A stretch of DNA of 64,000 nt, taken from contig CANJGB010000005.1 of assembly GCA_947473805.1 (NCBI GenBank), positions 62,001 to 126,000 on the forward strand. Reading direction: 5' to 3'. Of this stretch, positions 1 to 64,000 are shown in pieces. The notes under the pieces were generated by a model. The model was not told where the DNA came from and did no database searches. It saw only the letters and a list, made by a program, of their open reading frames with translations. How positions within the stretch are numbered: position 1 is the stretch's first letter; every line of letters starts with the position of its first letter. The translations under genes and the position numbers were made by a program. Source of the DNA: Alphaproteobacteria bacterium (GTDB taxonomy: Bacteria; Pseudomonadota; Alphaproteobacteria; Ferrovibrionales; Ferrovibrionaceae).

Positions 1-362
1 CCCAGCGTGCTGTCGAAGCCGTCAGCAACAATGGCGCCGACCTTGTGCCCCGCCTGTTTCAGGTGACGGGCCAGCGGTTCCAGCAGCAGCGCGCCGCGCG
101 GGTTCAGCGCCTGGACGTGCAACACCTCGCCGCGCGCAACGAGTTCCAGCGGCGGGTCGGCGAAGCCGAAGTCCCACCGGCTGTAGCGGTTGGGAAATTC
201 GAACGCCGAGGAAAAGACGCAGCCCTTGCGCGTGTCGAGCCGGTCGACCAGCGGCGCCAGCGAACCCTCATAGTCTTCGCTATAGCGGCGCACCGCGACC
301 TCGACGCCACAGGGCGTGGCGTAGCGGTGCAGGGTGGGGGGGGCGTTCAGGTCGATGTTCAT
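1..362 (-). CDS. trpE(G): Anthranilate synthase, fused TrpE(G) type (5' part only)
   Basis: This is the first ~120 residues of anthranilate synthase, which makes anthranilate from chorismate and glutamine at the start of tryptophan synthesis. The gene runs off the left edge. The block SSAFEFPNRYSRWDFGFADP at residues 51-70 is typical of the alphaproteobacterial TrpE(G) fusion; the amidotransferase half is outside the window, so the fusion is inferred. The ATG at 362 follows GAGGAA/GAAGG. Codons near the start contain a run of eight G/C bases (336-343), a possible slippage spot. An attenuator precedes the gene at 411-537. Confidence 0.85.
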   Translation of the reverse strand, partial: MNIDLNAPPTLHRYATPCGVEVAVRRYSEDYEGSLAPLVDRLDTRKGCVFSSAFEFPNRYSRWDFGFADPPLELVARGEVLHVQALNPRGALLLEPLARHLKQAGHKVGAIVADGFDSTL

Positions 363-410
363 CCTTCGGGTTCCTCAGTCCTGGGGGCCGGCGGAGGACG
401 AACGGGGCAG

Positions 411-445
411 AAAATCAAAAAGGCCGTCTCGTCTCCGAGGCGGCC
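411..445 (-). terminator. Trp attenuator terminator hairpin
   Basis: Read on the minus strand, a 10-bp stem with one mismatch closes a GAGA tetraloop (arms 436-445 and 422-431). It is followed by TTTTTGATTTT, a normal intrinsic terminator. It lies between the Trp-rich leader peptide and trpE(G). Its upstream arm (GGGCCGCC) can pair instead with GGCGGCTC just after the leader stop codon, giving an alternative antiterminator of about 8 bp. That is the classic attenuation arrangement. Confidence 0.8.
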
Positions 446-489
446 CGATCTTCATGTCACATGCACAAGGGATCGTGGGAGCCGCCGCT

Positions 490-537
490 TCAGCGGCGCC
501 ACCAACGACGGGTTTCCATATGCACGCGGTTCAACAT
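490..537 (-). CDS. trpL: Tryptophan leader peptide TrpL (15 aa)
   Basis: This short frame encodes MLNRVHMETRRWWRR and ends in TGA. Two adjacent Trp codons (TGG TGG) near the end act as the tryptophan sensor: ribosome stalling there would favour the antiterminator. The stop codon lies in the loop of a 7-bp hairpin, CGCCGCT-GA-AGCGGCG. No ribosome-binding site is seen upstream. A promoter at 545-573 places the transcription start at or within two bases of the ATG, so the message looks leaderless, as described for rhizobial trpL. The short frame is supported by context rather than homology. Confidence 0.8.
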   Translation of the reverse strand: MLNRVHMETRRWWRR

Positions 538-544
538 GGCGCGG

Positions 545-573
545 ACCATAGCCGGGGCCGGGAAAGTGGTCAA
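545..573 (-). promoter_or_regulatory. Promoter of trpL-trpE(G)
   Basis: A -35 TTGACC (568-573) and -10 TATGGT (545-550) are separated by exactly 17 bp. The -10 element ends seven bases before the trpL ATG, so transcription should start at the ATG itself. The promoter begins only 28 bp after the stop codon of the upstream substrate-binding protein. Confidence 0.65.
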
Positions 574-600
574 GCGGGGTTCCCCTGCCGCGTCTGCCGC

Positions 601-2192
601 CTACTCCACCCGCACGGAGCGGAGCGGGAAGTAGTTGTCGGCGCGCTGGACCAGTTTCACATTGTCCTTGGTGGCCCACAGCACGACCTGCTGGTGCAAC
701 GGCAGGGCCAGCACGTTGTCGCGGATGTAGACCAGCCCCTCGCGGATCAGCGCGTTGCGCTTGGCCAGGTCGGTTTCGCCGCCCATGGTGAGGCCGAGCC
801 GTTCGAGTTCCGGGAAATTGTTGTTGTGGAAATTGAACAGGCCCTGGCGGATGTCCGCCTTGCGGGGCATGAACAGGCTGAAGATCGTGTTGTGCGCATC
901 GTAGGTCGTGGGCGCCCAGCCGACAAAGGCGATGCTGGCGGCGCCGTAGCCCGGCGGCGAGATCTTCGCGCCGTACAGGCTCATCGGCATGGCGGTGAGC
1001 TTCACCTTCACGCCGATCTGCGCCAGCATGCCGACAACCGCGACGCAGATCTGCTCGTCATTGACGTAGCGGTTGTTCGGGCACTCCATCGCCACTTCAA
1101 AACCGTCGGGATAGCCGGCATCAGTCAGCAGCTTCTTTGCCGCCGCGTAGTCGGGCTTGCCCGGCTTGTTCAGCGCTGCGTCGTAGCCGTTGATGCCCGG
1201 GCCAACCACCAGCGTGTTGGGCAGCGAGAAGCCGCGCATGATCTTGGTCTTGATCGCTTCGCGGTCGATGGCGAACTGCAGCGCCTGGCGGACGCGCAGG
1301 TCGCGGAACGGGTTCTTGCCCTTCACGCTGCTGCCGACCAGTTCATCGCTGCCCTGGTCGAGCGCGAGAAAGATGGTGCGGGTTTCCGGCGACTGCACGA
1401 CGCGCAGCCCCTTGCGCTTGGACAGGTCGTCGACATTCTGGGTTGGCACGCTGTAGATCATGTCGACCGAGCCGGCGCGCAGCGCCGATACCCGGGCGTT
1501 CGGGTCCTTCAGCAGGTTGAAGGTCACCTTGGTCAGGTTGTGCGTGGGCTTGTCCCACCAGCCGGCATAGGGCTCCCACTCGGTCTCGATTCCGGCCGGC
1601 GCGACTTCACGACGAACGGGCCGGTGCCGTTGGAATGCAGGACGGCGAAGTTCTCTTCGTTCTTCGCCACCTCGGCGATGCGGGTGAGATTGTTCCGCTC
1701 GGACCAGCTCTTGGACATGATCAGCCAATTGGCCAATTCCTCGGGCAGGACCGGGTTGGGTGCGCGGGTGACGACGTCGACGGTGAAGTCATCGACCTTG
1801 GTCATCTCCTTCACCGAGGCGAAATAGCCCGCGATGGAGGTGCCGGCACCGGCCGAGGCGCGCTGGTACGAGAAGATCACATCGTCGGCGGTGAACGGCG
1901 TACCGTCCTGGAAGCGGACGTTGCGGCGCAGCGTGTAGCGCCACGTGGTCGGCGCCACCAGCTTCCACTCGGTGGCGAGAGAGGGTTCCAGCTTCAGGTC
2001 GGGACCGCGGCGCGTCAGCCCCTCGTACGTGCTCTCGGCGAACATGAGGTCGAACACGACGTTGCGGGCGTAGGGATCGAGCGTCGCCGCGTCGAGATCG
2101 TTCGCCCACTTGAAGGTCTTGGCCGCCGCCGGCTGGAGTGCAATGCCCGCAAGCAGCAGGGCGGTCACGATCCCGATTTTGCCCATATGCAT
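601..2192 (-). pseudogene. Peptide-type ABC substrate-binding protein (SBP family 5), frameshifted
   Basis: This is a periplasmic solute-binding protein of the dipeptide/oligopeptide class, split over two frames. The first part starts at ATG 2192 with GAGGG upstream and a signal peptide ending LQPAAA. It carries the family block DGTPFTADDVIFSYQ and reads through NGTGPFVVKSR. The second part resumes at AGIETEWEPYAGWWDKPTH and continues to the stop at 601. The break lies at about 1592-1606 and looks like one missing base. The two halves make a full-length protein of about 525 residues. Either the gene is recently broken or the assembly lost a base. No permease genes adjoin it. Confidence 0.75.
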
Positions 2193-2310
2193 ACAACGCC
2201 CTCGCCTATTGACCAAATCGATCAAGATTCGGGCAACGGTGACAGGAAAGTTGCGGGCGTGCAATGCCCAGAGTGGTTAACGCAGGGTCGCAGCGTGGTT
2301 GCGTTTTTGA

Positions 2311-2328
2311 CGCACCGTCAGCGGTGCG
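2311..2328. terminator. Hairpin downstream of the methyltransferase/cNMP/ABC exporter genes
   Basis: A perfect 7-bp inverted repeat, CGCACCG-N4-CGGTGCG, lies just after the last gene of the minus-strand exporter set. There is no U-tract on the minus strand, so it may be a weak or Rho-assisted terminator or an mRNA-stabilising hairpin. Confidence 0.3.
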
Positions 2329-2344
2329 GTCACGCATGTCGGTG

Positions 2345-2833
2345 TTATAGGGAACGCCGCAGATTGTATGAGCCGGCGACCGCGCCCGGCGGCAGCGGCA
2401 CGATTTCGGTGTCGTCGACCTGCAGCGGCTGGTCGGATGCAACATAGCCGCCGCGCGCCAGCAGTGGCCGCAGGCGCGGACCCAGCCAGGCTGCCATGGC
2501 GGCGGTCTTGTCCGCGTGGCCGGAGCCGAAGTCGGCATGGATCAGCGGGGCCGGTGCGCCGATCCACGCCGGCGCCGCCGGGATGGTTTTGCGGAAATCG
2601 CCGAGGATCAGCAGATGGTCGGGCGGAATACTGTCCGGGTGGGCGGCCACCTCGAATTCGAACACCCAGATGTCACGCGTCGGGAAGAGTTCGCGCAGGT
2701 GCGAATAGGTCCGCCCGTTGCCAAGGCCCAGTTCCAGCACCGGACCCGGCATGGCCGCGACGAGGGGCGCCAGGTAGTTCAGGCAGGCGCGCTGGGCCGT
2801 GACCCGGTTGATGAAGCTGTCGAGGCGGCTCAC
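2345..2833 (-). CDS. SAM-dependent methyltransferase (Methyltransf_17-like)
   Basis: This is a 162-residue class I methyltransferase. The SAM-binding motif I is VLELGLGNGRTYSHLRE at about residues 26-42, followed by the acidic end of strand 2 (WVFEFEV). I chose the GTG start at 2833 because it overlaps the stop of the cNMP-binding gene (GTGA) and puts motif I at the usual distance; the longer frame upstream lies inside that gene. The substrate is unknown. Position as third gene after the exporter and the cNMP-binding protein suggests it serves the same pathway. The Pfam family is from memory. Confidence 0.7.
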   Translation of the reverse strand: MSRLDSFINRVTAQRACLNYLAPLVAAMPGPVLELGLGNGRTYSHLRELFPTRDIWVFEFEVAAHPDSIPPDHLLILGDFRKTIPAAPAWIGAPAPLIHADFGSGHADKTAAMAAWLGPRLRPLLARGGYVASDQPLQVDDTEIVPLPPGAVAGSYNLRRSL

Positions 2834-3291
2834 GTCGTCTGCTTGAGCTTTTCGGCCACGGCGCGCCAGTCGGCCGTCGTGCGCTCCAGACGCTGGGCCA
2901 GCACCCGCATGATCTCGATCGCCATTTGCGGAAACTCGGTAACAAGGCGGAAGAACAGGTCCTTGGAGATGCGCAAGGTGGTCAGCGGGGAAGCGGCCTG
3001 GACGGTCGCGGTGCGCGGCACGTCGCACAGGATGGCGATTTCGCCGACGAAATCGTTGCCGTGCAGCTGCGCCACCTTGAGCGGGCCCGACGGCGTTTCG
3101 ACGATGATGTCCGCATCGCCGGAAATGATGATGTAGGCGGCATCGCCGGGATCGCCCTGGCGGAACAGCGTGCTGCCGGTCGGAAAAGTCAGCCGCTCGC
3201 TGGTAAAGGCCAGCAGCTTCAGCTTTGACGGCTCGATCTTGGCGAACAGCGGAATCCGCCGCAGCAACTCGACTTCTTCATTAAGACTCAC
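2830..3291 (-). CDS. Cyclic-nucleotide-binding domain protein
   Basis: This 153-residue protein is almost entirely one cNMP-binding beta-roll. The phosphate-binding cassette is FVGEIAILCDVPRTATVQA (residues ~82-100), with the Glu and Arg expected to contact a cyclic nucleotide. No DNA-binding helix-turn-helix follows, so it is not a CRP-type regulator. It ends in a charged helix (LAQRLERTTADWRAVAEKL). It sits between the ABC exporter (28 bp gap) and the methyltransferase (4-bp overlap). It may sense cAMP or cGMP, or have kept the fold without the ligand, to modulate the exporter; this is inference. Confidence 0.8.
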   Translation of the reverse strand: MSLNEEVELLRRIPLFAKIEPSKLKLLAFTSERLTFPTGSTLFRQGDPGDAAYIIISGDADIIVETPSGPLKVAQLHGNDFVGEIAILCDVPRTATVQAASPLTTLRISKDLFFRLVTEFPQMAIEIMRVLAQRLERTTADWRAVAEKLKQTT

Positions 3292-3319
3292 GGCTAGCTA
3301 CCTCCCGCCGCACCGGTAC

Positions 3320-5974
3320 TCAGGTGCGGGCCAGCAGTTTGTGGAATTCCGTACCGTCGCGGTTCAGCTCGGCGAACTTGCCTTGCTCGACCAGGCGGCC
3401 GTCGGCGATGACGAGGATGCGGTCGAAGCGTTCGGCCTGGGCCGCGCGGTGCAGCGACCAGATGATGCCCTTGCCCTGGAAGGCCTCGAACAGGCTGTCC
3501 ATGATCCGGGTCTGGGTCGCGGCGTCCAGCGTCGCGGTCGCTTCCGACAGCAGCAGGATGTCCGGCCGCTTCAGTGCCGCGCGGGCAATGGCCAGCTTCT
3601 GCCGCTGGGCCGAGGACAGCCGGCTGCCGCCGATGCCGACCTCGTAGTTCAGCCCCACCTGGGTGATGGTGGGGCGCAGATCGAGGTCGCGGATCACGTC
3701 GGCGGTCAGCATGCCGACGCGCTCGGCCGCCTGCGCCTGGCCGTAGCCGACCTTGCCGAACAGGATGTTGTCCAGCAGGTTCGCGGCTCGGGTGTACTGC
3801 TCCGGATCGAAGAACGCGACGGCGCCCTTGAGATCGGCCGGCAGGTCGGCGGCGAACACCTCGCGCGCCTTGATGACCAGCGCCTTGAAGTCGGCGTCCA
3901 GATGGCCCAGGCGGTGACGCGCCGGGATCAGCTTGAACGGCAGCGACATCAGCCGCCCGCGGTCGGCGTCGGAAATCTGCGCGAACTTGTCGGGGCTGGT
4001 GCGCGCCAGGATGTCCTTGAACTCGGGCAGATCGTCGGACGAGATGAAGCTGAACTGCTGGAAGAACTCGTGATCGGGCGGCAGGTCGGCAAACAGTTCG
4101 ACCATGGTCTTCGCGACGTCGTAGCCGATGGCCAGGAAGCGGTCCTTCAGCCCGACCTTGTCCAGCACCGACAGCATGTACTTGTTGCTGGCGATGCGCT
4201 CGAGGTCGAACTTGTCGCCGACCGGCGTGCCGAACAGCAGGTTCTCGGCCACGGTAGCGTTGTCGTTGTAGCGGGCGCGGTCCCAGATCTCGACCAGGGC
4301 GGCCACGGCCGGGTCGTCGAGACGGGCGCGGAAGGCCTGGCGTGCCTCCATGATGCGGGCGGCGAGTTCGGGATCGCGTGCCGGATCGATCACGCCGCGC
4401 AGGCCCAGCTGGTAGACGTCGTCGTCGAACGACGCAGTGGCCAGCGCCTTCAGCGTTGCCGCCGTCAGGCCGTCGGGCCCGTCGACGCCGGCGGCGGCGT
4501 AGTCGGTCCAGTCGGCGGCCGGATCCTCGGCGCTGTTCCCGGAGGCCAGCGCCTCGCCGGTCTCGCGGTCGAAGCGGCGCTTCTCTGCGCCGTCATAGTC
4601 GCGCAATTTCAGCGGCCGCTGGCGCAGGCCGAACAGCAGGTTGTCGGCGATGGTGCTGTTGAACATGTAGCTGCTGGCGCCGATGAAGGTGGTGCGCCGG
4701 CCGGTGATCGCCTCGGGCATCTCGGCGATGTCGGCGCCGCCGATCATGATCTTGCCGCGCGACGGGTCGAGCAGGCGCGCAATCAGCAGCAGCAGTTCGT
4801 CGCGGCCCATGCCGCCGACGACGGCGGTGCTGCCCGGGTTGGGCAGGGTGACGGTGACGCCATCAACCACGCTGGTGCCGTGGTCGTCGGTGAAGCTGAC
4901 ATTGCTGAGGACGATGTCGCCGTTGAGGTTCGGAATCTGTTCAGGCTCGAGCAGCTGCTGCTCGGGCGGGCGCATGCCCTCGGGCGCGAACTGCGCGATG
5001 ATCTGCTCGTACTTGATGCGCGCATCCTCGCGCGCCTGGTAGTGCGTCAGCAGCTCCTTCCACGGGCCGCCCATTTCCTTCTGCGCGGCAACCGCGGCGA
5101 CGATGGTACCGACATCGAGGCTGCCCTGGATCACCAGGTAGCCGCCAATGGCGTAGAAGAAGAACGGGCCCAGCTGCTGGATGAAGTTGTTGATGAACTT
5201 GATGACGAACTTGCGCTGGTAGATTTCGTAGCGCACCCAGTAGATCGCGCCGAGGCGGCGGGCGAATTCCGCGCGCAGGCGGTGCGAGCCGTGATGGGCA
5301 TGCACTTCCTGCACGCCGGAAATCGTTTCGCCGATGCGGTCGGCCAGGCGGCGGGCGCCCTTCACACGCTCCTTGCCCAGCGCGTTCACCTTCCGCTGCA
5401 GCTTCGGGATGAAATAGAATTGCAGGGGATAGAGCGCAACGCCGGCCAGGCCCATCATCCAGTTCTGGACCATGAGGAAGGCGAAGGTGACCAGCAGCAT
5501 GCCGCCCTGGAAGATCGGCAGCGCAAAACTTTCGGCGATGAAGCCGCCCAGCGGCTCGACCTCGGCGGTGATCATCGGGATGATCTCGCCCTGGCTCATC
5601 TTCTTGAAGGTTGGCAGCGGGAAGCGCATGACCCGCGAATAGAGTTCGTAGCGCATGCGGCGCAGCATGCGCTCGCCGGAAATGCCCTGGTAGACGTTGA
5701 TGGCGTACTTGAACGCCTGCTGCACCAGCACCAGGAACAGGAACACGCCGCAGAGCCACAGCAGGTAGCCGACCTTGTCGAGCTGGAAAAGCCCCAGCCC
5801 GGCGATATCGACCGGATAGGTCACGCCCTTGCTGGATATGCCCTTGTTGACGATCGCCTTGGGGATATCGAGAAAGTAGTAGTAGGGAATGAAGGACGCG
5901 ACCGACAGCACCGTCAGGATGATCTGCTGACGCAAACTGTACTTGATGATGAACTTGTAGAGACTGTGCTCCAT
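3320..5974 (-). CDS. ABC exporter-like membrane protein with degenerate, expanded nucleotide-binding domain
   Basis: This 884-residue protein has an exporter-type membrane domain at about 1-310 (first helix around residues 16-35). Its ATPase half is abnormal. The Walker A position reads VVGGMGRDELL (~387-397) and lacks the GK[S/T] core. The signature is LSSAQRQ (~787) and Walker B is LLLSEATATLD, with Ser for Asp. The H-loop His (WSLHR) remains. Walker A and signature are about 400 residues apart instead of ~110-120. That stretch holds three NLLFG/NILFG motifs (TIADNLLFG, TVAENLLFG, LLDNILFG), suggesting internal duplication. It is probably a poor or non-hydrolysing transporter, diverging from glycosyltransferase genes. 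Confidence 0.75.
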   Translation of the reverse strand: MEHSLYKFIIKYSLRQQIILTVLSVASFIPYYYFLDIPKAIVNKGISSKGVTYPVDIAGLGLFQLDKVGYLLWLCGVFLFLVLVQQAFKYAINVYQGISGERMLRRMRYELYSRVMRFPLPTFKKMSQGEIIPMITAEVEPLGGFIAESFALPIFQGGMLLVTFAFLMVQNWMMGLAGVALYPLQFYFIPKLQRKVNALGKERVKGARRLADRIGETISGVQEVHAHHGSHRLRAEFARRLGAIYWVRYEIYQRKFVIKFINNFIQQLGPFFFYAIGGYLVIQGSLDVGTIVAAVAAQKEMGGPWKELLTHYQAREDARIKYEQIIAQFAPEGMRPPEQQLLEPEQIPNLNGDIVLSNVSFTDDHGTSVVDGVTVTLPNPGSTAVVGGMGRDELLLLIARLLDPSRGKIMIGGADIAEMPEAITGRRTTFIGASSYMFNSTIADNLLFGLRQRPLKLRDYDGAEKRRFDRETGEALASGNSAEDPAADWTDYAAAGVDGPDGLTAATLKALATASFDDDVYQLGLRGVIDPARDPELAARIMEARQAFRARLDDPAVAALVEIWDRARYNDNATVAENLLFGTPVGDKFDLERIASNKYMLSVLDKVGLKDRFLAIGYDVAKTMVELFADLPPDHEFFQQFSFISSDDLPEFKDILARTSPDKFAQISDADRGRLMSLPFKLIPARHRLGHLDADFKALVIKAREVFAADLPADLKGAVAFFDPEQYTRAANLLDNILFGKVGYGQAQAAERVGMLTADVIRDLDLRPTITQVGLNYEVGIGGSRLSSAQRQKLAIARAALKRPDILLLSEATATLDAATQTRIMDSLFEAFQGKGIIWSLHRAAQAERFDRILVIADGRLVEQGKFAELNRDGTEFHKLLART

Positions 5975-6210
5975 ATGGCCCCGCCCGGTGCAAGCGCTCG
6001 GCTGCCGCCCGGCCCCCTGTAATGCCCCGCCCCGCCATTACCGCTAACGGGCCGCCCGCCGGCAGGTTATACGAGGGTCATGCAAGGGTAAACCGCTAGC
6101 CCGCGCCAGACTAAAATATAGGCATCGGTGGCAGAATTGGCTTTCCGGTTCACGGGCCGTCATGCAATAGTCCGGTTGAAATGCGGCCGGACAGGGGGGC
6201 AAAGTCCGCC
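5975..6210. promoter_or_regulatory. Divergent control region, exporter set / glycosyltransferase operon
   Basis: This 236-bp gene-free stretch separates two divergent operons. On the minus strand GTTTAC and TATAAC (6066-6071) are 16 bp apart and could drive the ABC exporter. On the plus strand TAAAAT (6114-6119) is a -10 candidate without a convincing -35. The word CATGCAA occurs three times around it. One shared region would let both operons be co-regulated. Confidence 0.4.
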
Positions 6211-7437
6211 ATGCAACGCCGGACGGATGGCTCTAGGGTCCTCGTCTACAGTCACGACACTTTCGGTTTGGGGCACCTGCGACGGTGCCGGACGATCTCC
6301 CATTCCCTTGTCGAACATAACAAGAATCTCTCGGTTCTTATTCTATCGGGCTCGCCGATCATCGGCAGTTTCGACTTCCGCAGCCGCGTCGACTTCGTCC
6401 GCGTGCCGGGCGTCATCAAGCTGCGCGACGGGCAGTACACGTCGCTGAACCTGCACATGGACATCGAGGAGACGCTGGAACTGCGCTCGTCGGTGATCCA
6501 GCACACCGCCCTGATCTTCGATCCCGACGTCTTCATCATCGACAAGGAGCCGACGGGCCTGCGCGGCGAGGTGCTGGAAACCATGCGCCTGCTGAAGGCG
6601 CGGGGCACCAAGCTGGTCCTCGGCCTGCGGGACGTGATGGACGAGCCGGCCGCCCTGGCACCGGAATGGCACCGCAAGAACGTGATGCCGGCGCTGCGCG
6701 ACCTGTTCGACGAAATCTGGATCTATGGCCTGCCGCAGATCTGCGATCCGCTGGAGGGCATTGCCCTGCCAGAGAAGGTGAAGCGGAAGATTTTCTATAC
6801 CGGCTACCTGAAGCGCTACTCGAACGAGCCGCCGCCGGAACACCAGCTGCCCGGCATCTGCGAGCGGCCCTTCCTGCTGGTCACCCCGGGCGGCGGCGGC
6901 GATGGCGAGGCCCTGATCGACTGGGTGCTGAAGGCCTACGAGAGCACCCGCCTGCTGCCCTACCCGGCGCTACTGGTGCTGGGGCCGTTCATGGACCGCG
7001 AGATTCGCGCCGGCTTCATCGAACGGTGCCGGAAGCTGCGCCGGGTCGATGCCATCACCTTCGATGCGCACATGGAGCATCTGGTGGCCAATGCGGTCGG
7101 CGTGGTGGCGATGGGCGGCTACAACACGTTCTGCGAGATCCTGTCGCTGGACAAGAGGGCCATCATCGTGCCGCGCACCGCGCCCCGCATGGAGCAGTAC
7201 ATCCGCGCCAGCCGGGCGCAGGAACTGGGCCTCGTCCGCATGCTGGTCGACGACGGCACGCGCGACCCGGCGGTGATGGCCACCGCGCTGCGCAACCTGC
7301 CGCAGCAGCGGCTGCCGTCCGAGGTCGTCGTACCCGGCCTGCTGGAAGGCCTGGAGAACGTCAACCGCCTGATCCAGCGCTGGCTGCGGCCGCTGCCCGC
7401 GAAAGACGGGGCCGACACGGCCTCCCGGCGCGCCTGA
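6211..7437 (+). CDS. Glycosyltransferase, COG4671-like (GT-B fold)
   Basis: This is a predicted glycosyltransferase of about 408 residues. The N-terminal domain begins VLVYSHDTFGLGHLRRCRTI, the acceptor-side block of this family. The C-terminal domain holds the donor-site region LLVTPGGGGDGEALIDWVL and VANAVGVVAMGGYNTFCEIL. I chose ATG 6211 because the conserved strand begins soon after it and GGGGGG lies upstream; an ATG at 6181 would add ten residues. It is the first gene of a six-gene run ending at 12160. Acceptor and sugar cannot be read from sequence. Confidence 0.75.
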   Translation: MQRRTDGSRVLVYSHDTFGLGHLRRCRTISHSLVEHNKNLSVLILSGSPIIGSFDFRSRVDFVRVPGVIKLRDGQYTSLNLHMDIEETLELRSSVIQHTALIFDPDVFIIDKEPTGLRGEVLETMRLLKARGTKLVLGLRDVMDEPAALAPEWHRKNVMPALRDLFDEIWIYGLPQICDPLEGIALPEKVKRKIFYTGYLKRYSNEPPPEHQLPGICERPFLLVTPGGGGDGEALIDWVLKAYESTRLLPYPALLVLGPFMDREIRAGFIERCRKLRRVDAITFDAHMEHLVANAVGVVAMGGYNTFCEILSLDKRAIIVPRTAPRMEQYIRASRAQELGLVRMLVDDGTRDPAVMATALRNLPQQRLPSEVVVPGLLEGLENVNRLIQRWLRPLPAKDGADTASRRA

Positions 7438-7448
7438 CCTCGACCTAC

Positions 7449-8657
7449 GTGGGCGGTCCCGGCCGGGTGGCCTTTATCCTCAAAGGCTATCCGCGCCTGT
7501 CGGAAACCTTCATTGCGCAGGAAATTGCGGCGCTGGAAGCGCGCGGCCTCGACATCAGTATCGTCTCGCTGCGCCACCCGACCGACACGCTGCGCCACCC
7601 GGTGCACAATCAGATCCGGGCGCCGGTCCTGTACCTGCCGGAATATCTGCATGACGAGCCGGGCCGGGTGTTCCGTGGCGCGCTGTCGGCCCTACATCGC
7701 CCCGGCCTGTGGCCGGCACTGGCGCTGTGGCTGCGCGACCTGGTGCGGGACCCGAGCCGCAATCGCGTCCGCCGCTTCGGCCAGGCGCTGGTCCTGGCGC
7801 GCGAGTTGCCGCCGGGAACGACGTGGCTGCACGCGCATTTCATGCATACGCCGGCGTCGGTCGCGCGCTATTGCGCGAAGCTCACCGGCTTGAAGTGGAG
7901 CCTGTCGGCCCATGCGCGCGACATCTGGACCTCGCCCGACTGGGAAAAGGCCGAGAAGCTGGCAGATTGCCGCTGGGCGGTAACGTGCACCAGGGGTAAT
8001 GCCGAACATCTGGCCGCACTGGCGCCGAAGGGGCGGGTCGAACTGGTCTATCACGGCCTGGACCTCACCCGCTTTGCGCCGGCGCCGCCGAGACCTGAGA
8101 ACGCCGTACCCGTGATCCTGTCGGTCGGGAGGCTGGTGCAGAAAAAGGGCTATACCGACTTACTCGACGCCCTGGCCCTACTGCCGAACGACCTGCCCTG
8201 GCGGTTCGTCCATGTGGGGAGAGGGCCGCTGAAGGATGACCTGACCGCACAGGCGAAACGCCTGGGCCTGAGTGACAGAATCGAGTGGCGTGGCCCGGCG
8301 GCGCAGGAAGCGGTACTACAACACTACCGCGATAGTGACTTGTTCGTTTTGGCCAGTCGTACTGCCGACGACGGCGACCGCGACGGCCTGCCGAATGTGC
8401 TCGTAGAAGCCCAGAGTCAGGGCCTTGCGTGTATTTCCACCGACCTCTCGGCGATCCCGGAACTGATCGAGAGCGGCGTGACCGGGGTGCTGGTCCCGCC
8501 CGGAAACACTACCGAGTTGGCCCGAGCAATCACTACCTTGCTGCGCGATCGCGCGATACGCACGCGGCTGGCCGAAGCCGGCGAGATAAGCGTGCGCGCA
8601 CGGTTTTCAATGGATGCCGGGATCGCGCGCCTGGCCGCGAAGTTCGGCCTGCCATGA
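7449..8657 (+). CDS. Glycosyltransferase family 4
   Basis: This ~402-residue GT-B enzyme starts VAFILKGYPRLSETFIAQEI, the usual opening of colanic-acid-type GT4 enzymes. Further motifs are WLHAHFMHTPASVARY, LSVGRLVQKKGYTDLLDAL and the donor-site EX7E region (DGLPNVLVEAQSQGLACISTD). The open frame extends upstream within the previous gene, but similarity begins only after the stop at 7437. GTG 7449 or GTG 7467 are the likely starts; no clear ribosome-binding site decides between them. The stop overlaps the next start by four bases. Confidence 0.75.
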   Translation: MGGPGRVAFILKGYPRLSETFIAQEIAALEARGLDISIVSLRHPTDTLRHPVHNQIRAPVLYLPEYLHDEPGRVFRGALSALHRPGLWPALALWLRDLVRDPSRNRVRRFGQALVLARELPPGTTWLHAHFMHTPASVARYCAKLTGLKWSLSAHARDIWTSPDWEKAEKLADCRWAVTCTRGNAEHLAALAPKGRVELVYHGLDLTRFAPAPPRPENAVPVILSVGRLVQKKGYTDLLDALALLPNDLPWRFVHVGRGPLKDDLTAQAKRLGLSDRIEWRGPAAQEAVLQHYRDSDLFVLASRTADDGDRDGLPNVLVEAQSQGLACISTDLSAIPELIESGVTGVLVPPGNTTELARAITTLLRDRAIRTRLAEAGEISVRARFSMDAGIARLAAKFGLP

Positions 8658-9724
8658 AGATTGCATTTTACGCACCGATGAAATCGCCCGACCACCCGAC
8701 ACCATCGGGCGACCGGCGCATGGCCAATCTGTTCATGCAGGCCTTGCGCCTGGCGGGACATGAGGTAGAGCTGGCATCGCGCCTGCGTATTTACGACGGC
8801 GTTGGCGATGCGGCCGCGCAGGCGCGCCTGGTAGGGCAGGCCGAACAGGAGGTTGCGCGGTTACTGGCCGGCACCAGACCTGACCTGTGGTTCACCTATC
8901 ACGTCTATCACAAGAGCCCCGATCTCATCGGTGCGACGGTGGCCCGGCACTGGGCCCTACCGTATGTTCTGGCGGAGGCGTCGCTGGCGCCGAAACGGCG
9001 GCAAGGACCATGGGCGGATTTCCACGCCAGGGCGGAGGCCGCGGTTCAGCAGGCCGCGCGCATTTTCTGTATCACGCAGTCAGACATGGAATGCCTGGAC
9101 GTCGAGCCAGATCGCCTGGTCCACCTGCCGCCTTTCCTGGATGTTGTCCCGTTCAATGTCGGGCCCGCTTGCGTACCTTTGGGCGGGCCGGTGCGCCTGC
9201 TCGCTGTCGGCATGATGCGCGCGGGCGACAAGCTGGACTCCTATCGGCAACTGGCGGACGCCCTGGTTCACACGGTTGGCGACTGGACACTGACGATCGT
9301 TGGCGACGGACCCGCACGTGACGAAGTGCGGTCAGCGTTCCGTCGCTTCGGCGACCACATAACTTATATCGGAGCGATAGAAGAATCCCGGCTCGGCGCA
9401 GTTTATGCCGCCGCCGACCTGTATGTGTGGCCGGCCGTAAACGAGGCTTTTGGCATGGCCCTGCTGGAGGCGCAGGCTGCTGGCCTGCCTGTTGTTGCGG
9501 GCCGCGTGCGCGGCGTGCCCGAAGTGGTGCGTGACGGTGTAACCGGCCTGCTGGTTGAGCCCGACGATGCAGTCGCCCTAGGGCGCGCCATCGGCCGGTT
9601 GGTTGCCGATCCGGCCCTACCTCGCGAGATGGGCGACGCGGCCGCCCGCTGGGTCCGCCGCGAGCGCACCGTCGTGCAGGCAGCAGCTTTGCTGAAACAG
9701 GGCCTGACAGGGCTGCGTGCATGA
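8654..9724 (+). CDS. Glycosyltransferase family 4
   Basis: This 356-residue protein begins MKIAFYAPMKSPDHPTPSGD, with the flexible glycine-rich acceptor loop of GT4 enzymes. The C-terminal Rossmann domain carries LTIVGDGPARDEV and the donor site EAFGMALLEAQAAGLPVVAG at about 258-277. It overlaps the genes on both sides by ATGA. It is likely to add one sugar in the same glycan as its neighbours; donor and acceptor are unknown. Confidence 0.75.
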   Translation: MKIAFYAPMKSPDHPTPSGDRRMANLFMQALRLAGHEVELASRLRIYDGVGDAAAQARLVGQAEQEVARLLAGTRPDLWFTYHVYHKSPDLIGATVARHWALPYVLAEASLAPKRRQGPWADFHARAEAAVQQAARIFCITQSDMECLDVEPDRLVHLPPFLDVVPFNVGPACVPLGGPVRLLAVGMMRAGDKLDSYRQLADALVHTVGDWTLTIVGDGPARDEVRSAFRRFGDHITYIGAIEESRLGAVYAAADLYVWPAVNEAFGMALLEAQAAGLPVVAGRVRGVPEVVRDGVTGLLVEPDDAVALGRAIGRLVADPALPREMGDAAARWVRRERTVVQAAALLKQGLTGLRA

Positions 9725-10296
9725 CGCTCGTCGCGCTGCTGCGCCACGGACCTACCGAGTGGAATGCCGCTCGCCGGCTGCAAGGCCGACACGACCTACC
9801 GTTGTCGAGCGCGGGCCGCGCCGCAGTCGCCAGTCGGCGCCTGCCGGTGACCTATCGCACCTGGCCGGTGCATGTCAGTCCGTTGAAGAGGGCGCGCGAA
9901 ACGGCAGCGCTACTTGGCCTGACCGACGCGGTAGTGGCGCCGGGTCTTACCGAGATGCATTGGGGTGACTACGAGGGCCGCACGGTCAGCGAGCTGCGGG
10001 AGACCATCGCCGGCTTCGTGGAAGCGGAGGGCCGTGGCCTCGATTTTCATCCGCCCGGCGGCGAGAGCCCCCGCGAGGTTCGTGCCCGGGTAGGGCATTG
10101 GCTGGAGAACGACGTCACCGGTGAAGGCGTCATTGGCGTAACCCACAAAGGGGTCATACGCGCGGCGATCAGCCTGGCCTTTGACTGGGACATGACCGGC
10201 AAGGCCCCGGCGAAGCTGGACTGGTCACGGCTGCACGTCTTCCAGTTCAACGGCGGAATCCTGCGGCCCTACGCGCTGAATACGGCGCTCGAATGA
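9721..10296 (+). CDS. Histidine phosphatase family protein
   Basis: This 191-residue member of the phosphoglycerate-mutase-like family has the catalytic motif LRHGPTEWN at residues 6-14. The second-half elements are TEMHWGDYEG (acid/base Glu region) and the second catalytic His in VTHKG (~140). It would act by a phosphohistidine intermediate. Lying between glycosyltransferase genes with ATGA overlaps on both sides, it more likely dephosphorylates a sugar or lipid-linked precursor than works in glycolysis. This is inferred from context only. Confidence 0.75.
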   Translation: MTLVALLRHGPTEWNAARRLQGRHDLPLSSAGRAAVASRRLPVTYRTWPVHVSPLKRARETAALLGLTDAVVAPGLTEMHWGDYEGRTVSELRETIAGFVEAEGRGLDFHPPGGESPREVRARVGHWLENDVTGEGVIGVTHKGVIRAAISLAFDWDMTGKAPAKLDWSRLHVFQFNGGILRPYALNTALE

Positions 10297-11432
10297 CCCG
10301 CGTATTGCTCTGGGTGCAGCATCTGCTGGGCATCGGCCATTTGAACCGCGCCGCCCTACTGGCCGCTGCGATGGCGGAGCGCGGACTGGACGTCACGGTG
10401 GCCAGTGGCGGCTACCCGGTGCCGGGATTGACCTTGGGTAGGGCACGCTTGGTGCAGTTGCCGGCGGCGCGGGTGGCGGATGCGCGCTTTACGCCGCTGC
10501 TCGATGGACATGGCCTACCCGCGACGGATGCATGGCGCGCTCGTCGCCGCGAGGCGCTTGCTCAGCTCTACCATGAAGTAGAACCTCACGTCGTGATTAC
10601 GGAACTGTATCCGTTCGGACGGCGGCCCTTCCGCTTCGAGCTTGAGCCGCTGCTCGCCTCCGCCGCACACGGCAGGACGAAGCCGGTGGTCATCGCGTCG
10701 GTTCGCGACATCCTGATCGCCGGCACCAAAACCGGTCGGGATCGCGAGATGGTCGATGCCTTTAACCGGCACTACAACCAGCTGCTGGTGCACGGCGATC
10801 CTGACGTCGCTGGCCTGGAAGCCAGCTTTCCCCTCGCAGCTGAACTCGCGGACCGGATAAGTTATACCGGGTATGTCGTGAACAACGCACCCGGGCAGGG
10901 CTCGCAGGGAAGCGGCGAAGTCATCGTTTCGGCCGGCGGTGGCGCCGTCGGGGCCGCCCTACTGCGCGCCGCCGTCGCGGCGCGGCCCTTGAGCAAGGCT
11001 GCCGCGTTGCCATGGCGTGTTCTGGTTGGCACGGCGGCGCCGGCAGGGCTGGCAGACGAACTGGCGGCACAGGCGCGCGATGGCCTTGTCGTGGAACCCG
11101 CCCGGCCCGACTTTACCACCTTGCTCAGTAACGCGGCCCTGTCGGTCAGCCAGGCTGGCTACAATACCCTGATGGAAGTGGTCGCGCGGCGCACACCGGC
11201 GGTAGTGGTGCCTTTCGCCGACGGTGGCCAGACCGAACAGGCATTGCGCGCGCGCCTGATGGCGCGTCGCGGCCTGGTCGAAGTGGTTGAGGAGACTGAC
11301 TTGCGCCCCGGCACCCTGGCCGCCGCCATCGACCGCGCCCTTGCCGCGCCACGGCGCGAGTTCATGCCGAGGATGGATGGCGCCGCCGTGTCAGCCGATC
11401 TTGTGGCCACCTGGGCCGGTCGCAGGCCATGA
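10293..11432 (+). CDS. Glycosyltransferase, MurG-like / COG4671
   Basis: This is a 379-residue GT-B protein. The N-terminus VLLWVQHLLGIGHLNRAALL holds the glycine-rich acceptor loop. The C-terminal half has EVIVSAGGGAVGAALLRAAV and the donor-site block LSVSQAGYNTLMEVVARRTPA (about 282-302), as in family 28 enzymes. It is related to the first gene of the operon (same GIGHL and GYNT signatures) and may be an old duplicate. It is ATGA-coupled on both sides. Confidence 0.75.
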   Translation: MTRVLLWVQHLLGIGHLNRAALLAAAMAERGLDVTVASGGYPVPGLTLGRARLVQLPAARVADARFTPLLDGHGLPATDAWRARRREALAQLYHEVEPHVVITELYPFGRRPFRFELEPLLASAAHGRTKPVVIASVRDILIAGTKTGRDREMVDAFNRHYNQLLVHGDPDVAGLEASFPLAAELADRISYTGYVVNNAPGQGSQGSGEVIVSAGGGAVGAALLRAAVAARPLSKAAALPWRVLVGTAAPAGLADELAAQARDGLVVEPARPDFTTLLSNAALSVSQAGYNTLMEVVARRTPAVVVPFADGGQTEQALRARLMARRGLVEVVEETDLRPGTLAAAIDRALAAPRREFMPRMDGAAVSADLVATWAGRRP

Positions 11433-12160
11433 CCGGCTGGGCAGAACTGCAGGCGGAGCTCGATGCCTGGGCAAAAGCCGGCCGTACCGCCACCTTCTGG
11501 TGGCGGGATGACGATGCGGTAGGGCTGACGGCTGAACTGGATCGGCTGCTGGGTATAGTAGGCCCGTCCAACATCCCGCTGGGCCTCGCCGTCATTCCGG
11601 AGCGGGCGGGCGCCATGGCCCTGCCGGACAATGTCGCCATCCTCCAGCACGGTATCGGCCACCACAATAACGCGCCCGCCGGCGCGAAGCGGCGCGAACT
11701 GGGGGATCAGCCTGTCGACGCTCTGCTGGCCGGGCTCAACCACGGACGCACCCAGCTGGCCGCCCTGTTCGGCGCGCAATTCCTGCCGGTGCTGGTGCCG
11801 CCGTGGAACCGTATCGATGCAGCCCTGGCGGCGCGGCTGCCCGAGTGCGGCCTGCACGCCTTGTCCACCTATGGCCCGCGCAAGGCCACGGTCCCGCTTC
11901 AGGTCAATTGCCACGGCGATCCGATCGACTGGCGCGGCGGACACGGCTTTGCTGGCGAAGCCATTGTTCTGGGCGCCATCGTCGCGCACCTGGCCGGCCG
12001 CAGGACCGGTGCGGCAGATGCGGCCGAACCGACCGGCCTGCTGACCCATCACCTGCAGCATGACGAGAAGGTCTGGGCCTTTGCGGCGCGGTTTGCCGAG
12101 GTCGTGTCGGCCCATCCGGCCGCACGCTGGCAGTCGCCGGCCGAGGCTTTCGCGGCGTGA
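11429..12160 (+). CDS. Polysaccharide deacetylase family protein
   Basis: This 243-residue NodB-like carbohydrate esterase has FWWRDDDAVG (~23-32), giving the Asp pair for catalysis and metal. Metal-ligand candidates are HGIGHHN (~74), followed by VPPWNRI and LLTHHLQHDE near the C-terminus. No signal peptide is seen, so it may act in the cytoplasm on a lipid- or nucleotide-linked sugar. It is the last biosynthetic gene of the operon and overlaps both neighbours. N-deacetylation of the glycan is the likely role. Confidence 0.7.
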   Translation: MTGWAELQAELDAWAKAGRTATFWWRDDDAVGLTAELDRLLGIVGPSNIPLGLAVIPERAGAMALPDNVAILQHGIGHHNNAPAGAKRRELGDQPVDALLAGLNHGRTQLAALFGAQFLPVLVPPWNRIDAALAARLPECGLHALSTYGPRKATVPLQVNCHGDPIDWRGGHGFAGEAIVLGAIVAHLAGRRTGAADAAEPTGLLTHHLQHDEKVWAFAARFAEVVSAHPAARWQSPAEAFAA

Positions 12161-12675
12161 CCCACCGCTACACCCTGGCGGCTCTTGCCCCCGACCTGAT
12201 CCGCGGGGGCATTGGCGTTATCACCGCCGTTTTGCTGCTTATTTTCACCAATGCTTCATCGGTCCTGTTCTATATTGGCGCGGGGATGGCTTTGCTGTTC
12301 GGTGCGTTTGTCGTCACGACGGTGCGGCGCAGCGTCACGAAGGTGACGGCCGATCAGACGGGCATAAGAGCCGAATGGCCGTGTTTCGGGTCGGTGCGCG
12401 CCACGCACATCGGCTGGGGGGAAGTGCAGGACGTGGCCGTGCGTTATTTCTCGACCCGGCGTGACCGCAGCAATGGCTGGATGCAGCTGACCGTGAAAGG
12501 TCCGCGTGCCCGCCTGCGGATCGATTCGACGATCAGCGCGTTCGATGTGTTGGCGGTCACGATTGCCGATGTTGTCCGCGCGCGGGGGCTTGACCTCGAC
12601 CCCGCAACCGCCGCCAATCCGGAGACGATCCGCGGCACGTCGCGGCAGGGCAAGGGCGATCCATGGCCAATGTGA
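12157..12675 (+). CDS. Small membrane protein of unknown function
   Basis: This 172-residue protein starts at GTG 12157, overlapping the deacetylase stop (GTGA). Two hydrophobic helices lie at about residues 14-34 and 38-57. A soluble beta-rich region follows (TKVTADQTGIRAEWPCFG and WMQLTVKGPRARLRID), resembling a bacterial PH-like fold. The stop lies 13 bp inside the next gene, an ABC transporter ATPase. It could belong with the glycan genes or the importer. I do not recognise the family. Confidence 0.6.
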   Translation: MTHRYTLAALAPDLIRGGIGVITAVLLLIFTNASSVLFYIGAGMALLFGAFVVTTVRRSVTKVTADQTGIRAEWPCFGSVRATHIGWGEVQDVAVRYFSTRRDRSNGWMQLTVKGPRARLRIDSTISAFDVLAVTIADVVRARGLDLDPATAANPETIRGTSRQGKGDPWPM

Positions 12676-14564
12676 TCGAGATCAACGACCTGAAGGTCCA
12701 GTTTCGCGTCAACGAGGGCGTGATCCGGGCCGTGGATGGTGTCTCGTTCCGCGTGCCCGAGGGCAAGACCGTGGCCCTGGTCGGCGAATCCGGCTCGGGC
12801 AAGTCCGTGGTCAGCCAAGCCATTATGGGAATCCTTCCGCGCGCCGCGCAGATTGCCGGCGGTTCGATCCTGTTCCGCGATCCGTTGCTGGGCGGAAAGG
12901 TGGTCGACCTCGCCGCCCTCGACCCGGACAAGCCGGCCTATCGCAAGATCCGCGGCGGCCGCGTCTCGATCATCTTCCAGGAACCGATGACCTCGCTGAG
13001 CCCGCTGCACACGGTGGGCAACCAGATCGCCGAGGCGCTGCACCTGCACCGCGAGGTCAGCCCCGAACAGGCGCGCGAGCTGGTGCTTGAAATGCTGCGG
13101 CTGGTCGGCTTTCCCAATCCCGGCCGCGCCATCGACACCTATCCGTTCGAACTGTCCGGCGGCCTGCGCCAGCGGGCGATGATCGCCATGGCGCTGGTCT
13201 GCCGCCCGGCGCTGCTGATCGCCGACGAACCGACGACCGCCCTTGATGTCACCATCCAGGCGCAGATCCTTAAACTGATCAACGACCTGCAGGCCGAGCT
13301 GGGCATGGCGGTGTTGATGATCACCCACGACCTGGGCGTGGTCGCCAACATGGCCGACGAAGTGGTCGTCATGTACCACGGCAAGGTCATGGAGCGCGGT
13401 ACGATGGACGACGTGTTCCGCCGCGCCGAGCACCCCTACCTGCGGGCGCTGCTGCGCGCGGTGCCGCGCTTCGACATGGAGCCGGGCGAACGGCTGGTGC
13501 CGATCCGCGAGATCAAGTCAGACGGCGGCGCCCTGTTGCGCGCCAAGGAACCGTGGCCGGAAGGCGCCGACGCGGCCGGGCCGCTGTTGAGTGTCCGCCA
13601 TGTGAGCAAGAAATTCAGCATCCGCAAGTCGGGCCTGTTCCGCACCAAGTCGGAGTCCGAGGTGCTGGCAGTCGACGATGTCAGCCTGTTCATCAAGCGC
13701 GGCGAATGCCTGGGCCTGGTCGGCGAATCCGGCTGTGGCAAGACCACGCTGTCGAAGATCATCCTGCGGGCGATTTCCGCCAGCGAAGGTGAGATCACCT
13801 ACAATGACCGCGGCCGCGTCATCGACGTGCGGGCGCTGCAGGGCGACGACCTGTTCGCCTTCCGCCGCAAGGTGCAGTTCATCTTCCAGGACCCGTTCAG
13901 TTCGCTGAACCCGCGCATGACGGTGTTCGACATCGTGTCGGAACCGCTGATCATCCACGGTCTGGGCGACGCGGCCGAGCGCGTCGAGCGGGTGAAGGAG
14001 CTGATGCACGTGGTCGGCCTCGACCCGCGCTTCCTGCGCCGCTATCCGCACAGCTTCTCCGGCGGCCAGCGGCAGCGCATCGGCATTGCGCGGGCGCTGG
14101 CGCTGCAGCCCGACCTGCTGATCTGCGACGAGCCGGTGTCGGCGCTGGACGTGTCGATCCAGGCGCAGGTGCTGAACCTGCTGAAGGACCTGAAGGAAAA
14201 GCTGGGTCTGACCTACTTGTTCATCTCGCACAACCTGGCGGTCGTGGACTATATCGCCGACCGCATCGCGGTGATGTGCGCCGGCCGCCTGGTCGAGACG
14301 GCACCGCGCGAGATGCTGTTCAAGAATCCGGTCCATCCCTATACCCGCGCTTTGCTGGCGGCGGTGCCGAAGCCGGATCCGAATGCGCGGCTCGACCTGG
14401 GCGCGCTGATGGAGGGCAAGGCATCGATCCCCGGCAACTGGCCGCAGCCCTTTACCCTCGATGGCACCGCGCCGGCCCATCTCGCCGATCTTGGCGGCGG
14501 CCATTTCGTGCGGGTACGCGATGGCGCCGACCTTTCGTCCCTCGGCCTGGCCAAGGTGGCGTGA
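12663..14564 (+). CDS. Peptide-type ABC importer, fused double ATPase subunit
   Basis: This is a 633-residue protein with two full ATP-binding domains, like YejF or a DppD-DppF fusion. NBD1 has Walker A GESGSGKS (~40), signature LSGGLRQRA and Walker [16 protein letters not shown]2 has GESGCGKTT (~355), FSGGQRQRI and [12 protein letters not shown]. Both sites look intact, so it should power import by the two permeases downstream. The order is ATPase, binding protein, permease, permease, all with overlaps or tiny gaps. The substrate is predicted to be oligopeptides or a similar solute. Confidence 0.9.
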
Positions 14565-16450
14565 TGCGCAGACTGGCACCGCTCTGCCTCGCTCTGGTTC
14601 TGGCGCTGCCGGCGGCCGCGCAGGAACTGAAGGAAACGGCGTCGCTCGCGGTGGAGGTGGCGGCAGGCCGGCTGCCGCCGGTTGCGAAGCGCGTGCCGGC
14701 GGAGCCGTTTGTCGTGAAGCTGGAGGGCGACCTGCAGCCCGGCAAGCAGGGGGGCGAATTGCGCACCCTGATCGGCCGCGCGCGCGACATCCGCCTGATG
14801 GCCATGTTCGGCTATGCCCGCCTGGTCGGATATACGCCCGCGCTGGAAATCCAGCCCGACCTCTTGAAGTCGATCGACGTGGTGGACGAGCGCGTCTACA
14901 CGATGAAGCTGCGCAAGGGCCATAAATGGTCGGACGGCGCGCCGTTCACCAGCGAGGACTTCCGCTATTTCTGGGAAGACGTCGCGAACAACCCCGAACT
15001 GATGCCGGGCGGTCCGCCGGTCGACCTGCTGGTCGACGGCGTCAAGCCGAAGGTCGAGATCCTCGACGAGGTCACGGTGCGCTATTCGTGGCCGACGCGG
15101 AATCCGAACTTCCTGGCCCGGCTGGCCGGCGCGGCGCCGCTGTACATTTTCCGCCCCTCGCACTTCCTGAAGAAGTTCCACGCGAAGTATGCCAACCCGG
15201 ACGAACTGAAGGTCGCGATCACCGCCGCCCGCATGCGCGGCTGGGCGGCGCTGCACAACAAGCTGGATAACCTGCTGGAATTCGACCAGCCCGACCTGCC
15301 GACGCTGGAGCCGTGGCACATCGTCACCCGGCCGCCGGCGATCCGCTTCGTGGTCGAGCGCAATCCGTTCTTTCACCGCATCGACGAGAACGGCGTACAG
15401 CTGCCCTATATCGACCGGGTCATCGTCAACCAGGCCGACGGCAAGCTTATTCCACCCAAGACCGCGGCCGGCGAGTCCGACCTGCAGGCGCGCAACATCT
15501 CGTTCAAGGACTTCACCTTCCTGAAGGAGAACGAGAAGCGCTCGGGCTATGCCACCCGTCTCTGGAAGACGGCCAAGGGCTCGCAACTGGCGCTGATGCC
15601 GAACCTGAACTGCAACGATCCGGTCTGGCGCGCGCTGAACCGCAATCCTGCCTTTCGCCACGCGCTGTCGATGGGGATCGACCGCGAGGGGATCAACCAG
15701 TCGCTTTATTATGGTCTGGCGATCGAAGGCAACAACACGGTGCTGCCCGGCAGTTCGCTGTTCAGGGACGAGTACCAGACCGCGTGGACCAAGTACGACG
15801 TGAAGCGCGCCAACAAGGCGCTGGATGACCTGGGCCTCAACAAGCGCGACGCGTCAGGCGTGCGCCTGCTGTCCGACGGGCGGCTAATGGAAATCGTCAT
15901 CGAGACCACGGGCGAGGACACCGAGCAATCCGACGTGCTGGAGCTGGTGGCCGAGAACTGGGCGAAGCTGGGCATCAAGCTGCTGGTGAAGCCGTCGCAG
16001 CGCGACGTGCTGTACAACCGCGTGTTCTCGGGCGAGACGGTCATGTCGGTGTTCTTCGGCCTGGAGAACGGCCTGGCCACGCCGATGGCCAGCCCGATCG
16101 AGCTGGCGCCGATGGCGCAGGTGCAGCTGCAATGGCCGAAATGGGGCCAGTACTACGAGACCAAGGGCACCGCCGGCGAGCCGGCTGACCTGCCGGCGGC
16201 GCGCGAGCTGCTGGGCCTCTACCAGAACTGGGTCGATGCCGGCGAACGCGAACAGCGCGCCACGATCTGGAACCGCATGCTGCAGATCCATGCCGACGAG
16301 CAGTACACCATCGGCATCGTGTCCGGCGTGCACCAGCCGGTCGTGGTCAGCCGCAGCCTGCGCAACGTGCCGATCGAGGGCATCTACAATTTCGACCCGG
16401 GGTCATTCTTCGGCATGTACCGCCCGGACACGTTCTGGTTCGACCGGTGA
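14564..16450 (+). CDS. Peptide-type ABC importer, periplasmic binding protein (SBP family 5, long type)
   Basis: This 628-residue protein starts at ATG 14564, sharing one base with the ATPase stop (TGATG). The signal peptide is [20 protein letters not shown]. The family-5 block is KGHKWSDGAPFTSEDFRYFW (~116-135), and the C-terminal lobe includes ALSMGIDREGINQSLYYG. It is longer than a typical dipeptide-binding protein, resembling YejA-class proteins. It should deliver solute to the permeases at 16458-18649. Confidence 0.88.
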   Translation: MRRLAPLCLALVLALPAAAQELKETASLAVEVAAGRLPPVAKRVPAEPFVVKLEGDLQPGKQGGELRTLIGRARDIRLMAMFGYARLVGYTPALEIQPDLLKSIDVVDERVYTMKLRKGHKWSDGAPFTSEDFRYFWEDVANNPELMPGGPPVDLLVDGVKPKVEILDEVTVRYSWPTRNPNFLARLAGAAPLYIFRPSHFLKKFHAKYANPDELKVAITAARMRGWAALHNKLDNLLEFDQPDLPTLEPWHIVTRPPAIRFVVERNPFFHRIDENGVQLPYIDRVIVNQADGKLIPPKTAAGESDLQARNISFKDFTFLKENEKRSGYATRLWKTAKGSQLALMPNLNCNDPVWRALNRNPAFRHALSMGIDREGINQSLYYGLAIEGNNTVLPGSSLFRDEYQTAWTKYDVKRANKALDDLGLNKRDASGVRLLSDGRLMEIVIETTGEDTEQSDVLELVAENWAKLGIKLLVKPSQRDVLYNRVFSGETVMSVFFGLENGLATPMASPIELAPMAQVQLQWPKWGQYYETKGTAGEPADLPAARELLGLYQNWVDAGEREQRATIWNRMLQIHADEQYTIGIVSGVHQPVVVSRSLRNVPIEGIYNFDPGSFFGMYRPDTFWFDR

Positions 16451-16457
16451 CCCTGTC

Positions 16458-17483
16458 ATGCTGAACTACCTCGCCCAGCGCGTCCTGATCATGATCCCGA
16501 CGCTGCTCGTCATCAGCCTGCTGGTGTTCCTGATCATCAAGCTGCCGCCCGGCGACTTCCTGAGCAACAAGATGCAGGAGCTGCAGTCGCAGGGCGACCG
16601 TTCGGCGCTGGAGCGCATGGAATTCCTGCGCCAGCAGTTTGGCCTCGACCGCCCGATGATCGAGCAATACGCGGCGTGGCTGGGCGTCTGGCCGCATCAC
16701 GGCGAGTTTTCGGGCCTGCTGCAGGGCGACTGGGGCTGGTCGTTCGAGTTCAACCGGCCGGTCATCGACCTGATCGGGCAGAGCATGCTGCTGACCGCGA
16801 TCCTGAACCTCGCGGTCGCGATCTTCGTCTACATGGTGTCGTTCCCGATCGGCGTCTATTCGGCGACGCGGCAATATAGCTGGGGCGATTACGGCTTCAC
16901 GTTCCTGGGCTATCTGGGCCTGGCGACGCCCAGTTTTCTGCTGGCGCTGCTGCTGCTGTATTACGCCAATGTGTGGTTCGGCCTGTCGATCGGCGGCATG
17001 ATGGACGAGCAGTTCATCGATTCCGCCTGGACGTGGGCCAAGATCAAGTCAGTGCTGTCGCACCTGGCCATCCCGGTCATTGTCATCGGCACCAGCAGCA
17101 CGGCCGGCATGATCCGCCGCCTGCGCGCCAACCTGCTGGATGAGCTGCAGAAGCAGTACGTGACCACGGCGCGGGCCAAGGGCCTGCCGCCGATGCGGCT
17201 GCTGATCAAATATCCGATCCGCATGGCGCTGAACCCGTTCGTGTCCGACATCGGCAACATGATCCCGCAGATGGTGTCAGGCTCGGTCATCGTGTCGGTG
17301 GTGATGAGCCTGCCGACGGCCGGCCCGATGCTGCTGCAGGCGCTGCAGAGCCAGGACCAGTATCTTGCCGGCTCGTTCCTGATGTTCCTGGCGCTGCTGA
17401 CAGTGATCGGCATGCTGGTCTCGGACATCCTGCTGGCCATTCTCGACCCGCGCATCCGGCTCAGCGGCAGTGCCACGACATGA
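16458..17483 (+). CDS. Peptide-type ABC importer, permease 1
   Basis: This 341-residue membrane protein of the DppB/YejB class opens with MLNYLAQRVLIMIPTLLVIS and a long periplasmic loop. The coupling-helix (EAA) region is YVTTARAKGLPPMRLLIKYP at about 232-251. Seven bases separate it from the binding-protein stop, and its own stop overlaps the next permease by ATGA. It forms the pore together with the product of 17480-18649. Confidence 0.9.
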   Translation: MLNYLAQRVLIMIPTLLVISLLVFLIIKLPPGDFLSNKMQELQSQGDRSALERMEFLRQQFGLDRPMIEQYAAWLGVWPHHGEFSGLLQGDWGWSFEFNRPVIDLIGQSMLLTAILNLAVAIFVYMVSFPIGVYSATRQYSWGDYGFTFLGYLGLATPSFLLALLLLYYANVWFGLSIGGMMDEQFIDSAWTWAKIKSVLSHLAIPVIVIGTSSTAGMIRRLRANLLDELQKQYVTTARAKGLPPMRLLIKYPIRMALNPFVSDIGNMIPQMVSGSVIVSVVMSLPTAGPMLLQALQSQDQYLAGSFLMFLALLTVIGMLVSDILLAILDPRIRLSGSATT

Positions 17484-18649
17484 CCGACCTGAGCCGCACC
17501 GAGCCGCTGCAACACTGGTCGTCGCCCGACCCGTTCGATCCGCACAGCATCGAGAAACTGGCTGCCGGCCAGGAACGCTATTACATGGCGTCGCAGTGGC
17601 AGATGATGTGGTGGAAGTTCCGCCGCCACAAACTGGCCCTGTGGTCGGGCGTAATCCTGCTGGCGCTGTATGCGCTGACGCTGGTGGTCGAGGTTGTCGC
17701 ACCCTATGCGCCCTCGACCCGCAGCGCGCGGCACATCTTCGCGCCGCCGCAAAGCGTGCACCTGTTCCACGAGGGCGAGTTCGTCGGGCCCTTCGTCTAC
17801 GGTTACCGCTTCAAGCTGAACACCGAGACGCTGAAGCGGGAGTACACCGAGAACCGCGAGCGCGTTCAGCCGCTGCGCTTCTTCTGCCGCAGCGACCCGT
17901 ACAAGTTCTGGGGCCTGGTTGCGTCCGACATTCATCTGGTCTGCCCCGCCGAGGACGGCTTCATGTTCCTGCTGGGTACCGACCGGCTGGGGCGTGACGT
18001 GCTGTCGCGCATGATCTATGGCGCACGTATCTCGCTGACCGTGGGCCTGCTCGGCATCGCCATCAGTTTCCTGATCGGGATCACGCTGGGCGGAATCTCG
18101 GGCTATTACGGCGGCTGGATCGATTCCGTCATCCAGCGCCTGATCGAGATCGTGAAAAGCCTGCCGGAACTGCCGCTGTGGCTGGCGCTGTCGGCGGCGT
18201 TGCCGGTGAGCTTGAGCCCGATCCTCGTCTATTTCGGCATCACCATCATCCTGGGCCTGCTGGAATGGCCGGGCCTGGCGCGCGCGGTGCGGTCGAAACT
18301 GCTGTCGCTGCGCGAGGAGGATTTCTGCACCGCGGCGCAGCTGATGGGGGCGTCGCCCAAACGCGTCATCGGCCGCCACCTGTTGCCCAGTTTCATGAGC
18401 CACCTGATCGCGTCGGCGACGCTGGCGATCCCGTCGATGATCCTGGGCGAGACGGCCCTGTCGTTCCTGGGCCTGGGGCTGCGACCGCCCATCGTGTCGT
18501 GGGGCGTGCAGCTGAGCGAGGCGCTGAACATCAACGTCGTCGCGCTGTACCCCTGGCTGCTGCTGCCGATGGTGCCGGTGATCGTGGTGGTTCTGGCGTT
18601 CAACTTCTTCGGCGACGGCCTGCGCGACGCCGCCGATCCGTACAAGTAG
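17480..18649 (+). CDS. Peptide-type ABC importer, permease 2
   Basis: This 389-residue DppC/YejE-class permease starts by ATGA overlap. An N-terminal cytoplasmic tail precedes the first helix (LALWSGVILLALYALTLVVE). The signature LLGTDRLGRDVLSRMIYGAR (~166-185) and the EAA region FCTAAQLMGASPKRVIGRHL are both present. It is longer than usual because of an insertion of about 100 residues after helix 1. Its stop lies in a palindrome shared with the convergent methyltransferase gene. Confidence 0.9.
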   Translation: MTDLSRTEPLQHWSSPDPFDPHSIEKLAAGQERYYMASQWQMMWWKFRRHKLALWSGVILLALYALTLVVEVVAPYAPSTRSARHIFAPPQSVHLFHEGEFVGPFVYGYRFKLNTETLKREYTENRERVQPLRFFCRSDPYKFWGLVASDIHLVCPAEDGFMFLLGTDRLGRDVLSRMIYGARISLTVGLLGIAISFLIGITLGGISGYYGGWIDSVIQRLIEIVKSLPELPLWLALSAALPVSLSPILVYFGITIILGLLEWPGLARAVRSKLLSLREEDFCTAAQLMGASPKRVIGRHLLPSFMSHLIASATLAIPSMILGETALSFLGLGLRPPIVSWGVQLSEALNINVVALYPWLLLPMVPVIVVVLAFNFFGDGLRDAADPYK

Positions 18650-18659
18650 AAGCTTCTAC
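18646..18659. repeat. 14-bp perfect palindrome spanning two convergent stop codons
   Basis: GTAGAAGCTTCTAC contains the TAG stop of the plus-strand permease (18647-18649) and the TAG stop of the minus-strand methyltransferase (18656-18658), placed symmetrically. It could form a small bidirectional hairpin at both mRNA ends. There is no U-tract. Confidence 0.6.
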
Positions 18660-19498
18660 ACTTCCTTCAGCAGCCAGAGGCTGGCTTCGAAACTGCCGGG
18701 TACGAATGGCAGTTTCGACGCGGCACAGACCGCGAAGCGCGCCGGCATGCGCGTCACCACATAGCGGCTGGAAAAGACGGGGCGGAAGCCGCCACCGCCC
18801 ATCAAGGCAGCCACGCCCTGCTGTTCATTGTAGCCGCGCCAGTCCCAGCCCATCGGATAGTCGTCGGGCAGGAAGATGTCGTGGAAGTGCACCATGACGC
18901 CGCGCGGCAGTTCGGGCAGGAAATTGTTGAGCAGGACGTCGACATCGCTGCCCGGCACCAGGATGTGGCTGGAATCGATGAAAACGAAATCGCCCGCCTC
19001 GAGCCCCGCAAATGGATCGAGCCCGGCCTGGGCGAGCGGGAGCGCGACATGCTCGATGCGCAGACCGGCGAGATCGGCGCGCGGTTTCGGGTCGATCACG
19101 ATGTGGCGGCATTCGTAATTCTCGTCACGGGCCGCGCGCGCCATGAAGCGCGTTGAGTGGCCGCCGCCGATTTCGACGATGCGCCGGGGCCGCAGCGCCC
19201 GCACCATGGTGTAGGCCATGGCGCCATCGAGACGGGGAAACCACATTTGTTCCCAGCGCGGCGCAGGCGCCGGTTCATGACCGATGGCCGTCAACGCATC
19301 GCGATAGCGCTCCATGGTTTCCAGCCAGACGTCGAAGCCAGGCTCGGCCTTTTTGAAGCGCGCCTCGAGCGAGGGGAAGCGGCCGCGAAACCCGGCGCGG
19401 GGCAGGGTGTCGGCATGGCGATAGGGTATGAAGAATCCCTGTGGCGTCGGGCCGATCAGGGTGGCCAGGCCCATGCGCAGTCGCCGCCAGAAACTCAT
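18656..19498 (-). CDS. Class I SAM-dependent methyltransferase
   Basis: This 280-residue protein has the SAM-binding motif RIVEIGGGHSTRFMARAARD at about 103-122. An acidic motif follows (HIVIDPKPRADL), then GDFVFIDSSH and a conserved VHFHDIFLPDDYP. The ATG at 19498 overlaps the stop of the MBL-fold gene (ATGA), which sets the start. The substrate is unknown. This class is common near polysaccharide genes. It is co-translated with the upstream metallo-hydrolase. Confidence 0.75.
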   Translation of the reverse strand: MSFWRRLRMGLATLIGPTPQGFFIPYRHADTLPRAGFRGRFPSLEARFKKAEPGFDVWLETMERYRDALTAIGHEPAPAPRWEQMWFPRLDGAMAYTMVRALRPRRIVEIGGGHSTRFMARAARDENYECRHIVIDPKPRADLAGLRIEHVALPLAQAGLDPFAGLEAGDFVFIDSSHILVPGSDVDVLLNNFLPELPRGVMVHFHDIFLPDDYPMGWDWRGYNEQQGVAALMGGGGFRPVFSSRYVVTRMPARFAVCAASKLPFVPGSFEASLWLLKEV

Positions 19499-20325
19499 GG
19501 GTGCAGGACCATGCCTTCGCGGGCAACGACCGAGCCCGGGCGCGCCGCCGTGATATCGAGGGCCACGCGGTCCATGAAGTCGTCGTTGTGGTCGGGATCG
19601 TGGTGGAAGGCGACGAAGGTCTTGGCGCCGGCCGCGTTGCACACGTCAACACCAGCCTTCCAGGTCGAGTGGCCCCAGCCCTTGCGGGTGGCATATTCGG
19701 CGTCAGTGTACATGGCGTCGTAGATCACGATGTCGGCCCCTTCGATCAGGTCGACAATATTAGCATCCAGCTGGCCTTCCACGTGCTCCGTATCGGTCAG
19801 GTAGCAGATCGACTTACCCTGGAAGTCGACACGGTAGCCGGTCGCGCCATTGGGATGGTTCAGCGGCGCAGTGCGCAAGGTCACGCCGGGCGCGGGGTGC
19901 AGCGTCTCGCCGCAAATGAAGTCGTCGAAACTGACCTTGGCGGCAAAGAATGACGGCGGGATCGGAAACAGGGGCGCCGCCATCATCTGGCACATGGTGT
20001 CGTGCAGGTTGGTCTGCGGCGCCAGGTTGCCGGCGTGCAGACGGAAGGTGCTGCGCTTGTCGAACAGCGGTGCGAAGAACGGCATGCCGCAGACATGGTC
20101 GAAATGGGCATGGGTGAAATAGATGTCGGCATCCTGGCCGCCCTGGGCGATGAGTTCGCGGCCCAGATAGCGCAGGCCGGTGCCGCCATCGAAAATCATC
20201 AGGTGATCGCCGCAGCGAATTTCGAGGCACGACGTATTGCCGCCGTACCGGACCACATCTTCCGACGAGCAGGCGATGCTGCCGCGGACGCCCCAGAACC
20301 TCACATGGAAGTCGAGATTGGCCAT
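19495..20325 (-). CDS. MBL-fold metallo-hydrolase
   Basis: This is a metallo-beta-lactamase-fold hydrolase of 276 residues. The metal-binding motif is FTHAHFDHVCGM at about 70-81; later ligands are in LNHPNGA, TDTEHVEG and FHHDPDHNDD. The opening FWGVRGSIACSSEDVVRYGG and GGNTSCLEI mark the PhnP/RNase-Z-like subgroup, often phosphodiesterases. ATG 20325 was chosen because GVRGS normally lies close to the start. Its stop overlaps the downstream methyltransferase, and it diverges from the crotonase gene. Confidence 0.75.
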   Translation of the reverse strand: MANLDFHVRFWGVRGSIACSSEDVVRYGGNTSCLEIRCGDHLMIFDGGTGLRYLGRELIAQGGQDADIYFTHAHFDHVCGMPFFAPLFDKRSTFRLHAGNLAPQTNLHDTMCQMMAAPLFPIPPSFFAAKVSFDDFICGETLHPAPGVTLRTAPLNHPNGATGYRVDFQGKSICYLTDTEHVEGQLDANIVDLIEGADIVIYDAMYTDAEYATRKGWGHSTWKAGVDVCNAAGAKTFVAFHHDPDHNDDFMDRVALDITAARPGSVVAREGMVLHP

Positions 20326-20387
20326 TTTCACTCGCCGGCGGCCTGTCGCCGCCTGTTCGATAGGTGCCATGCCGGATACACTGCCGC

Positions 20388-20415
20388 CCGACAAAACGGC
20401 CACATCAGCTATAAC
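20388..20415 (+). promoter_or_regulatory. Possible promoter of the crotonase gene
   Basis: CCGACA (20388-20393) and TATAAC (20410-20415) are 16 bp apart, 23 bp before the ATG at 20439. The -10 is good and the -35 is moderate. Confidence 0.35.
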
Positions 20416-20438
20416 GCTTCGATATACAACAAACTGCT

Positions 20439-21197
20439 ATGTCCATAGGCTTTATATTAGACGTGACGGGCGGGGGCGCAACCCTCACGCTCAACCGCCC
20501 CGACAAGGCCAATGCGCTGGATCTCGACGATCTGCGGGCGATGGAAGCTGCGCTTCGGGGCCTGGCCTCGAACCCGGACCTGCGCAGCCTGGTGCTGACG
20601 GGGGCGGGGCGACACTTCTGCTCCGGCGTGAACATCCTGGCCGTCGCCTCCGACCATGACTGGACCGACAACCCGATCGGGCGCGTGGCCGACCTGATCG
20701 ACAGCCTGGCCATCCCGACGCTGTGCGCCTTCAATGGCGAGGTGTTTGGCGGCGGCGTCGACCTGGCACTGGCCTGCGATTTTCGCCTGGGTGTCGAGGG
20801 CATGAAATGTTTCGCGCCGCCGGCCCGCCTCGGTATCCAGTATCCAACCGGCGGGCTTGAGCGCGCGGCGACGCGGCTGGGGCCGGGCGGCGCCAAGCGG
20901 TTATTTCTCGCGCTCGAGACGCTTGATGCGGCCGAACTGCTGCGCCTCGGTTTTCTCGACTGGCTGGTGCCCGCCGACCAGATCGCGTCGCGCGCAGCGC
21001 AGTGGGCCGCGACCATTGCCGGCCTGGCGCCGCTGGCCGTTCAGGGCATGAAGCGGACGATCAACGAGGCTGCCGCCGGCCGGCTTGATCGTGCGGCCGC
21101 GGACGCACGCTTCGTTGCCGGTTTCAGATCGGCGGATTACCAGGAAGGCCGGCGCGCCATGGCGGAGAAACGCACGCCCGATTTCAAGGGGCGCTAG
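20439..21197 (+). CDS. Enoyl-CoA hydratase/isomerase (crotonase) family protein
   Basis: This 252-residue crotonase-fold protein has the first oxyanion-hole segment GRHFCSGVNI (~57-66) and the second at NGEVFGGGVDLALACDFRL (~97-115). The two usual hydratase Glu positions appear altered: the first reads Asp (GGGVDLA) and the second is Ala (PPARLGIQYP). Hydratase activity is therefore doubtful; isomerase, hydrolase or another acyl-CoA activity is possible. Its stop shares CTAG with the convergent response regulator. Confidence 0.75.
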   Translation: MSIGFILDVTGGGATLTLNRPDKANALDLDDLRAMEAALRGLASNPDLRSLVLTGAGRHFCSGVNILAVASDHDWTDNPIGRVADLIDSLAIPTLCAFNGEVFGGGVDLALACDFRLGVEGMKCFAPPARLGIQYPTGGLERAATRLGPGGAKRLFLALETLDAAELLRLGFLDWLVPADQIASRAAQWAATIAGLAPLAVQGMKRTINEAAAGRLDRAAADARFVAGFRSADYQEGRRAMAEKRTPDFKGR

Positions 21198-21883
21198 CGC
21201 GCCAGCTTGTAGCCGCCGGGTCCGGTCAACAGCAGCTGGGCCGCCGCTGGATCGCGTTCGATCTTCTGCCGCAGGCGATAGATGTGGGTCTCCAGCGTGT
21301 GTGTATCGACGCCGGCATTGTAGCCCCAGACTTCGGCCAGCAGCACGTCGCGCGCGATGGTCTTGCCGCCGGCGCGATACAGGAATTTCAGGATCGCCGC
21401 TTCCTTCTCGGTGAGGCGGATCTTTCGGCCGCGCTCTTCGTCGAGCAGCATCTTGGCGCTGGGGCGGAATGAATAGGGGCCGATGGCAAATACAGCGTCA
21501 TCGCTCTGCTCATGCTGGCGCAGCTGCGCGCGCACGCGGGCCAGCAGCACGCCCAACTTGAACGGTTTGGCGACATAGTCGTTGGCGCCCGCCTCGAGGC
21601 CGAGGATCGTGTCGGCATCGCCATCGGCGCCGGTCAGCATGATGATGGGCGCGCGGATGCCGGCCCGGCGCAGCAGGCGGCAGAGTTCGCGTCCGTCCAT
21701 GTCGGGCAGGCCGACATCGAGCAGCAACAGGTCGAAGCCGCCGGTCTTGGTGGCGTCGAGGGCGGCGGCGGCGGTCGGCGCCTGATGGGTGGCGAACTCG
21801 CCGCGCAGTTCCAGCTGCTCGGCCAGCGCCTCGCGCAGCGCGCTGTCGTCATCGACCAGGAGGATGCGTTTACCGGTGCTCAT
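21194..21883 (-). CDS. OmpR-family response regulator (orphan)
   Basis: This 229-residue two-component regulator has a receiver domain at 1-120. The acidic pocket is LLVDDD, the phosphorylation site is the Asp in LLLLDVGLPDMDG (~54), and the Lys is in VAKPF. The C-terminal winged helix ends VDTHTLETHIYRLRQKIE and GPGGYKLAR. No histidine kinase gene adjoins it, so its partner is elsewhere. It is divergent from ribA (77 bp) and convergent with the crotonase. Confidence 0.88.
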   Translation of the reverse strand: MSTGKRILLVDDDSALREALAEQLELRGEFATHQAPTAAAALDATKTGGFDLLLLDVGLPDMDGRELCRLLRRAGIRAPIIMLTGADGDADTILGLEAGANDYVAKPFKLGVLLARVRAQLRQHEQSDDAVFAIGPYSFRPSAKMLLDEERGRKIRLTEKEAAILKFLYRAGGKTIARDVLLAEVWGYNAGVDTHTLETHIYRLRQKIERDPAAAQLLLTGPGGYKLAR

Positions 21884-21960
21884 GGGACGGTGGTTATACC
21901 CGATCCGTCCGATGCCGCGCACCCCTTGCGGGCATCGGGCCGGCGGCGTACAGGAACGCC

Positions 21961-23091
21961 ATGTCTGAGCAGGAATTGCCAAACGGGGCGGCCAACGCAC
22001 AACGGATGCTGGTCGCCGTGGACCGCGCCGTGGCCGAATTCCGGCGTGGCCGGCCGGTTGGTTTCCAGGACGCAGGCGGCACGGTTCTAGCGGTGGCGGC
22101 GGAGGGTCTGAGCGCCGCCATGCTCGACCGGCTGCGCGGCCTGGGCGCGCCGCGCCTGGTTCTGACCCGCGAGCGCGCGGCTGTCCTGCGTGTGCGAACG
22201 GCAGGTACCGATCCCGTTCTGGTGCCGGTAGGGCCGGACATGACGGCAGACGACATTGCCGGCTTGGCGGATGCCACCCAGGATCTCGCAAGGCCCCTGC
22301 GTGGCCCCTATACGGCTTTGCGCGAAGCGCCGCCGTCTGGCAGCCACGCCGCCATCGTGCTGGCCAAACTGGCCCAGCTGCTGCCCGGGGTGGTCGGGCT
22401 GGCAATAGGGCCCCGGGAACTGGCGCAAATGCAGGCGAGCGATGACGTACTGGCCCTACCTACAACCTGGGTGGAAACGCACGCTGACCGCGCGGCGGCC
22501 AGCCTGACCATCGTGACGCAGGCCCGCGTTCCGCTGGCTGATGCCGAAGACACGCGCATCCTGGTGTTCCGGCCTGGCGACGGCGGCATCGAGCATCTGG
22601 CCATTATCGTCGGCGATCCGCAGCCCGGTGCGCTGCCGGCAGCGCTGGTGCGGCTGCATTCGGAATGTTTTACCGGTGATCTGCTGGGTTCGCTGCGTTG
22701 CGATTGCGGCGAGCAGCTGCGGGGCGCCATCCAGATCATGCGAAGTGCCGGCAGCGGCATCCTGCTGTACCTGGCGCAGGAGGGCCGTGGCATCGGGCTG
22801 GTCAACAAGCTCAGGGCCTACCGGTTGCAGGACCAGGGCTTCGACACGGTCGAGGCCAATGAGCGGCTGGGATTCGGCGCGGATGAGCGGCTGTTTCGGC
22901 CGGCGGCCGAGATGCTGCGCCTGCTGGGGCACCAACAGGTGCGGTTGTTGACCAACAACCCCGGAAAAGTCGCGGGGTTGCAGGATTTCGGGATCGAGGT
23001 TGTCGAGCGCGTCGGTCACGCCTTTCCGGCCAATGTACATAACGAGGCCTATCTCGAAACCAAGAAGAGGAAGTCCGGGCATTTCCTGTAG
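21961..23091 (+). CDS. ribA: GTP cyclohydrolase II with degenerate RibB-like N-terminal domain
   Basis: This is the first enzyme of riboflavin synthesis, 376 residues. The catalytic domain (~180-376) shows the zinc site CFTGDLLGSLRCDCG and the GTP/catalytic blocks YLAQEGRGIGLVNKL and NERLGFGADER. The first ~175 residues look like a decayed dihydroxybutanone-phosphate synthase (RibB). AVDRAVAEFRRGRPVGFQDAG resembles its opening, but the acidic DDEDRENEGDL motif is missing. That half is probably structural. Two GCCCTAC words lie inside the gene. Confidence 0.85.
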   Translation: MSEQELPNGAANAQRMLVAVDRAVAEFRRGRPVGFQDAGGTVLAVAAEGLSAAMLDRLRGLGAPRLVLTRERAAVLRVRTAGTDPVLVPVGPDMTADDIAGLADATQDLARPLRGPYTALREAPPSGSHAAIVLAKLAQLLPGVVGLAIGPRELAQMQASDDVLALPTTWVETHADRAAASLTIVTQARVPLADAEDTRILVFRPGDGGIEHLAIIVGDPQPGALPAALVRLHSECFTGDLLGSLRCDCGEQLRGAIQIMRSAGSGILLYLAQEGRGIGLVNKLRAYRLQDQGFDTVEANERLGFGADERLFRPAAEMLRLLGHQQVRLLTNNPGKVAGLQDFGIEVVERVGHAFPANVHNEAYLETKKRKSGHFL

Positions 23092-23201
23092 CGCCCGGCA
23101 AATCTTGCCTGGCAGAGACGTGGGCCGGGGCTGAAAACTGAGGGAATCCGAGGCTCCTTCAGTGGCGCGTTTTCTGCAGCTAGATCAGCAGGAGTGCGCA
23201 G

Positions 23202-23642
23202 ATGTCCATCAGTCCGACGACCGCAATTGCCCCCATCCCCGATAGAGCGAAGCCGGAGGCGACGGCCGAAACGTCGCTGTTCGGTCCTGCAGGCTTCAGC
23301 TTCAAGGCGCTGGTTGACACGCTCAACCCCCTGCAGCACCTGCCGGTCGTTTCGACGGTTTACCGGGAGTCGACCGGCGAAAGCATTGGCGCCATACCGC
23401 GGCTGCTGGGCGGCGGATTGTTCGGCGGCATTGTCGGGCTGATCGGTTCGGCCATCAACCTGGTGGTGGAGGGCCTGACCGGCAAGGATATTGGCGAGCA
23501 CGTCGCTGCCGCCTTTGGACCCGGCGAAAGTAGTCCCGATTCAACGGTAGCGCATCGGAACTACGCCACCGAGCGCTACCAGCAGGCAGCTACTTTATCT
23601 GCGGAAGAGATAGATAAAATGCGCGGCTACATGGTCAGCTGA
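23202..23642 (+). CDS. Conserved alphaproteobacterial protein of unknown function
   Basis: This 146-residue protein has AGGAG ten bases before the ATG. Residues ~36-55 read LVDTLNPLQHLPVVSTVYRE, and GGGLFGGIVGLIGSAINLVV (~70-89) is a glycine-rich hydrophobic stretch. I have seen the LNPLQHxPVVSTxYR pattern in other alphaproteobacterial hypotheticals, but no function is known to me. The glycine zipper-like segment suggests membrane association. The gene stands alone between ribA and the transpeptidase. Confidence 0.6.
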   Translation: MSISPTTAIAPIPDRAKPEATAETSLFGPAGFSFKALVDTLNPLQHLPVVSTVYRESTGESIGAIPRLLGGGLFGGIVGLIGSAINLVVEGLTGKDIGEHVAAAFGPGESSPDSTVAHRNYATERYQQAATLSAEEIDKMRGYMVS

Positions 23643-23690
23643 TCATCTGGTAGTGTTGCGAGAGTAGTTCTTTTCGCGGCAAGAATATCG

Positions 23691-24194
23691 ATGGCGGACG
23701 ACATTCATGTCTCTCCGAACGGGCACCTGCTCTTCCAGGGCAAGCCCTACCGTTGTGCGCTGGGACGTGGCGGCGTGCGTAGCGACAAGGTCGAAGGTGA
23801 CGGCGCGACGCCGGCGGGAAGCTGGCGACTGCGGAACCTGCTTTATCGAGCGGACCGGATCGCCAAGCCACATAGCCTTTTGGCAGCCGCGCCAATCGGA
23901 TCAAATGACGGCTGGTGCGACGATCCTGGCGACCCTGCCTATAACCAGCCTGTGATCCTGCCTTATGCCGCCCGTCACGAACGCCTGTGGCGCGACGATG
24001 GGCTGTACGACGTTGTCGCCGTTCTCGGTTATAACGACGACCCGCCGTTGCCCGGTCGCGGCAGCGCTATTTTTCTGCATGTCGCCCAACCGGATTATCG
24101 CTCGACCGAGGGGTGCGTGGCGCTGGCCATGCCCGACCTGCTGAGGGTCATCGCGCAATGCGGCCCTGAAACAAAGCTGGTCGTCAGCGACTAG
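23691..24194 (+). CDS. L,D-transpeptidase (YkuD) family protein
   Basis: This 167-residue YkuD-fold protein ends in the catalytic signature IFLHVAQPDYRSTEGCVALA (~125-144), with His and Cys. These enzymes make 3-3 cross-links or attach proteins in peptidoglycan. No signal peptide is visible, which is unusual for a periplasmic enzyme and is shared by a known cytosolic-looking subgroup. No clear ribosome-binding site precedes ATG 23691. Its stop shares CTAG with convergent yggS. Confidence 0.75.
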   Translation: MADDIHVSPNGHLLFQGKPYRCALGRGGVRSDKVEGDGATPAGSWRLRNLLYRADRIAKPHSLLAAAPIGSNDGWCDDPGDPAYNQPVILPYAARHERLWRDDGLYDVVAVLGYNDDPPLPGRGSAIFLHVAQPDYRSTEGCVALAMPDLLRVIAQCGPETKLVVSD

Positions 24195-24856
24195 GGCTGA
24201 GGTCGGGCGCCGAAGATGGCGGTGCCGACACGGACAAAGGTCGCGCCCTCGGCAATCGCGACTTTGTAATCGCCGCTCATCCCCATGCTGAGATGGGGCA
24301 GATCGTGGCGCATGGCGATTTCGCGCAGCATGGCGAAGTGCGGGCGGGGATCGGCATCGGCCGGCGGGATGCACATCAGTCCGATCACCGGCAGCTGCGC
24401 CCGGCATATCTCAATGAAGCGATCCGCGTCTTCGGGCAGGACGCCGGTCTTTTGGGGCTCGCGCCCGGTGTTCACCTGAATCAGACAATCGGGCCGGCGC
24501 TGCGTGCGCGCCATTTCCGCGACCAGTGCGGCAACGAGCTTTGGCCGATCGACAGTGTGGATGACATCGGCCAGGGCCACCGCCTCACGGACCTTGTTGG
24601 TCTGCAACGGGCCGATCAGATGGAGGCGCAGATCGGGCCAGCGCGGCCGCAGGTCAGGAAACTTCGCCGCCGCTTCCTGGACACGATTCTCGCCGAAATG
24701 CCGCTGGCCGGCAGCAAGCGTATCCAGCACAGCGGCCTGGTCATGGGTCTTGCTGACCGCGATAAGGGAAATCGTTGCGGGATCACGCCTAGCGGCAATG
24801 GCAGTATTGGCAAGATCGCGCCGAACAGTGTCGAGACCCGCGCTTATGTTACTCAT
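24191..24856 (-). CDS. yggS: PLP homeostasis protein, YggS/PROSC family
   Basis: This 221-residue protein binds pyridoxal 5'-phosphate and buffers vitamin B6 and amino-acid pools. The PLP Lys lies in ISLIAVSKTHDQAAV (~28-42). Other family blocks are FGENRVQEA, RLHLIGPLQTNKVR, IQVNTGREPQKTG and LSMGMSGDYKVAI. Length and start fit the family. It is separated from the porin upstream by a strong terminator, so it needs its own promoter just before 24856. Confidence 0.9.
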   Translation of the reverse strand: MSNISAGLDTVRRDLANTAIAARRDPATISLIAVSKTHDQAAVLDTLAAGQRHFGENRVQEAAAKFPDLRPRWPDLRLHLIGPLQTNKVREAVALADVIHTVDRPKLVAALVAEMARTQRRPDCLIQVNTGREPQKTGVLPEDADRFIEICRAQLPVIGLMCIPPADADPRPHFAMLREIAMRHDLPHLSMGMSGDYKVAIAEGATFVRVGTAIFGARPQP

Positions 24857-24879
24857 ACGAACAGCGTAGCGTTATGCAC

Positions 24880-24910
24880 AAAAGAAAAGGGGGCGGCAAA
24901 AGCCACCCCC
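24880..24910 (-). terminator. Intrinsic terminator of the porin gene
   Basis: On the minus strand GGGGGTGGC-TTTT-GCCGCCCCC forms a 9-bp stem with one G-T pair, followed by TTTTCTTTT. It lies 23 bp after the porin stop and isolates yggS from the porin message. Confidence 0.85.
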
Positions 24911-24933
24911 TTCCCCAACCGATCCTTGTGGGA

Positions 24934-26208
24934 TCAGAAGCCGACGCCAAGGCCGACGATGGCAGTGGTGCCCTTGTTGTCGACCGACGGGGCGGCCGTG
25001 CCCGACTTGTAGTCGAACTTCTCGTAGATCAGGCCGCCGATGGCCGCGACGCCCGGGCCCAGCAGGTAGCTGGTCGAGAGCATGTAAGCCCGCTTTTCGA
25101 CTTCGCCGCCGAGCAGCGAGTTCGACAGCGTCTCGTCGGAACCGCCCGTGACCGTCGCGGCGAAGCGCCACGCATCCAGGTCGTACGACACGCCCGCTTC
25201 CCACACGATGATGTCGAGCTTGTCGCGCGAGCCCGCGGCAAGCGCCGCACCAGCCACGTTGGTACTCTTGATATTGTACGGGGCGTAACGTAACGCGCCG
25301 CCAACCTTGAAGTCACCGAACGTCAGGATGCCGGACGCGGTACCGGCGAACTGCTGGCCATCGGCCACCACCGCCGTCGCCGCCGCCGTGCCGCCGAACA
25401 CCAGGCTGCCTTCCGGCTTTGCGGTCTCAACGGCGATCGCCGCCGACACACCCACATCGCCGAGCTTGCCGTTGTACTCGAGACCCACGTCGATGAAGTC
25501 GGCCAAGCCGGCACCCTGCGTCTGGGCGAACAACGACGGCGCGCCGCCGGTGGTGTTGTACTCGATCGCCCGCGGCATGTACGACACCGACAGATTGAAG
25601 CCCGAGAAGGTCGGCGACATCCAGTAGATCTTGTCGCCGTCCGACGTGGTGAAGCCGCCCAAGGTCGAGAAGTTCGCGCCGGCGTTGTTGCCGACGTTCG
25701 CACCGAGGCCGCCCGCCGCACCAACCGCCGTCTGCGGGTGGGTGATGAAGCCCTGCTCGTTGATCGACACCAGTTCGGTGTTACCGCCACGGATGGCGTT
25801 CGGCGCCGAACGGGTCAGCTCGCGAACCACCGGGTCGAACTTGCCGAGGATCACGCGGCCGAAGCTGCCGCGGAAATCGATCCAGGCTTCGTCGATCTGG
25901 TCGGCGTCGACGTCGGCTTCCAGTTCAATCTGGGCGCCGACCTGCAGGCCGTTGTCCAGCGTGGTGCTGCCCTTGAACTGGATTTCGCCGGTGGACGCGA
26001 AAGCGCGGCCACGGCGGTCGTAGCCGCCAGAGCGCGGAACAGTCGCTGTCGGCACCGGGATATCGTCTTTCTGGTTGAAGTTGTAGACGAAGAACGAACC
26101 CCAGTAGCCGCCAACGCTGAGGGTTACCGGCTTCGCCTGGGCGAAAGCCTCGCTGGTAAAGGCACCCGCGGCAACGATGGCCGAGGTGACGAGAAGCAGT
26201 TTCTTCAT
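24934..26208 (-). CDS. Outer-membrane porin (general, Gram-negative type)
   Basis: This 424-residue protein has signal peptide MKKLLLVTSAIVAAGAFTSE ending AFAQA, then alternating beta strands. VTLSVGGYWGSFFVYNFNQ opens the barrel. GSFGRVILGKFDPVVRELT matches the conserved strand and L3 region of alphaproteobacterial porins. It ends ATAIVGLGVGF with the C-terminal Phe needed for BAM insertion. ATG 26208 follows GGGA. It is monocistronic with a strong terminator. Confidence 0.88.
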   Translation of the reverse strand: MKKLLLVTSAIVAAGAFTSEAFAQAKPVTLSVGGYWGSFFVYNFNQKDDIPVPTATVPRSGGYDRRGRAFASTGEIQFKGSTTLDNGLQVGAQIELEADVDADQIDEAWIDFRGSFGRVILGKFDPVVRELTRSAPNAIRGGNTELVSINEQGFITHPQTAVGAAGGLGANVGNNAGANFSTLGGFTTSDGDKIYWMSPTFSGFNLSVSYMPRAIEYNTTGGAPSLFAQTQGAGLADFIDVGLEYNGKLGDVGVSAAIAVETAKPEGSLVFGGTAAATAVVADGQQFAGTASGILTFGDFKVGGALRYAPYNIKSTNVAGAALAAGSRDKLDIIVWEAGVSYDLDAWRFAATVTGGSDETLSNSLLGGEVEKRAYMLSTSYLLGPGVAAIGGLIYEKFDYKSGTAAPSVDNKGTTAIVGLGVGF

Positions 26209-26435
26209 GAAGTAGTCCCTTTCGGTGTTACGCCTGTGACGCTGAATGCCCCTAACAACCCCAGCGGCTCCAGCAAGTCGGGACAGATAATGAGAGGGCG
26301 CTCCACACCGGGCAACCGCAGAATGCCCAATTTTTGTCGTTTCCGGCTCATGTGTGGCGGCAAAGCCACAAGATTGTGCCGAAACGGTGCGGCCCGACGG
26401 CGGAAAAAAAGGCCGTGGCGACATAAACCACTGTA
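26209..26435. promoter_or_regulatory. Porin upstream region
   Basis: These 227 bp lie between the porin and the upstream minus-strand methyltransferase. On the minus strand the methyltransferase stop is followed by a weak GTGG...CCAC hairpin and a run of seven T. A perfect TGTGGC...GCCACA hairpin (26353-26370) follows. The porin promoter is not obvious. The 5' leader may be long, which would fit post-transcriptional control. Confidence 0.35.
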
Positions 26436-27758
26436 CTAATTATTATATTTCTTGGCAAGGGTTTCGACCGCCCGGGCATCCTTGTGCCGCAGCAACACCC
26501 ACTCCAGGTTGCTCAAGGTCGTGAAATCACGCGCAAAGGCAGCAATGACCTCGGCGCGCGGCGCGGATGTATGCGCCGCCGCCCGGTCGAACAGCAGGCC
26601 GAGACGGGTCTGGCCGTCCACCAGCGCCAGCACGGCTTTCGTCAGGGGGGCGAGGTCGAGCTGGATTTTCAGCCCCAACCGCAAGGTCACGGCGATAGCG
26701 CCGGGCGGCGCCTCGATGGCCGCCGTACAGGCCTCTACCGCATGGTCCATCAGAAAGAACGGCACCATGTCGTCTTCGGGCACGGCGCGCGTATCCTCGC
26801 GCGGGGCCGCAAAGAAGGTGTGCAGGCCCATGGAGCCATTGATGATTTCGGCCACGGTCTGCTGCACGGGCAGCGGCATTTGGCGAATTCGCTCGAGGAC
26901 GGGCAGCCCGGCGAGATAGAGCGCCGGGCCGTATTCCAGGCGGCAGACCGCATTCAGGCTGTGATAATTGGTGAAATCGACCAGATGCAGTCCGGCCCCG
27001 GCCAGGAATTCATAGATTTCCGTCACGCTGTAGGGCCGGTCCTGCTCGTGCAGCAGGGCGTCGACGAGATTGGGCTCGTCGTCGAGGAAGAAGCGCAGCG
27101 CGGCGGCGCGGTCGCGACCGCGCATCATGATGTTGTTCGGCGGCAGGCGCTCCAGCACGGTACGGGCAGCTGCGACGCGGTGGACCAGGTCCGGCTCGCC
27201 CGCCAGAGCGAGGCGCATCAGGTCCTGGATCTCGTAGATGTCGGTGCGGCCATAGCGGCCATAGACCATCAGCCCCATGCAGCCGTCGGGCTTGAGCACC
27301 GACGCCAGGCTGCGCAGGCCCGCGTCCGGGTCGGCCAGGTGGTGCAGCACGCCGACGCAGTTGATGTAGTCGAACGGCTCCAACCCCATGTCGGGCAAGG
27401 CCAGCAGGGAGTCGTGCCGCCACTCGATATTGGTCAGGCCGCGGACCTCGGCCCGCTTGCGCGCCGTATCCAGGCTCGACTGGCTGATATCGACATAGGT
27501 GACGCGGCCGGCGCGACCGCGCCGGCGCAGCTGCTCGGCCAGGAAGATCGCGGCATCGCCGGTGCCGCCACCGGCGACCAGGGCGCGAAAGCCGGGGCCA
27601 AAACTCTGCCGGCCGGCAAAGCCGAAATGGTTGATCTTGCCCAGCATATCCAGCTCGCACTGGATAAGGCGGCGCCGTTCATCCTCCGGTTCCCGCTTCG
27701 GGAACGGATAGGCCTCGTATTGATCCCGTACATTTGGCAGGTACGATGCAATGACCAT
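26436..27758 (-). CDS. Class I SAM-dependent methyltransferase with long C-terminal extension
   Basis: This 440-residue protein begins MVIASYLPNVRDQYEAYPFP. The SAM motif is RALVAGGGTGDAAIFLAEQL at about 51-70, with VTYVDISQSSLD following and the post-motif LGVLHHL-like CVGVLHHLADP. About 240 residues after the catalytic domain carry no motif I can name (starts near DLMRLALAGEP). Such extensions are seen in methyltransferases that act on proteins. Target unknown. The start is the ATG closest to the YPFP motif. A GCCCTAC word lies inside. Confidence 0.7.
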   Translation of the reverse strand: MVIASYLPNVRDQYEAYPFPKREPEDERRRLIQCELDMLGKINHFGFAGRQSFGPGFRALVAGGGTGDAAIFLAEQLRRRGRAGRVTYVDISQSSLDTARKRAEVRGLTNIEWRHDSLLALPDMGLEPFDYINCVGVLHHLADPDAGLRSLASVLKPDGCMGLMVYGRYGRTDIYEIQDLMRLALAGEPDLVHRVAAARTVLERLPPNNIMMRGRDRAAALRFFLDDEPNLVDALLHEQDRPYSVTEIYEFLAGAGLHLVDFTNYHSLNAVCRLEYGPALYLAGLPVLERIRQMPLPVQQTVAEIINGSMGLHTFFAAPREDTRAVPEDDMVPFFLMDHAVEACTAAIEAPPGAIAVTLRLGLKIQLDLAPLTKAVLALVDGQTRLGLLFDRAAAHTSAPRAEVIAAFARDFTTLSNLEWVLLRHKDARAVETLAKKYNN

Positions 27759-27911
27759 GGCCGCATGGATACCCGCCGCAATCAGACGGGTGTCGCGGCG
27801 GGGCGCCGCAGCGGCGTTTTGCCACGGAACTCCTGCCCTTTTGTCGCCACACCGATGGTTGAGGATTCGGTTCTTGTTGACAGATTCCCTCCTTCGCTCG
27901 AAACAGGGCCC

Positions 27912-28442
27912 ATGAATATTTCTCGCGGTCGACGGTTTTTGGTTCCGGTGCTGGCTTCGGCCCTGCTCGCCGGCTGTGGCTTCATGGGCGCCGACAGCAC
28001 CGATACCCGCACACAAGGCGAGAAAAAAACCTTCGAGAGCGGCAGGGCAACGGACAATGGCGGCCTGTTCAGCTTGGGCGGCGGCAAGAGCAAGACCGAC
28101 CAGGGCGGCGGCGTGCTGGGCGTCAACTCGTTCCTGTGGCGCGCTTCGCTCGATACCCTGTCGTTCATGCCGCTGGCCTCGGCCGACCCGTTCGGCGGCG
28201 TCATCATCACCGACTGGCACACACCGCCGGCGACCCCGTCGGAGCGCTTCAAGGTTACGGTCTACATTCTCGACCGCACCCTGCGGGCCGATGGCGTCCG
28301 CGTCGCCGTGTTCCGGCAGGTGCGGCAGCCGGGCAGCGACGCCTGGACCGACCAGGCGGTTACCCCGGAAACCCAGGTCAACATGGAAAACGCCATTCTG
28401 ACCCGGGCGCGCGAATTGCGGGTCGCTTCCGCCGGGCTCTGA
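27912..28442 (+). CDS. DUF3576 lipoprotein
   Basis: This 176-residue protein has a lipoprotein signal with lipobox LLAGCG (Cys ~22), so it should be anchored in the envelope. The conserved domain runs GVNSFLWRASLDTLSFMPLA through ADPFGGVIITDWHTPP (~70-105). It is usually found before leuS in alphaproteobacteria, as here (75 bp gap). The position beside leuS-lptE suggests an outer-membrane assembly role, but function is unknown. Confidence 0.8.
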   Translation: MNISRGRRFLVPVLASALLAGCGFMGADSTDTRTQGEKKTFESGRATDNGGLFSLGGGKSKTDQGGGVLGVNSFLWRASLDTLSFMPLASADPFGGVIITDWHTPPATPSERFKVTVYILDRTLRADGVRVAVFRQVRQPGSDAWTDQAVTPETQVNMENAILTRARELRVASAGL

Positions 28443-28469
28443 GCCCCATCGTCATTGACTAGTCCGGCA

Positions 28470-28489
28470 CACCCCGGTTTAACGGGGTG
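28470..28489 (+). terminator. Hairpin between the DUF3576 gene and leuS
   Basis: CACCCCG-GTTTAA-CGGGGTG is a perfect 7-bp stem with a 6-base loop. No U-tract follows. It may partly terminate or protect the upstream mRNA, or shape the leuS leader. Confidence 0.35.
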
Positions 28490-28517
28490 AGAGCTTGAGC
28501 AGGACGGTCGGAGCGTG

Positions 28518-31064
28518 ATGTCGCGGTACAATTCCAAGGTCGTCGAAGAAAAGTGGCAGGCGGAGTGGACCGCGCGCGGGACCTTCCGCGCGGGCGAGGA
28601 CCGCTCGAAGCCGAAATACTATGTCCTCGAGATGTTCCCCTATCCGTCGGGGCGCATCCACATGGGCCATGTCCGCAACTACACCCTTGGCGACGTTGTC
28701 GCGCGCTACAAGCGCGCGCGCGGCTTCAACGTGCTGCACCCGATGGGCTGGGACGCGTTCGGCCTGCCGGCGGAGAATGCCGCGCAGGAAAAGAAGGTTC
28801 ATCCCGCCGCCTGGACCTACGACAACATCGCCACCATGCGCGCCGAGCTGCAGCGCATGGGCCTGTCGCTGGACTGGGAGCGCGAGATCGCGACCTGCCA
28901 CCCGGAATACTACCGGCACCAGCAGAAGCTGTTCCTCGACTTCCTGAAGAAGGGTCTGGTCTACCGCAAGGAGAGCTCGGTCAACTGGGACCCGGTCGAC
29001 ATGACCGTGCTGGCCAACGAACAGGTGATCGACGGGCGCGGCTGGCGCTCGGGCGCGCTGGTCGAGAAGCGCAAGCTGAGCCAGTGGTTCCTGAAAATTA
29101 CCGCGGTCGCCGACGACCTCTTGAAGGGCCTCGAAGAACTGGAGCGCTGGCCCGAGCGCGTGCGCACCATGCAGGCCAACTGGATCGGCCGCTCGGAAGG
29201 CCTGCGCCTGACCTGGAACATCCAGGGCGGCGGCGAGGTCGAGATCTATACGACGCGGCCCGACACGCTGTTCGGCGCCAGCTTCATTGCATTGTCGCCG
29301 GAACATCCGCTGGCGAAGCAGGTTGCGGCAAAAGACGAAGGCGCTGCGGCCTTTATTCTCGAGTGCCAGCACAGCGGCACTGCCGAGGCGGAAATCGAGA
29401 AGGCCGAGAAGCGCGGCTACGATACCGGCCTGAAGGCCGAGCATCCGCTGATTCCGGGCGCGACGGTGCCGGTGCATATCGCCAATTTCGTGCTGATGGA
29501 CTATGGCACCGGTGCGATCTTCGGCTGTCCGGCGCACGACCAGCGTGACCTCGACTTCGCGCGCAAGTACGGCCTGCCCGTCATTCCGGTCGTCAGTGCC
29601 GACGGCACGTCGCCGGCAATCGCCGACACCGCGCTGGATGGCGATGGCACGCTGATCAATTCCGGCTTCCTTGACGGCCTGACGGTCGCCGACGCGAAGA
29701 AAACGGTCATCGACAGGATCGAGGCCGATGGGCGCGGCGCGCGCACCGTGAACTACCGCCTGCGTGACTGGGGCGTGTCGCGGCAGCGCTACTGGGGCTG
29801 TCCGATCCCGGTGATCCACTGCGATTCCTGCGGCATCGTTCCCGTACCGGAGAAGGATCTGCCGGTGCGCCTGCCCGACGACGTCACCTTCGACAAGCCG
29901 GGCAATCCGCTGGACCATCATCCGACATGGAAGCATGTCGACTGTCCGGCGTGCCGGCGGCCGGCGCTGCGCGAAACCGACACCTGCGACACGTTCGTCG
30001 ACTCATCGTGGTACTTCGCGCGCTTCTGCAGTCCGCGCAGTGACAAGCCGATGGATCGCGAGGCGGTCGATTACTGGCTGCCGGTGGACCAGTATATCGG
30101 CGGCATCGAGCATGCGATCCTGCACCTGCTCTACGCGCGCTTCTTCACCCACGCCCTTGAAGCGTGCGGGCATGTCGGCGTGCGCGAGCCGTTTGCCGGC
30201 CTGTTCACCCAGGGCATGGTCTGCCACGAGACGTACAAGGACGCGGGTGGCGCCTGGCTGATGCCAGCCGACGTGGTGAAGCAGGACGGCCAGTGGATCA
30301 AGCTGGACACGCGCGAACCGGTGACCGTCGGCCGCACCGAGAAAATGTCGAAGTCGAAGAAGAACGTCATCGACCCCGGCCTGATCATCGACCAGTACGG
30401 GGCCGACACGGCGCGCTGGTTCATGCTGTCCGACAGTCCGCCCGAGCGCGACATGGAGTGGACGGAATCCGGCATCGACGGCGCATGGCGTTTCACCCAG
30501 CGCCTGTGGCGGCTGGTTTCGGAGGCCCTGCCCGATCTGCCGCCCCGCGATGTAGCGGCGCCGGCAATCGGCGAGGCGGCGCGCGCGCTGCGGCAGGACG
30601 TGCATCGCGCGATCCGCGATGTCACTGCCGACATCGATGCGTTCCGGTTCAACAAGGCGGTCGCCCGCCTGTACGAACTGACCAATGCCATCGCGGCATT
30701 CAATGCGAAGGGCGGCGACGCCGGCTTCGCGCGGCGCGAGGCGATGGAGGTGCTGGCGCGTCTGGTGGCGCCGATGATGCCGCATATCGCCGAGGAGATG
30801 TGGCAGACACTGGGAGGCCAGGAAATGATCGCCGATCTGCCCTGGCCCATGTTCGATGCCGAACTGACGCGCGAGGACACGGTGACCATTGCGGTGCAGG
30901 TCTCGGGCAAGCTGCGCGCCACGCTGGAACTGGCGCGTGACATGGAACACACGGCACTGGAATCTGTCGCGTTGACAAACGACAATGTGATTCGCGCCAT
31001 CGCGGGCAAGCCTGTGCGCAAGGTGATTGTCGTGCCCAACCGGATCGTCAATGTCGTCATCTGA
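28518..31064 (+). CDS. leuS: Leucyl-tRNA synthetase
   Basis: This 848-residue class I synthetase charges tRNA-Leu. It shows the HIGH motif as [20 protein letters not shown] (~39-58) and KMSKS as [13 protein letters not shown] (~610). The CP1 editing domain with the conserved TTRPDTLFG-type block ([14 protein letters not shown]) is present, as is a zinc-like CNSC/CPAC pair ([15 protein letters not shown]). Start ATG 28518 has GGAG five bases upstream; a GTG directly before it is the alternative. The stop lies inside lptE. Confidence 0.97.
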
Positions 31065-31611
31065 TCGATCAACACCTTCGCGGCGCGCGGCCGGCGCAGT
31101 GCTGGTGGGGTCGCTGCTGCTGCTGGCCTCGTGCGGCTTCCGGCCGCTCTATCGCCAGGACGCCAGCGGCGCCACGGTGCCCCAGATGGCGGCAATCTCG
31201 ATTCCAGCGCCGCCGGACCGGCTGCACCAGTTGCTGCGCAACGAACTGCTCGACCGCCTGAACCCGACCGGCCAAGCCGTTGCGTCGCGTTACGTCCTGA
31301 CCCTCAAGGTGACCGAGGCCCGCGGTGCAGTTCTGGTGACGCGTACGGAATCGGTCAGCCGCTTCAACCTGACCGAGGCGTTGGACTACACGCTGACCGA
31401 TGCATCCACCCGCACCATTCTGATCACCGGGACATTGAACTCGACCGCGAGCTACAACGTGCTGCGCGCGGAATATGCAAATCTCGCGGCCGAGGAAGAC
31501 GCGCGCGTGCGCGCGGCACGCGACCTGGCCGATCTGCTGCGCGCCCGCATCGCGCTGTTTTTCGAGCGCGGCGGCCAACCGGAAACGCCTGCGGCCGATG
31601 GCAAAGGTTAG
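31051..31611 (+). CDS. lptE: LPS-assembly lipoprotein LptE
   Basis: This 186-residue lipoprotein plugs the LptD barrel during LPS export. The signal sequence ends in lipobox [12 protein letters not shown] (Cys ~28), and GFRPLY is the LptE hallmark. The rest has the family pattern ([33 protein letters not shown]). It overlaps leuS by 14 bp and holA by 14 bp, matching the usual leuS-lptE-holA operon. Confidence 0.9.
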
Positions 31612-32596
31612 GTCGGAAGGATTCGACGCGTTTGCGCGCCGGCCACCCCGCGACCTTCGTTTCGTCTTGCTGTATGGCGATGATGCCGGGCTGATCCGGG
31701 AACGCTCGGACGTTCTGGCGCGCACGGTGGTTCCGGATTTGCGCGACGCTTTCCAGGTCGCCGACATGACCGCCGCCAATGTCGATGCCGATCCGGCGCG
31801 CCTGGCCGACGAAGCTGCCGCCCTGTCGCTGATGGGCGGCCGGCGCGTCGTGCGGGTAAGCGGCGCGACCGCGAAATTCGTCGATCATATCGAGCCACTG
31901 TTCGAGATGACGACCATCGAGGCGCTGGTCATTGTCGAGGCCAAGGACGTTACTTCGACGAAGTTGAAGCTGGTGTCGCTGTTCGAAGGCGCGCCCGACG
32001 CGGCCGCCATCCCCTGTTTCCCCGATACGGCAGCATCACTGGCCGGCGTGATCCAGTCGATGCTCAGAGATGCGAAGCTCGATGTCGATCCGGACGCGCT
32101 GGAATTTCTCGCCGCAAATCTCGGTGGCGATCGGCAGCTGACGCGTCGCGAGCTGGAGAAGCTGGTGCTGTACAAGGGCAGCGGCACGGTCACCCTGGCC
32201 GACTGCCGTGCGTGCGTCGGTGACAGTTCAGATCTGGGCCTGGACGACGTCGTGTTCGCCACCGCCAGCGGCAGCGTGGCAGAACTGGACCAAAGCCTGA
32301 CGCGGCTTTATCTGGCCGGCGAGAATGCCGTCCGCATCCTGCGAGGTGTGCAAAGGCACTTCCAGCAATTGCAATTGGCCCGCGCCGGCGGGCGGCCCAT
32401 GGGCGTGTTCTGGAAAAGGGCGGACGAGTTCTCCGCTCAGACGCGCACCTGGAGCCCGGCAAACCTGGCCCGCGCGCTGGATTTGCTGACTGATGCCGAA
32501 ATCGACTGCAAGTCGACCGGCATGCCGGCCGAAGCGATCTGCCGCCATGCCCTGCTTCGTATAGCCCAGGCAGCCCGTCCCCCGCGCGGGCGCTAA
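31598..32596 (+). CDS. holA: DNA polymerase III subunit delta
   Basis: This 332-residue clamp-loader subunit opens the beta clamp. FVLLYGDDAGLIRERSDVLA (~22-41) corresponds to the family opening. LEFLAANLGGDRQLTRRELEKLVLY (about residues 168-192) is the strongly conserved middle block, and LDDVVFATA follows. The start overlaps lptE by 14 bp. It ends the leuS operon; the gap that follows is AT-rich regulatory DNA for the DUF1127 gene. Confidence 0.93.
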   Translation: MAKVRSEGFDAFARRPPRDLRFVLLYGDDAGLIRERSDVLARTVVPDLRDAFQVADMTAANVDADPARLADEAAALSLMGGRRVVRVSGATAKFVDHIEPLFEMTTIEALVIVEAKDVTSTKLKLVSLFEGAPDAAAIPCFPDTAASLAGVIQSMLRDAKLDVDPDALEFLAANLGGDRQLTRRELEKLVLYKGSGTVTLADCRACVGDSSDLGLDDVVFATASGSVAELDQSLTRLYLAGENAVRILRGVQRHFQQLQLARAGGRPMGVFWKRADEFSAQTRTWSPANLARALDLLTDAEIDCKSTGMPAEAICRHALLRIAQAARPPRGR

Positions 32597-32635
32597 TCCG
32601 GCGTTGAATTACCTTTCGGATGGCTTGTGCTGCAA

Positions 32636-32653
32636 CATTGCTGCGCAGCAATG
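32636..32653. repeat. 18-bp perfect palindrome upstream of the DUF1127 gene
   Basis: CATTGCTGCGCAGCAATG is a perfect palindrome 40-60 bp upstream of a good promoter. It could be an operator. Related half-sites (TTGTGCTGCAA, CTGCAGCAA) lie nearby. Confidence 0.6.
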
Positions 32654-32667
32654 CCTGCGCTCGCAAT

Positions 32668-32684
32668 ATTGTGCGATGCACAAT
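32668..32684. promoter_or_regulatory. Inverted-repeat operator candidate
   Basis: ATTGTGC-GAT-GCACAAT has 7-bp arms and a 3-bp spacer. It contains the T-N11-A pattern of LysR-type regulator sites (TTGTGCGATGCACAA). It ends eight bases before a -35 element, an activator position. Confidence 0.55.
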
Positions 32685-32691
32685 TATCTGC

Positions 32692-32719
32692 TTGAAAGGC
32701 CCAATTTACGTACTAAATT
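32692..32719 (+). promoter_or_regulatory. Promoter of the DUF1127 gene
   Basis: TTGAAA (32692-32697) and TAAATT (32714-32719) are 16 bp apart in an AT-rich patch. The start codon is 72 bp downstream, with AAGGAG before it. Confidence 0.55.
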
Positions 32720-32790
32720 CGTTGTGTGCACTGCAGCAATAGCAGTGCGGTCTCGGGTTGGAGGCGCCCACATCAGCAAAGGAGTCTGGG

Positions 32791-33036
32791 ATGTGGAGCT
32801 ACACGAATACGGAACAAGACTGGGTCGAAGGCCGTGCGACGGCCGCCCATGGTGCGACAATCGGCCGGCAGGCCGCGGAAATCCTGCTGGCCTTGGGTGG
32901 ACTGTTTGAGCTTTGGTCCGGTCGCATGGAAGGTCGCCACGAACTCAACCATCTGGGCACGCGCGATCTGCGCGACATCGGGCTGACCCGCCTCGATGCC
33001 CTGTGCGAGGCTGACAAGCCGTTCTGGCAGGCATGA
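32791..33036 (+). CDS. DUF1127 domain protein
   Basis: This 81-residue protein begins MWSYTNTEQDWVEGRATAAH. The C-terminal ~35 residues match the small DUF1127 (YjiS-like) motif: RHELNHLGTRDLRDIGLTRL. AAGGAG lies eight bases before ATG 32791. DUF1127 proteins are small Arg-rich, likely RNA-binding proteins linked to stress, phosphate or RNA turnover in alphaproteobacteria. The elaborate palindromic upstream region indicates strong control. It is monocistronic and convergent with parB. Confidence 0.75.
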   Translation: MWSYTNTEQDWVEGRATAAHGATIGRQAAEILLALGGLFELWSGRMEGRHELNHLGTRDLRDIGLTRLDALCEADKPFWQA

Positions 33037-33078
33037 TCTGATAACGGAGCGCGCCCTGCACCTGCCGGCGCGATCCGC

Positions 33079-34050
33079 TCAGTTCGAGTTGTTGTCTGTG
33101 CCGGTCAACGCGGCCAGTTCGCTGGCCACGAGGTTGGGATCGGGCAGGCCTTCGAACGGATCTTCAGCGAGGGCCGAGTTGTGGCGCGCCGACAGTAACC
33201 GGCACACTTCGTCGAGTTGCTCAAGCGACGCGTAGGTCACGCGCAGCTCTCCGGCTGCGCCACGGTGGTCGATCTTGACCTTGAGGCCCAGGGTCTCTGA
33301 CAGGCTGCGCTCCAGCGCCAGCGTATCAGCATCCTTCGGCGGCGCCGATGGCGGCCGCGCTCCCCGCTTCGCGCCAGCGGCCGCACCCTCGGCCTGGCGA
33401 ACGGTCATGCCGCCGGAAATAATCTGCTCGGCCATGGCGATGGGGTCGGCCGCCGACAACAGGGTACGGGCATGGCCCTCGGTCAACCGGCCATCGCGCA
33501 GCATGACCTGAACGGGCTCAGGCAGCCCCAGCAGGCGGAGCTGGTTGGCGACCGCTGACCGGCTCTTGCCGACCATCTCGCCGACCTTTTCCTGGCTGTA
33601 GCCGAACTCGTCCATCAGCCGGCGATAGCCGAGCGCCGCTTCGATGGCGTTCAGGTCGCGGCGCTGGACGTTTTCGATCAGCGCAACTTCCAGCGCCTCG
33701 GCATCGCCCATCGCCTTGATGATGATCGGCACACGATGCAACCGGGCCCGCTGCGCCGCCCGCCAGCGGCGCTCGCCGGCAATGATCTCGAACTGATGTG
33801 CATCGGGGCCGCCGATCGGCCGCACCAGGATCGGCTGCAGGATGCCCTTTTCGCGGACAGAGTCCGCCAGTTCGACAAGGCCGTCCTCATCGAACTGCTG
33901 GCGCGGCTGGTAGCGGTTGGGCACCAGCTGTTCGATCGGCACTTCGCGCATCGGCTGGCGATCGGACGAGACGTGATCCGGCGGACCCTCTTCGTCCAGC
34001 AGCGACGCCAGGCCGCGGCCGAGGCCCTTGCGGCGGTTGTCGTCGATCAT
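33079..34050 (-). CDS. parB: Chromosome-partitioning protein ParB
   Basis: This 323-residue CTP-dependent DNA clamp loads at parS and spreads. Present are the N-terminal ParA-interacting start (RKGLGRGLASLL), the CTP-binding GERRWRA motif (~93), the ENVQR box (LIENVQRRDLNAIE), and a helix-turn-helix (YSQEKVGEMVGKSRSAVANQ). The C-terminal dimer domain ends in DNNSN. It overlaps parA (ATGA). Two parS-like sites lie 1.4 and 3.3 kb upstream of its start. Confidence 0.96.
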   Translation of the reverse strand: MIDDNRRKGLGRGLASLLDEEGPPDHVSSDRQPMREVPIEQLVPNRYQPRQQFDEDGLVELADSVREKGILQPILVRPIGGPDAHQFEIIAGERRWRAAQRARLHRVPIIIKAMGDAEALEVALIENVQRRDLNAIEAALGYRRLMDEFGYSQEKVGEMVGKSRSAVANQLRLLGLPEPVQVMLRDGRLTEGHARTLLSAADPIAMAEQIISGGMTVRQAEGAAAGAKRGARPPSAPPKDADTLALERSLSETLGLKVKIDHRGAAGELRVTYASLEQLDEVCRLLSARHNSALAEDPFEGLPDPNLVASELAALTGTDNNSN

Positions 34051-34862
34051 GCCGCGCGCAGGCCCCGCTCACGACGGATCACTTCGCCGGCCAGTTTGAT
34101 ATAGGCATCGCTGCCGGCGCACTTGTGGTCATAGATCAGGGCCGGCATGCCGAAGCTCGGCGCCTCGGAGATGCGGACGTTGCGCGGGATGACGGTGTTG
34201 TAGACCTTGTCGCCCAGATAGCCACGCACGTCGCGCGCGACCTCGTCGGACAGCTTGTTGCGGCGGTCAAACATGGTCAGGACCACGCCCTGGATTTCCA
34301 GCGCCGGGTTCAGCGTCGTGCGTACCCGCTCGATGGTCTTCATCAGCTGGCCCAGCCCTTCCAGCGCGAAGAACTCGCACTGCAGCGGGACCAACACGGC
34401 ATCGGCGGCGACCATGGCGTTGATCGTCAGGAAGGTCAGCGAGGGCGGGCAGTCGATCAGGATGTGATCGACCTCGAGATGGCATTCCGCGAGAGCATCG
34501 CGCAGGCGATGCGTGCGGCGCGGCAATTCGATCAGGTCGACCTCGGCGCCCGACAGGTCGACTGTCGCCGGTACGATGCTGAGGTTCGGCACCTTGGTCT
34601 CGACCACCGCCTCGGCAACCGTCGCCTCGCCGATCAGCACATGGTACGAGCTGCGGACACGACGGATGCGATCGACACCCAGGCCGGTCGAGGCATTGCC
34701 CTGCGGGTCCAGATCGATGATCAGAACCTTCTCGCCCACGGCAGCGAGCGCTGTGGCAAGGTTGATGGCGGTCGTCGTCTTGCCAACCCCGCCCTTCTGG
34801 TTGGCCATGGCCAGGACGCGCGGGCGGCGAATGATGTTGGCGGGACTAGGCAGATCGGACAC
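34047..34862 (-). CDS. parA: Chromosome-partitioning ATPase ParA
   Basis: This 271-residue protein has the deviant Walker A ANQKGGVGKTTTAINLA (~20-36), IIDLDPQGNAS (Walker A') and HILIDCPPSL (Walker B). It acts on the nucleoid with ParB to segregate origins. The start is GTG 34862, which lies 17 bp inside rsmG; a short basic N-terminal tail (ANIIRRPR) precedes the ATPase core. It belongs to the operon mnmE-mnmG-rsmG-parA-parB. Confidence 0.96.
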   Translation of the reverse strand: MSDLPSPANIIRRPRVLAMANQKGGVGKTTTAINLATALAAVGEKVLIIDLDPQGNASTGLGVDRIRRVRSSYHVLIGEATVAEAVVETKVPNLSIVPATVDLSGAEVDLIELPRRTHRLRDALAECHLEVDHILIDCPPSLTFLTINAMVAADAVLVPLQCEFFALEGLGQLMKTIERVRTTLNPALEIQGVVLTMFDRRNKLSDEVARDVRGYLGDKVYNTVIPRNVRISEAPSFGMPALIYDHKCAGSDAYIKLAGEVIRRERGLRAA

Positions 34863-35454
34863 GGCGCAACCCCTTTAAACGGAGTATGACTCCCGCAGGA
34901 TCGGTTTGGCTGGGTAGTCTTTCCACCTCCATACTCCAATATTTGGTGGCTTCAGTCAATTCCTGCTCAACATCTTGTCCCTTGGGCAGCAAAAGTATCG
35001 TCTGCGGCGTGGCAAACCGAGCGGCAAGGTTAAGCAAGTCCGGCAAAGGCGCCAATGCCCTCGCGGTAATAACGTCGGCCATGGGTGCGGCGGCAGCTTC
35101 AATACGCCCATGATGGACGGTCGCTGCGGCACCACTGACCCGTGCAGCCTCCCGCAGGAACAAAACCTTCCGCTGGTCACTCTCGACGAGGTGGGTCTCC
35201 CCAACGCCAAGGATCGCCAGGACAATGCCTGGAAAACCCGCCCCGCTACCGAGATCGAGCCATCGGCCGGCCGGCGCCATGTTTTTTAACTGCGCGGAAT
35301 CCAAATAGTGCCGCATCCAACGGTCGTTGACGGTCCCGGGTCCGACAAGGTTGATCGCCTTCTGCCACTTGAGCAGAAGATCGTCGAAGATTTTGAGCCG
35401 GCCGAGTGTTTCATGTGAAACATTTGCTGCGGCGGCGAAATCTTCGGCGCTCAG
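34846..35454 (-). CDS. rsmG: 16S rRNA (guanine527-N7)-methyltransferase RsmG, probable CTG start
   Basis: This 202-residue enzyme (GidB) methylates G527 of 16S rRNA. It shows [34 protein letters not shown] (SAM site ~70) and [13 protein letters not shown]. No ATG, GTG or TTG gives a family-like N-terminus. The residues expected at the start ([19 protein letters not shown]) follow a CTG at 35454 that overlaps the mnmG stop as CTGA. I take that CTG as the start, probably used by translational coupling; this is an inference. A parS-like site lies within codons 12-17. Confidence 0.85.
35407..35422. promoter_or_regulatory. parS-like site 1 (inside rsmG)
   Basis: TGTTTCATGTGAAACA matches the universal parS TGTTTCACGTGAAACA at 15 of 16 positions. 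It is embedded in the coding sequence of rsmG, 1.4 kb from parB, and is the exact reverse complement of site 2. Confidence 0.85.
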
Positions 35455-37313
35455 GCGCGGCGGCGGCGTGGCTCGCTCCGTTTGACAAAAGCCAGGAGCG
35501 CGGCGAGCGCGGCCGGCGTTACCCCGGAGATACGCCCCGCCTGGCCAAGCGTCGCCGGGCGCGCTGACGCCAGTTTCAACCTGACTTCTGTCGATAGCCC
35601 GCCAACCTTCGCGTAATCCAGGTCGACAGGGATCAGCAGGCTTTCGTCCCGGCGAAACGCGACAATGTCGGCTTCCTGGCGATCCATATATCCGGCGTAG
35701 CGGGCGTCGATTTCCAGTTGCTCCCGCACATCCGGCCGAAGATCCGAGAGTTCGGGCCACAGCGCGGTTACCTGCTCCCAGCTGACACCAGGATATCCCA
35801 GCAGAACAGCAGCGCTCCGCGCCACACCGTCCTGGTTTATCGTAAAGCCGTGCCGTTGCAGCTCATTGGGTGTCCGGGCCAAGGTGCGGACCAGCGCCCT
35901 CGCCCCTTCCAGAGCTGCAGCCTTGATTGACCATGCCGCGCTGCGCCGGGCGCTGACCAGGCCAATTTCAATACCCCGTGCAGTCAGCCTTTGGTCCGCA
36001 TTGTCGGCGCGCAGCGTCAAACGGTATTCCGCCCGGCTGGTAAACATGCGGTAGGGCTCGCGCGTCCCCAAGGTCACCAGGTCGTCAATCAGAACACCGA
36101 TATACGCCTCGGCGCGATCGAGGATAAAGGGCGCCTGACCGGCGGCTGAAAGGGCCGCATTCGCCCCCGCCATCAACCCTTGGGCGGCAGCCTCCTCATA
36201 GCCGGTCGTACCGTTGATCTGGCCCGCAAAATACAGGCCCTGCACGGCCTTGGTCTCGAGCGTGGGTCGTAACGCCCGCGGATCGACATAGTCATACTCG
36301 ATGGCGTAGCCGGGGCGTAGCATGACCGCCTTCTCCAGACCCGCGATATGGGTCAGCAGGGCAGCCTGGACGTCGCGGGGCAGAGAAGTTGAGATGCCAT
36401 TAGGATAAATGGTGTCGTCGTCCAGCCCTTCCGGCTCCAGAAAGATCTGGTGCCGCTCACGTTCACCGAAGCGGACGACCTTGTCCTCAATGGAGGGACA
36501 ATAACGGGGGCCGGTTCCCTCGATCTGACCCGAATACATCGGCGCCCTGTGCAGATTGGCCCGGATCAGCGCATGCACGGCGCCGGAGGTGTAGGTGATG
36601 TGGCAGGGGACTTGCCGGGTCGTTATCGGGCCGCCAAGAAACGAAAATGGGACGGGCGGCGTGTCCCCGTGCTGAATTTCAAGGCTGGCCCAGTCGATGG
36701 TACGTCCGTCCAACCGCGGCGGCGTGCCGGTCTTAAGGCGCCCTACCGGAAAATCGAGCCGCTTGAGCGTGTCCGCCAGGCCGATAGAGGGTTTCTCGCC
36801 CACTCGTCCCGCCGGCACCTTCTCGTCGCCGATATGAATCAGACCCCGGAGGAAGGTGCCGGTGGTAAGGATGACCCGACCGGCATCGATTATCTCGCCG
36901 AGCGCCGTTTTGACCCCGACGACCCGCCTATCCTTCAGGATCAGGTCCTCAACGGCCACGCCTCGGATATCCAGGTTGGCCTGCTCCGCCAGCGCGGTCT
37001 GCATGGCGGTACGGTACAGCTTTCGATCCGCCTGGGCTCGGGGGCCGCGCACGGCCGGCCCTTTGCTCTGGTTGAGCACCTTGAACTGAATACCGGCGGC
37101 GTCGGCCACCCGACCCATTAATCCATCAAGCGCGTCGATCTCGCGCACCAGATGCCCCTTGGCCAAGCCACCGATCGCCGGGTTGCACGACATCTCGCCA
37201 ATCGTCTCGAGCTTATGGGTAAGCAGGAGGGTCTTCGCGCCTAGGCGCGCGGCTGCGGCTGCGGCCTCGCATCCCGCATGTCCGCCGCCGATGACCACCA
37301 CGTCATAAATCAT
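35451..37313 (-). CDS. mnmG: tRNA U34 carboxymethylaminomethyl synthase subunit MnmG (GidA)
   Basis: This 620-residue FAD enzyme forms the wobble modification with MnmE. The FAD site is [20 protein letters not shown] at residues 6-25. Also seen are [20 protein letters not shown], the second FAD/Cys block [19 protein letters not shown], and [20 protein letters not shown]. The size is standard. It starts 85 bp after mnmE across an intergenic parS site, and its stop overlaps rsmG. Confidence 0.96.
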
Positions 37314-37359
37314 GGCGCAATCTATGAATCGTACGGTGCTAAGTCAAAGCGTAGGGCAA

Positions 37360-37375
37360 TGTTTCACATGAAACA
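37360..37375. promoter_or_regulatory. parS-like site 2 (mnmE-mnmG intergenic)
   Basis: TGTTTCACATGAAACA differs from the canonical parS at one central base and is the reverse complement of site 1. It sits 47 bp before the mnmG start and next to a GTAGGGC word (37351-37357), so bound ParB could also affect mnmG transcription. Confidence 0.85.
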
Positions 37376-37398
37376 CTTGGGCCAACCGGGTAATACCC

Positions 37399-38727
37399 CT
37401 ATTTGCCGATACAAAATGTCCGGAACAAATCGTCAAGTATGTCCTCGACATCGACCCTACCCGTAATGCGGCCTAGCGCCCGGGCCGCCAGGCGCAGGTC
37501 CTCTGCCGCAAGTTCCGGGTAGGGCGCCATCGAAAACCGGTCGAGCGCAGCCAAGGCCTCCGTCAGCGCGTGTCGATGGCGCTCGCGGGTAATTCCCACT
37601 GTGTCTGCGGCACCGACGTCATGGGCCAAAAATAGTCCAATTTCCCGCAATAAGTCGGCAATTCCCGCTCCTGTGCGAGCCGAAACAGCAAAAACGCGGC
37701 GCCCTCGCCAAACTGGTTCTGGCGACGCGACCTCCGCTTTGTTGGCCACGAGCAAGGCGCGATCGTCGAGTAGGGCGGCCACATCATTGTGAATGTAGGG
37801 CAGGCTCGCCGCTTCTACCAGGACAAGTTTAAGATCAGCGCGCTCGGCCCGACCATAAGCCCTCCTGATACCCTCTGCTTCGATCTCCTCGGCTGCTGCC
37901 CTAAGACCTGCCGTATCTGCAAGGGTGACGAGAAGCCCTTCCAGTTCAAGCTGGATCTCGACGACATCGCGCGTAGTCCCGGGCTGAGCCGATACAATAG
38001 CCGCCTCCCGTCTAGCTAATACATTGATAAGACTAGATTTTCCGACGTTCGGCTCACCCAGTATGGCTACGGACAGCCCCTCCCTGAGGCGTTCGCCGGC
38101 GCGCCGGTCGTCAAGGTGTTGCCGTATGGCGGCACGCAGTGCCTCGACCCTTCGCCCTACCCCCTGGAGTAGGTCGGTAGGGAGATCCTCGTCGGGAAAA
38201 TCGACGGCAGCCTCCTGGGCAGCCATGGCCGAAATCAGTTCGACGCGCCAACCGTCGTATAATTGGCCGAGCTGGCCCTCCATCTGCCGCAGCGCCTGTC
38301 GGCGCTGCGCCTCGGTTTCCGCCGATATAAGGTCTGCCAACCCCTCGGCTTCAGTCAAATCCATACGGCCGTTTTCAAAGGCGCGCCTGGAAAATTCACC
38401 GGGCTCCGCCGGACGCAGATCCGGTAGGGCGCCAAGTGCCCCAAACAGAAGCGTAAGAACCGCCCTTCCGCCGTGGACCTGGAATTCGGCCACGTCCTCG
38501 CCAGTGAATGACCGCGGTCCCGGGAACCAGAGGGTTAGAGCCTTGTCGATAACGCCGCCCGACGCAGTCGAAATAGTCCGTAGGGCGGCGCGTCTCGGTT
38601 CCGGCAAATCCACGCCGGTAAGGGCCTCTAAAGCCCTACCCGCCATTGGGCCCGACAAGCGCACAACAGCTACGCCGGCGCGCCCGATCCCACTAGCCAG
38701 TGCAAAGATGGTGTCACGCCCGGTCAT
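37399..38727 (-). CDS. mnmE: tRNA modification GTPase MnmE (TrmE)
   Basis: This 442-residue GTPase partners MnmG. The N-terminal tetrahydrofolate-binding domain starts DTIFALASGIGRAGVAVVRL. The G domain has G1 GEPNVGKSSLIN (~226), DTAGLR (G3) and ANKAEV (G4). The C-terminal CIGK supplies the reactive Cys. Eight or nine GCCCTAC words occur in the gene, far above the window background. It follows the DUF6489 gene by 12 bp. Confidence 0.96.
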   Translation of the reverse strand: MTGRDTIFALASGIGRAGVAVVRLSGPMAGRALEALTGVDLPEPRRAALRTISTASGGVIDKALTLWFPGPRSFTGEDVAEFQVHGGRAVLTLLFGALGALPDLRPAEPGEFSRRAFENGRMDLTEAEGLADLISAETEAQRRQALRQMEGQLGQLYDGWRVELISAMAAQEAAVDFPDEDLPTDLLQGVGRRVEALRAAIRQHLDDRRAGERLREGLSVAILGEPNVGKSSLINVLARREAAIVSAQPGTTRDVVEIQLELEGLLVTLADTAGLRAAAEEIEAEGIRRAYGRAERADLKLVLVEAASLPYIHNDVAALLDDRALLVANKAEVASPEPVWRGRRVFAVSARTGAGIADLLREIGLFLAHDVGAADTVGITRERHRHALTEALAALDRFSMAPYPELAAEDLRLAARALGRITGRVDVEDILDDLFRTFCIGK

Positions 38728-38739
38728 GCCGGGGACGCC

Positions 38740-38997
38740 CTACTCGTTAGACTTTTTCGACTTGTCGGTCATGTTGCCGACCTGCGACCAGAAGAATTTC
38801 TGAACCTGTTCGAGGTTGTGGATGCCAATAGGAAACCACGTCTTGATGAGTTGCTCGGGGTCCGTCGCAGATAGCGCATTGGCCATACGCTCTTCCAGTT
38901 GCTTCATCATCGACGCCTGCATTGGCTTCAAATCTGGTAGGCCCAGAAAAGTCCGCGCCTCTTCCGGCGTGCAATCAATATCGATGGTGACTTTCAT
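38740..38997 (-). CDS. DUF6489-like small protein
   Basis: This 85-residue acidic protein is MKVTIDIDCTPEEARTFLGL followed by a helical region with DPEQLIKTWFPIG and FFWSQVGNMTDKSKKSNE. I believe it is the alphaproteobacterial DUF6489 family; the number is from memory. It is the first gene of the operon with mnmE. Function is unknown. Confidence 0.65.
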   Translation of the reverse strand: MKVTIDIDCTPEEARTFLGLPDLKPMQASMMKQLEERMANALSATDPEQLIKTWFPIGIHNLEQVQKFFWSQVGNMTDKSKKSNE

Positions 38998-39196
38998 GGC
39001 CTAACCCGTGAACAGCGACGTACACCCAGACTAGGGGATGCGGGCAAGTGATTCAATGAGCCCCGCACAGCTTAAAAGTCGACTGCGAACTATGCACGAT
39101 GACGGCGTGCCCTGCCGATTGTCGCCCTACCAAGGGCCATCAAACAAACGCACCACGCCTATGTCAATCGGCGCTGCCGCAACACGCAAGCGCGGT

Positions 39197-39816
39197 TTAC
39201 CGATAGATCGCCAGCGAGAGTCCGAAGCCGATCAGGATAACGCCGACGACCCGGTCCAGCCCGCGCCGCCATCGATCATATAATTCGCGCACAGGAGGTA
39301 GGGCGAAGATAAAGCCAAGCATGCCGCGCCAAAAGATCGAGAGGCAGATGATGAGCCCTACGATCTCAGTGGCGAGCCCAAGCGTCAAATCGCCCGGCAC
39401 CGCGACAAGAAACACGCTGGTCCAAAAAGCTGCTGATTTCGGATTGGTCATCGCGGTCAACAGACCCAGGCGATACGCGCGGGCAACATCGGCAGCCAGC
39501 GCCGATGCCCCCTTTTCCGGCGATGGCTTACCAGATCCCGCAAGCAACCGAATCCCGAGCCATACCAGATAGAGGCCACCCACGAGCCGCAGCGCCGCGT
39601 AGACCAGCCCAGCTGCTGCAGCACAACACCGAACCCGAACAGGCTAAGCCCTACCCACAGGACGGAGCCGGTACAGATGCCCGCCACGACGGCGAAAGCC
39701 GTCAATCGCCGTCCCGCGGCTGCATGATGCAAGATCAGCATGGTGTTCGGGCCCGGCAAGGCGGCGGCCGCCAAGTAGAGTGCCGCAATGGTACCGAGCA
39801 GGCCAATGTTCCCCAT
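39197..39816 (-). pseudogene. LysE/RhtB-family amino-acid exporter, frameshifted
   Basis: The protein starts at ATG 39816 as MGNIGLLGTIAALYLAAAAL with the family motif LPGPNTMLIL. It reads to VVLQQLGW, then loses frame; in another frame it resumes VYAALRLVGGLYLVWLGIRL and runs to the stop at 39197. The break is near 39598-39612 and equals one missing base. Rejoined, it gives the ~205 residues and six helices expected. It is either recently inactivated or an assembly error. Four or five GCCCTAC words lie in or near it. Confidence 0.75.
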
Positions 39817-39876
39817 GACCGGACACTTCCACGACCACCCCGGTTCGGCAAGACATCGAGATGCTATACTGGCGCC

Positions 39877-40335
39877 ATGACGGTCCTCTCGTTTCATTCC
39901 CCCCTTGGCGAATTGACGGTGGCAGAAGAAAACGGCCGCATCGTCAGCCTGGACTGGGGCCGCGCGCCCGACGAGTTTCAGGCCGAAACGCCGCTTCTGG
40001 TCCGCGCACGGGAGCAGCTGGACCGCTATTTCGATGGCGGGACTACCGGTTTCGACCTGCCACTGGCCCCCGAGGGATCGACGTTCGAACGCCGTGTGTG
40101 GGATGCCATGCTGGCCATACCGCCGGGATCAACCCGCACCTACGGCGCACTCGCGGCCGAACTTGCGGCGTCGGCGCGCGCCATCGGCACGGCCTGCGGC
40201 GCCAACCCCATTCCCATCATCATTCCCTGCCACCGCATCGTCGCGGCGGATGGCGGCCTGGGTGGTCATTCCGGCAGTGGCGGCGCGCAGACCAAGCTGG
40301 CGCTGCTGCGCCTCGAGGGCGCGATATTGTTGTAG
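39877..40335 (+). CDS. ogt: Methylated-DNA--protein-cysteine methyltransferase
   Basis: This 152-residue suicide repair enzyme removes alkyl groups from O6-guanine. The active site is IIIPCHRIVAADGG (~112-125), preceded by the helix-turn-helix with the Arg finger (ASARAIGTACGANP). TATACT at 39865-39870 lies six bases before the ATG with no room for a ribosome-binding site, so the transcript may be leaderless. It is divergent from the broken LysE gene. Confidence 0.92.
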   Translation: MTVLSFHSPLGELTVAEENGRIVSLDWGRAPDEFQAETPLLVRAREQLDRYFDGGTTGFDLPLAPEGSTFERRVWDAMLAIPPGSTRTYGALAAELAASARAIGTACGANPIPIIIPCHRIVAADGGLGGHSGSGGAQTKLALLRLEGAILL

Positions 40336-40392
40336 CCGTGCTTGCCGCAACCTGCGCTAAGGTTCGCGGCACGCGAAGACCAGGAGGACGAC

Positions 40393-41097
40393 ATGGCTGG
40401 CAAGGAAATCACCATCAAGGCCCATGATGGCGGCAGGTTCATGGGTTACATCACGGTTCCGCGCAGCGGCCGCGGCGCCGGCATCGTCGTCATCCAGGAG
40501 ATTTTCGGCGTCAATCATGTCATGCGCGAAATCTGCCACGATCTCGCCGCCCAGGGCTACGTAACCCTGTGCCCCGATCTTTTCTGGCGCCAGCAGCCCG
40601 GCATCCAGATCACCGACAAGACCCAAGCGGAATGGGATCAGGCGTTCAAGCTGTTCGGCGGTTTCGACCTCGACAAGGGGCTGGCCGACCTCACCAGTTC
40701 ACTGAGCTACCTGCGCGCCCGGCCCGAGACGACGGGCAAGGTCGGCGCGGTGGGATATTGCCTTGGCGGACGCCTCGCCTACCTGATGGCGGCGCGAACC
40801 GATGTCGACGCCGCAGTCGGCTATTACGGCGTCATGCTGCAGGACCATCTTGGTGAAGCCGCGAAGATCGACAAGCCGCTGCTGCTGCATGTCGCCAGCG
40901 AAGACAAGTTCGTGCCCAGGGACGCGCAGCAGAAAATCATCGCAGGCGTGAAGGGCAACAAGAACATTACCGTTCATGAATACGCCGGCCAGGATCACGC
41001 CTTTGCCCGCATCGGCGGCGAACACTACAACTACGATGCCGCGACGCTGGCGAATAACCGCACAGCATCCTTCTTCGAGGAGCACCTGGCCGGATGA
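40393..41097 (+). CDS. Dienelactone hydrolase family protein
   Basis: This 234-residue alpha/beta hydrolase has nucleophile Cys in GAVGYCLGGRLAYLMAA (~118) and catalytic His in GQDHAFARIG (~199); the family opening VVIQEIFGVNHVMREICHDL is clear. AGGAGG lies seven bases before the ATG. It acts on lactone or ester bonds; the natural substrate is not known. It is ATGA-coupled to a quinone reductase gene. Confidence 0.88.
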   Translation: MAGKEITIKAHDGGRFMGYITVPRSGRGAGIVVIQEIFGVNHVMREICHDLAAQGYVTLCPDLFWRQQPGIQITDKTQAEWDQAFKLFGGFDLDKGLADLTSSLSYLRARPETTGKVGAVGYCLGGRLAYLMAARTDVDAAVGYYGVMLQDHLGEAAKIDKPLLLHVASEDKFVPRDAQQKIIAGVKGNKNITVHEYAGQDHAFARIGGEHYNYDAATLANNRTASFFEEHLAG

Positions 41098-42065
41098 CGC
41101 ACGCGATACGGCTGCACAGCCACGGCGGACCCGAGGTTCTGGCGTGGGAAGAAATCGAGCTGCCGCCGCCAGCCACCGGTGAAGCGCGCATCCGCCATAC
41201 CGCCATCGGTCTGAACTTCCTCGACATCTACCATCGTACCGGCCTGTATCCGAACGCGGTGCCGCACGGCATCGGCAGCGAAGGCGCCGGCGTGGTTGAA
41301 GATGTGGCGCCCGATGTCAGCGAGCTGAAGCGTGGCGACCGCGTCGCCTATGCCGGCGGTCCGCCGGGATCGTATGCCGAGCGGCGAAACATCCCCGCAC
41401 ATCGCCTGGTCAAGCTGCCCGACGCGATCGATGACCGGACCGCCGCCGCGATGATGCTGAAGGGCATGACGGCCGAATACCTGCTGCGGCGGACCTACCG
41501 GGTCCAGCCGGGCGATACCGTCCTGATCCATGCCGCCGCCGGCGGCGTAGGCCTGATCCTGTGCCAATGGGCAAAGTATCTCGACGCCACCGTGATCGGC
41601 ACCGTGGGCAGCGACGACAAGGCCAGGCTCGCGCGCGACAATGGCTGCGATCATCCCATTGTCTACACGCGGGAGAATTTCCGCGAGCGCGTCGCCGCCC
41701 TGACCAACGGCAAGGGCGTGGCCGCCGTGTACGACTCCATCGGCAAGGACACCTTTGCGGATTCGCTTGCCTGCCTGCGGCCACTCGGCACGATGGTGCT
41801 GTTCGGCCAGTCTTCGGGCGTCGTGCCGCCGTTCGACATCGGACTTCTGTCGGCCAAGTCGCTGTTCCTGACCCGACCGACCCTGAACACCTATACAGCG
41901 CACCGCCCCGACCTGCTCGCCATCGCACACGACCTGTTCGACGCCGTCGCCGGCGGCGCGGTGAAGATCCAGGTCAACCAGACCTACGCCCTGAAGGATG
42001 CCGCGCAGGCGCATCGCGACCTCGAGGGGCGCAAGACAACAGGCTCAACGCTCCTCCTGCCGTAA
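41094..42065 (+). CDS. qor: NADPH:quinone oxidoreductase (zeta-crystallin type)
   Basis: This 323-residue zinc-independent MDR enzyme starts AIRLHSHGGPEVLAWEEIEL. It has LNFLDIYHRTGLYP, the cofactor site VLIHAAAGGVGLILCQWAK (~143-161), and a C-terminal AQAHRDLEGRKTTGSTLLLP typical of Qor. It should reduce quinones with NADPH. The start overlaps the hydrolase stop. Confidence 0.9.
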   Translation: MTHAIRLHSHGGPEVLAWEEIELPPPATGEARIRHTAIGLNFLDIYHRTGLYPNAVPHGIGSEGAGVVEDVAPDVSELKRGDRVAYAGGPPGSYAERRNIPAHRLVKLPDAIDDRTAAAMMLKGMTAEYLLRRTYRVQPGDTVLIHAAAGGVGLILCQWAKYLDATVIGTVGSDDKARLARDNGCDHPIVYTRENFRERVAALTNGKGVAAVYDSIGKDTFADSLACLRPLGTMVLFGQSSGVVPPFDIGLLSAKSLFLTRPTLNTYTAHRPDLLAIAHDLFDAVAGGAVKIQVNQTYALKDAAQAHRDLEGRKTTGSTLLLP

Positions 42066-42074
42066 CGGATAAAA

Positions 42075-43451
42075 ATGACACCTCTGACCTCCGGCGGGAC
42101 AAGCAATATCGTTCCTCATCTCAACGGCGCCGACCTCGGCCTGCTCTGGATTATCCCCTTCGCCGGCGTGCTTCTGTCCATTGCGCTGCTCCCGCTGACG
42201 GCGCCGAAGTTCTGGCATCATCACTACGGCAAGATCGCGATAGCCTGGGCGCTGGCGTTCTTCGTTCCCTTTGTCTTCACGTTCGGCCCGGCCATTGCGG
42301 GCTATGAATTCCTGCACACGCTGCTTCTGGAATACCTGCCCTTCATCACCCTGTTGTTCGCGCTGTTCACTGTCGCGGGCGGCGTCGGAATCACCGGGCG
42401 GCTGGTCGGCACGCCAGTGGTGAACACCGGCCTGCTGCTGTTCGGCACACTGATCGCCAGCATCACCGGCACGACGGGCGCCTGCATGCTGCTCATCGGC
42501 CCGGTGCTGAAGGCAAACCGCTGGCGGCGCAAGAAGGCGCACGTGGTCATCTTCTTCATCTTTCTGGTCGGCAATATTGGCGGCTCGCTGACGCCGCTCG
42601 GCGATCCGCCGCTGTTTCTCGGTTTCCTGAAGGGCGTCGATTTCTTCTGGACCCTGCAGAACATCCTGCCGGAAACCCTGGTATCGGCAGGCATCCTGCT
42701 CACGCTCTTCTTCGCGATGGACACCTGGTACTACAAGCATGACAAGGGCAAGGAACCGCCGCATGACGGCGAAAGCTTCGGCATCGAAGGCGGCGTCAAT
42801 CTGCTTCTGCTTGTCGGCGTGGTCGGCGCGGTCCTGCTGTCCGGCCTCTGGGATGGCGGCATCGCGTTCATACTGCATGGCGTCGACGTCGACCTTGCCG
42901 GACTGACACGCGACGTACTCCTCCTTGTCCTTGCCGGTCTGTCGCTGTGGCTGACGCCGGTGAAAAGCCGCCTGCATCACGGCTTCAGCTGGGCGCCCAT
43001 CGTCGAGGTGGCCAAACTGTTCGCCGGCATCTTCGCGACCATTATTCCCGCCATTGCCGTCCTGCGCGCCGGAACGTCGGGCGCACTGGCCCCGCTGGTC
43101 CGCCTGGTGTCGACACCGGATGGCCAACCGGTGGACGCGATGTACTTCTGGCTGACCGGCCTCCTGTCGAGCTTCCTCGACAATGCGCCGACCTACCTGG
43201 TGTTCTTCAACCTGGCCGGCGGCGACCCGGTGCAGCTGATGACCGACTACGCCACGACACTGGCGGCGATTTCCGCCGGCGCGGTCTTCATGGGCGCCAA
43301 CACCTATATCGGCAACGCGCCGAACTTCATGGTCAAGGCGATCGCCGAGGAGCGCGGCGTGAAGATGCCCGGCTTCTTCGGCTACATGCTGTGGTCGGGG
43401 GCGATCCTGGGACCGCTGTTTATCCTGCTGACCCTGTTGTTCTTCCGCTAG
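42075..43451 (+). CDS. Sodium:proton antiporter, CitMHS_2 type
   Basis: This 458-residue membrane protein has about 12 hydrophobic segments. Landmarks are GNIGGSLTPLGDPPLFLGFL (~169-188) and SFLDNAPTYLVFFNLAGG (~368-385), the paired reentrant-loop motifs of the ion-transporter superfamily. It most likely exchanges Na+ for H+; an organic-acid carrier is the alternative. The gap to qor is nine bases. Its stop shares CTAG with the convergent DUF71 gene. Confidence 0.82.
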   Translation: MTPLTSGGTSNIVPHLNGADLGLLWIIPFAGVLLSIALLPLTAPKFWHHHYGKIAIAWALAFFVPFVFTFGPAIAGYEFLHTLLLEYLPFITLLFALFTVAGGVGITGRLVGTPVVNTGLLLFGTLIASITGTTGACMLLIGPVLKANRWRRKKAHVVIFFIFLVGNIGGSLTPLGDPPLFLGFLKGVDFFWTLQNILPETLVSAGILLTLFFAMDTWYYKHDKGKEPPHDGESFGIEGGVNLLLLVGVVGAVLLSGLWDGGIAFILHGVDVDLAGLTRDVLLLVLAGLSLWLTPVKSRLHHGFSWAPIVEVAKLFAGIFATIIPAIAVLRAGTSGALAPLVRLVSTPDGQPVDAMYFWLTGLLSSFLDNAPTYLVFFNLAGGDPVQLMTDYATTLAAISAGAVFMGANTYIGNAPNFMVKAIAEERGVKMPGFFGYMLWSGAILGPLFILLTLLFFR

Positions 43452-44116
43452 GCCGGCAGCAGGTCGGCGAACACAAAACCATCGCGCTCCACCACCTCGC
43501 CCGGCCGTACCGCAACGGCGTGACGGAACATCGGCCCGGCCGACGCGAAGCTGTGGAATTCGCCGTTCTCGCCGCAGGGGTCGATGTCCGTCGGCAAATC
43601 GTCCACCAGCGCATCGTCGAACAGGCGGCCGGCAAAGGCGCGCGGCAGTTTCCGGGGATCGATACACGTCAGGTGCGCGACAAGACCCGCGCGCACCATC
43701 TCGCGCGCGAGCGCCGGCGTAGGCACAGCCCAGAGCGGAAACAGGGCCGCGATACCCGTCCCCGCCATGCGCTCCTCGCGGTAGCGCCGCACATCTTCCA
43801 GAAACAGGTCGCCAAAGGCGATAGCCGCGATCCCCTCGGCGCGCGCCACGTCGAGCGCGGCCGTCATGCGCTGCTCGTAGATTTCATTCGGGCACGGCGC
43901 CGGCAGCATGACCTTGTGCACCGGCAGGCCAGCGGCGGAGGCCTGGGCATCGAGCAACGCGTCACGCACCGCATGCATGGCGACGCGCCCGGCCTCACCA
44001 TTCAGCGTCGTCAGCAGGCCGACAACCTCATACTCGCCCTGCTGTCGCAGGACATGCAGCGCCCAGGCGCTGTCCTTGCCCGACGACCATGACAGCCAAA
44101 GCTTCTTGCGGCTCAC
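43448..44116 (-). CDS. Diphthine-ammonia-ligase-like ATP pyrophosphatase (DUF71)
   Basis: This 222-residue PP-loop protein has the ATP site LWLSWSSGKDSAWALHVLRQ (~6-25) with SGGKDS reduced to SSGKDS. EGIAAIAFGDLFLEDVRRYR (~94-113) is a family block. Eukaryotic relatives amidate diphthine on EF2, which bacteria lack, so the bacterial role is unknown. It overlaps the secreted hydrolase gene upstream (ATGA) and is third in a unit led by rho. Confidence 0.8.
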   Translation of the reverse strand: MSRKKLWLSWSSGKDSAWALHVLRQQGEYEVVGLLTTLNGEAGRVAMHAVRDALLDAQASAAGLPVHKVMLPAPCPNEIYEQRMTAALDVARAEGIAAIAFGDLFLEDVRRYREERMAGTGIAALFPLWAVPTPALAREMVRAGLVAHLTCIDPRKLPRAFAGRLFDDALVDDLPTDIDPCGENGEFHSFASAGPMFRHAVAVRPGEVVERDGFVFADLLPA

Positions 44117-44997
44117 GGCGCACCTAGGTCGCGGGCCAGCCGGGCATCGACCCGCGCCATGGCGTCAGCCCGTGCCACCGGATCGGTCGCCAGCGTCACG
44201 ACGCCGCCCCGCGCCACCGCCGCCGCTGCATCCGTCCGCGTGATGCTGACATTGCCCGGCCCATCGAAGCCGTGATGCGCGCCGGGATAGAGCGCGAGAT
44301 CAACCGCCTCGCCCTTGCGCCTGAGATGATCGGTCAGCGCCATGCAGGGCGGCGCCGGCGTCCAGTCATCCGCCTCGCCGATCAGGATCAGCAGCGGCAG
44401 CGTCGTGCCATAGCGTTCGTTCGACAGCGCCGGCAGGCAGGGCGGATAAAACGCAATCAGGGTGCGGAAATCCGGCCCAGCCATTTGCCGGCGTAGATTT
44501 GTCGCAAGGCGCGAGGCGGTAAACAAAACTGTTCCGCCGCCATGGCTCCAGCCGATATCGGCGACACGATCGGGTTTCACGTCGGTTCGCGATTGCAGGT
44601 AGGCGAGGGCGCCAGCGGCATCACGCGGTCGCTCAAAGCCCATGCGCACCGGCTGCGGCGCCGGCTTGGTGCACATCTCGGCATGGCCGCGTGGCCGGAA
44701 TGAATCGACCGCGAGCGCGATATAGCCCTGCTGCACGAAATGCCGCGCCCAGGCAGTGGTGTGCGGGCTGGGGGCGCCGGTGCGGCCGTACATGCCGCCA
44801 CAGCCATGGTGCATGACCACGGCAGCAAACGGACCGGGTCCGTCGGGGCGGTAAAGATAGGCGGTGAGTTCGGTCGCCTTGCCGCCGGTCAGGTCGGCAT
44901 CGCGCGACGGAAAATGAACAACCTCTTGCGCGGAGGCAGCCAAGCCCGCCGCCGTGCCGGCGCACATCAGCACCAGCAGGGCGGCAAGCCGGCGCAT
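44113..44997 (-). CDS. Secreted dienelactone-hydrolase-like alpha/beta hydrolase
   Basis: This 294-residue protein has signal peptide [20 protein letters not shown] ending ASA. The nucleophile is Ser in DIGWSHGGGTVLF (~150), the oxyanion region AVVMHHGCGGMYGRTG, and the catalytic His is in YPGAHHGFDGPG. It would work in the periplasm on an ester or carbohydrate. Its ATG shares one base with the rho stop (TGATG). Confidence 0.8.
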   Translation of the reverse strand: MRRLAALLVLMCAGTAAGLAASAQEVVHFPSRDADLTGGKATELTAYLYRPDGPGPFAAVVMHHGCGGMYGRTGAPSPHTTAWARHFVQQGYIALAVDSFRPRGHAEMCTKPAPQPVRMGFERPRDAAGALAYLQSRTDVKPDRVADIGWSHGGGTVLFTASRLATNLRRQMAGPDFRTLIAFYPPCLPALSNERYGTTLPLLILIGEADDWTPAPPCMALTDHLRRKGEAVDLALYPGAHHGFDGPGNVSITRTDAAAAVARGGVVTLATDPVARADAMARVDARLARDLGAP

Positions 44998-46268
44998 CAG
45001 GTGTTCATGCTGTCGAAGAAGTCCGAATTGGTCTTCGAGTTCTTGAGCTTGTCGAGCAGGAACTCCATCGCATCGACCACGCCCATCGGCATGAGGATGC
45101 GGCGCAGGACCCAGATCTTGGCCAGCGTGCCCTTGTCGAGCAGCAGCTCCTCCTTGCGGGTGCCCGACTTGGTGATGTCGATGGCCGGGAAGGTGCGCTT
45201 GTCCGACAGCTTGCGGTCCAGGATGATTTCGCTGTTACCGGTGCCCTTGAACTCTTCGAAGATCACCTCGTCCATGCGGCTGCCGGTGTCGATCAGCGCG
45301 GTCGCGATGATGGTGAGCGAACCACCCTCTTCGATGTTGCGGGCGGCACCGAAGAAACGCTTCGGCCGCTGCAGGGCGTTGGAGTCCACGCCGCCGGTCA
45401 GCACCTTGCCCGATGACGGCACGACCGTATTGTAGGCGCGCGCAAGGCGGGTGATCGAGTCCAGCAGGATCACGACGTCGCGCTTGTGCTCGACCAGACG
45501 CTTGGCCTTTTCGATCACCATTTCGGCGACCTGGACGTGGCGCACCGCCGGCTCGTCGAAGGTGGAGGAGATGACCTCGCCCTTCACGCTGCGCGACATG
45601 TCGGTCACTTCCTCGGGCCGCTCGTCGATCAGCAGCACGATCAGGTACACCTCGGGATGGTTGGCCGAGATCGAGTGCGCGATGTTCTGCAGCAGCATGG
45701 TCTTGCCGGTGCGCGGCGGCGCGACGATCAGGCCGCGCTGGCCCTTGCCCAGCGGCGCGATCAGGTCGATCACGCGCGACGAGCGGTCCTTGCGGGTCGG
45801 ATCGCGGCTTTCCAGCTGCAGGCGCTCGTCGGGATAGAGCGGGGTCAGGTTGTCGAAATGGACCTTGTGGCGGATCGCCTCCGGGTCCTCGAAATTGATC
45901 TTGTTGACCTTCAGCAGCGCGAAATAGCGCTCGCCATCCTTGGGGCTGCGGATCGGGCCCTCGACGGTGTCGCCGGTGCGCAGGCCGAAACGGCGCAGCT
46001 GCGAGGGCGAGATGTAGATGTCATCCGGGCCGGGCAGGTAGTTCGACTCAGGGCTGCGCAGGAAACCGAAGCCGTCCTGCAGGATTTCCAGCACGCCGAG
46101 GCCGGTGATCTCGACCTCCTTGTCGGCAAGCTGCTTCAGGATCGCGAACATCATGTCCTGCTTGCGCAGGGTCGAGGCGTTCTCGACCTGCAATTCCTCG
46201 GCAAAGGCCAGGAGCTCGGTCGGGGTTTTGGACTTCAAGTCCTGGAGATTCATGTTCTGGAGGCTCAT
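44997..46268 (-). CDS. rho: Transcription termination factor Rho
   Basis: This 423-residue hexameric RNA helicase has an N-terminal helical domain starting [20 protein letters not shown] and the RNA-binding cold-shock fold [20 protein letters not shown] (~70-89). The ATPase Walker A is [19 protein letters not shown] (~178-196), with [15 protein letters not shown] as Walker B. ATG 46268 is used because the longer frame upstream is not Rho-like. Coupling of rho to a secreted hydrolase is unusual. Confidence 0.96.
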
Positions 46269-46520
46269 GGGCTGCTCTTTTGGGAATTGGGGCCGGGCCG
46301 GGGCCGTGAGGAGGGGTGTTTCGCCGGAATCCGCGCCGTAAGCGGCGCGTTCGAACCGGAAATGGCCTGAAGGGGACGGGAACCGTCTTTTGCTTGATGG
46401 GTGGTGTTTAGGCTGGGGAATTGGCCGCCGGACGTGCCGGCTGGCCTCAACGACCCCTGCTATGTGCCACAAAGACCGGGGTTTTTCAAGGGGCTCCGCA
46501 GAGCCGATGCGCTTTCTGCC
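46269..46520 (-). promoter_or_regulatory. rho leader region
   Basis: These 252 bp lie between hemJ and rho. On the minus strand TTGAAA near the hemJ end is a -35 candidate without a good -10. A perfect 7-bp hairpin, CGCGCCG-N4-CGGCGCG, lies at 46332-46349, about 65 bases before the rho ATG. C-rich unstructured stretches (for example CCCCAATTCCC) could be Rho-binding sites for autoregulation, which is known for rho genes. Confidence 0.4.
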
Positions 46521-46943
46521 TCAGAACGGCTTCACCACCACGAGGATGACGATGACGATCATCAGGACGGTCGGCACCTCGTTCATGATCCGGTAGAACT
46601 TCGCCGGCCGGGTATTCGCGTCGCGCTCGAATTCCTTGCGCCAGCGGCTGAACAGGCCGTGCAGCGCTGTCATGCCGATCACAAGGACCAGCTTGGCGTG
46701 GAACCAGGGCGCATGCCACCACTCGCCCAGCACCGCGGCCCAGATGCCGAACACGAAGCTGGCGCCCATGGCCGGGTTGATGATCGCCCGCAGCAGGCGA
46801 CGCTCCATCACCTTCAGCATCTCGGAGCGGTCCGAGCCCTTGGGCGCATCGGCGTGATAGACGTAGAGCCGCGGCAGATACAACATCCCCGCCATCCACG
46901 CGATGACGCTGATGATGTGCAGCGCCTTGATCCATTCGTACAT
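46521..46943 (-). CDS. hemJ: Protoporphyrinogen IX oxidase HemJ
   Basis: This 140-residue membrane protein with four helices opens MYEWIKALHIISVIAWMAGM, holding the conserved His. The conserved Lys is in WFHAKLVLVIGMTALHGLFS (~83). It oxidises protoporphyrinogen IX, the step before ferrochelatase; hemH ends two bases upstream. ATG 46943 is set by the conserved N-terminus. The set hemE-hemH-hemJ covers late haem synthesis apart from coproporphyrinogen oxidase. Confidence 0.92.
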   Translation of the reverse strand: MYEWIKALHIISVIAWMAGMLYLPRLYVYHADAPKGSDRSEMLKVMERRLLRAIINPAMGASFVFGIWAAVLGEWWHAPWFHAKLVLVIGMTALHGLFSRWRKEFERDANTRPAKFYRIMNEVPTVLMIVIVILVVVKPF

Positions 46944-46945
46944 CG

Positions 46946-47992
46946 TTACGCCGCCATCGCGCATCTGCCGCAGGTGCCCGGGCACAGGCGGGGGCCGGTT
47001 GCACTGGTCACGCCGGTGCTTTCGCGCGCCCAGCGAACGAGGCCGGCCAGGCCGGAAATGAATTCCGGCTCGGTCTGCACGGTCGCCACGCGCTCGTAGT
47101 GCGGTACGCCGAACTGCTCGGCCTTCTCGCGATACTCGATGTCGAGTTCGACCAGCGTTTCGGAATGTTCCGACACGAACGCGACCGGCACCACGACGAC
47201 GGGCACCTTGTCGGTGGCGGCACGCTCGATCTCGCTCAGCAGCGGGGGACCGATCCACTCCAGCGGACCGACGCGGCTCTGGTAACAGATCGCATGACCG
47301 GCATGGCGCGGACCCAGGGCTGCGACAATGGCAGCGACAGTCTGCTCGACCTGCCACTGGTACGGGTCGCCGGACGCAACGATTTTCTTCGGCAGGCCGT
47401 GCGCCGAGAACAGCAGGCGCGGCTTCTGGCCCTGGGCGGCAAGGCTGCGGTCAATGGCCGCCTCGATGAGCCGCGCTTGTGCCGCGATCCAACCATCTTC
47501 GACCGGATAGCAGCAGACCGAACTGGTCGGCACGTCGAGGCCGGCCGCAGTCGCGGCCTGGTTCCAGTCCTTGAGCGAGGACCCGCTGGTTGTCGTCGAA
47601 TATTGCGGATAGAGCGGCAGCAGGACGACATGGTCGGGGTGCCATGCTCGCATGTCGGCCGCCACAGCGCGGGCGAACGGGTGCCAGTAGCGCATGGCGA
47701 CAAACACGCGATAGTCGTCGCCCGTGCTGCCCTGCTGGACGAGCAATTGTTGCAGCGCCTGGGCCTGCGCCGTGGTCTGGCCAAGCAGTGGCGAGGCACC
47801 GCCGATGCGCGCATAAACCGCCTTCGCCACCGGCGCACGGCGGGACGAAATCAGCTTGGCCAGCAGCCAGCGGAACAGTTTCGGCAGCCCGATAATGGCC
47901 GGATCGTTGAACAGATTGAACAGGAAGGGCTGGACCGCGTCGGGTCCGTCGGGACCGCCGAGGTTGAACAGAACGACGGCGGTACGGTTCAT
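46946..47992 (-). CDS. hemH: Ferrochelatase HemH
   Basis: This 348-residue enzyme inserts iron into protoporphyrin IX. It has AVVLFNLGGPDGPDAVQPFL, LYPQYSTTTSGS (~131), LLFSAHGLPKKIV (catalytic His ~199) and PVAFVSEHSETLVELDIEY. The C-terminus RLCPGTCGRCAMAA holds three Cys and could bind the [2Fe-2S] cluster reported for some alphaproteobacterial ferrochelatases. It overlaps hemE by ATGA. Confidence 0.96.
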   Translation of the reverse strand: MNRTAVVLFNLGGPDGPDAVQPFLFNLFNDPAIIGLPKLFRWLLAKLISSRRAPVAKAVYARIGGASPLLGQTTAQAQALQQLLVQQGSTGDDYRVFVAMRYWHPFARAVAADMRAWHPDHVVLLPLYPQYSTTTSGSSLKDWNQAATAAGLDVPTSSVCCYPVEDGWIAAQARLIEAAIDRSLAAQGQKPRLLFSAHGLPKKIVASGDPYQWQVEQTVAAIVAALGPRHAGHAICYQSRVGPLEWIGPPLLSEIERAATDKVPVVVVPVAFVSEHSETLVELDIEYREKAEQFGVPHYERVATVQTEPEFISGLAGLVRWARESTGVTSATGPRLCPGTCGRCAMAA

Positions 47993-49035
47993 GCCCGCCA
48001 GTCCTGCACCAGCTTGACCAGTTCGGCGACATTCTCCGGTGGCGTTTCCGGCACGATGCCGTGGCCCAGATTAAAGATGTAGGGACCGTGGCCCAGTGCC
48101 TGCAGCAGGCGTTCTGCCTCGCGCCGCAAGGCGGCACCGCCGGTCACCAGATAACGCGGATCCAGATTGCCCTGCACCACGATATGTTTCTGCAGCTGGC
48201 GGGCAAAATCCATCGGGACCGCCGTATCCAGACTGACTGCATTGATCGCCCGCGTCTCCGCGAAGCTTGCATAATTCAATCCGACGCCGCGCGGAAACGC
48301 GATGACGGGAATATTCGGATGCCGTTCCCGCAGGCCCTGAACGATGGATAAAACCGGCTTCAGGCACCAGCGGCGGAAATCGGCCTCGGGCAGCGCGCCA
48401 GCCCAGGTATCGAAAATCTGCACGACCTCGGCGCCGGCCTCGACCTGCTTCGACAGGTAATCGATCGTCGCATCGACAAGGCGGTCGATCAGCACCTGGA
48501 AGCCTTCCGGATCGCCATAGGCCCAGGTCTTCGCCGCGGCCTGGTCATTCCCGCCACGGCCTTCGACCATGTAGGTCGCGACCGTCCATGGCGCGCCAGC
48601 AAAACCGATCAGCGTGCAGGTCTCGGGCAGGGCCTTGCGCAACAGGCGAACGGTTTCGTAAACCGGCGCCAGGGTCGCATGGATGTCGCGTTCGCCGAGC
48701 TGCTTCAAGGCCTCGACCGACCGGATGGGTTCCATCACCGGCCCCTCACCCTCGCGATAGTCCAGTTGCTGGCCCATGGCGTTGGGCAGCAGCAGGATAT
48801 CGGCGAACAGGATCGAGGCATCGAAGCCGAACCGGCGGATCGGCTGCAAGGTCACCTCGGCCGCATGAACCGGGTTGTAGCAGAGGTTCAGGAAGCTGCC
48901 GGCCCTGGCCCGCAACTCGCGATATTCGGGCAGGTAGCGGCCGGCCTGGCGCATCAGCCAGATCGGCGGCCGGGGACCGGTGTCACCCTGCAAAACGGAA
49001 AGAAGAGACTTGGGCCGGGTGCTGGTCGTTGTCAT
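47989..49035 (-). CDS. hemE: Uroporphyrinogen decarboxylase HemE
   Basis: This 348-residue enzyme converts uroporphyrinogen III to coproporphyrinogen III. Signatures are PIWLMRQAGRYLPEYRELRA (~24-43), GFAGAPWTVATYMVEG and IFDTWAGALPEADF. It is the first gene left of the putative origin and reads away from it, the arrangement described for Caulobacter and Rickettsia. Confidence 0.97.
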   Translation of the reverse strand: MTTTSTRPKSLLSVLQGDTGPRPPIWLMRQAGRYLPEYRELRARAGSFLNLCYNPVHAAEVTLQPIRRFGFDASILFADILLLPNAMGQQLDYREGEGPVMEPIRSVEALKQLGERDIHATLAPVYETVRLLRKALPETCTLIGFAGAPWTVATYMVEGRGGNDQAAAKTWAYGDPEGFQVLIDRLVDATIDYLSKQVEAGAEVVQIFDTWAGALPEADFRRWCLKPVLSIVQGLRERHPNIPVIAFPRGVGLNYASFAETRAINAVSLDTAVPMDFARQLQKHIVVQGNLDPRYLVTGGAALRREAERLLQALGHGPYIFNLGHGIVPETPPENVAELVKLVQDWRA

Positions 49036-49431
49036 CGTGGCCGGACGTTACGCGAAAAGACTCCGAAAAGTCAGCCCCTCCAACCTTAATAAGAATCTAG
49101 ATTCTTAGAAGTAGTTGTAGTGGTTGGCAGGCGCAAACCGGGGATCAAATCGGTCCCGATTCAGTCCCGAAACCGCGGAAATGTATAGATATGCGCACAG
49201 ATCGGGACAAGTCTGTGGGCAAGTGCGTACTGTCGGGTTAGGCAAAGCCACGAATGGCGGGGATCAAACTGTCGCTGGCGAACAGTCCCCGGCTTCCGCG
49301 GCGGCTGGGGAAAGCATACCGGCGCGCCAACAGGGCGCACACAAAATGACATTGGCGTGGCGGAATTTTTGCGGTCCGGCTAAAGGGGGGACTTGTCCCC
49401 GTTATCCCCTGTCGTCCACAGTCTGCCCGGC
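49036..49431. other. oriC: Putative chromosomal replication origin (oriC)
   Basis: This is the only gene-free stretch over 300 bp. It lies between hemE and the PPDK-regulatory gene, as in Caulobacter. DnaA-box-like 9-mers occur on the plus strand at 49393 (TTGTCCCCG), 49402 (TTATCCCCT) and 49412 (TCGTCCACA), spaced 9-10 bp. On the minus strand are TTGCCCACA (49214-49222) and TTGTCCCGA (49202-49210). The 10-mer GGGGATCAAA repeats at 49140 and 49259; its complement contains TGATCCCCG, close to the Caulobacter G-box TGATCCACA. An AT-rich segment at 49085-49120 could be the unwinding element. No perfect TTATCCACA is present. Confidence 0.75.
49090..49107. repeat. 18-bp AT-rich perfect palindrome in the origin region
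   Basis: TAAGAATCTAGATTCTTA is a perfect palindrome inside the AT-rich segment, 55 bp from the hemE start. It may be part of the unwinding element, a protein-binding site, or the hemE control region. Confidence 0.65.
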
Positions 49432-50286
49432 ATGACCAAGTATCATATCCACCTGGTGTCGGATTCGACCGGCGAGACGCTGAAGTCGGTGTCGGGCGCG
49501 ACGTTGGCCCAGTTCGCCGAGAGCCAGAAGGACTGTATCGAACATCTCTGGGCGCTTGTGCGCACGCCTGGCCAGATGGAGCGGGTGATCCAGGCCATCG
49601 CGGCGGCGCGCGGCATGGTGATGTTCACCCTTGTCAGCGAAGAGATGCGCGACATGCTGCAGGAGGCCTGCCGCAACCTGGGCGTCCCTTATATTGCCGT
49701 GCTCGACCCGGTGCTGGCGGCACTCAGCGCCTATCTTGGCGAACAGGCCCATGGCCTGCCGGGCAAGCAGCACCAGCTTGATGCCCATTATTTCGCCCGC
49801 ATCGAGGCGATGCAGTTCACCATGGCCCATGACGATGGCCAGGGCGTCGAGGATGTCGACAAGGCCGATGTCGTGCTGGTCGGCGTCTCGCGCACATCGA
49901 AGACGCCGACCTCGATCTACCTCGCCAATCGCGGCCTCCGCACGGCCAACGTGCCGCTGGTCGCCGGCTTGACCGTGCCGCCGGAACTGGAGACCGCGAC
50001 CCGCCCGCTGATCGTCGGGCTGACCACCAGCCCCGACCGTCTGATCCAGGTGCGCCGCAATCGTCTGCAGAGCATGAACCAGATTGGCGATACGACTTAT
50101 GTGGATCTTGAAACGGTGAAGGAAGAGATCGCCAATGCGCGGCGCCTGTTCACGCGCAATTCGTGGCCGGTGATCGATGTGACCCGCCGTTCGATCGAGG
50201 AAACCGCCGCCGCAATCTACACCCTGTACCAGCGCCGGGCGGAAAGCCTGCGCGTCGAGGCTGCGAAGGGATCCGAGCCATTGTGA
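49432..50286 (+). CDS. ppsR: Pyruvate,phosphate dikinase regulatory protein (DUF299)
   Basis: This 284-residue bifunctional kinase/pyrophosphorylase switches PPDK or PEP synthase on and off. It starts MTKYHIHLVSDSTGETLKSV. The nucleotide-binding loop is VGVSRTSKTPTSIYLANRG (~147-165), followed by GLTTSPDRLIQVRRNRL. ATG 49432 is chosen because the conserved HLVSDSTGET begins there. It is the first gene right of the origin and is GTGA-coupled to maf. A DnaA-box-like array ends 11 bp before its start. Confidence 0.92.
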   Translation: MTKYHIHLVSDSTGETLKSVSGATLAQFAESQKDCIEHLWALVRTPGQMERVIQAIAAARGMVMFTLVSEEMRDMLQEACRNLGVPYIAVLDPVLAALSAYLGEQAHGLPGKQHQLDAHYFARIEAMQFTMAHDDGQGVEDVDKADVVLVGVSRTSKTPTSIYLANRGLRTANVPLVAGLTVPPELETATRPLIVGLTTSPDRLIQVRRNRLQSMNQIGDTTYVDLETVKEEIANARRLFTRNSWPVIDVTRRSIEETAAAIYTLYQRRAESLRVEAAKGSEPL

Positions 50287-50873
50287 GCCGGTTGGTTCTG
50301 GCGTCGGGTTCGGCCGTCCGCGCGCGCCTGCTGGGTGCCGCGGGCATCGACTTTACGGCACGACCCGCTGATGTTGACGAAGACGCGGTGAAACAGCGGT
50401 TCCGCGCCGAGGGAAAGTCGCCGGCCGACCTCGCGCGCCAGCTCGCCATCGACAAGGCGCTGGCGGGCATGCACCCCGACACCTACGTCATCGGGGCCGA
50501 CCAGGTGCTGACATGTGGTGCGGACTGGTACGACAAGCCGGCGGACATGGCGACGGCGCGGGCACAGCTTCTGGCGCTGCGCGGCCGCACGCACCACCTG
50601 ACGGGCGGGCTGGCCCTGGCGTATAACGGTGCCATCCTCTGGCAGCACCACGAGACCGCCGCCCTGACCATGCGCACCTTCAGCGAGGCTTTTCTGGACG
50701 ATTATTTGGCCCGCACCGGCACGCCGATCCTCGGCAGTGTCGGCGCCTATCACTACGAGGGGCTTGGCGCGCAATTGTTCGAACGCGTCGAGGGCGACTA
50801 TTTCACGATCCTCGGCCTGGCGTTGCTGCCCCTGCTTGGTGCCCTGCGAAAACACAAGGTTCTCCCGGCATGA
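50283..50873 (+). CDS. maf: Maf-family nucleoside triphosphate pyrophosphatase
   Basis: This 196-residue housecleaning enzyme removes modified or non-canonical nucleotides. It starts at GTG 50283: SRLVLASGSAVRARLLGAAG is the Maf opening (SxSxxR). Catalytic and metal residues are in VIGADQVLTCG (~70) and YDKPADMATARAQLLALRGR. It overlaps ppsR and aroE by four bases each. Confidence 0.92.
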   Translation: MSRLVLASGSAVRARLLGAAGIDFTARPADVDEDAVKQRFRAEGKSPADLARQLAIDKALAGMHPDTYVIGADQVLTCGADWYDKPADMATARAQLLALRGRTHHLTGGLALAYNGAILWQHHETAALTMRTFSEAFLDDYLARTGTPILGSVGAYHYEGLGAQLFERVEGDYFTILGLALLPLLGALRKHKVLPA

Positions 50874-51691
50874 CAACGTTGCGCGCCGGCGTGATCGGCT
50901 GGCCCATCGCACACTCGAAAAGTCCTGTTCTGCATGGCTACTGGCTGCGCCACTACGGCATTGACGGCAGCTACGAGCGCATTCCGGTCGAGCCCGGCAC
51001 CCTGCCGGCCTTCATCGCCGACCTGCGCACCAATGGCATGCGTGGCGTCAACGTCACGCTGCCGCACAAGGTGGCGGTGATGGACCTGGTGGATGATGTA
51101 GCGCCCGAGGCCCAGGCCATCGGTGCGGTGAACACCATCGTGGTCCAGCCAGGCGGCAGGTTGCGTGGCAGCAATACCGATGCGTTCGGCTTTCTGGAGA
51201 ATCTCAAATCAGGCGCGCCGGACACCAACTTTTTCAGTGGGCCCATGGTGGTGCTGGGCGCCGGCGGCGCGGCACGGGCGGTGGTCCACGCGCTGGCGGA
51301 ATTCGGCACCGTGCGTATTGCCAACCGCGACCCGGCCAAGTCGCAATGGTTCGTCGAGCGCTTCGGCCGCAACGTGAAGGCGGTGCCGTGGGAGCAGCGG
51401 GCCGAGGCGTTGCGGGGCGCATCGCTGCTGGTCAATACGACCAGCCTGGGCATGAGCGGTCACCCGCCGCTGGATATCGCCCTCGATGCCCTGCCGGTGC
51501 GGGCGCTTGTGCATGACATCGTCTATGCACCGCTGGAAACCGATCTGCTGCGGCGGGCCATGGCGCGCGGCAATCCCGTGGTCGATGGCCTCGGCATGCT
51601 GCTGCACCAGGCGCGGCCGGGTTTCAGCGCCTGGTTCGGCCGCGACCCCGAAGTGACGCCGGAACTTCGCGCCGCGGTGCTGGCCACATGA
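50870..51691 (+). CDS. aroE: Shikimate dehydrogenase AroE
   Basis: This 273-residue NADPH enzyme makes shikimate. Shikimate-site residues are in [18 protein letters not shown] (~9-26) and [14 protein letters not shown] (catalytic Lys). The cofactor loop is [16 protein letters not shown] (~126), with NTTSLGM and [12 protein letters not shown] following. It is ATGA-coupled on both sides. Confidence 0.95.
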
Positions 51692-52287
51692 TCGTCCTCG
51701 GCCTCACCGGCTCGATCGGCATGGGCAAGAGCACCGTGTCGCAGATGTTCCGCGATTTCGGCGTGCCGGTTTACGACGCCGACGCCGTGGTGCACCAGCT
51801 CTACGCCAAGGGCGGCGCCGCCGTGCCGCATGTCGAGGCCGCGTTTCCCGGCGTCGCGGTCGACGGCGCCATCGATCGCGCACGCCTCAGCCAGCATGTC
51901 ATCGGCAAGCCCGAGGCGTTGCGCCGGCTGGAAAAGATCGTCCATCCGTTGACGGCGCTGGAGCGCGGGCGCTTTCGGCAGGAAGCCCATCTCGGCGGCG
52001 CGCCGCTGGTCGTGCTCGACATTCCGCTTCTGCTCGAGGGCAGGGTCGCACACACGATCTGCGACAAGGTGGCGGTGGTCAGCGCGCCGGGCGATGTGCA
52101 GCGCGCCCGAGTTCTGGCGCGCCCCGGCATGACGCCGGAAAAGCTGGACGCGATTCTCGCCAAGCAGATGCCCGATGCGGAAAAGCGCGGTTTGGCGCAC
52201 TATATAATCCCGACCGGCACCGGCCTGGACGAAACCCGTGCGGCGGTGGCGGATGTGATAGCCGACCTGACCGGAAAGCGGCCCTGA
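51688..52287 (+). CDS. coaE: Dephospho-CoA kinase CoaE
   Basis: This 199-residue enzyme does the last step of coenzyme A synthesis. The P-loop is [18 protein letters not shown] (~4-21), with [12 protein letters not shown] and [11 protein letters not shown] as further signatures. It overlaps aroE by ATGA and shares its last base with the dnaQ start (TGATG). Confidence 0.95.
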
Positions 52288-52958
52288 TGCGCGAAATCGT
52301 CCTCGATACGGAAACGACCGGCCTGGATCCCAACGCCGGTCACCGGCTGGTGGAAATCGGCTGCATCGAGCTGATGAACCACATCCCGACCGGCGCGTCG
52401 AAGCAGTGGTACATCAACCCGCTGCGCGACATGCCGGAAGAGGCGTTCCGCGTCCACGGCCTCAGCGCCGACTTCCTGGCGAAGCACCCGACATTCGACG
52501 TCATTGCCGACGAGTTCATCGAGTTCATCGGGGATTCGCCGCTGGTCATCCACAATGCCGGCTTCGACATGAAGTTCGTCAATGCCGAACTGGAGCAGGC
52601 CGGCAAGCCCACGGTGCCATTCGCCCGCGCTATCGACACCGTAACCATGGCGCGACAGAAATTTCCCGGCGCGCGCGCCTCGCTCGACGCGCTGTGCCAG
52701 CGCTTCGGCATCGACCTGACATCGCGCGAAAAGCACGGCGCCTTGCTGGACGCCACGCTGCTGGCCGAAGTTTATCTGGAGCTGCGCGGCGGACGGCAGG
52801 CGGGACTGGAACTGGCGGCACAGGCGGCCGTCGTGGTGATGACCGAGACGACGGTGACCATCCGGCCGCCCCGCCCGCACGGTCCGACCGAGGCGGAAGC
52901 CGCGGCCCACGCGGCCTTTATCGCCAAGCTCAAGACGCCGCTCTGGCTGGCCGACTAG
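52287..52958 (+). CDS. dnaQ: DNA polymerase III subunit epsilon
   Basis: This 223-residue 3'-5' proofreading exonuclease has Exo I REIVLDTETTGLDPNAGHRL (2-21), Exo II LVIHNAGFDMKFVN and Exo III REKHGALLDATLLAEVYLEL. It ends the cluster ppsR-maf-aroE-coaE-dnaQ next to the origin. The C-terminal tail links to the polymerase alpha subunit. Confidence 0.95.
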   Translation: MREIVLDTETTGLDPNAGHRLVEIGCIELMNHIPTGASKQWYINPLRDMPEEAFRVHGLSADFLAKHPTFDVIADEFIEFIGDSPLVIHNAGFDMKFVNAELEQAGKPTVPFARAIDTVTMARQKFPGARASLDALCQRFGIDLTSREKHGALLDATLLAEVYLELRGGRQAGLELAAQAAVVVMTETTVTIRPPRPHGPTEAEAAAHAAFIAKLKTPLWLAD

Positions 52959-52973
52959 TCCCGGGCCCGGGTT

Positions 52974-53672
52974 TCAGACCACCGCGCCGAAAAACTTCCC
53001 GATCGCCGCGGTGACCGCCATTGCCACGGCGCCCCAGAAGGTGACCCGGACGGTCGCGCGCATTACAGCCGCCCCGCCCATCGAGGCCCCGAACGCACCC
53101 AGAATGGCGAGCGACACCAGGGCGACCACCGCGGTGGCATAGGTCGCAATCGCGGCCGGAGCGACCACGACGGTCAGCAGCGGCAAGGCCGCGCCGACGG
53201 CGAAGGTCACCGCCGAGGTCAGCGCGGCCTGAACCGGGCGGGCGCTCATCGTTTCGGAAATGCCGAGTTCGTCCCGCATGTGCGCGCCCAGCCGGTCGCG
53301 GCTGCTGAGCTGCTTGGCCACCGTCATCGCCAGGTCCGGATCCAGCCCGCGTCCCTCATAGATGCCGGCCAGCTCGGCCAGTTCGCGGTCCGGCTCGTCG
53401 CGCAACTCGCGGCGCTCGCGGGCGAGGTCGGCGGCTTCGGCATCCGCCTGTGAACTGACCGAAACATATTCGCCGGCCGCCATGGACATCGCGCCGGCCA
53501 CCAGACCGGCGACGCCGGCGATAATCATTGCATCTCTCGACGGATTGGCAGCGCCGACACCGACAAGCAGACTGGCCGTCGAGACGATGCCGTCATTCGC
53601 CCCGAGGACTGCCGCGCGCAGCCAGCCCACGCGTCCGACCAGGTGATGTTCGCGATGGAGGCGGGGGCGCAT
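52974..53672 (-). CDS. VIT1/CCC1-family membrane transporter
   Basis: This 232-residue protein is predicted to move iron or manganese. It begins with a basic tail, then LRAAVLGANDGIVSTASLLV (~18-37). It has GAMSMAAGEYVSVSSQADAE, a cytoplasmic segment rich in Glu and Arg, and C-terminal hydrophobic helices. It lies on the minus strand between dnaQ and secB, which are near neighbours in many relatives, so it may be an insertion. Confidence 0.85.
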   Translation of the reverse strand: MRPRLHREHHLVGRVGWLRAAVLGANDGIVSTASLLVGVGAANPSRDAMIIAGVAGLVAGAMSMAAGEYVSVSSQADAEAADLARERRELRDEPDRELAELAGIYEGRGLDPDLAMTVAKQLSSRDRLGAHMRDELGISETMSARPVQAALTSAVTFAVGAALPLLTVVVAPAAIATYATAVVALVSLAILGAFGASMGGAAVMRATVRVTFWGAVAMAVTAAIGKFFGAVV

Positions 53673-53698
53673 GGTTCAACCTCTCCCCGCCGTATGCA

Positions 53699-54163
53699 TC
53701 AGGCCCGTCCCGGCGCCGCCTGCTGCGCCTTGCTGCGACGGTACAGCTCGGCGAAGTCAATCGGCTCCAGCATCAGTGGCGGATAGCCGCCGTCGCGCAC
53801 CGTGTCAGACACGACGCGGCGGGCATAGGGGAACAGCAGGCGCGGGCACTCGATCAGGCAGACCGGCTCCAGGCTTTCCTGCGGGATATTCTTCAAGGTG
53901 AAGACGCCGCCATAGACCAGTTCGATCACGAACGCCGTCTTGTCCTGCTGCTTGGCGTCGGCCTTGACGGTCAGGATGATCTCGAACATCTCCGGCGCAA
54001 TGCCGCGCGCCTGGACATCGACATTGACGGCGATTTGCGGCGGGCCGGCCTGGTTGGTCAGGCTCTGGGGCGCGTTCGGGCTCTCGAACGAGAGGTCCTT
54101 CACATACTGCGCGTTGATCGACAGTTGCGGGATCGCCGCGCCGCCATTCTGGGTATCGGCCAT
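53699..54163 (-). CDS. secB: Protein-export chaperone SecB
   Basis: This 154-residue chaperone keeps precursors unfolded for SecA. It has QYVKDLSFESPNAPQSLT (~19-36), FVIELVYGGVFTLKNIP, and LFPYARRVVSDTVRDGGYPP, all SecB hallmarks. ATG 54163 gives the normal length. It is divergent from the Tim44-like gene across 202 bp. Confidence 0.95.
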   Translation of the reverse strand: MADTQNGGAAIPQLSINAQYVKDLSFESPNAPQSLTNQAGPPQIAVNVDVQARGIAPEMFEIILTVKADAKQQDKTAFVIELVYGGVFTLKNIPQESLEPVCLIECPRLLFPYARRVVSDTVRDGGYPPLMLEPIDFAELYRRSKAQQAAPGRA

Positions 54164-54365
54164 GGTCACTCCGGTCGCCTGGGGGCCTGAAATTAGGGGC
54201 GAACCGCTACCATGGATGGCGGGGGGCCACAACCCGGCCATGGTTGTTTCCTGCCGGTTCGTGCCTATCTCCACAAGGCGGCTCCCCGGTTCCAGTGGAC
54301 CGGCTTCCGGCGGGAGTCTAGGGTGGCGCACGCTTCTGAATCGACGATTTGGACTTGGAACAGGC

Positions 54366-55019
54366 ATGACCGACGGCGCATTGGACATCATTCTGCTGGC
54401 TCTTGTGGCGGGGTTTATCCTGCTCCGGCTGCGCAGCGTGCTGGGCCGGCGGACCGGCCATGAACGGCCGCCGACCCGGCCGGTCGAGGACAATGTCCTG
54501 CCCCTGCCGGATCGCCGTCCCAAGGACGGGGCTCCGGCGCCTGTGGTCGACTTGCCGGCGGGTAGCCCGGTTGCGGCGGGTCTCGCGCGCATCAAGATGG
54601 CGGATGCCGGTTTTGACGATGCTGAGTTCGTCGGGGGGTCGAAGGCGGCCTACGAGATGATTGTCGGCGCTTTTGCCGCTGGCGACCTCGATACCCTGCG
54701 CTCGATGCTGGCGCCCGAAGTGCTGACCGGCTTCCGCCAGGCCATCGAGGACCGCCAGAAGGCGGGACACAAGCTGGAAACCACGGTCAAGGCGATCCGC
54801 GCGGCGGAAATCATCGAGGCCGATTTGCGCGGCACCATGGCCGAAGTGACCGTGAAATTCGTCAGCGACCTGGTCAACGTGACCCGCGACGCCGGTGGCC
54901 AGCTCATCTCCGGCGCACCGAACGTGGCCGAGGAAGTGACTGACATCTGGACGTTTTCGCGCAACACCCGTTCGTCCGATCCAAACTGGACACTGATCGG
55001 CACCGCCACCCCGGCGTGA
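54366..55019 (+). CDS. Tim44/TimA-family adaptor protein
   Basis: This 217-residue protein has one N-terminal helix (LDIILLALVAGFILLRLRSV), a Pro-rich linker, and a Tim44-like domain from about 75 (FDDAEFVGGSKAAYEMIVGA through WTFSRNTRSSDPNWTLIGT). Bacterial relatives are inner-membrane proteins of unclear role, related to the mitochondrial import motor. It is GTGA-coupled to mltA. Confidence 0.88.
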   Translation: MTDGALDIILLALVAGFILLRLRSVLGRRTGHERPPTRPVEDNVLPLPDRRPKDGAPAPVVDLPAGSPVAAGLARIKMADAGFDDAEFVGGSKAAYEMIVGAFAAGDLDTLRSMLAPEVLTGFRQAIEDRQKAGHKLETTVKAIRAAEIIEADLRGTMAEVTVKFVSDLVNVTRDAGGQLISGAPNVAEEVTDIWTFSRNTRSSDPNWTLIGTATPA

Positions 55020-56227
55020 TCCGCACTCTCGCAGTTCTCGGCCTTGCCGCGCTTGTCGCGGCCTGCACAGTGCCGCGACCGGGCCCCGGGCCTGCGCCGG
55101 CACCTCCGGCGACAGCGGCTAAACTCACCTTCGCACCCGCCTCGTTCGCCACCCTGCCCGGCTGGCGGGATGATCGCCTGGCCGAAGCGCTGCCGGCCCT
55201 GCGCGCCTCGTGCGGCACGCTGGCCAGTGCGCCTGGGGATCGTCCGTTCGGCGGCTTTGCCTTTGCGGGCACCAATGCGGACTGGGCCCCCTTTTGCGCC
55301 GGCCTGGCGCGCGCGACCGACCCGCGTGCGCTGATCGAACGTGAATTGCTGCCGGTGCTGGCGGCCGACAACGGCAATCCGAACGGCCTGTTCACCGGCT
55401 ATTTCGAGGCCAGCCTGCGCGCCAGCCGGCAGCAGAACAGCCGCTTTCGCGTGCCTGTCCTCGGCGCGCCACCGGACCTTATCACCGTCGAGCTGGGCCA
55501 GTTCCGCGACAGCCTGAAGGGCCAGCGCATCGCTGGCCGCGTCGTTGGCAGCCAGTTGCGTCCCTATGACGACCGCGCGGCCATCGAGGGCGGAGCGCTG
55601 AACGGCAAGGCGCCGACCCTGCTCTGGGCCGACGATCCGGTTGATGTGTTCTTCCTTCACATCCAGGGGTCGGGGCGTGCCGAACTGCCCGACGGGCGGG
55701 TCGTGCGGCTGAACTACGCGGCGCAGAACGGCCACGCCTATACCGCTATCGGCAAGACCTTGATCGACCGCGGCGCGCTGACCGCCGACAATGTCTCGAT
55801 GCAGTCGATCCGCGCCTGGCTCGCTGCCAATCCGGGCGAGGCCGCCGGTGTCATGCGGACCAACGCGTCCTATGTCTTCTTCCGCGAAGTGACGGCATCT
55901 GCCAATGACGGCCCGCCCGGCGCGCAGGGCGTGCCGCTGACCGCGGGCCGCAGCCTGGCAGTCGATCGCGCGTTCCTGCCTCTCGGCCTGCCGCTCTGGC
56001 TCGACGCCGTGCGCCCGAACGACACCGAAGGTGCGCCGGATGTCCTGCTGCAGCGTCTCGTCGTCGCCCAGGACACCGGCGGCGCGATCAAGGGCCCCGT
56101 GCGCGGCGACATGTTCTGGGGCCACGGCCCGCTGGCCGGCAGCATCGCCGGCCGCATGAAGGCGCAGGGCCGCTACTTCCTGCTGTTGCCCCGCGCGGTT
56201 GCTGCGCGCCTGCTCGCGAACGGGTGA
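55016..56227 (+). CDS. mltA: Membrane-bound lytic murein transglycosylase A
   Basis: This 403-residue enzyme cleaves peptidoglycan glycan strands. The GTG start overlaps the Tim44-like gene. Lipobox AALVAACTVP gives an outer-membrane anchor. The MltA domain includes NGLFTGYFEASLRASR, FFLHIQGSGRAELPDG, and the 3D domain LAVDRAFLPLGLPLWLD and VVAQDTGGAIKGPVRGD (~349-365) with catalytic Asp. Confidence 0.93.
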   Translation: MIRTLAVLGLAALVAACTVPRPGPGPAPAPPATAAKLTFAPASFATLPGWRDDRLAEALPALRASCGTLASAPGDRPFGGFAFAGTNADWAPFCAGLARATDPRALIERELLPVLAADNGNPNGLFTGYFEASLRASRQQNSRFRVPVLGAPPDLITVELGQFRDSLKGQRIAGRVVGSQLRPYDDRAAIEGGALNGKAPTLLWADDPVDVFFLHIQGSGRAELPDGRVVRLNYAAQNGHAYTAIGKTLIDRGALTADNVSMQSIRAWLAANPGEAAGVMRTNASYVFFREVTASANDGPPGAQGVPLTAGRSLAVDRAFLPLGLPLWLDAVRPNDTEGAPDVLLQRLVVAQDTGGAIKGPVRGDMFWGHGPLAGSIAGRMKAQGRYFLLLPRAVAARLLANG

Positions 56228-56248
56228 TTCGCAGTCTATAGTCGGGCC

Positions 56249-57013
56249 ATGTCTGCCGAACCGAAGACGGTTGCGCTGTTCGTCACCTGCCTGGTCGATC
56301 TATTCCGGCCGTCGGTCGGCTTTGCGGCCGTGAAGCTGCTCGAGGATGCCGGCTGTCGCGTGGTGGTGCCGGCGGCGCAGACCTGCTGCGGCCAGCCCGC
56401 CTACAATTCCGGCGACCGCGGCGACGCCATCGCCATTGCCCGGCAAGTGATCGAAGCGTTTGCCGGCTTCACGTACGTCGTCGCCCCATCGGGCTCGTGC
56501 GCGGGGATGATCCGGCATCACTATCCCGCCCTGTTCGCCGGCGATGACGAGATGAAATCCCGCGCCGACGATCTCGCCAGTCGCACCCATGAGCTCACCT
56601 CGTTCCTGACCGACGTGCTGGGCGTCAACGCGGTGGCAGCGCAGTTCGATGGCACGGCCACCTACCACGATGCCTGTTCGGGCCTGCGCGAACTCAGCGT
56701 GAAAGACCAGCCGCGCCGCCTGCTGGCCTCGGTCGCCGGCCTCGACCTGGTGCCGCTGCCCAATGCCGAGACGTGTTGCGGCTTCGGCGGCACGTTCTGC
56801 GTGAAGTATCCGGAGATTTCGACCGACATCGTCAGCCGCAAGACGGCGGACATAGTAGCAACTGGAGCCGGCACGCTGCTGGCGGGCGACCTCGGCTGCC
56901 TGATGAACATGGCCGGCCGCCTGCAGCGCGAGGGGCATGACGTAAAGGTGCGCCACGTGGCCGAGGTTCTGGCCGGCATGGCCGATGGCCCGGCGATAGG
57001 CGAGCCGGCATGA
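56249..57013 (+). CDS. lutA: L-lactate utilisation protein LutA (CCG-domain Fe-S protein)
   Basis: This 254-residue protein has two cysteine-rich CCG domains, TCCGQPAYNSGDRGD (~46-60) and ETCCGFGGTFCVKYP (~175-189), which bind Fe-S clusters. With LutB and LutC it oxidises L-lactate to pyruvate. The three genes are ATGA-coupled and form one operon placed between mltA and the Smr gene. Confidence 0.9.
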   Translation: MSAEPKTVALFVTCLVDLFRPSVGFAAVKLLEDAGCRVVVPAAQTCCGQPAYNSGDRGDAIAIARQVIEAFAGFTYVVAPSGSCAGMIRHHYPALFAGDDEMKSRADDLASRTHELTSFLTDVLGVNAVAAQFDGTATYHDACSGLRELSVKDQPRRLLASVAGLDLVPLPNAETCCGFGGTFCVKYPEISTDIVSRKTADIVATGAGTLLAGDLGCLMNMAGRLQREGHDVKVRHVAEVLAGMADGPAIGEPA

Positions 57014-58425
57014 ACTTCCAGCCGCTCGACTTCAAGGCCAATGCCCGGAAGGCCATGGCGGACCCGAACCTGCGCGAGGCGCTGAGCCGCGTGCAGACCA
57101 ATTTCTCCGGCCGGCGGGCCGAGGCGGTGGCTCGCCTGCCCGAGTTTGACCAGTTGCGCCATGACGCCCGCGCCATCAAGGACCATGTCCTGGCGCATCT
57201 CGACGTCTATCTGGAACGGTTCGAGCAGAAGGTGGTCGAGGCCGGCGGCCACGTGCACTGGTGCCGTACCCCGCGCGAGGCGCGCGAGACCATCCTGTCG
57301 CTGTGCCGCAAGGTGGAGGCCAAGACCTGCACCAAGGGCAAGTCGATGATCGCCGAGGAGATCGCCCTCAACCCGTTTCTGGCTGCGAACGGCGTGCAGC
57401 CCATCGAGACCGACCTCGGCGAATACATCATCCAGCTCGCCGACGAACCGCCCAGCCACATCATCGGGCCGGCTGTGCACAAGACCAAGGCGCAGATCAG
57501 CGACCTGTTCCACGAGCATCACGCCAAACTGGGCCGTACCCAGCGGATCACCGACGAACAGGGCCTGGTCAACGAGGCGCGCGAGATCCTGCGGCAGAAA
57601 TATTTCGACGCCGATGTGGGCATTACCGGCGCCAACCTGCTGGTGGCCGAAACCGGTTCGTCGGTCATCGTCACCAACGAGGGCAATGGCGACCTGACCC
57701 AGACGCTGCCGAAAATGCACATCGTCATCGCCTCGCTGGAAAAGGTCGTGCCGACGCTCGAGGATGCCTGCACCATCCTGCGCGTGCTGGCGCGCTCGGC
57801 AACGGGACAGGAATTCTCGGTTTACACCACGTTTTCCACCGGTCCGCGCCGGCCCGACGATGTGGATGGCCCCGGTGAGTATCATGTTGTTCTGCTCGAC
57901 AACGGGCGCAGCGCCATGGTCGGTACGGTGCTGGGCGAACTGCTGCGCTGCATCCGCTGCGGCGCCTGCATGAACCACTGCCCGGTGTACCAGTCGGTCG
58001 GCGGCCACGCCTATGGCTGGGTTTATCCTGGCCCCATCGGCGCCGCGCTGGACCCGCATTTCATCGGTATCGAGGCCGGCCAGCATTTGCCGCAGGCCTC
58101 GACCTTTTGCGGCCGGTGCGAGGAAGTCTGCCCCATGCAGATTCCGCTGCCGGCGATCATGCGCCATTGGCGCGAGCAGAGCTTCTCGGCGCGGGTGACG
58201 CCACCGCTGCAACGCTATGCCATCCGCCTCTGGGCCATGGCTGCCAGGCGACCGGCGCTGTACCGCCTCGGTGCGCGGCTCGCCATGGGCGCGCTGGCTT
58301 TGGCGGGGCGTGGCCGGGGCCGCTTCGCGCGTCTGCCGCTGGCCGGCGGCTGGACGGCGGGGCGCGATTTGCCGGCGCCTGCGGGTCGCACCTTCCAGGA
58401 CCAGTGGCGCGGGGCCCGGGAATGA
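57010..58425 (+). CDS. lutB: L-lactate utilisation protein LutB
   Basis: This 471-residue iron-sulphur protein has a LUD domain (ITGANLLVAETGSSVIVTNE, ~215-234) and ferredoxin motifs RCIRCGACMNHCPVYQ (~314-329) and FCGRCEEVCPMQIP (~367-380). It is the electron-transfer subunit of the Lut complex. It overlaps lutA and lutC by four bases. Confidence 0.92.
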   Translation: MNFQPLDFKANARKAMADPNLREALSRVQTNFSGRRAEAVARLPEFDQLRHDARAIKDHVLAHLDVYLERFEQKVVEAGGHVHWCRTPREARETILSLCRKVEAKTCTKGKSMIAEEIALNPFLAANGVQPIETDLGEYIIQLADEPPSHIIGPAVHKTKAQISDLFHEHHAKLGRTQRITDEQGLVNEAREILRQKYFDADVGITGANLLVAETGSSVIVTNEGNGDLTQTLPKMHIVIASLEKVVPTLEDACTILRVLARSATGQEFSVYTTFSTGPRRPDDVDGPGEYHVVLLDNGRSAMVGTVLGELLRCIRCGACMNHCPVYQSVGGHAYGWVYPGPIGAALDPHFIGIEAGQHLPQASTFCGRCEEVCPMQIPLPAIMRHWREQSFSARVTPPLQRYAIRLWAMAARRPALYRLGARLAMGALALAGRGRGRFARLPLAGGWTAGRDLPAPAGRTFQDQWRGARE

Positions 58426-59105
58426 GCGCCGCCCGCACCGCCATCCTCAACGACATCGCCCGCGGCCTGGGCCGGGCGCCGCTCGACCCCGCAGCACAGG
58501 CGGCCGTCACCCGTCGCATCGACAGCCGGACCCGCAACACGGTGCCGTTGCGGGGCCAATTGCCGGCCGCGGAGCAACGCGACCTGTTCGTGAGCCAGGC
58601 CCAGGCGATGGGCGCGACGGTCAATCGCATCGGCTCGACCGAGACGATACCCGACGCGATCGCCGACTATCTCGCCGGCCACAACCTGCCGACGGAGCTG
58701 ATCCTGTCGCCCGATCCCGACCTGACCGGCCTGCCGTGGCAGCGTCGGCCCTTGTTGTCGATAAAGCACGGCGCGCCTTGGCCAACCGACATGGTCGGCG
58801 TCGCCCTGGCCGTGGCTGGCGTGGCGGAAACCGGCACGCTGGTGCTGCATTCCGGTGCGCACGCCTCGACCAGCCTCAACTTCACGCCGGACACCCATAT
58901 TGTCGTGGTGCACGGCAGCCAGGTCGTCGGCGCCTACGAGGACGCGTTCGACATGCTGCGCGCCAAGGTCGGCCCGTCCTGGCCGCGCACGGTCAATCTG
59001 ATCACCGGGCCGTCGCGCACCGCCGATATCGAACAGACCCTGATCATGGGGGCGCACGGACCGCGCCGCTTGCATGTCATCCTCGTCGAAAACCAGACCG
59101 CCTGA
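58422..59105 (+). CDS. lutC: L-lactate utilisation protein LutC
   Basis: This 227-residue LUD-domain protein reads ARTAILNDIARGLGRAPLD at the start. The conserved C-terminal block runs GVAETGTLVLHSGAHASTSL (~133-152) and LITGPSRTADIEQTLIMGAH (~193-212). It completes lutABC. Its last 32 bases overlap the Smr gene, so the two are likely co-translated. Confidence 0.9.
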   Translation: MSAARTAILNDIARGLGRAPLDPAAQAAVTRRIDSRTRNTVPLRGQLPAAEQRDLFVSQAQAMGATVNRIGSTETIPDAIADYLAGHNLPTELILSPDPDLTGLPWQRRPLLSIKHGAPWPTDMVGVALAVAGVAETGTLVLHSGAHASTSLNFTPDTHIVVVHGSQVVGAYEDAFDMLRAKVGPSWPRTVNLITGPSRTADIEQTLIMGAHGPRRLHVILVENQTA

Positions 59106-59610
59106 CCCGGCCGACCTCGACGCGTGGTCGCATCTGACCCAGTCGGTCCGGCCGCTGCCCGACCGTCCGAAGCCCAGGCCGGCAAAGCCTGTGGTGCGTG
59201 CCGAGTCGGCTCCACGGCCAAAAGCAGCGGCAATTGCGGCACCAGTTGCAAAACCCAAGACGGTGCCGACGCAGCCGATCGAAAGCCTGGCCGGCCTCGA
59301 TGGCCGCAATGCCGAGCGCTTTCGCCGCGGCCAGATGCCGCTCGATGCGACGCTCGACCTGCACGGCATGACCCAGGACGAGGCGCATGGCGCGCTGATG
59401 TCGTTCCTCGATCGGTGCTATGCCGCGGGCCGGCGCAACCTGCTGATCGTCACCGGCAAGGGCAAGCTGGGCGATGGCGTGTTGAAGCGCGCACTGCCGC
59501 GCTGGCTGAACGAACCGGGCCAGCGCGCGCGCATCGTCGCCATTGCCGGTGCGCGGCAGAACCATGGCGGCGGTGGTGCAACATATGTTTTGCTGAAGCG
59601 GAAACGTTAA
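59074..59610 (+). CDS. Smr-domain protein
   Basis: This 178-residue protein has a disordered Pro/Lys/Ala-rich first half and a C-terminal Smr domain: LDATLDLHGMTQDEAHGALM (~90-109), LLIVTGKGKLGDGVL and RQNHGGGGATYVLLKRKR. Smr domains cut branched DNA or mRNA. In related genomes this gene follows mltA; here lutABC lies between them. The start lies inside lutC. Confidence 0.88.
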   Translation: MSSSSKTRPPDPADLDAWSHLTQSVRPLPDRPKPRPAKPVVRAESAPRPKAAAIAAPVAKPKTVPTQPIESLAGLDGRNAERFRRGQMPLDATLDLHGMTQDEAHGALMSFLDRCYAAGRRNLLIVTGKGKLGDGVLKRALPRWLNEPGQRARIVAIAGARQNHGGGGATYVLLKRKR

Positions 59611-59677
59611 CGCCGCTTGCTCGTTGTCCCGTACGCGACTACGATTTTTCCACCGCTGATTCCAGCAGGGGGCGATC

Positions 59678-59986
59678 ATGAAGAAGCCGACGAAGACCAA
59701 GAAGAAGGTGGCCAAGAAGAAGGTTACCAAGAAGGCCGTGAAGAAGGCGATCAAGAAGACCGCTTCGAAAGCGAAGAAGGCGGTCAAGAAGGTCGTGAAG
59801 AAGGTGGCGAAGAAAGCTGCCGCGCCAAAGGCCAAGGTGAAGGCGGCCAAGAAGAAGGTCGTCAAGAAGGTGGCCAAGAAGAAGGCTGCCGCGCCGAAGG
59901 CCCGTCCGGTCACCGCGATGATCGAGACACTGACCGCGATGCTGCCGTGGACCGACACGCCGTCAGGCTCATCCGACAAGAGCTAG
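59678..59986 (+). CDS. Lysine-rich histone H1-like protein
   Basis: This 102-residue protein has about 37 Lys, nearly all in residues 1-74, in AKK/VKK repeats (for example KKVAKKAAAPKAKVKAAKKK). It resembles the histone H1 C-terminal tail and bacterial H1-like DNA-binding proteins. The last ~27 residues are different: RPVTAMIETLTAMLPW then TDTPSGSSDKS, a hydrophobic and polar tail. AGGGGG lies seven bases before ATG 59678. It could compact DNA near the origin. Repeats make the opposite strand open over 900 bp, which is a shadow. Confidence 0.75.
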   Translation: MKKPTKTKKKVAKKKVTKKAVKKAIKKTASKAKKAVKKVVKKVAKKAAAPKAKVKAAKKKVVKKVAKKKAAAPKARPVTAMIETLTAMLPWTDTPSGSSDKS

Positions 59987-60020
59987 GCGGGACTGAAACG
60001 GCGCAAGGCGGGTCAGCCGC

Positions 60021-60389
60021 TTGACGCCGTTCGGCGAGCGGGTGCGGGGCCTGCGCAAGAAGCGCGGCCTTACCCTGAAACAGATGGCGGCCGACCTCAA
60101 GGTGTCGGCCGCCTATCTGTCGGCCTTGGAACACGGCCACCGCGGCAAGCCCTCGTGGTGGCTGGTCCAGCGCATCTGCGACTATTTCCAGATCATTTGG
60201 GACGAAGCCGAGGAATTGGCCAACCTGGCCAAGGTCTCGCATCCCCGTGCCGTCATCGACACGGCCGGCCTCAGCCCGCGGGCGACAGAACTGGCCAACC
60301 GCCTTGCCGGCGAGATTGGCACGCTGGACGATGCCGCCATTGCGCGGCTGCTCGCGGTGCTGGATGGCGCCGCCAAGCCCAAGACATGA
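60021..60389 (+). CDS. XRE-family helix-turn-helix regulator
   Basis: This 122-residue protein starts with TTG 60021 (TPFGERVRGLRKKRG). The HTH is LTLKQMAADLKVSAAYLSAL (~17-36), followed by EHGHRGKPSWWLVQRICDYF. A helical C-terminal region carries RAVIDTAGLSPRATELANRL, which is conserved in alphaproteobacterial relatives. Targets are unknown. Its stop codon begins a 15-bp inverted repeat. Confidence 0.8.
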   Translation: MTPFGERVRGLRKKRGLTLKQMAADLKVSAAYLSALEHGHRGKPSWWLVQRICDYFQIIWDEAEELANLAKVSHPRAVIDTAGLSPRATELANRLAGEIGTLDDAAIARLLAVLDGAAKPKT

Positions 60390-60434
60390 CCGACTATCCG
60401 GGGCTCTGGGCCTCAGAAACCGGATAATCGGTCA
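60387..60434. terminator. 15-bp inverted repeat between convergent XRE and hslU genes
   Basis: Arms TGACCGACTATCCGG (60387-60401) and CCGGATAATCGGTCA (60420-60434) pair with one mismatch around an 18-base loop. The left arm includes the XRE stop codon. No U-tract is present. It is a likely bidirectional mRNA-end hairpin or a protein-binding site. Confidence 0.6.
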
Positions 60435-60446
60435 GGGCACCTCACC

Positions 60447-61748
60447 TCACAGGATGAACTTCGACAGGTCCGTGTCCTTGGCCAGCTGGCCGACATTCTG
60501 GCGGATATAGTCGCCGTCGATGGTCACCGTCGTGCCGGCCTGGTCGGTGGCGGTGAAGCTGATCTCCTCCAGCACCTTCTCCAGGATCGTGTGGAGCCGA
60601 CGCGCGCCGATGTTCTCGACCGAGGTGTTGACGTCCTCGGCCAGGCCCGCCAGTTCGTCGATGGCGTCATCGGTGAACTGCAGGGTCACCTGTTCGGTCG
60701 CCAGCAGCGCCGTGTACTGCCGGATCAGGCTGAACTCGGTCTGCGTCAGGATGCGGCGGAAGTCCTCGCGGTTCAGCGCCTTCAATTCGACACGGATCGG
60801 CAACCGGCCCTGCAGCTCGGGCAGCATGTCCGACGGCTTGGCCATGTGGAACGCGCCCGACGCGATGAACAGGATGTGGTCCGTCTTCACCGGCCCGTGC
60901 TTGGTCGACACCGTGGTGCCCTCGATCAGCGGCAGCAGGTCGCGCTGCACACCCTCGCGGCTGACATCGCCGCCGCCGCGGAACTCCGAGCGGGCGCAGA
61001 TCTTGTCGATCTCGTCGATGAACACGATGCCGTCTTGTTCGGTCAGGCGGATGGCCTCCTTGACCAGCTTTTCCTGGTCCAGCAGCTTGTCACCCTCCTC
61101 GGTGACCAGCAGGCGATAGGCCTCGTCGACCTTCATCTTGCGCCGTTTCTGCCGCTGGCCGAAGGCCTTGCCCATCATCTCGCCGAGATTGACCATCTGG
61201 GCGCCCGGCATGCCGGGAATGTCGAAGTTCGGCATGCCGCCGGTATCGGCGACCTCGATCTCGACATCCTTGTCGTTCAGCGCGCCCTCGCGGAACATCT
61301 TGCGGAACTTCTGCCGCGTTTCCGGATTGGCACCCTGGCCGACCAGGGCATCCAGTAGGCGCTCCTCGGCCGCCAGTTCGGCGCGAGCGGTCACGTCCTT
61401 GCGGCGCTGCTCGCGCACCATGGCAATCGACGTTTCCAGCAGGTCGCGCACGATCTGCTCGACGTCGCGGCCCACATAGCCGACCTCGGTGAACTTGGTC
61501 GCCTCGACCTTCAGGAACGGCGCATTGGCCAGCTTGGCCAGGCGGCGGCTGATCTCGGTCTTGCCGACGCCGGTCGGCCCGATCATCAGGATGTTCTTGG
61601 GCAGAACCTCGTCGCGCAGTTCCTCCGGCAGCTGCTGCCGGCGCCAGCGGTTGCGCAACGCGACGGCAACGGCCTTCTTCGCCTCGTGCTGGCCGATGAT
61701 GAAGCGGTCCAGTTCGGAGACGATCTCGCGCGGGGAAAACTCGGGCAT
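60447..61748 (-). CDS. hslU: HslU, ATPase subunit of the HslVU protease
   Basis: This 433-residue AAA+ unfoldase feeds HslV. It starts [20 protein letters not shown]. Walker A is [19 protein letters not shown] (~54-72), Walker [14 protein letters not shown], and the pore loop [14 protein letters not shown]. The C-terminus ends TDLSKFIL, which docks into HslV. It starts two bases after hslV. Confidence 0.96.
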
Positions 61749-61750
61749 GA

Positions 61751-62299
61751 CTACAGACTTTCGAGGGTGACGTTACGGTTGGTGTAGACGCAGATATCGG
61801 CGGCGATACCCAGGGCCTTGCGGGCAATCTGCTCGGCATCCAGGCCGTCGATGTCGATCAGGGCCCGCGCAGCCGACAGGGCGTAATTGCCGCCCGAGCC
61901 AATGCCGATCAGGCCGTCCTCGGGCTCCAGCACGTCGCCGGTGCCGGTCAGGACCAGCGAGACCTGGCTGTCGGCGACCGCCATCATGGCTTCGAGCCGG
62001 CGCAGGTAGCGGTCGGTGCGCCAGTCCTTGGCCAGTTCGACGCAGGCTCGGGTCAACTGGCCGGGATGCTTTTCCAGCTTCGCTTCCAGCCGTTCGAACA
62101 GGGTGAACGCGTCGGCGGTGGCGCCGGCAAAGCCGCCGATAATGCCGCCGCCCTGGCCCAGGCGGCGCACCTTGCGCGCGTTTGACTTCATGATGGTCGG
62201 GCCGACGCTGACCTGTCCGTCGCCGGCAATGACGACGCGGCCGTTTTTGCGGACAGAAAGAATGGTGGTGCCGTGCCAGATTTGTGGTTCGGTGCTCAT
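61751..62299 (-). CDS. hslV: HslV, peptidase subunit of the HslVU protease
   Basis: This 182-residue threonine protease is proteasome-like. [20 protein letters not shown] shows a ten-residue extension before the likely catalytic Thr11, so self-processing is needed. In E. coli only Met is removed. [20 protein letters not shown] and [16 protein letters not shown] are family blocks. A possible RpoH promoter lies at 62370-62398. Confidence 0.95.
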
Positions 62300-62369
62300 G
62301 TGGGATGTGTCCTTCGCCTGCGCGGGGCAGGATTTAGGCCCGAACAGGAAGCGGTGGGAAGATGCCGAA

Positions 62370-62398
62370 GATGTAGCGACCCGCTGCTATTATTCAAG
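62370..62398 (-). promoter_or_regulatory. Possible heat-shock (RpoH) promoter of hslVU
   Basis: On the minus strand CTTGAA (62393-62398) and CTACATCT (62369-62376) match the heat-shock pattern CTTGAA / CCCATNT moderately well; the hexamers CTTGAA and TACATC are 17 bp apart. The hslV ATG is 70 bp downstream. RpoH control of hslVU is well known in other bacteria. Confidence 0.45.
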
Positions 62399-62455
62399 AT
62401 CGCCCGGCTTGACCGGCTGGGCGCGTTGGTTCATTTCCCGCCCGGGAGCGAAACC

Positions 62456-62758
62456 ATGGATGAATTAAAGGCCACGGCGCAATTGCCGAACATGACCATC
62501 GAACTGAGCCGGCGGGAGATTGCCGACGGCGAGCAGATCGTGGTCCAGATCACCGCCAGGCCATCCTTCCAGGCGGTCGAAGCCATGCTGAGCGCCTCGA
62601 TGCAGTGGATGCTGCCGTGGATGATGCTCAACCCGTTCGTCCGCATCTGGGCCGACATGCTGGACCAGCCCGGCGCCCCCCAGGCTCCGGTCGCCCGGCG
62701 CAAATCGATGTTCCGCGCGCCCCAGCTTCGCCTCGTCCGCCCCTCGGAAGAAAAGTAA
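62456..62758 (+). CDS. Small protein of unknown function
   Basis: This 100-residue protein starts MDELKATAQLPNMTIELSRR. The middle contains AMLSASMQWMLPWMMLNPFV (~42-61), a Met- and Trp-rich amphipathic or membrane stretch, followed by a basic tail (RRKSMFRAPQLRLVRPSEEK). It lies between hslV (divergent) and hisB, with no homology I recognise. Start ATG 62456 has GGGAG upstream, so expression is plausible. Confidence 0.5.
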   Translation: MDELKATAQLPNMTIELSRREIADGEQIVVQITARPSFQAVEAMLSASMQWMLPWMMLNPFVRIWADMLDQPGAPQAPVARRKSMFRAPQLRLVRPSEEK

Positions 62759-62842
62759 GTCGCCAGCAGGGCCTGGGTCGGGGCAAAACTGGCACCCGGC
62801 GCGGCTTCCTGCTATATCCGCGCCTTCGCGCAGGAGGCGTTT

Positions 62843-63460
62843 ATGGCCGTCACCGCTGCGCCCAGGACCGCCGAGGTCCGGCGCAAGACCAAGGAAACCG
62901 AAATCACCGTCCGGCTCAACCTGGACGGAACCGGCACCTACAAGGTGGCGACCGGGATCGGCTTTCTCGACCACATGCTGGAACAATTGTCCCGCCACAG
63001 CCTGATTGACCTCGAGGTCACGGCCAAGGGCGACACCCACATCGATTTCCACCACACCACCGAGGATACCGGCATCACCATCGGCGAGGCCGTGGCCAAG
63101 GCGCTGGGCGACCGCGCCGGCATCACCCGCTATGGCTCCGCCACCATTCCGATGGACGAGACCTGTTCGCGCGTGTCACTCGACATCTCGAACCGGCCGT
63201 ACCTGATCTGGAAGGTGGCGTTCAGCAAGCCGAAGCTGGGCGAGATGGACACCGAGCTGTTCAAGGAGTGGTTCCAGGCCTTCGCCCAGGCAGCCGGCAT
63301 CACGCTGCATGTCGAATGCCTCTACGGCGAGAACAACCACCACGTCGTCGAGTCCTGCTACAAGGGCCTGGCGCGCGCGTTGCGGCAGGGCACCACCATC
63401 GATCCGCGCGCTGCCCATGCCGTCCCGTCGACCAAGGGTACGCTCGGCGGCACGCTCTAG
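62843..63460 (+). CDS. hisB: Imidazoleglycerol-phosphate dehydratase HisB
   Basis: This 205-residue enzyme acts in histidine synthesis. Metal-binding motifs are [16 protein letters not shown] (~39-54), [16 protein letters not shown] (~68-83) and [16 protein letters not shown] (~165-180). The monofunctional form is usual for alphaproteobacteria. It starts the operon that continues with a DUF2628 gene and hisH. Confidence 0.96.
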
Positions 63461-63468
63461 GATTGCCG

Positions 63469-63882
63469 ATGCGCTTCTACACCGTGCATGTGCGGCCCGG
63501 ACGTCCGGCGGACGATCCGGACCTCGTGCTCGTCCGCGAAGGCTTTTCGTGGATAGCCTTCCTGTTCGCGCCTGTCTGGGCCCTGTGGCACGGGCTATGG
63601 CTGCCGCTTCTGGCCTGGGCGATTGCCTCGGTCGTCATCGGGCTGGGCGCCGAGATGTTCAGCGACGCAGGACAGGCGGCAGTGGGCGTGGCTTTTGCGC
63701 TCCTCATCGGCCTGCATGCCAATGATGCGCGGCGCTGGGTTCTTGCGCGCCGCGGCTTTCGCTTCACCGGGGTTGTCGCCGCGACGGATGTCGAGGCGGC
63801 CGAGCGCCGCTACCTGGATTCCGGTGCGCCGGGACTGGGCCGACATGTCTCGCGCCCGGCCGTCTTCGGGCTTCCGGGATGA
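63469..63882 (+). CDS. DUF2628 membrane protein
   Basis: This 137-residue protein begins MRFYTVHVRPGRPADDPDLV and carries WIAFLFAPVWALWHGLWLPL (~29-48) plus two more hydrophobic stretches. It is commonly found between hisB and hisH in alphaproteobacteria. Function is unknown. The stop overlaps hisH (ATGA), so it is part of the his operon. Confidence 0.85.
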   Translation: MRFYTVHVRPGRPADDPDLVLVREGFSWIAFLFAPVWALWHGLWLPLLAWAIASVVIGLGAEMFSDAGQAAVGVAFALLIGLHANDARRWVLARRGFRFTGVVAATDVEAAERRYLDSGAPGLGRHVSRPAVFGLPG

Positions 63883-64000
63883 GCATCGCCGCCATTGTCG
63901 ATTATGGCTCGGGCAATTTGCGCTCCGCGGCCAAGGCGTTCGAACGCGCGGCGGCCGAGAGCGGCGCGGGCGGCAGCATCATCGTCACCGCCGATCCGAA
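63879..64000 (+). CDS. hisH: Imidazole glycerol phosphate synthase subunit HisH (5' part)
   Basis: This is the first ~40 residues of the glutamine amidotransferase subunit that works with HisF. IAAIVDYGSGNLRSAAKAFE (3-22) is the HisH opening. The gene continues past the right edge; the catalytic Cys is not in view. Confidence 0.9.
   Translation, partial: MSIAAIVDYGSGNLRSAAKAFERAAAESGAGGSIIVTADP

Follow-up and report, generated by a model that had tools for sequence, protein, structure and literature searches.

The 396-bp intergenic gap between the divergent hemE and PPSR genes, at 49036-49431 of the 64,000-nt stretch of DNA analyzed here (the window), is very probably the chromosomal replication origin (oriC) of this alphaproteobacterium. 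We consider this the best reading because of the gene order around the gap, the adjacent parABS system, the class-wide conservation of the region, a cluster of DnaA boxes, an AT-rich element carrying DnaA trios, and, in complete relatives, skew minima that fall close to the orthologous locus. A putative oriC had been proposed at this place in an initial annotation, and the cluster order, parS-like sites, gap conservation and skew in relatives described below support that proposal. In kind the gap is ordinary: it is of the known hemE-linked alphaproteobacterial oriC type, with weak boxes only.

Results

The gap lies within the conserved cluster order leuS..parB-parA..mnmG-mnmE..rho-hemJ-hemH-hemE / PPSR-maf-aroE-coaE-dnaQ (Table 1). 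The initial annotation had recognized an origin cluster from hemE on the left and the DUF299 gene, maf, aroE, coaE and dnaQ on the right; family models confirmed these names, and likewise supported rho, hemH, hemJ, secB, leuS, parB, parA, mnmG and mnmE. It had also proposed a comparison of the region among relatives; in 106 of the 110 that we compared, hemE and PPSR are divergent and the gap between them is conserved. A marker frequency peak lies near hemE in Hyphomonas neptunium (PMC6650430), and in Sphingopyxis, where oriC is near hemE, the cluster was proposed as an alphaproteobacterial origin marker (PMC4741004). The divergent gap in the cluster, beyond-chance boxes and an AT-rich element that characterize the alphaproteobacterial hemE-type oriC were all found here. 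Like the hemE-linked oriC of Caulobacter, Hyphomonas and Sphingopyxis, the gap sits between hemE and PPSR in the same flanking gene order, has parAB close by and contains an AT-rich element along with several DnaA boxes (PMC6650430, PMC4741004), but unlike those origins this member has neither a perfect DnaA box nor a recognizable proximal tandem box.

Two parS-like sites were found 12-14 kb from the gap. Each is the exact reverse complement of the other and differs by one base from the palindrome TGTTTCACGTGAAACA, and both lie inside the mnmE-mnmG-parA gene cluster.

Table 1. Features of the hemE/PPSR gap and its surroundings, in window positions
Feature	Position	Strand	Basis
parB	33079..34050	-	Pfam ParB_N, HTH_ParB, ParB_C
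parA	34047..34862	-	Pfam AAA_31, CbiA
parS-like site TGTTTCATGTGAAACA, 1 mismatch	35407..35422	+	motif search, 0.02 expected in window
parS-like site TGTTTCACATGAAACA, 1 mismatch	37360..37375	+	motif search, 0.02 expected in window
hemE, uroporphyrinogen decarboxylase	47989..49035	-	TIGR01464
Very probable oriC, between the divergent genes hemE (minus) and PPSR/DUF299 (plus)	49036..49431	.	
AT-rich DNA-unwinding element, 72.5% AT, overlaps trios	49081..49120	.	joint richest 40 bp of window
18-bp perfect palindrome TAAGAATCTAGATTCTTA, two GANTC sites (49093, 49100)	49090..49107	.	single-strand DNA fold z -2.4
DnaA-trio-like run TAG AAG TAG TTG TAG, then TGG TTG	49106..49120	+	shuffle test
Proximal tandem box position, degenerate here (GTTTGCGCC); TTATCCACA in many relatives	49130..49138	-	anchored alignment
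DnaA box TGATCCCCG, distal box of unwinding module, consensus TNATCCCCG	49139..49147	-	matrix and anchored alignment
DnaA box TTGTCCCGA	49202..49210	-	box matrix
DnaA box TTGCCCACA	49214..49222	-	box matrix
DnaA box TGATCCCCG, second copy	49258..49266	-	box matrix
DnaA box CTTTCCCCA, holds W-box-like core TCCCCA; absent from the initial annotation	49306..49314	-	box matrix
DnaA box TTGTCCCCG, right array	49393..49401	+	box matrix
DnaA box TTATCCCCT, right array	49402..49410	+	box matrix
DnaA box TCGTCCACA, right array	49412..49420	+	box matrix
PPSR (DUF299) kinase/phosphorylase	49432..50286	+	NF003742

To score DnaA boxes we used a matrix trained on 91 non-redundant relatives with the window's own sequence left out, which replaced a first set of box weights that had been set after viewing the sites. 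Eight imperfect boxes in the gap scored above 6, while shuffles gave a mean of 1.16 and a maximum of 6 such boxes, and none of 500 reached eight. No other 396-bp tile of the window was as dense as that of the origin, which had 9 sites compared with 4 in the runner-up. In 356 kb sampled from elsewhere in the genome, no 396 bp exceeded five boxes, and the strain's own dnaA locus showed no comparable box cluster. All previously named sites were in place, including the plus-strand array TTGTCCCCG-TTATCCCCT-TCGTCCACA, which steps 9 and 10 bp, and the two TGATCCCCG boxes, exactly 119 bp apart within the 11-mer repeat CGGGGATCAAA. The TGATCCCCG 9-mer alone was not significant (2 in the window vs. 1.1 expected); the 11-mer repeat that holds it is real. 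In agreement with the earlier statement that no DnaA box is perfect, TTATCCACA was absent from the whole 64,000-nt window. The two kinds of box distinguished there, with CCAC and CCCC cores, are indeed present, but they are a class-wide property of these origins and not peculiar to this one, as shown by roughly 600 sites of relatives, in which position 7 of the boxes was 54% A and 44% C. Box strand was positional over all relatives, mainly minus near hemE and mainly plus near PPSR, and the window agrees.

At the hemE end we found an unwinding module that the initial annotation had missed and that resembles the known basal unwinding system (BUS) type. Along the plus strand, AT-rich DNA is followed by trios from 49106; a GC-rich spacer then leads to CGGGGATCA, which complements TGATCCCCG. 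The AT content of the element was reached by only 2 of 63,960 40-bp intervals, and the score of the trio run in the strain's own gap by none of 1000 shuffles. In an alignment of relatives anchored on the CGGGGAT motif, which is present in 71 of 92 loci, the tandem consensus CTGTGGATAA-CGGGGATTA corresponded to a minus-strand TTATCCACA next to TNATCCCCG, and the first box of this tandem was degenerate in the window.

We then compared 45-bp segments from the 88 relatives in which a minus-strand box lies close to hemE, using a phase-tolerant trio score and per-segment shuffles. Beside the first such box, the trio run fell in the top 5% of same-segment shuffles in 28 of 88 cases (4.4 expected; the relatives are not statistically independent, and a binomial P overstates the strength), compared with 7 of 88 on the opposite strand and 5 of 277 for segments beside other boxes. 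Because the phase-tolerant score was picked after the result of an earlier, strict triplet-frame score had been seen (44 of 92, with 1-7 in shuffles and 12 in a mirror control), it is the controls, not the absolute P, that carry weight. Class-wide, AT content peaked at 73% just past the trios, and the layout of AT-rich element, trios, spacer and minus-strand box recurred across the class.

A BUS has at least three DnaA-trios, and the run here has three in a row, with four of five triplets carrying a central A and one TTG interruption. As in the BUS of Bacillus subtilis oriC, a box, a GC-rich spacer and trios follow one another with the same polarity, and 3′-GAT-5′ is the commonest triplet (PMC8287927). 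Unlike in B. subtilis, the intervening box is degenerate, the middle base of the trios is often T or G instead of A, and the nearest clear box lies 18 bp from the five-triplet run (12 bp counting TGG TTG), compared with the 16-bp limit between box and trios in the BUS search (PMC8287927).

Regulated promoters also carry DnaA boxes, and the local skew of the strain's own contig bears no origin mark, as would be expected if the gap were only a divergent hemE/PPSR promoter region serving DnaA-regulated transcription or datA-like DnaA titration, with the origin elsewhere. We regard this as very unlikely, given that the boxes adjoin a trio run and an AT-rich element, the whole layout is kept class-wide, parABS is adjacent, the skew minima of relatives fall near the orthologous locus, and no comparable box cluster accompanies dnaA; moreover, a simple scan for a sigma-70-like promoter found none.

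The strain's own genome is a 58-contig draft, and genome-scale skew was read in four complete relatives. Relative to the orthologous locus, the cumulative skew minimum was 46 kb away in G026 and 119 kb away in G029, both sampled every 170-190 kb. It was 116 kb away in G003, where resampling with noise made it wander by as much as 474 kb (90% of trials). The skew maximum of G003 was 8 kb from the antipode of the locus. In G045, whose minimum was 1.19 Mb away, the skew was too weak to place an origin. In the relatives with clear skew, the skew check proposed in the initial annotation agrees with an origin at the locus. The dnaA gene was 1.3 Mb from the skew minimum in G003 and far from it in G029 too; dnaA as the origin was ruled out by the skew in these two genomes and the lack of a box cluster at the strain's own dnaA.

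On the contig that holds the window (C5), skew was positive over C5:1-92 kb and slightly negative beyond, the opposite of an origin, and its sign switched near window position ~33 kb. Synteny with G003 extends from parB through the window's right end and beyond and is broken left of leuS/parB; because it ends where the skew switches, a rearrangement or misjoin there probably explains most of the wrong-sign skew. On the PPSR side, about 65 kb of wrong-signed skew are found in G003 too. Window positions 1-33000 (C5:62-95 kb) and C5:1-62 kb showed mostly positive GC skew up to the synteny break.

The wrong-polarity skew over C5:1-92 kb, and the fact that strong boxes are gone (TTATCCACA is missing and the proximal box is degenerate), could also be read as the trace of an ancestral origin in a lineage that now initiates elsewhere. 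This seems to us extremely improbable: boxes, trios and the AT-rich element remain far beyond chance, the perfect TTATCCACA is also absent in 60 of 92 relatives, and the skew switch falls at the synteny break and not at the hemE/PPSR gap.

The absence of a TTAA-N7-TTAA CtrA site, remarked on in the initial annotation, held for the whole window even when one mismatch was allowed. The genome encodes CtrA (above the NCBIfam CtrA cut-off and 73% identical to a Caulobacter CtrA sequence), GcrA, DnaA and a CcrM-like methyltransferase, for which CcrM was the best model at a score below its cut-off. The GcrA gene (G000:C30:25833-26201) matched its Pfam model in two pieces, 1-61 and 104-150, and the protein appears to have a shortened or divergent middle part. 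Unlike Caulobacter Cori, which has five CtrA sites (PMC4468827), the gap has no CtrA site to mark it as a CtrA-controlled origin, and published work treats such absence as normal outside Caulobacter (PMC4468827). One box that occurs twice in the gap carries a G at position 2, like the G-boxes of Caulobacter (PMC4468827). Unlike those of Cori, the G-at-2 boxes here end in CCCCG, not CCACA. As a further likeness to Cori, one TCCCCA core resembles the Caulobacter W-box. The W-box sequence used for this likeness is reportedly that given by Taylor in 2011.

The window avoids GANTC (77 sites; 52-192 for seven control 5-mers), but four GANTC sites lie inside the gap. No other GANTC pair in the window lies as close together as the two in the palindrome, which are 7 bp apart and adjoin the DnaA trios. 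Hairpins in the AT-rich element of relatives reached the top 5% in only 17 of 88, with a median p of 0.49, so that the hairpin is a feature of some lineages only. Several GANTC sites had been noted earlier in the Caulobacter origin (PMC3973325). In the hemE/PPSR gaps surveyed in 88 relatives (loci L004-L033, L094-L173), the AT-rich element had 46 GANTC sites where shuffles predict 8.7. This excess of about 5-fold is strong and specific, as control 5-mers matched in base composition stood at about 0.2-1.6-fold. Where no CcrM-type enzyme was detected, the excess in the element was 3.2-fold (only 4 sites, 1.3 expected) vs. 3.7-fold in the other genomes, and overall 2.3-fold vs. 1.7-fold, with the former group comprising 14 loci and enzyme presence judged by the RAMA domain only. 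Because genomes with no CcrM-type enzyme detected showed just as strong an excess, a GANTC/CcrM methylation switch was not supported, and we draw no methylation-control reading from these sites.

Discussion

From what is known of the protein families, we would expect the gap to be bound by DnaA, melted and loaded with helicase, and to initiate replication, as follows. The weak boxes would be bound by DnaA, and a DnaA filament would grow leftwards from the minus-strand boxes, the nearest being TGATCCCCG at 49139, cross the GC-rich spacer and reach the trio run. On the trios it would melt the adjoining AT-rich element, where the helicase would be loaded. The plus-strand array before PPSR, in the opposite orientation, may form the second half of the DnaA complex, and the duplicated origins would be segregated by ParB on the parS sites.

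Because the gap has no E. coli-type box and the proximal box of the unwinding module has decayed, this origin may rely on cooperative DnaA loading. We put forward only tentatively, as a rather doubtful proposal, that it runs on weak DnaA boxes only, with cooperative loading from TGATCCCCG and the strand-divergent pair of arrays, and without direct CtrA competition.

The likely origin of this alphaproteobacterium has thus been fixed from sequence alone. The same comparison yields a class-wide blueprint, consisting of an AT-rich element, trios, a minus-strand TTATCCACA/TNATCCCCG tandem and a plus-strand array before PPSR, which can locate origins where skew is weak and which gives the basal unwinding system a concrete, testable place in alphaproteobacterial origins.
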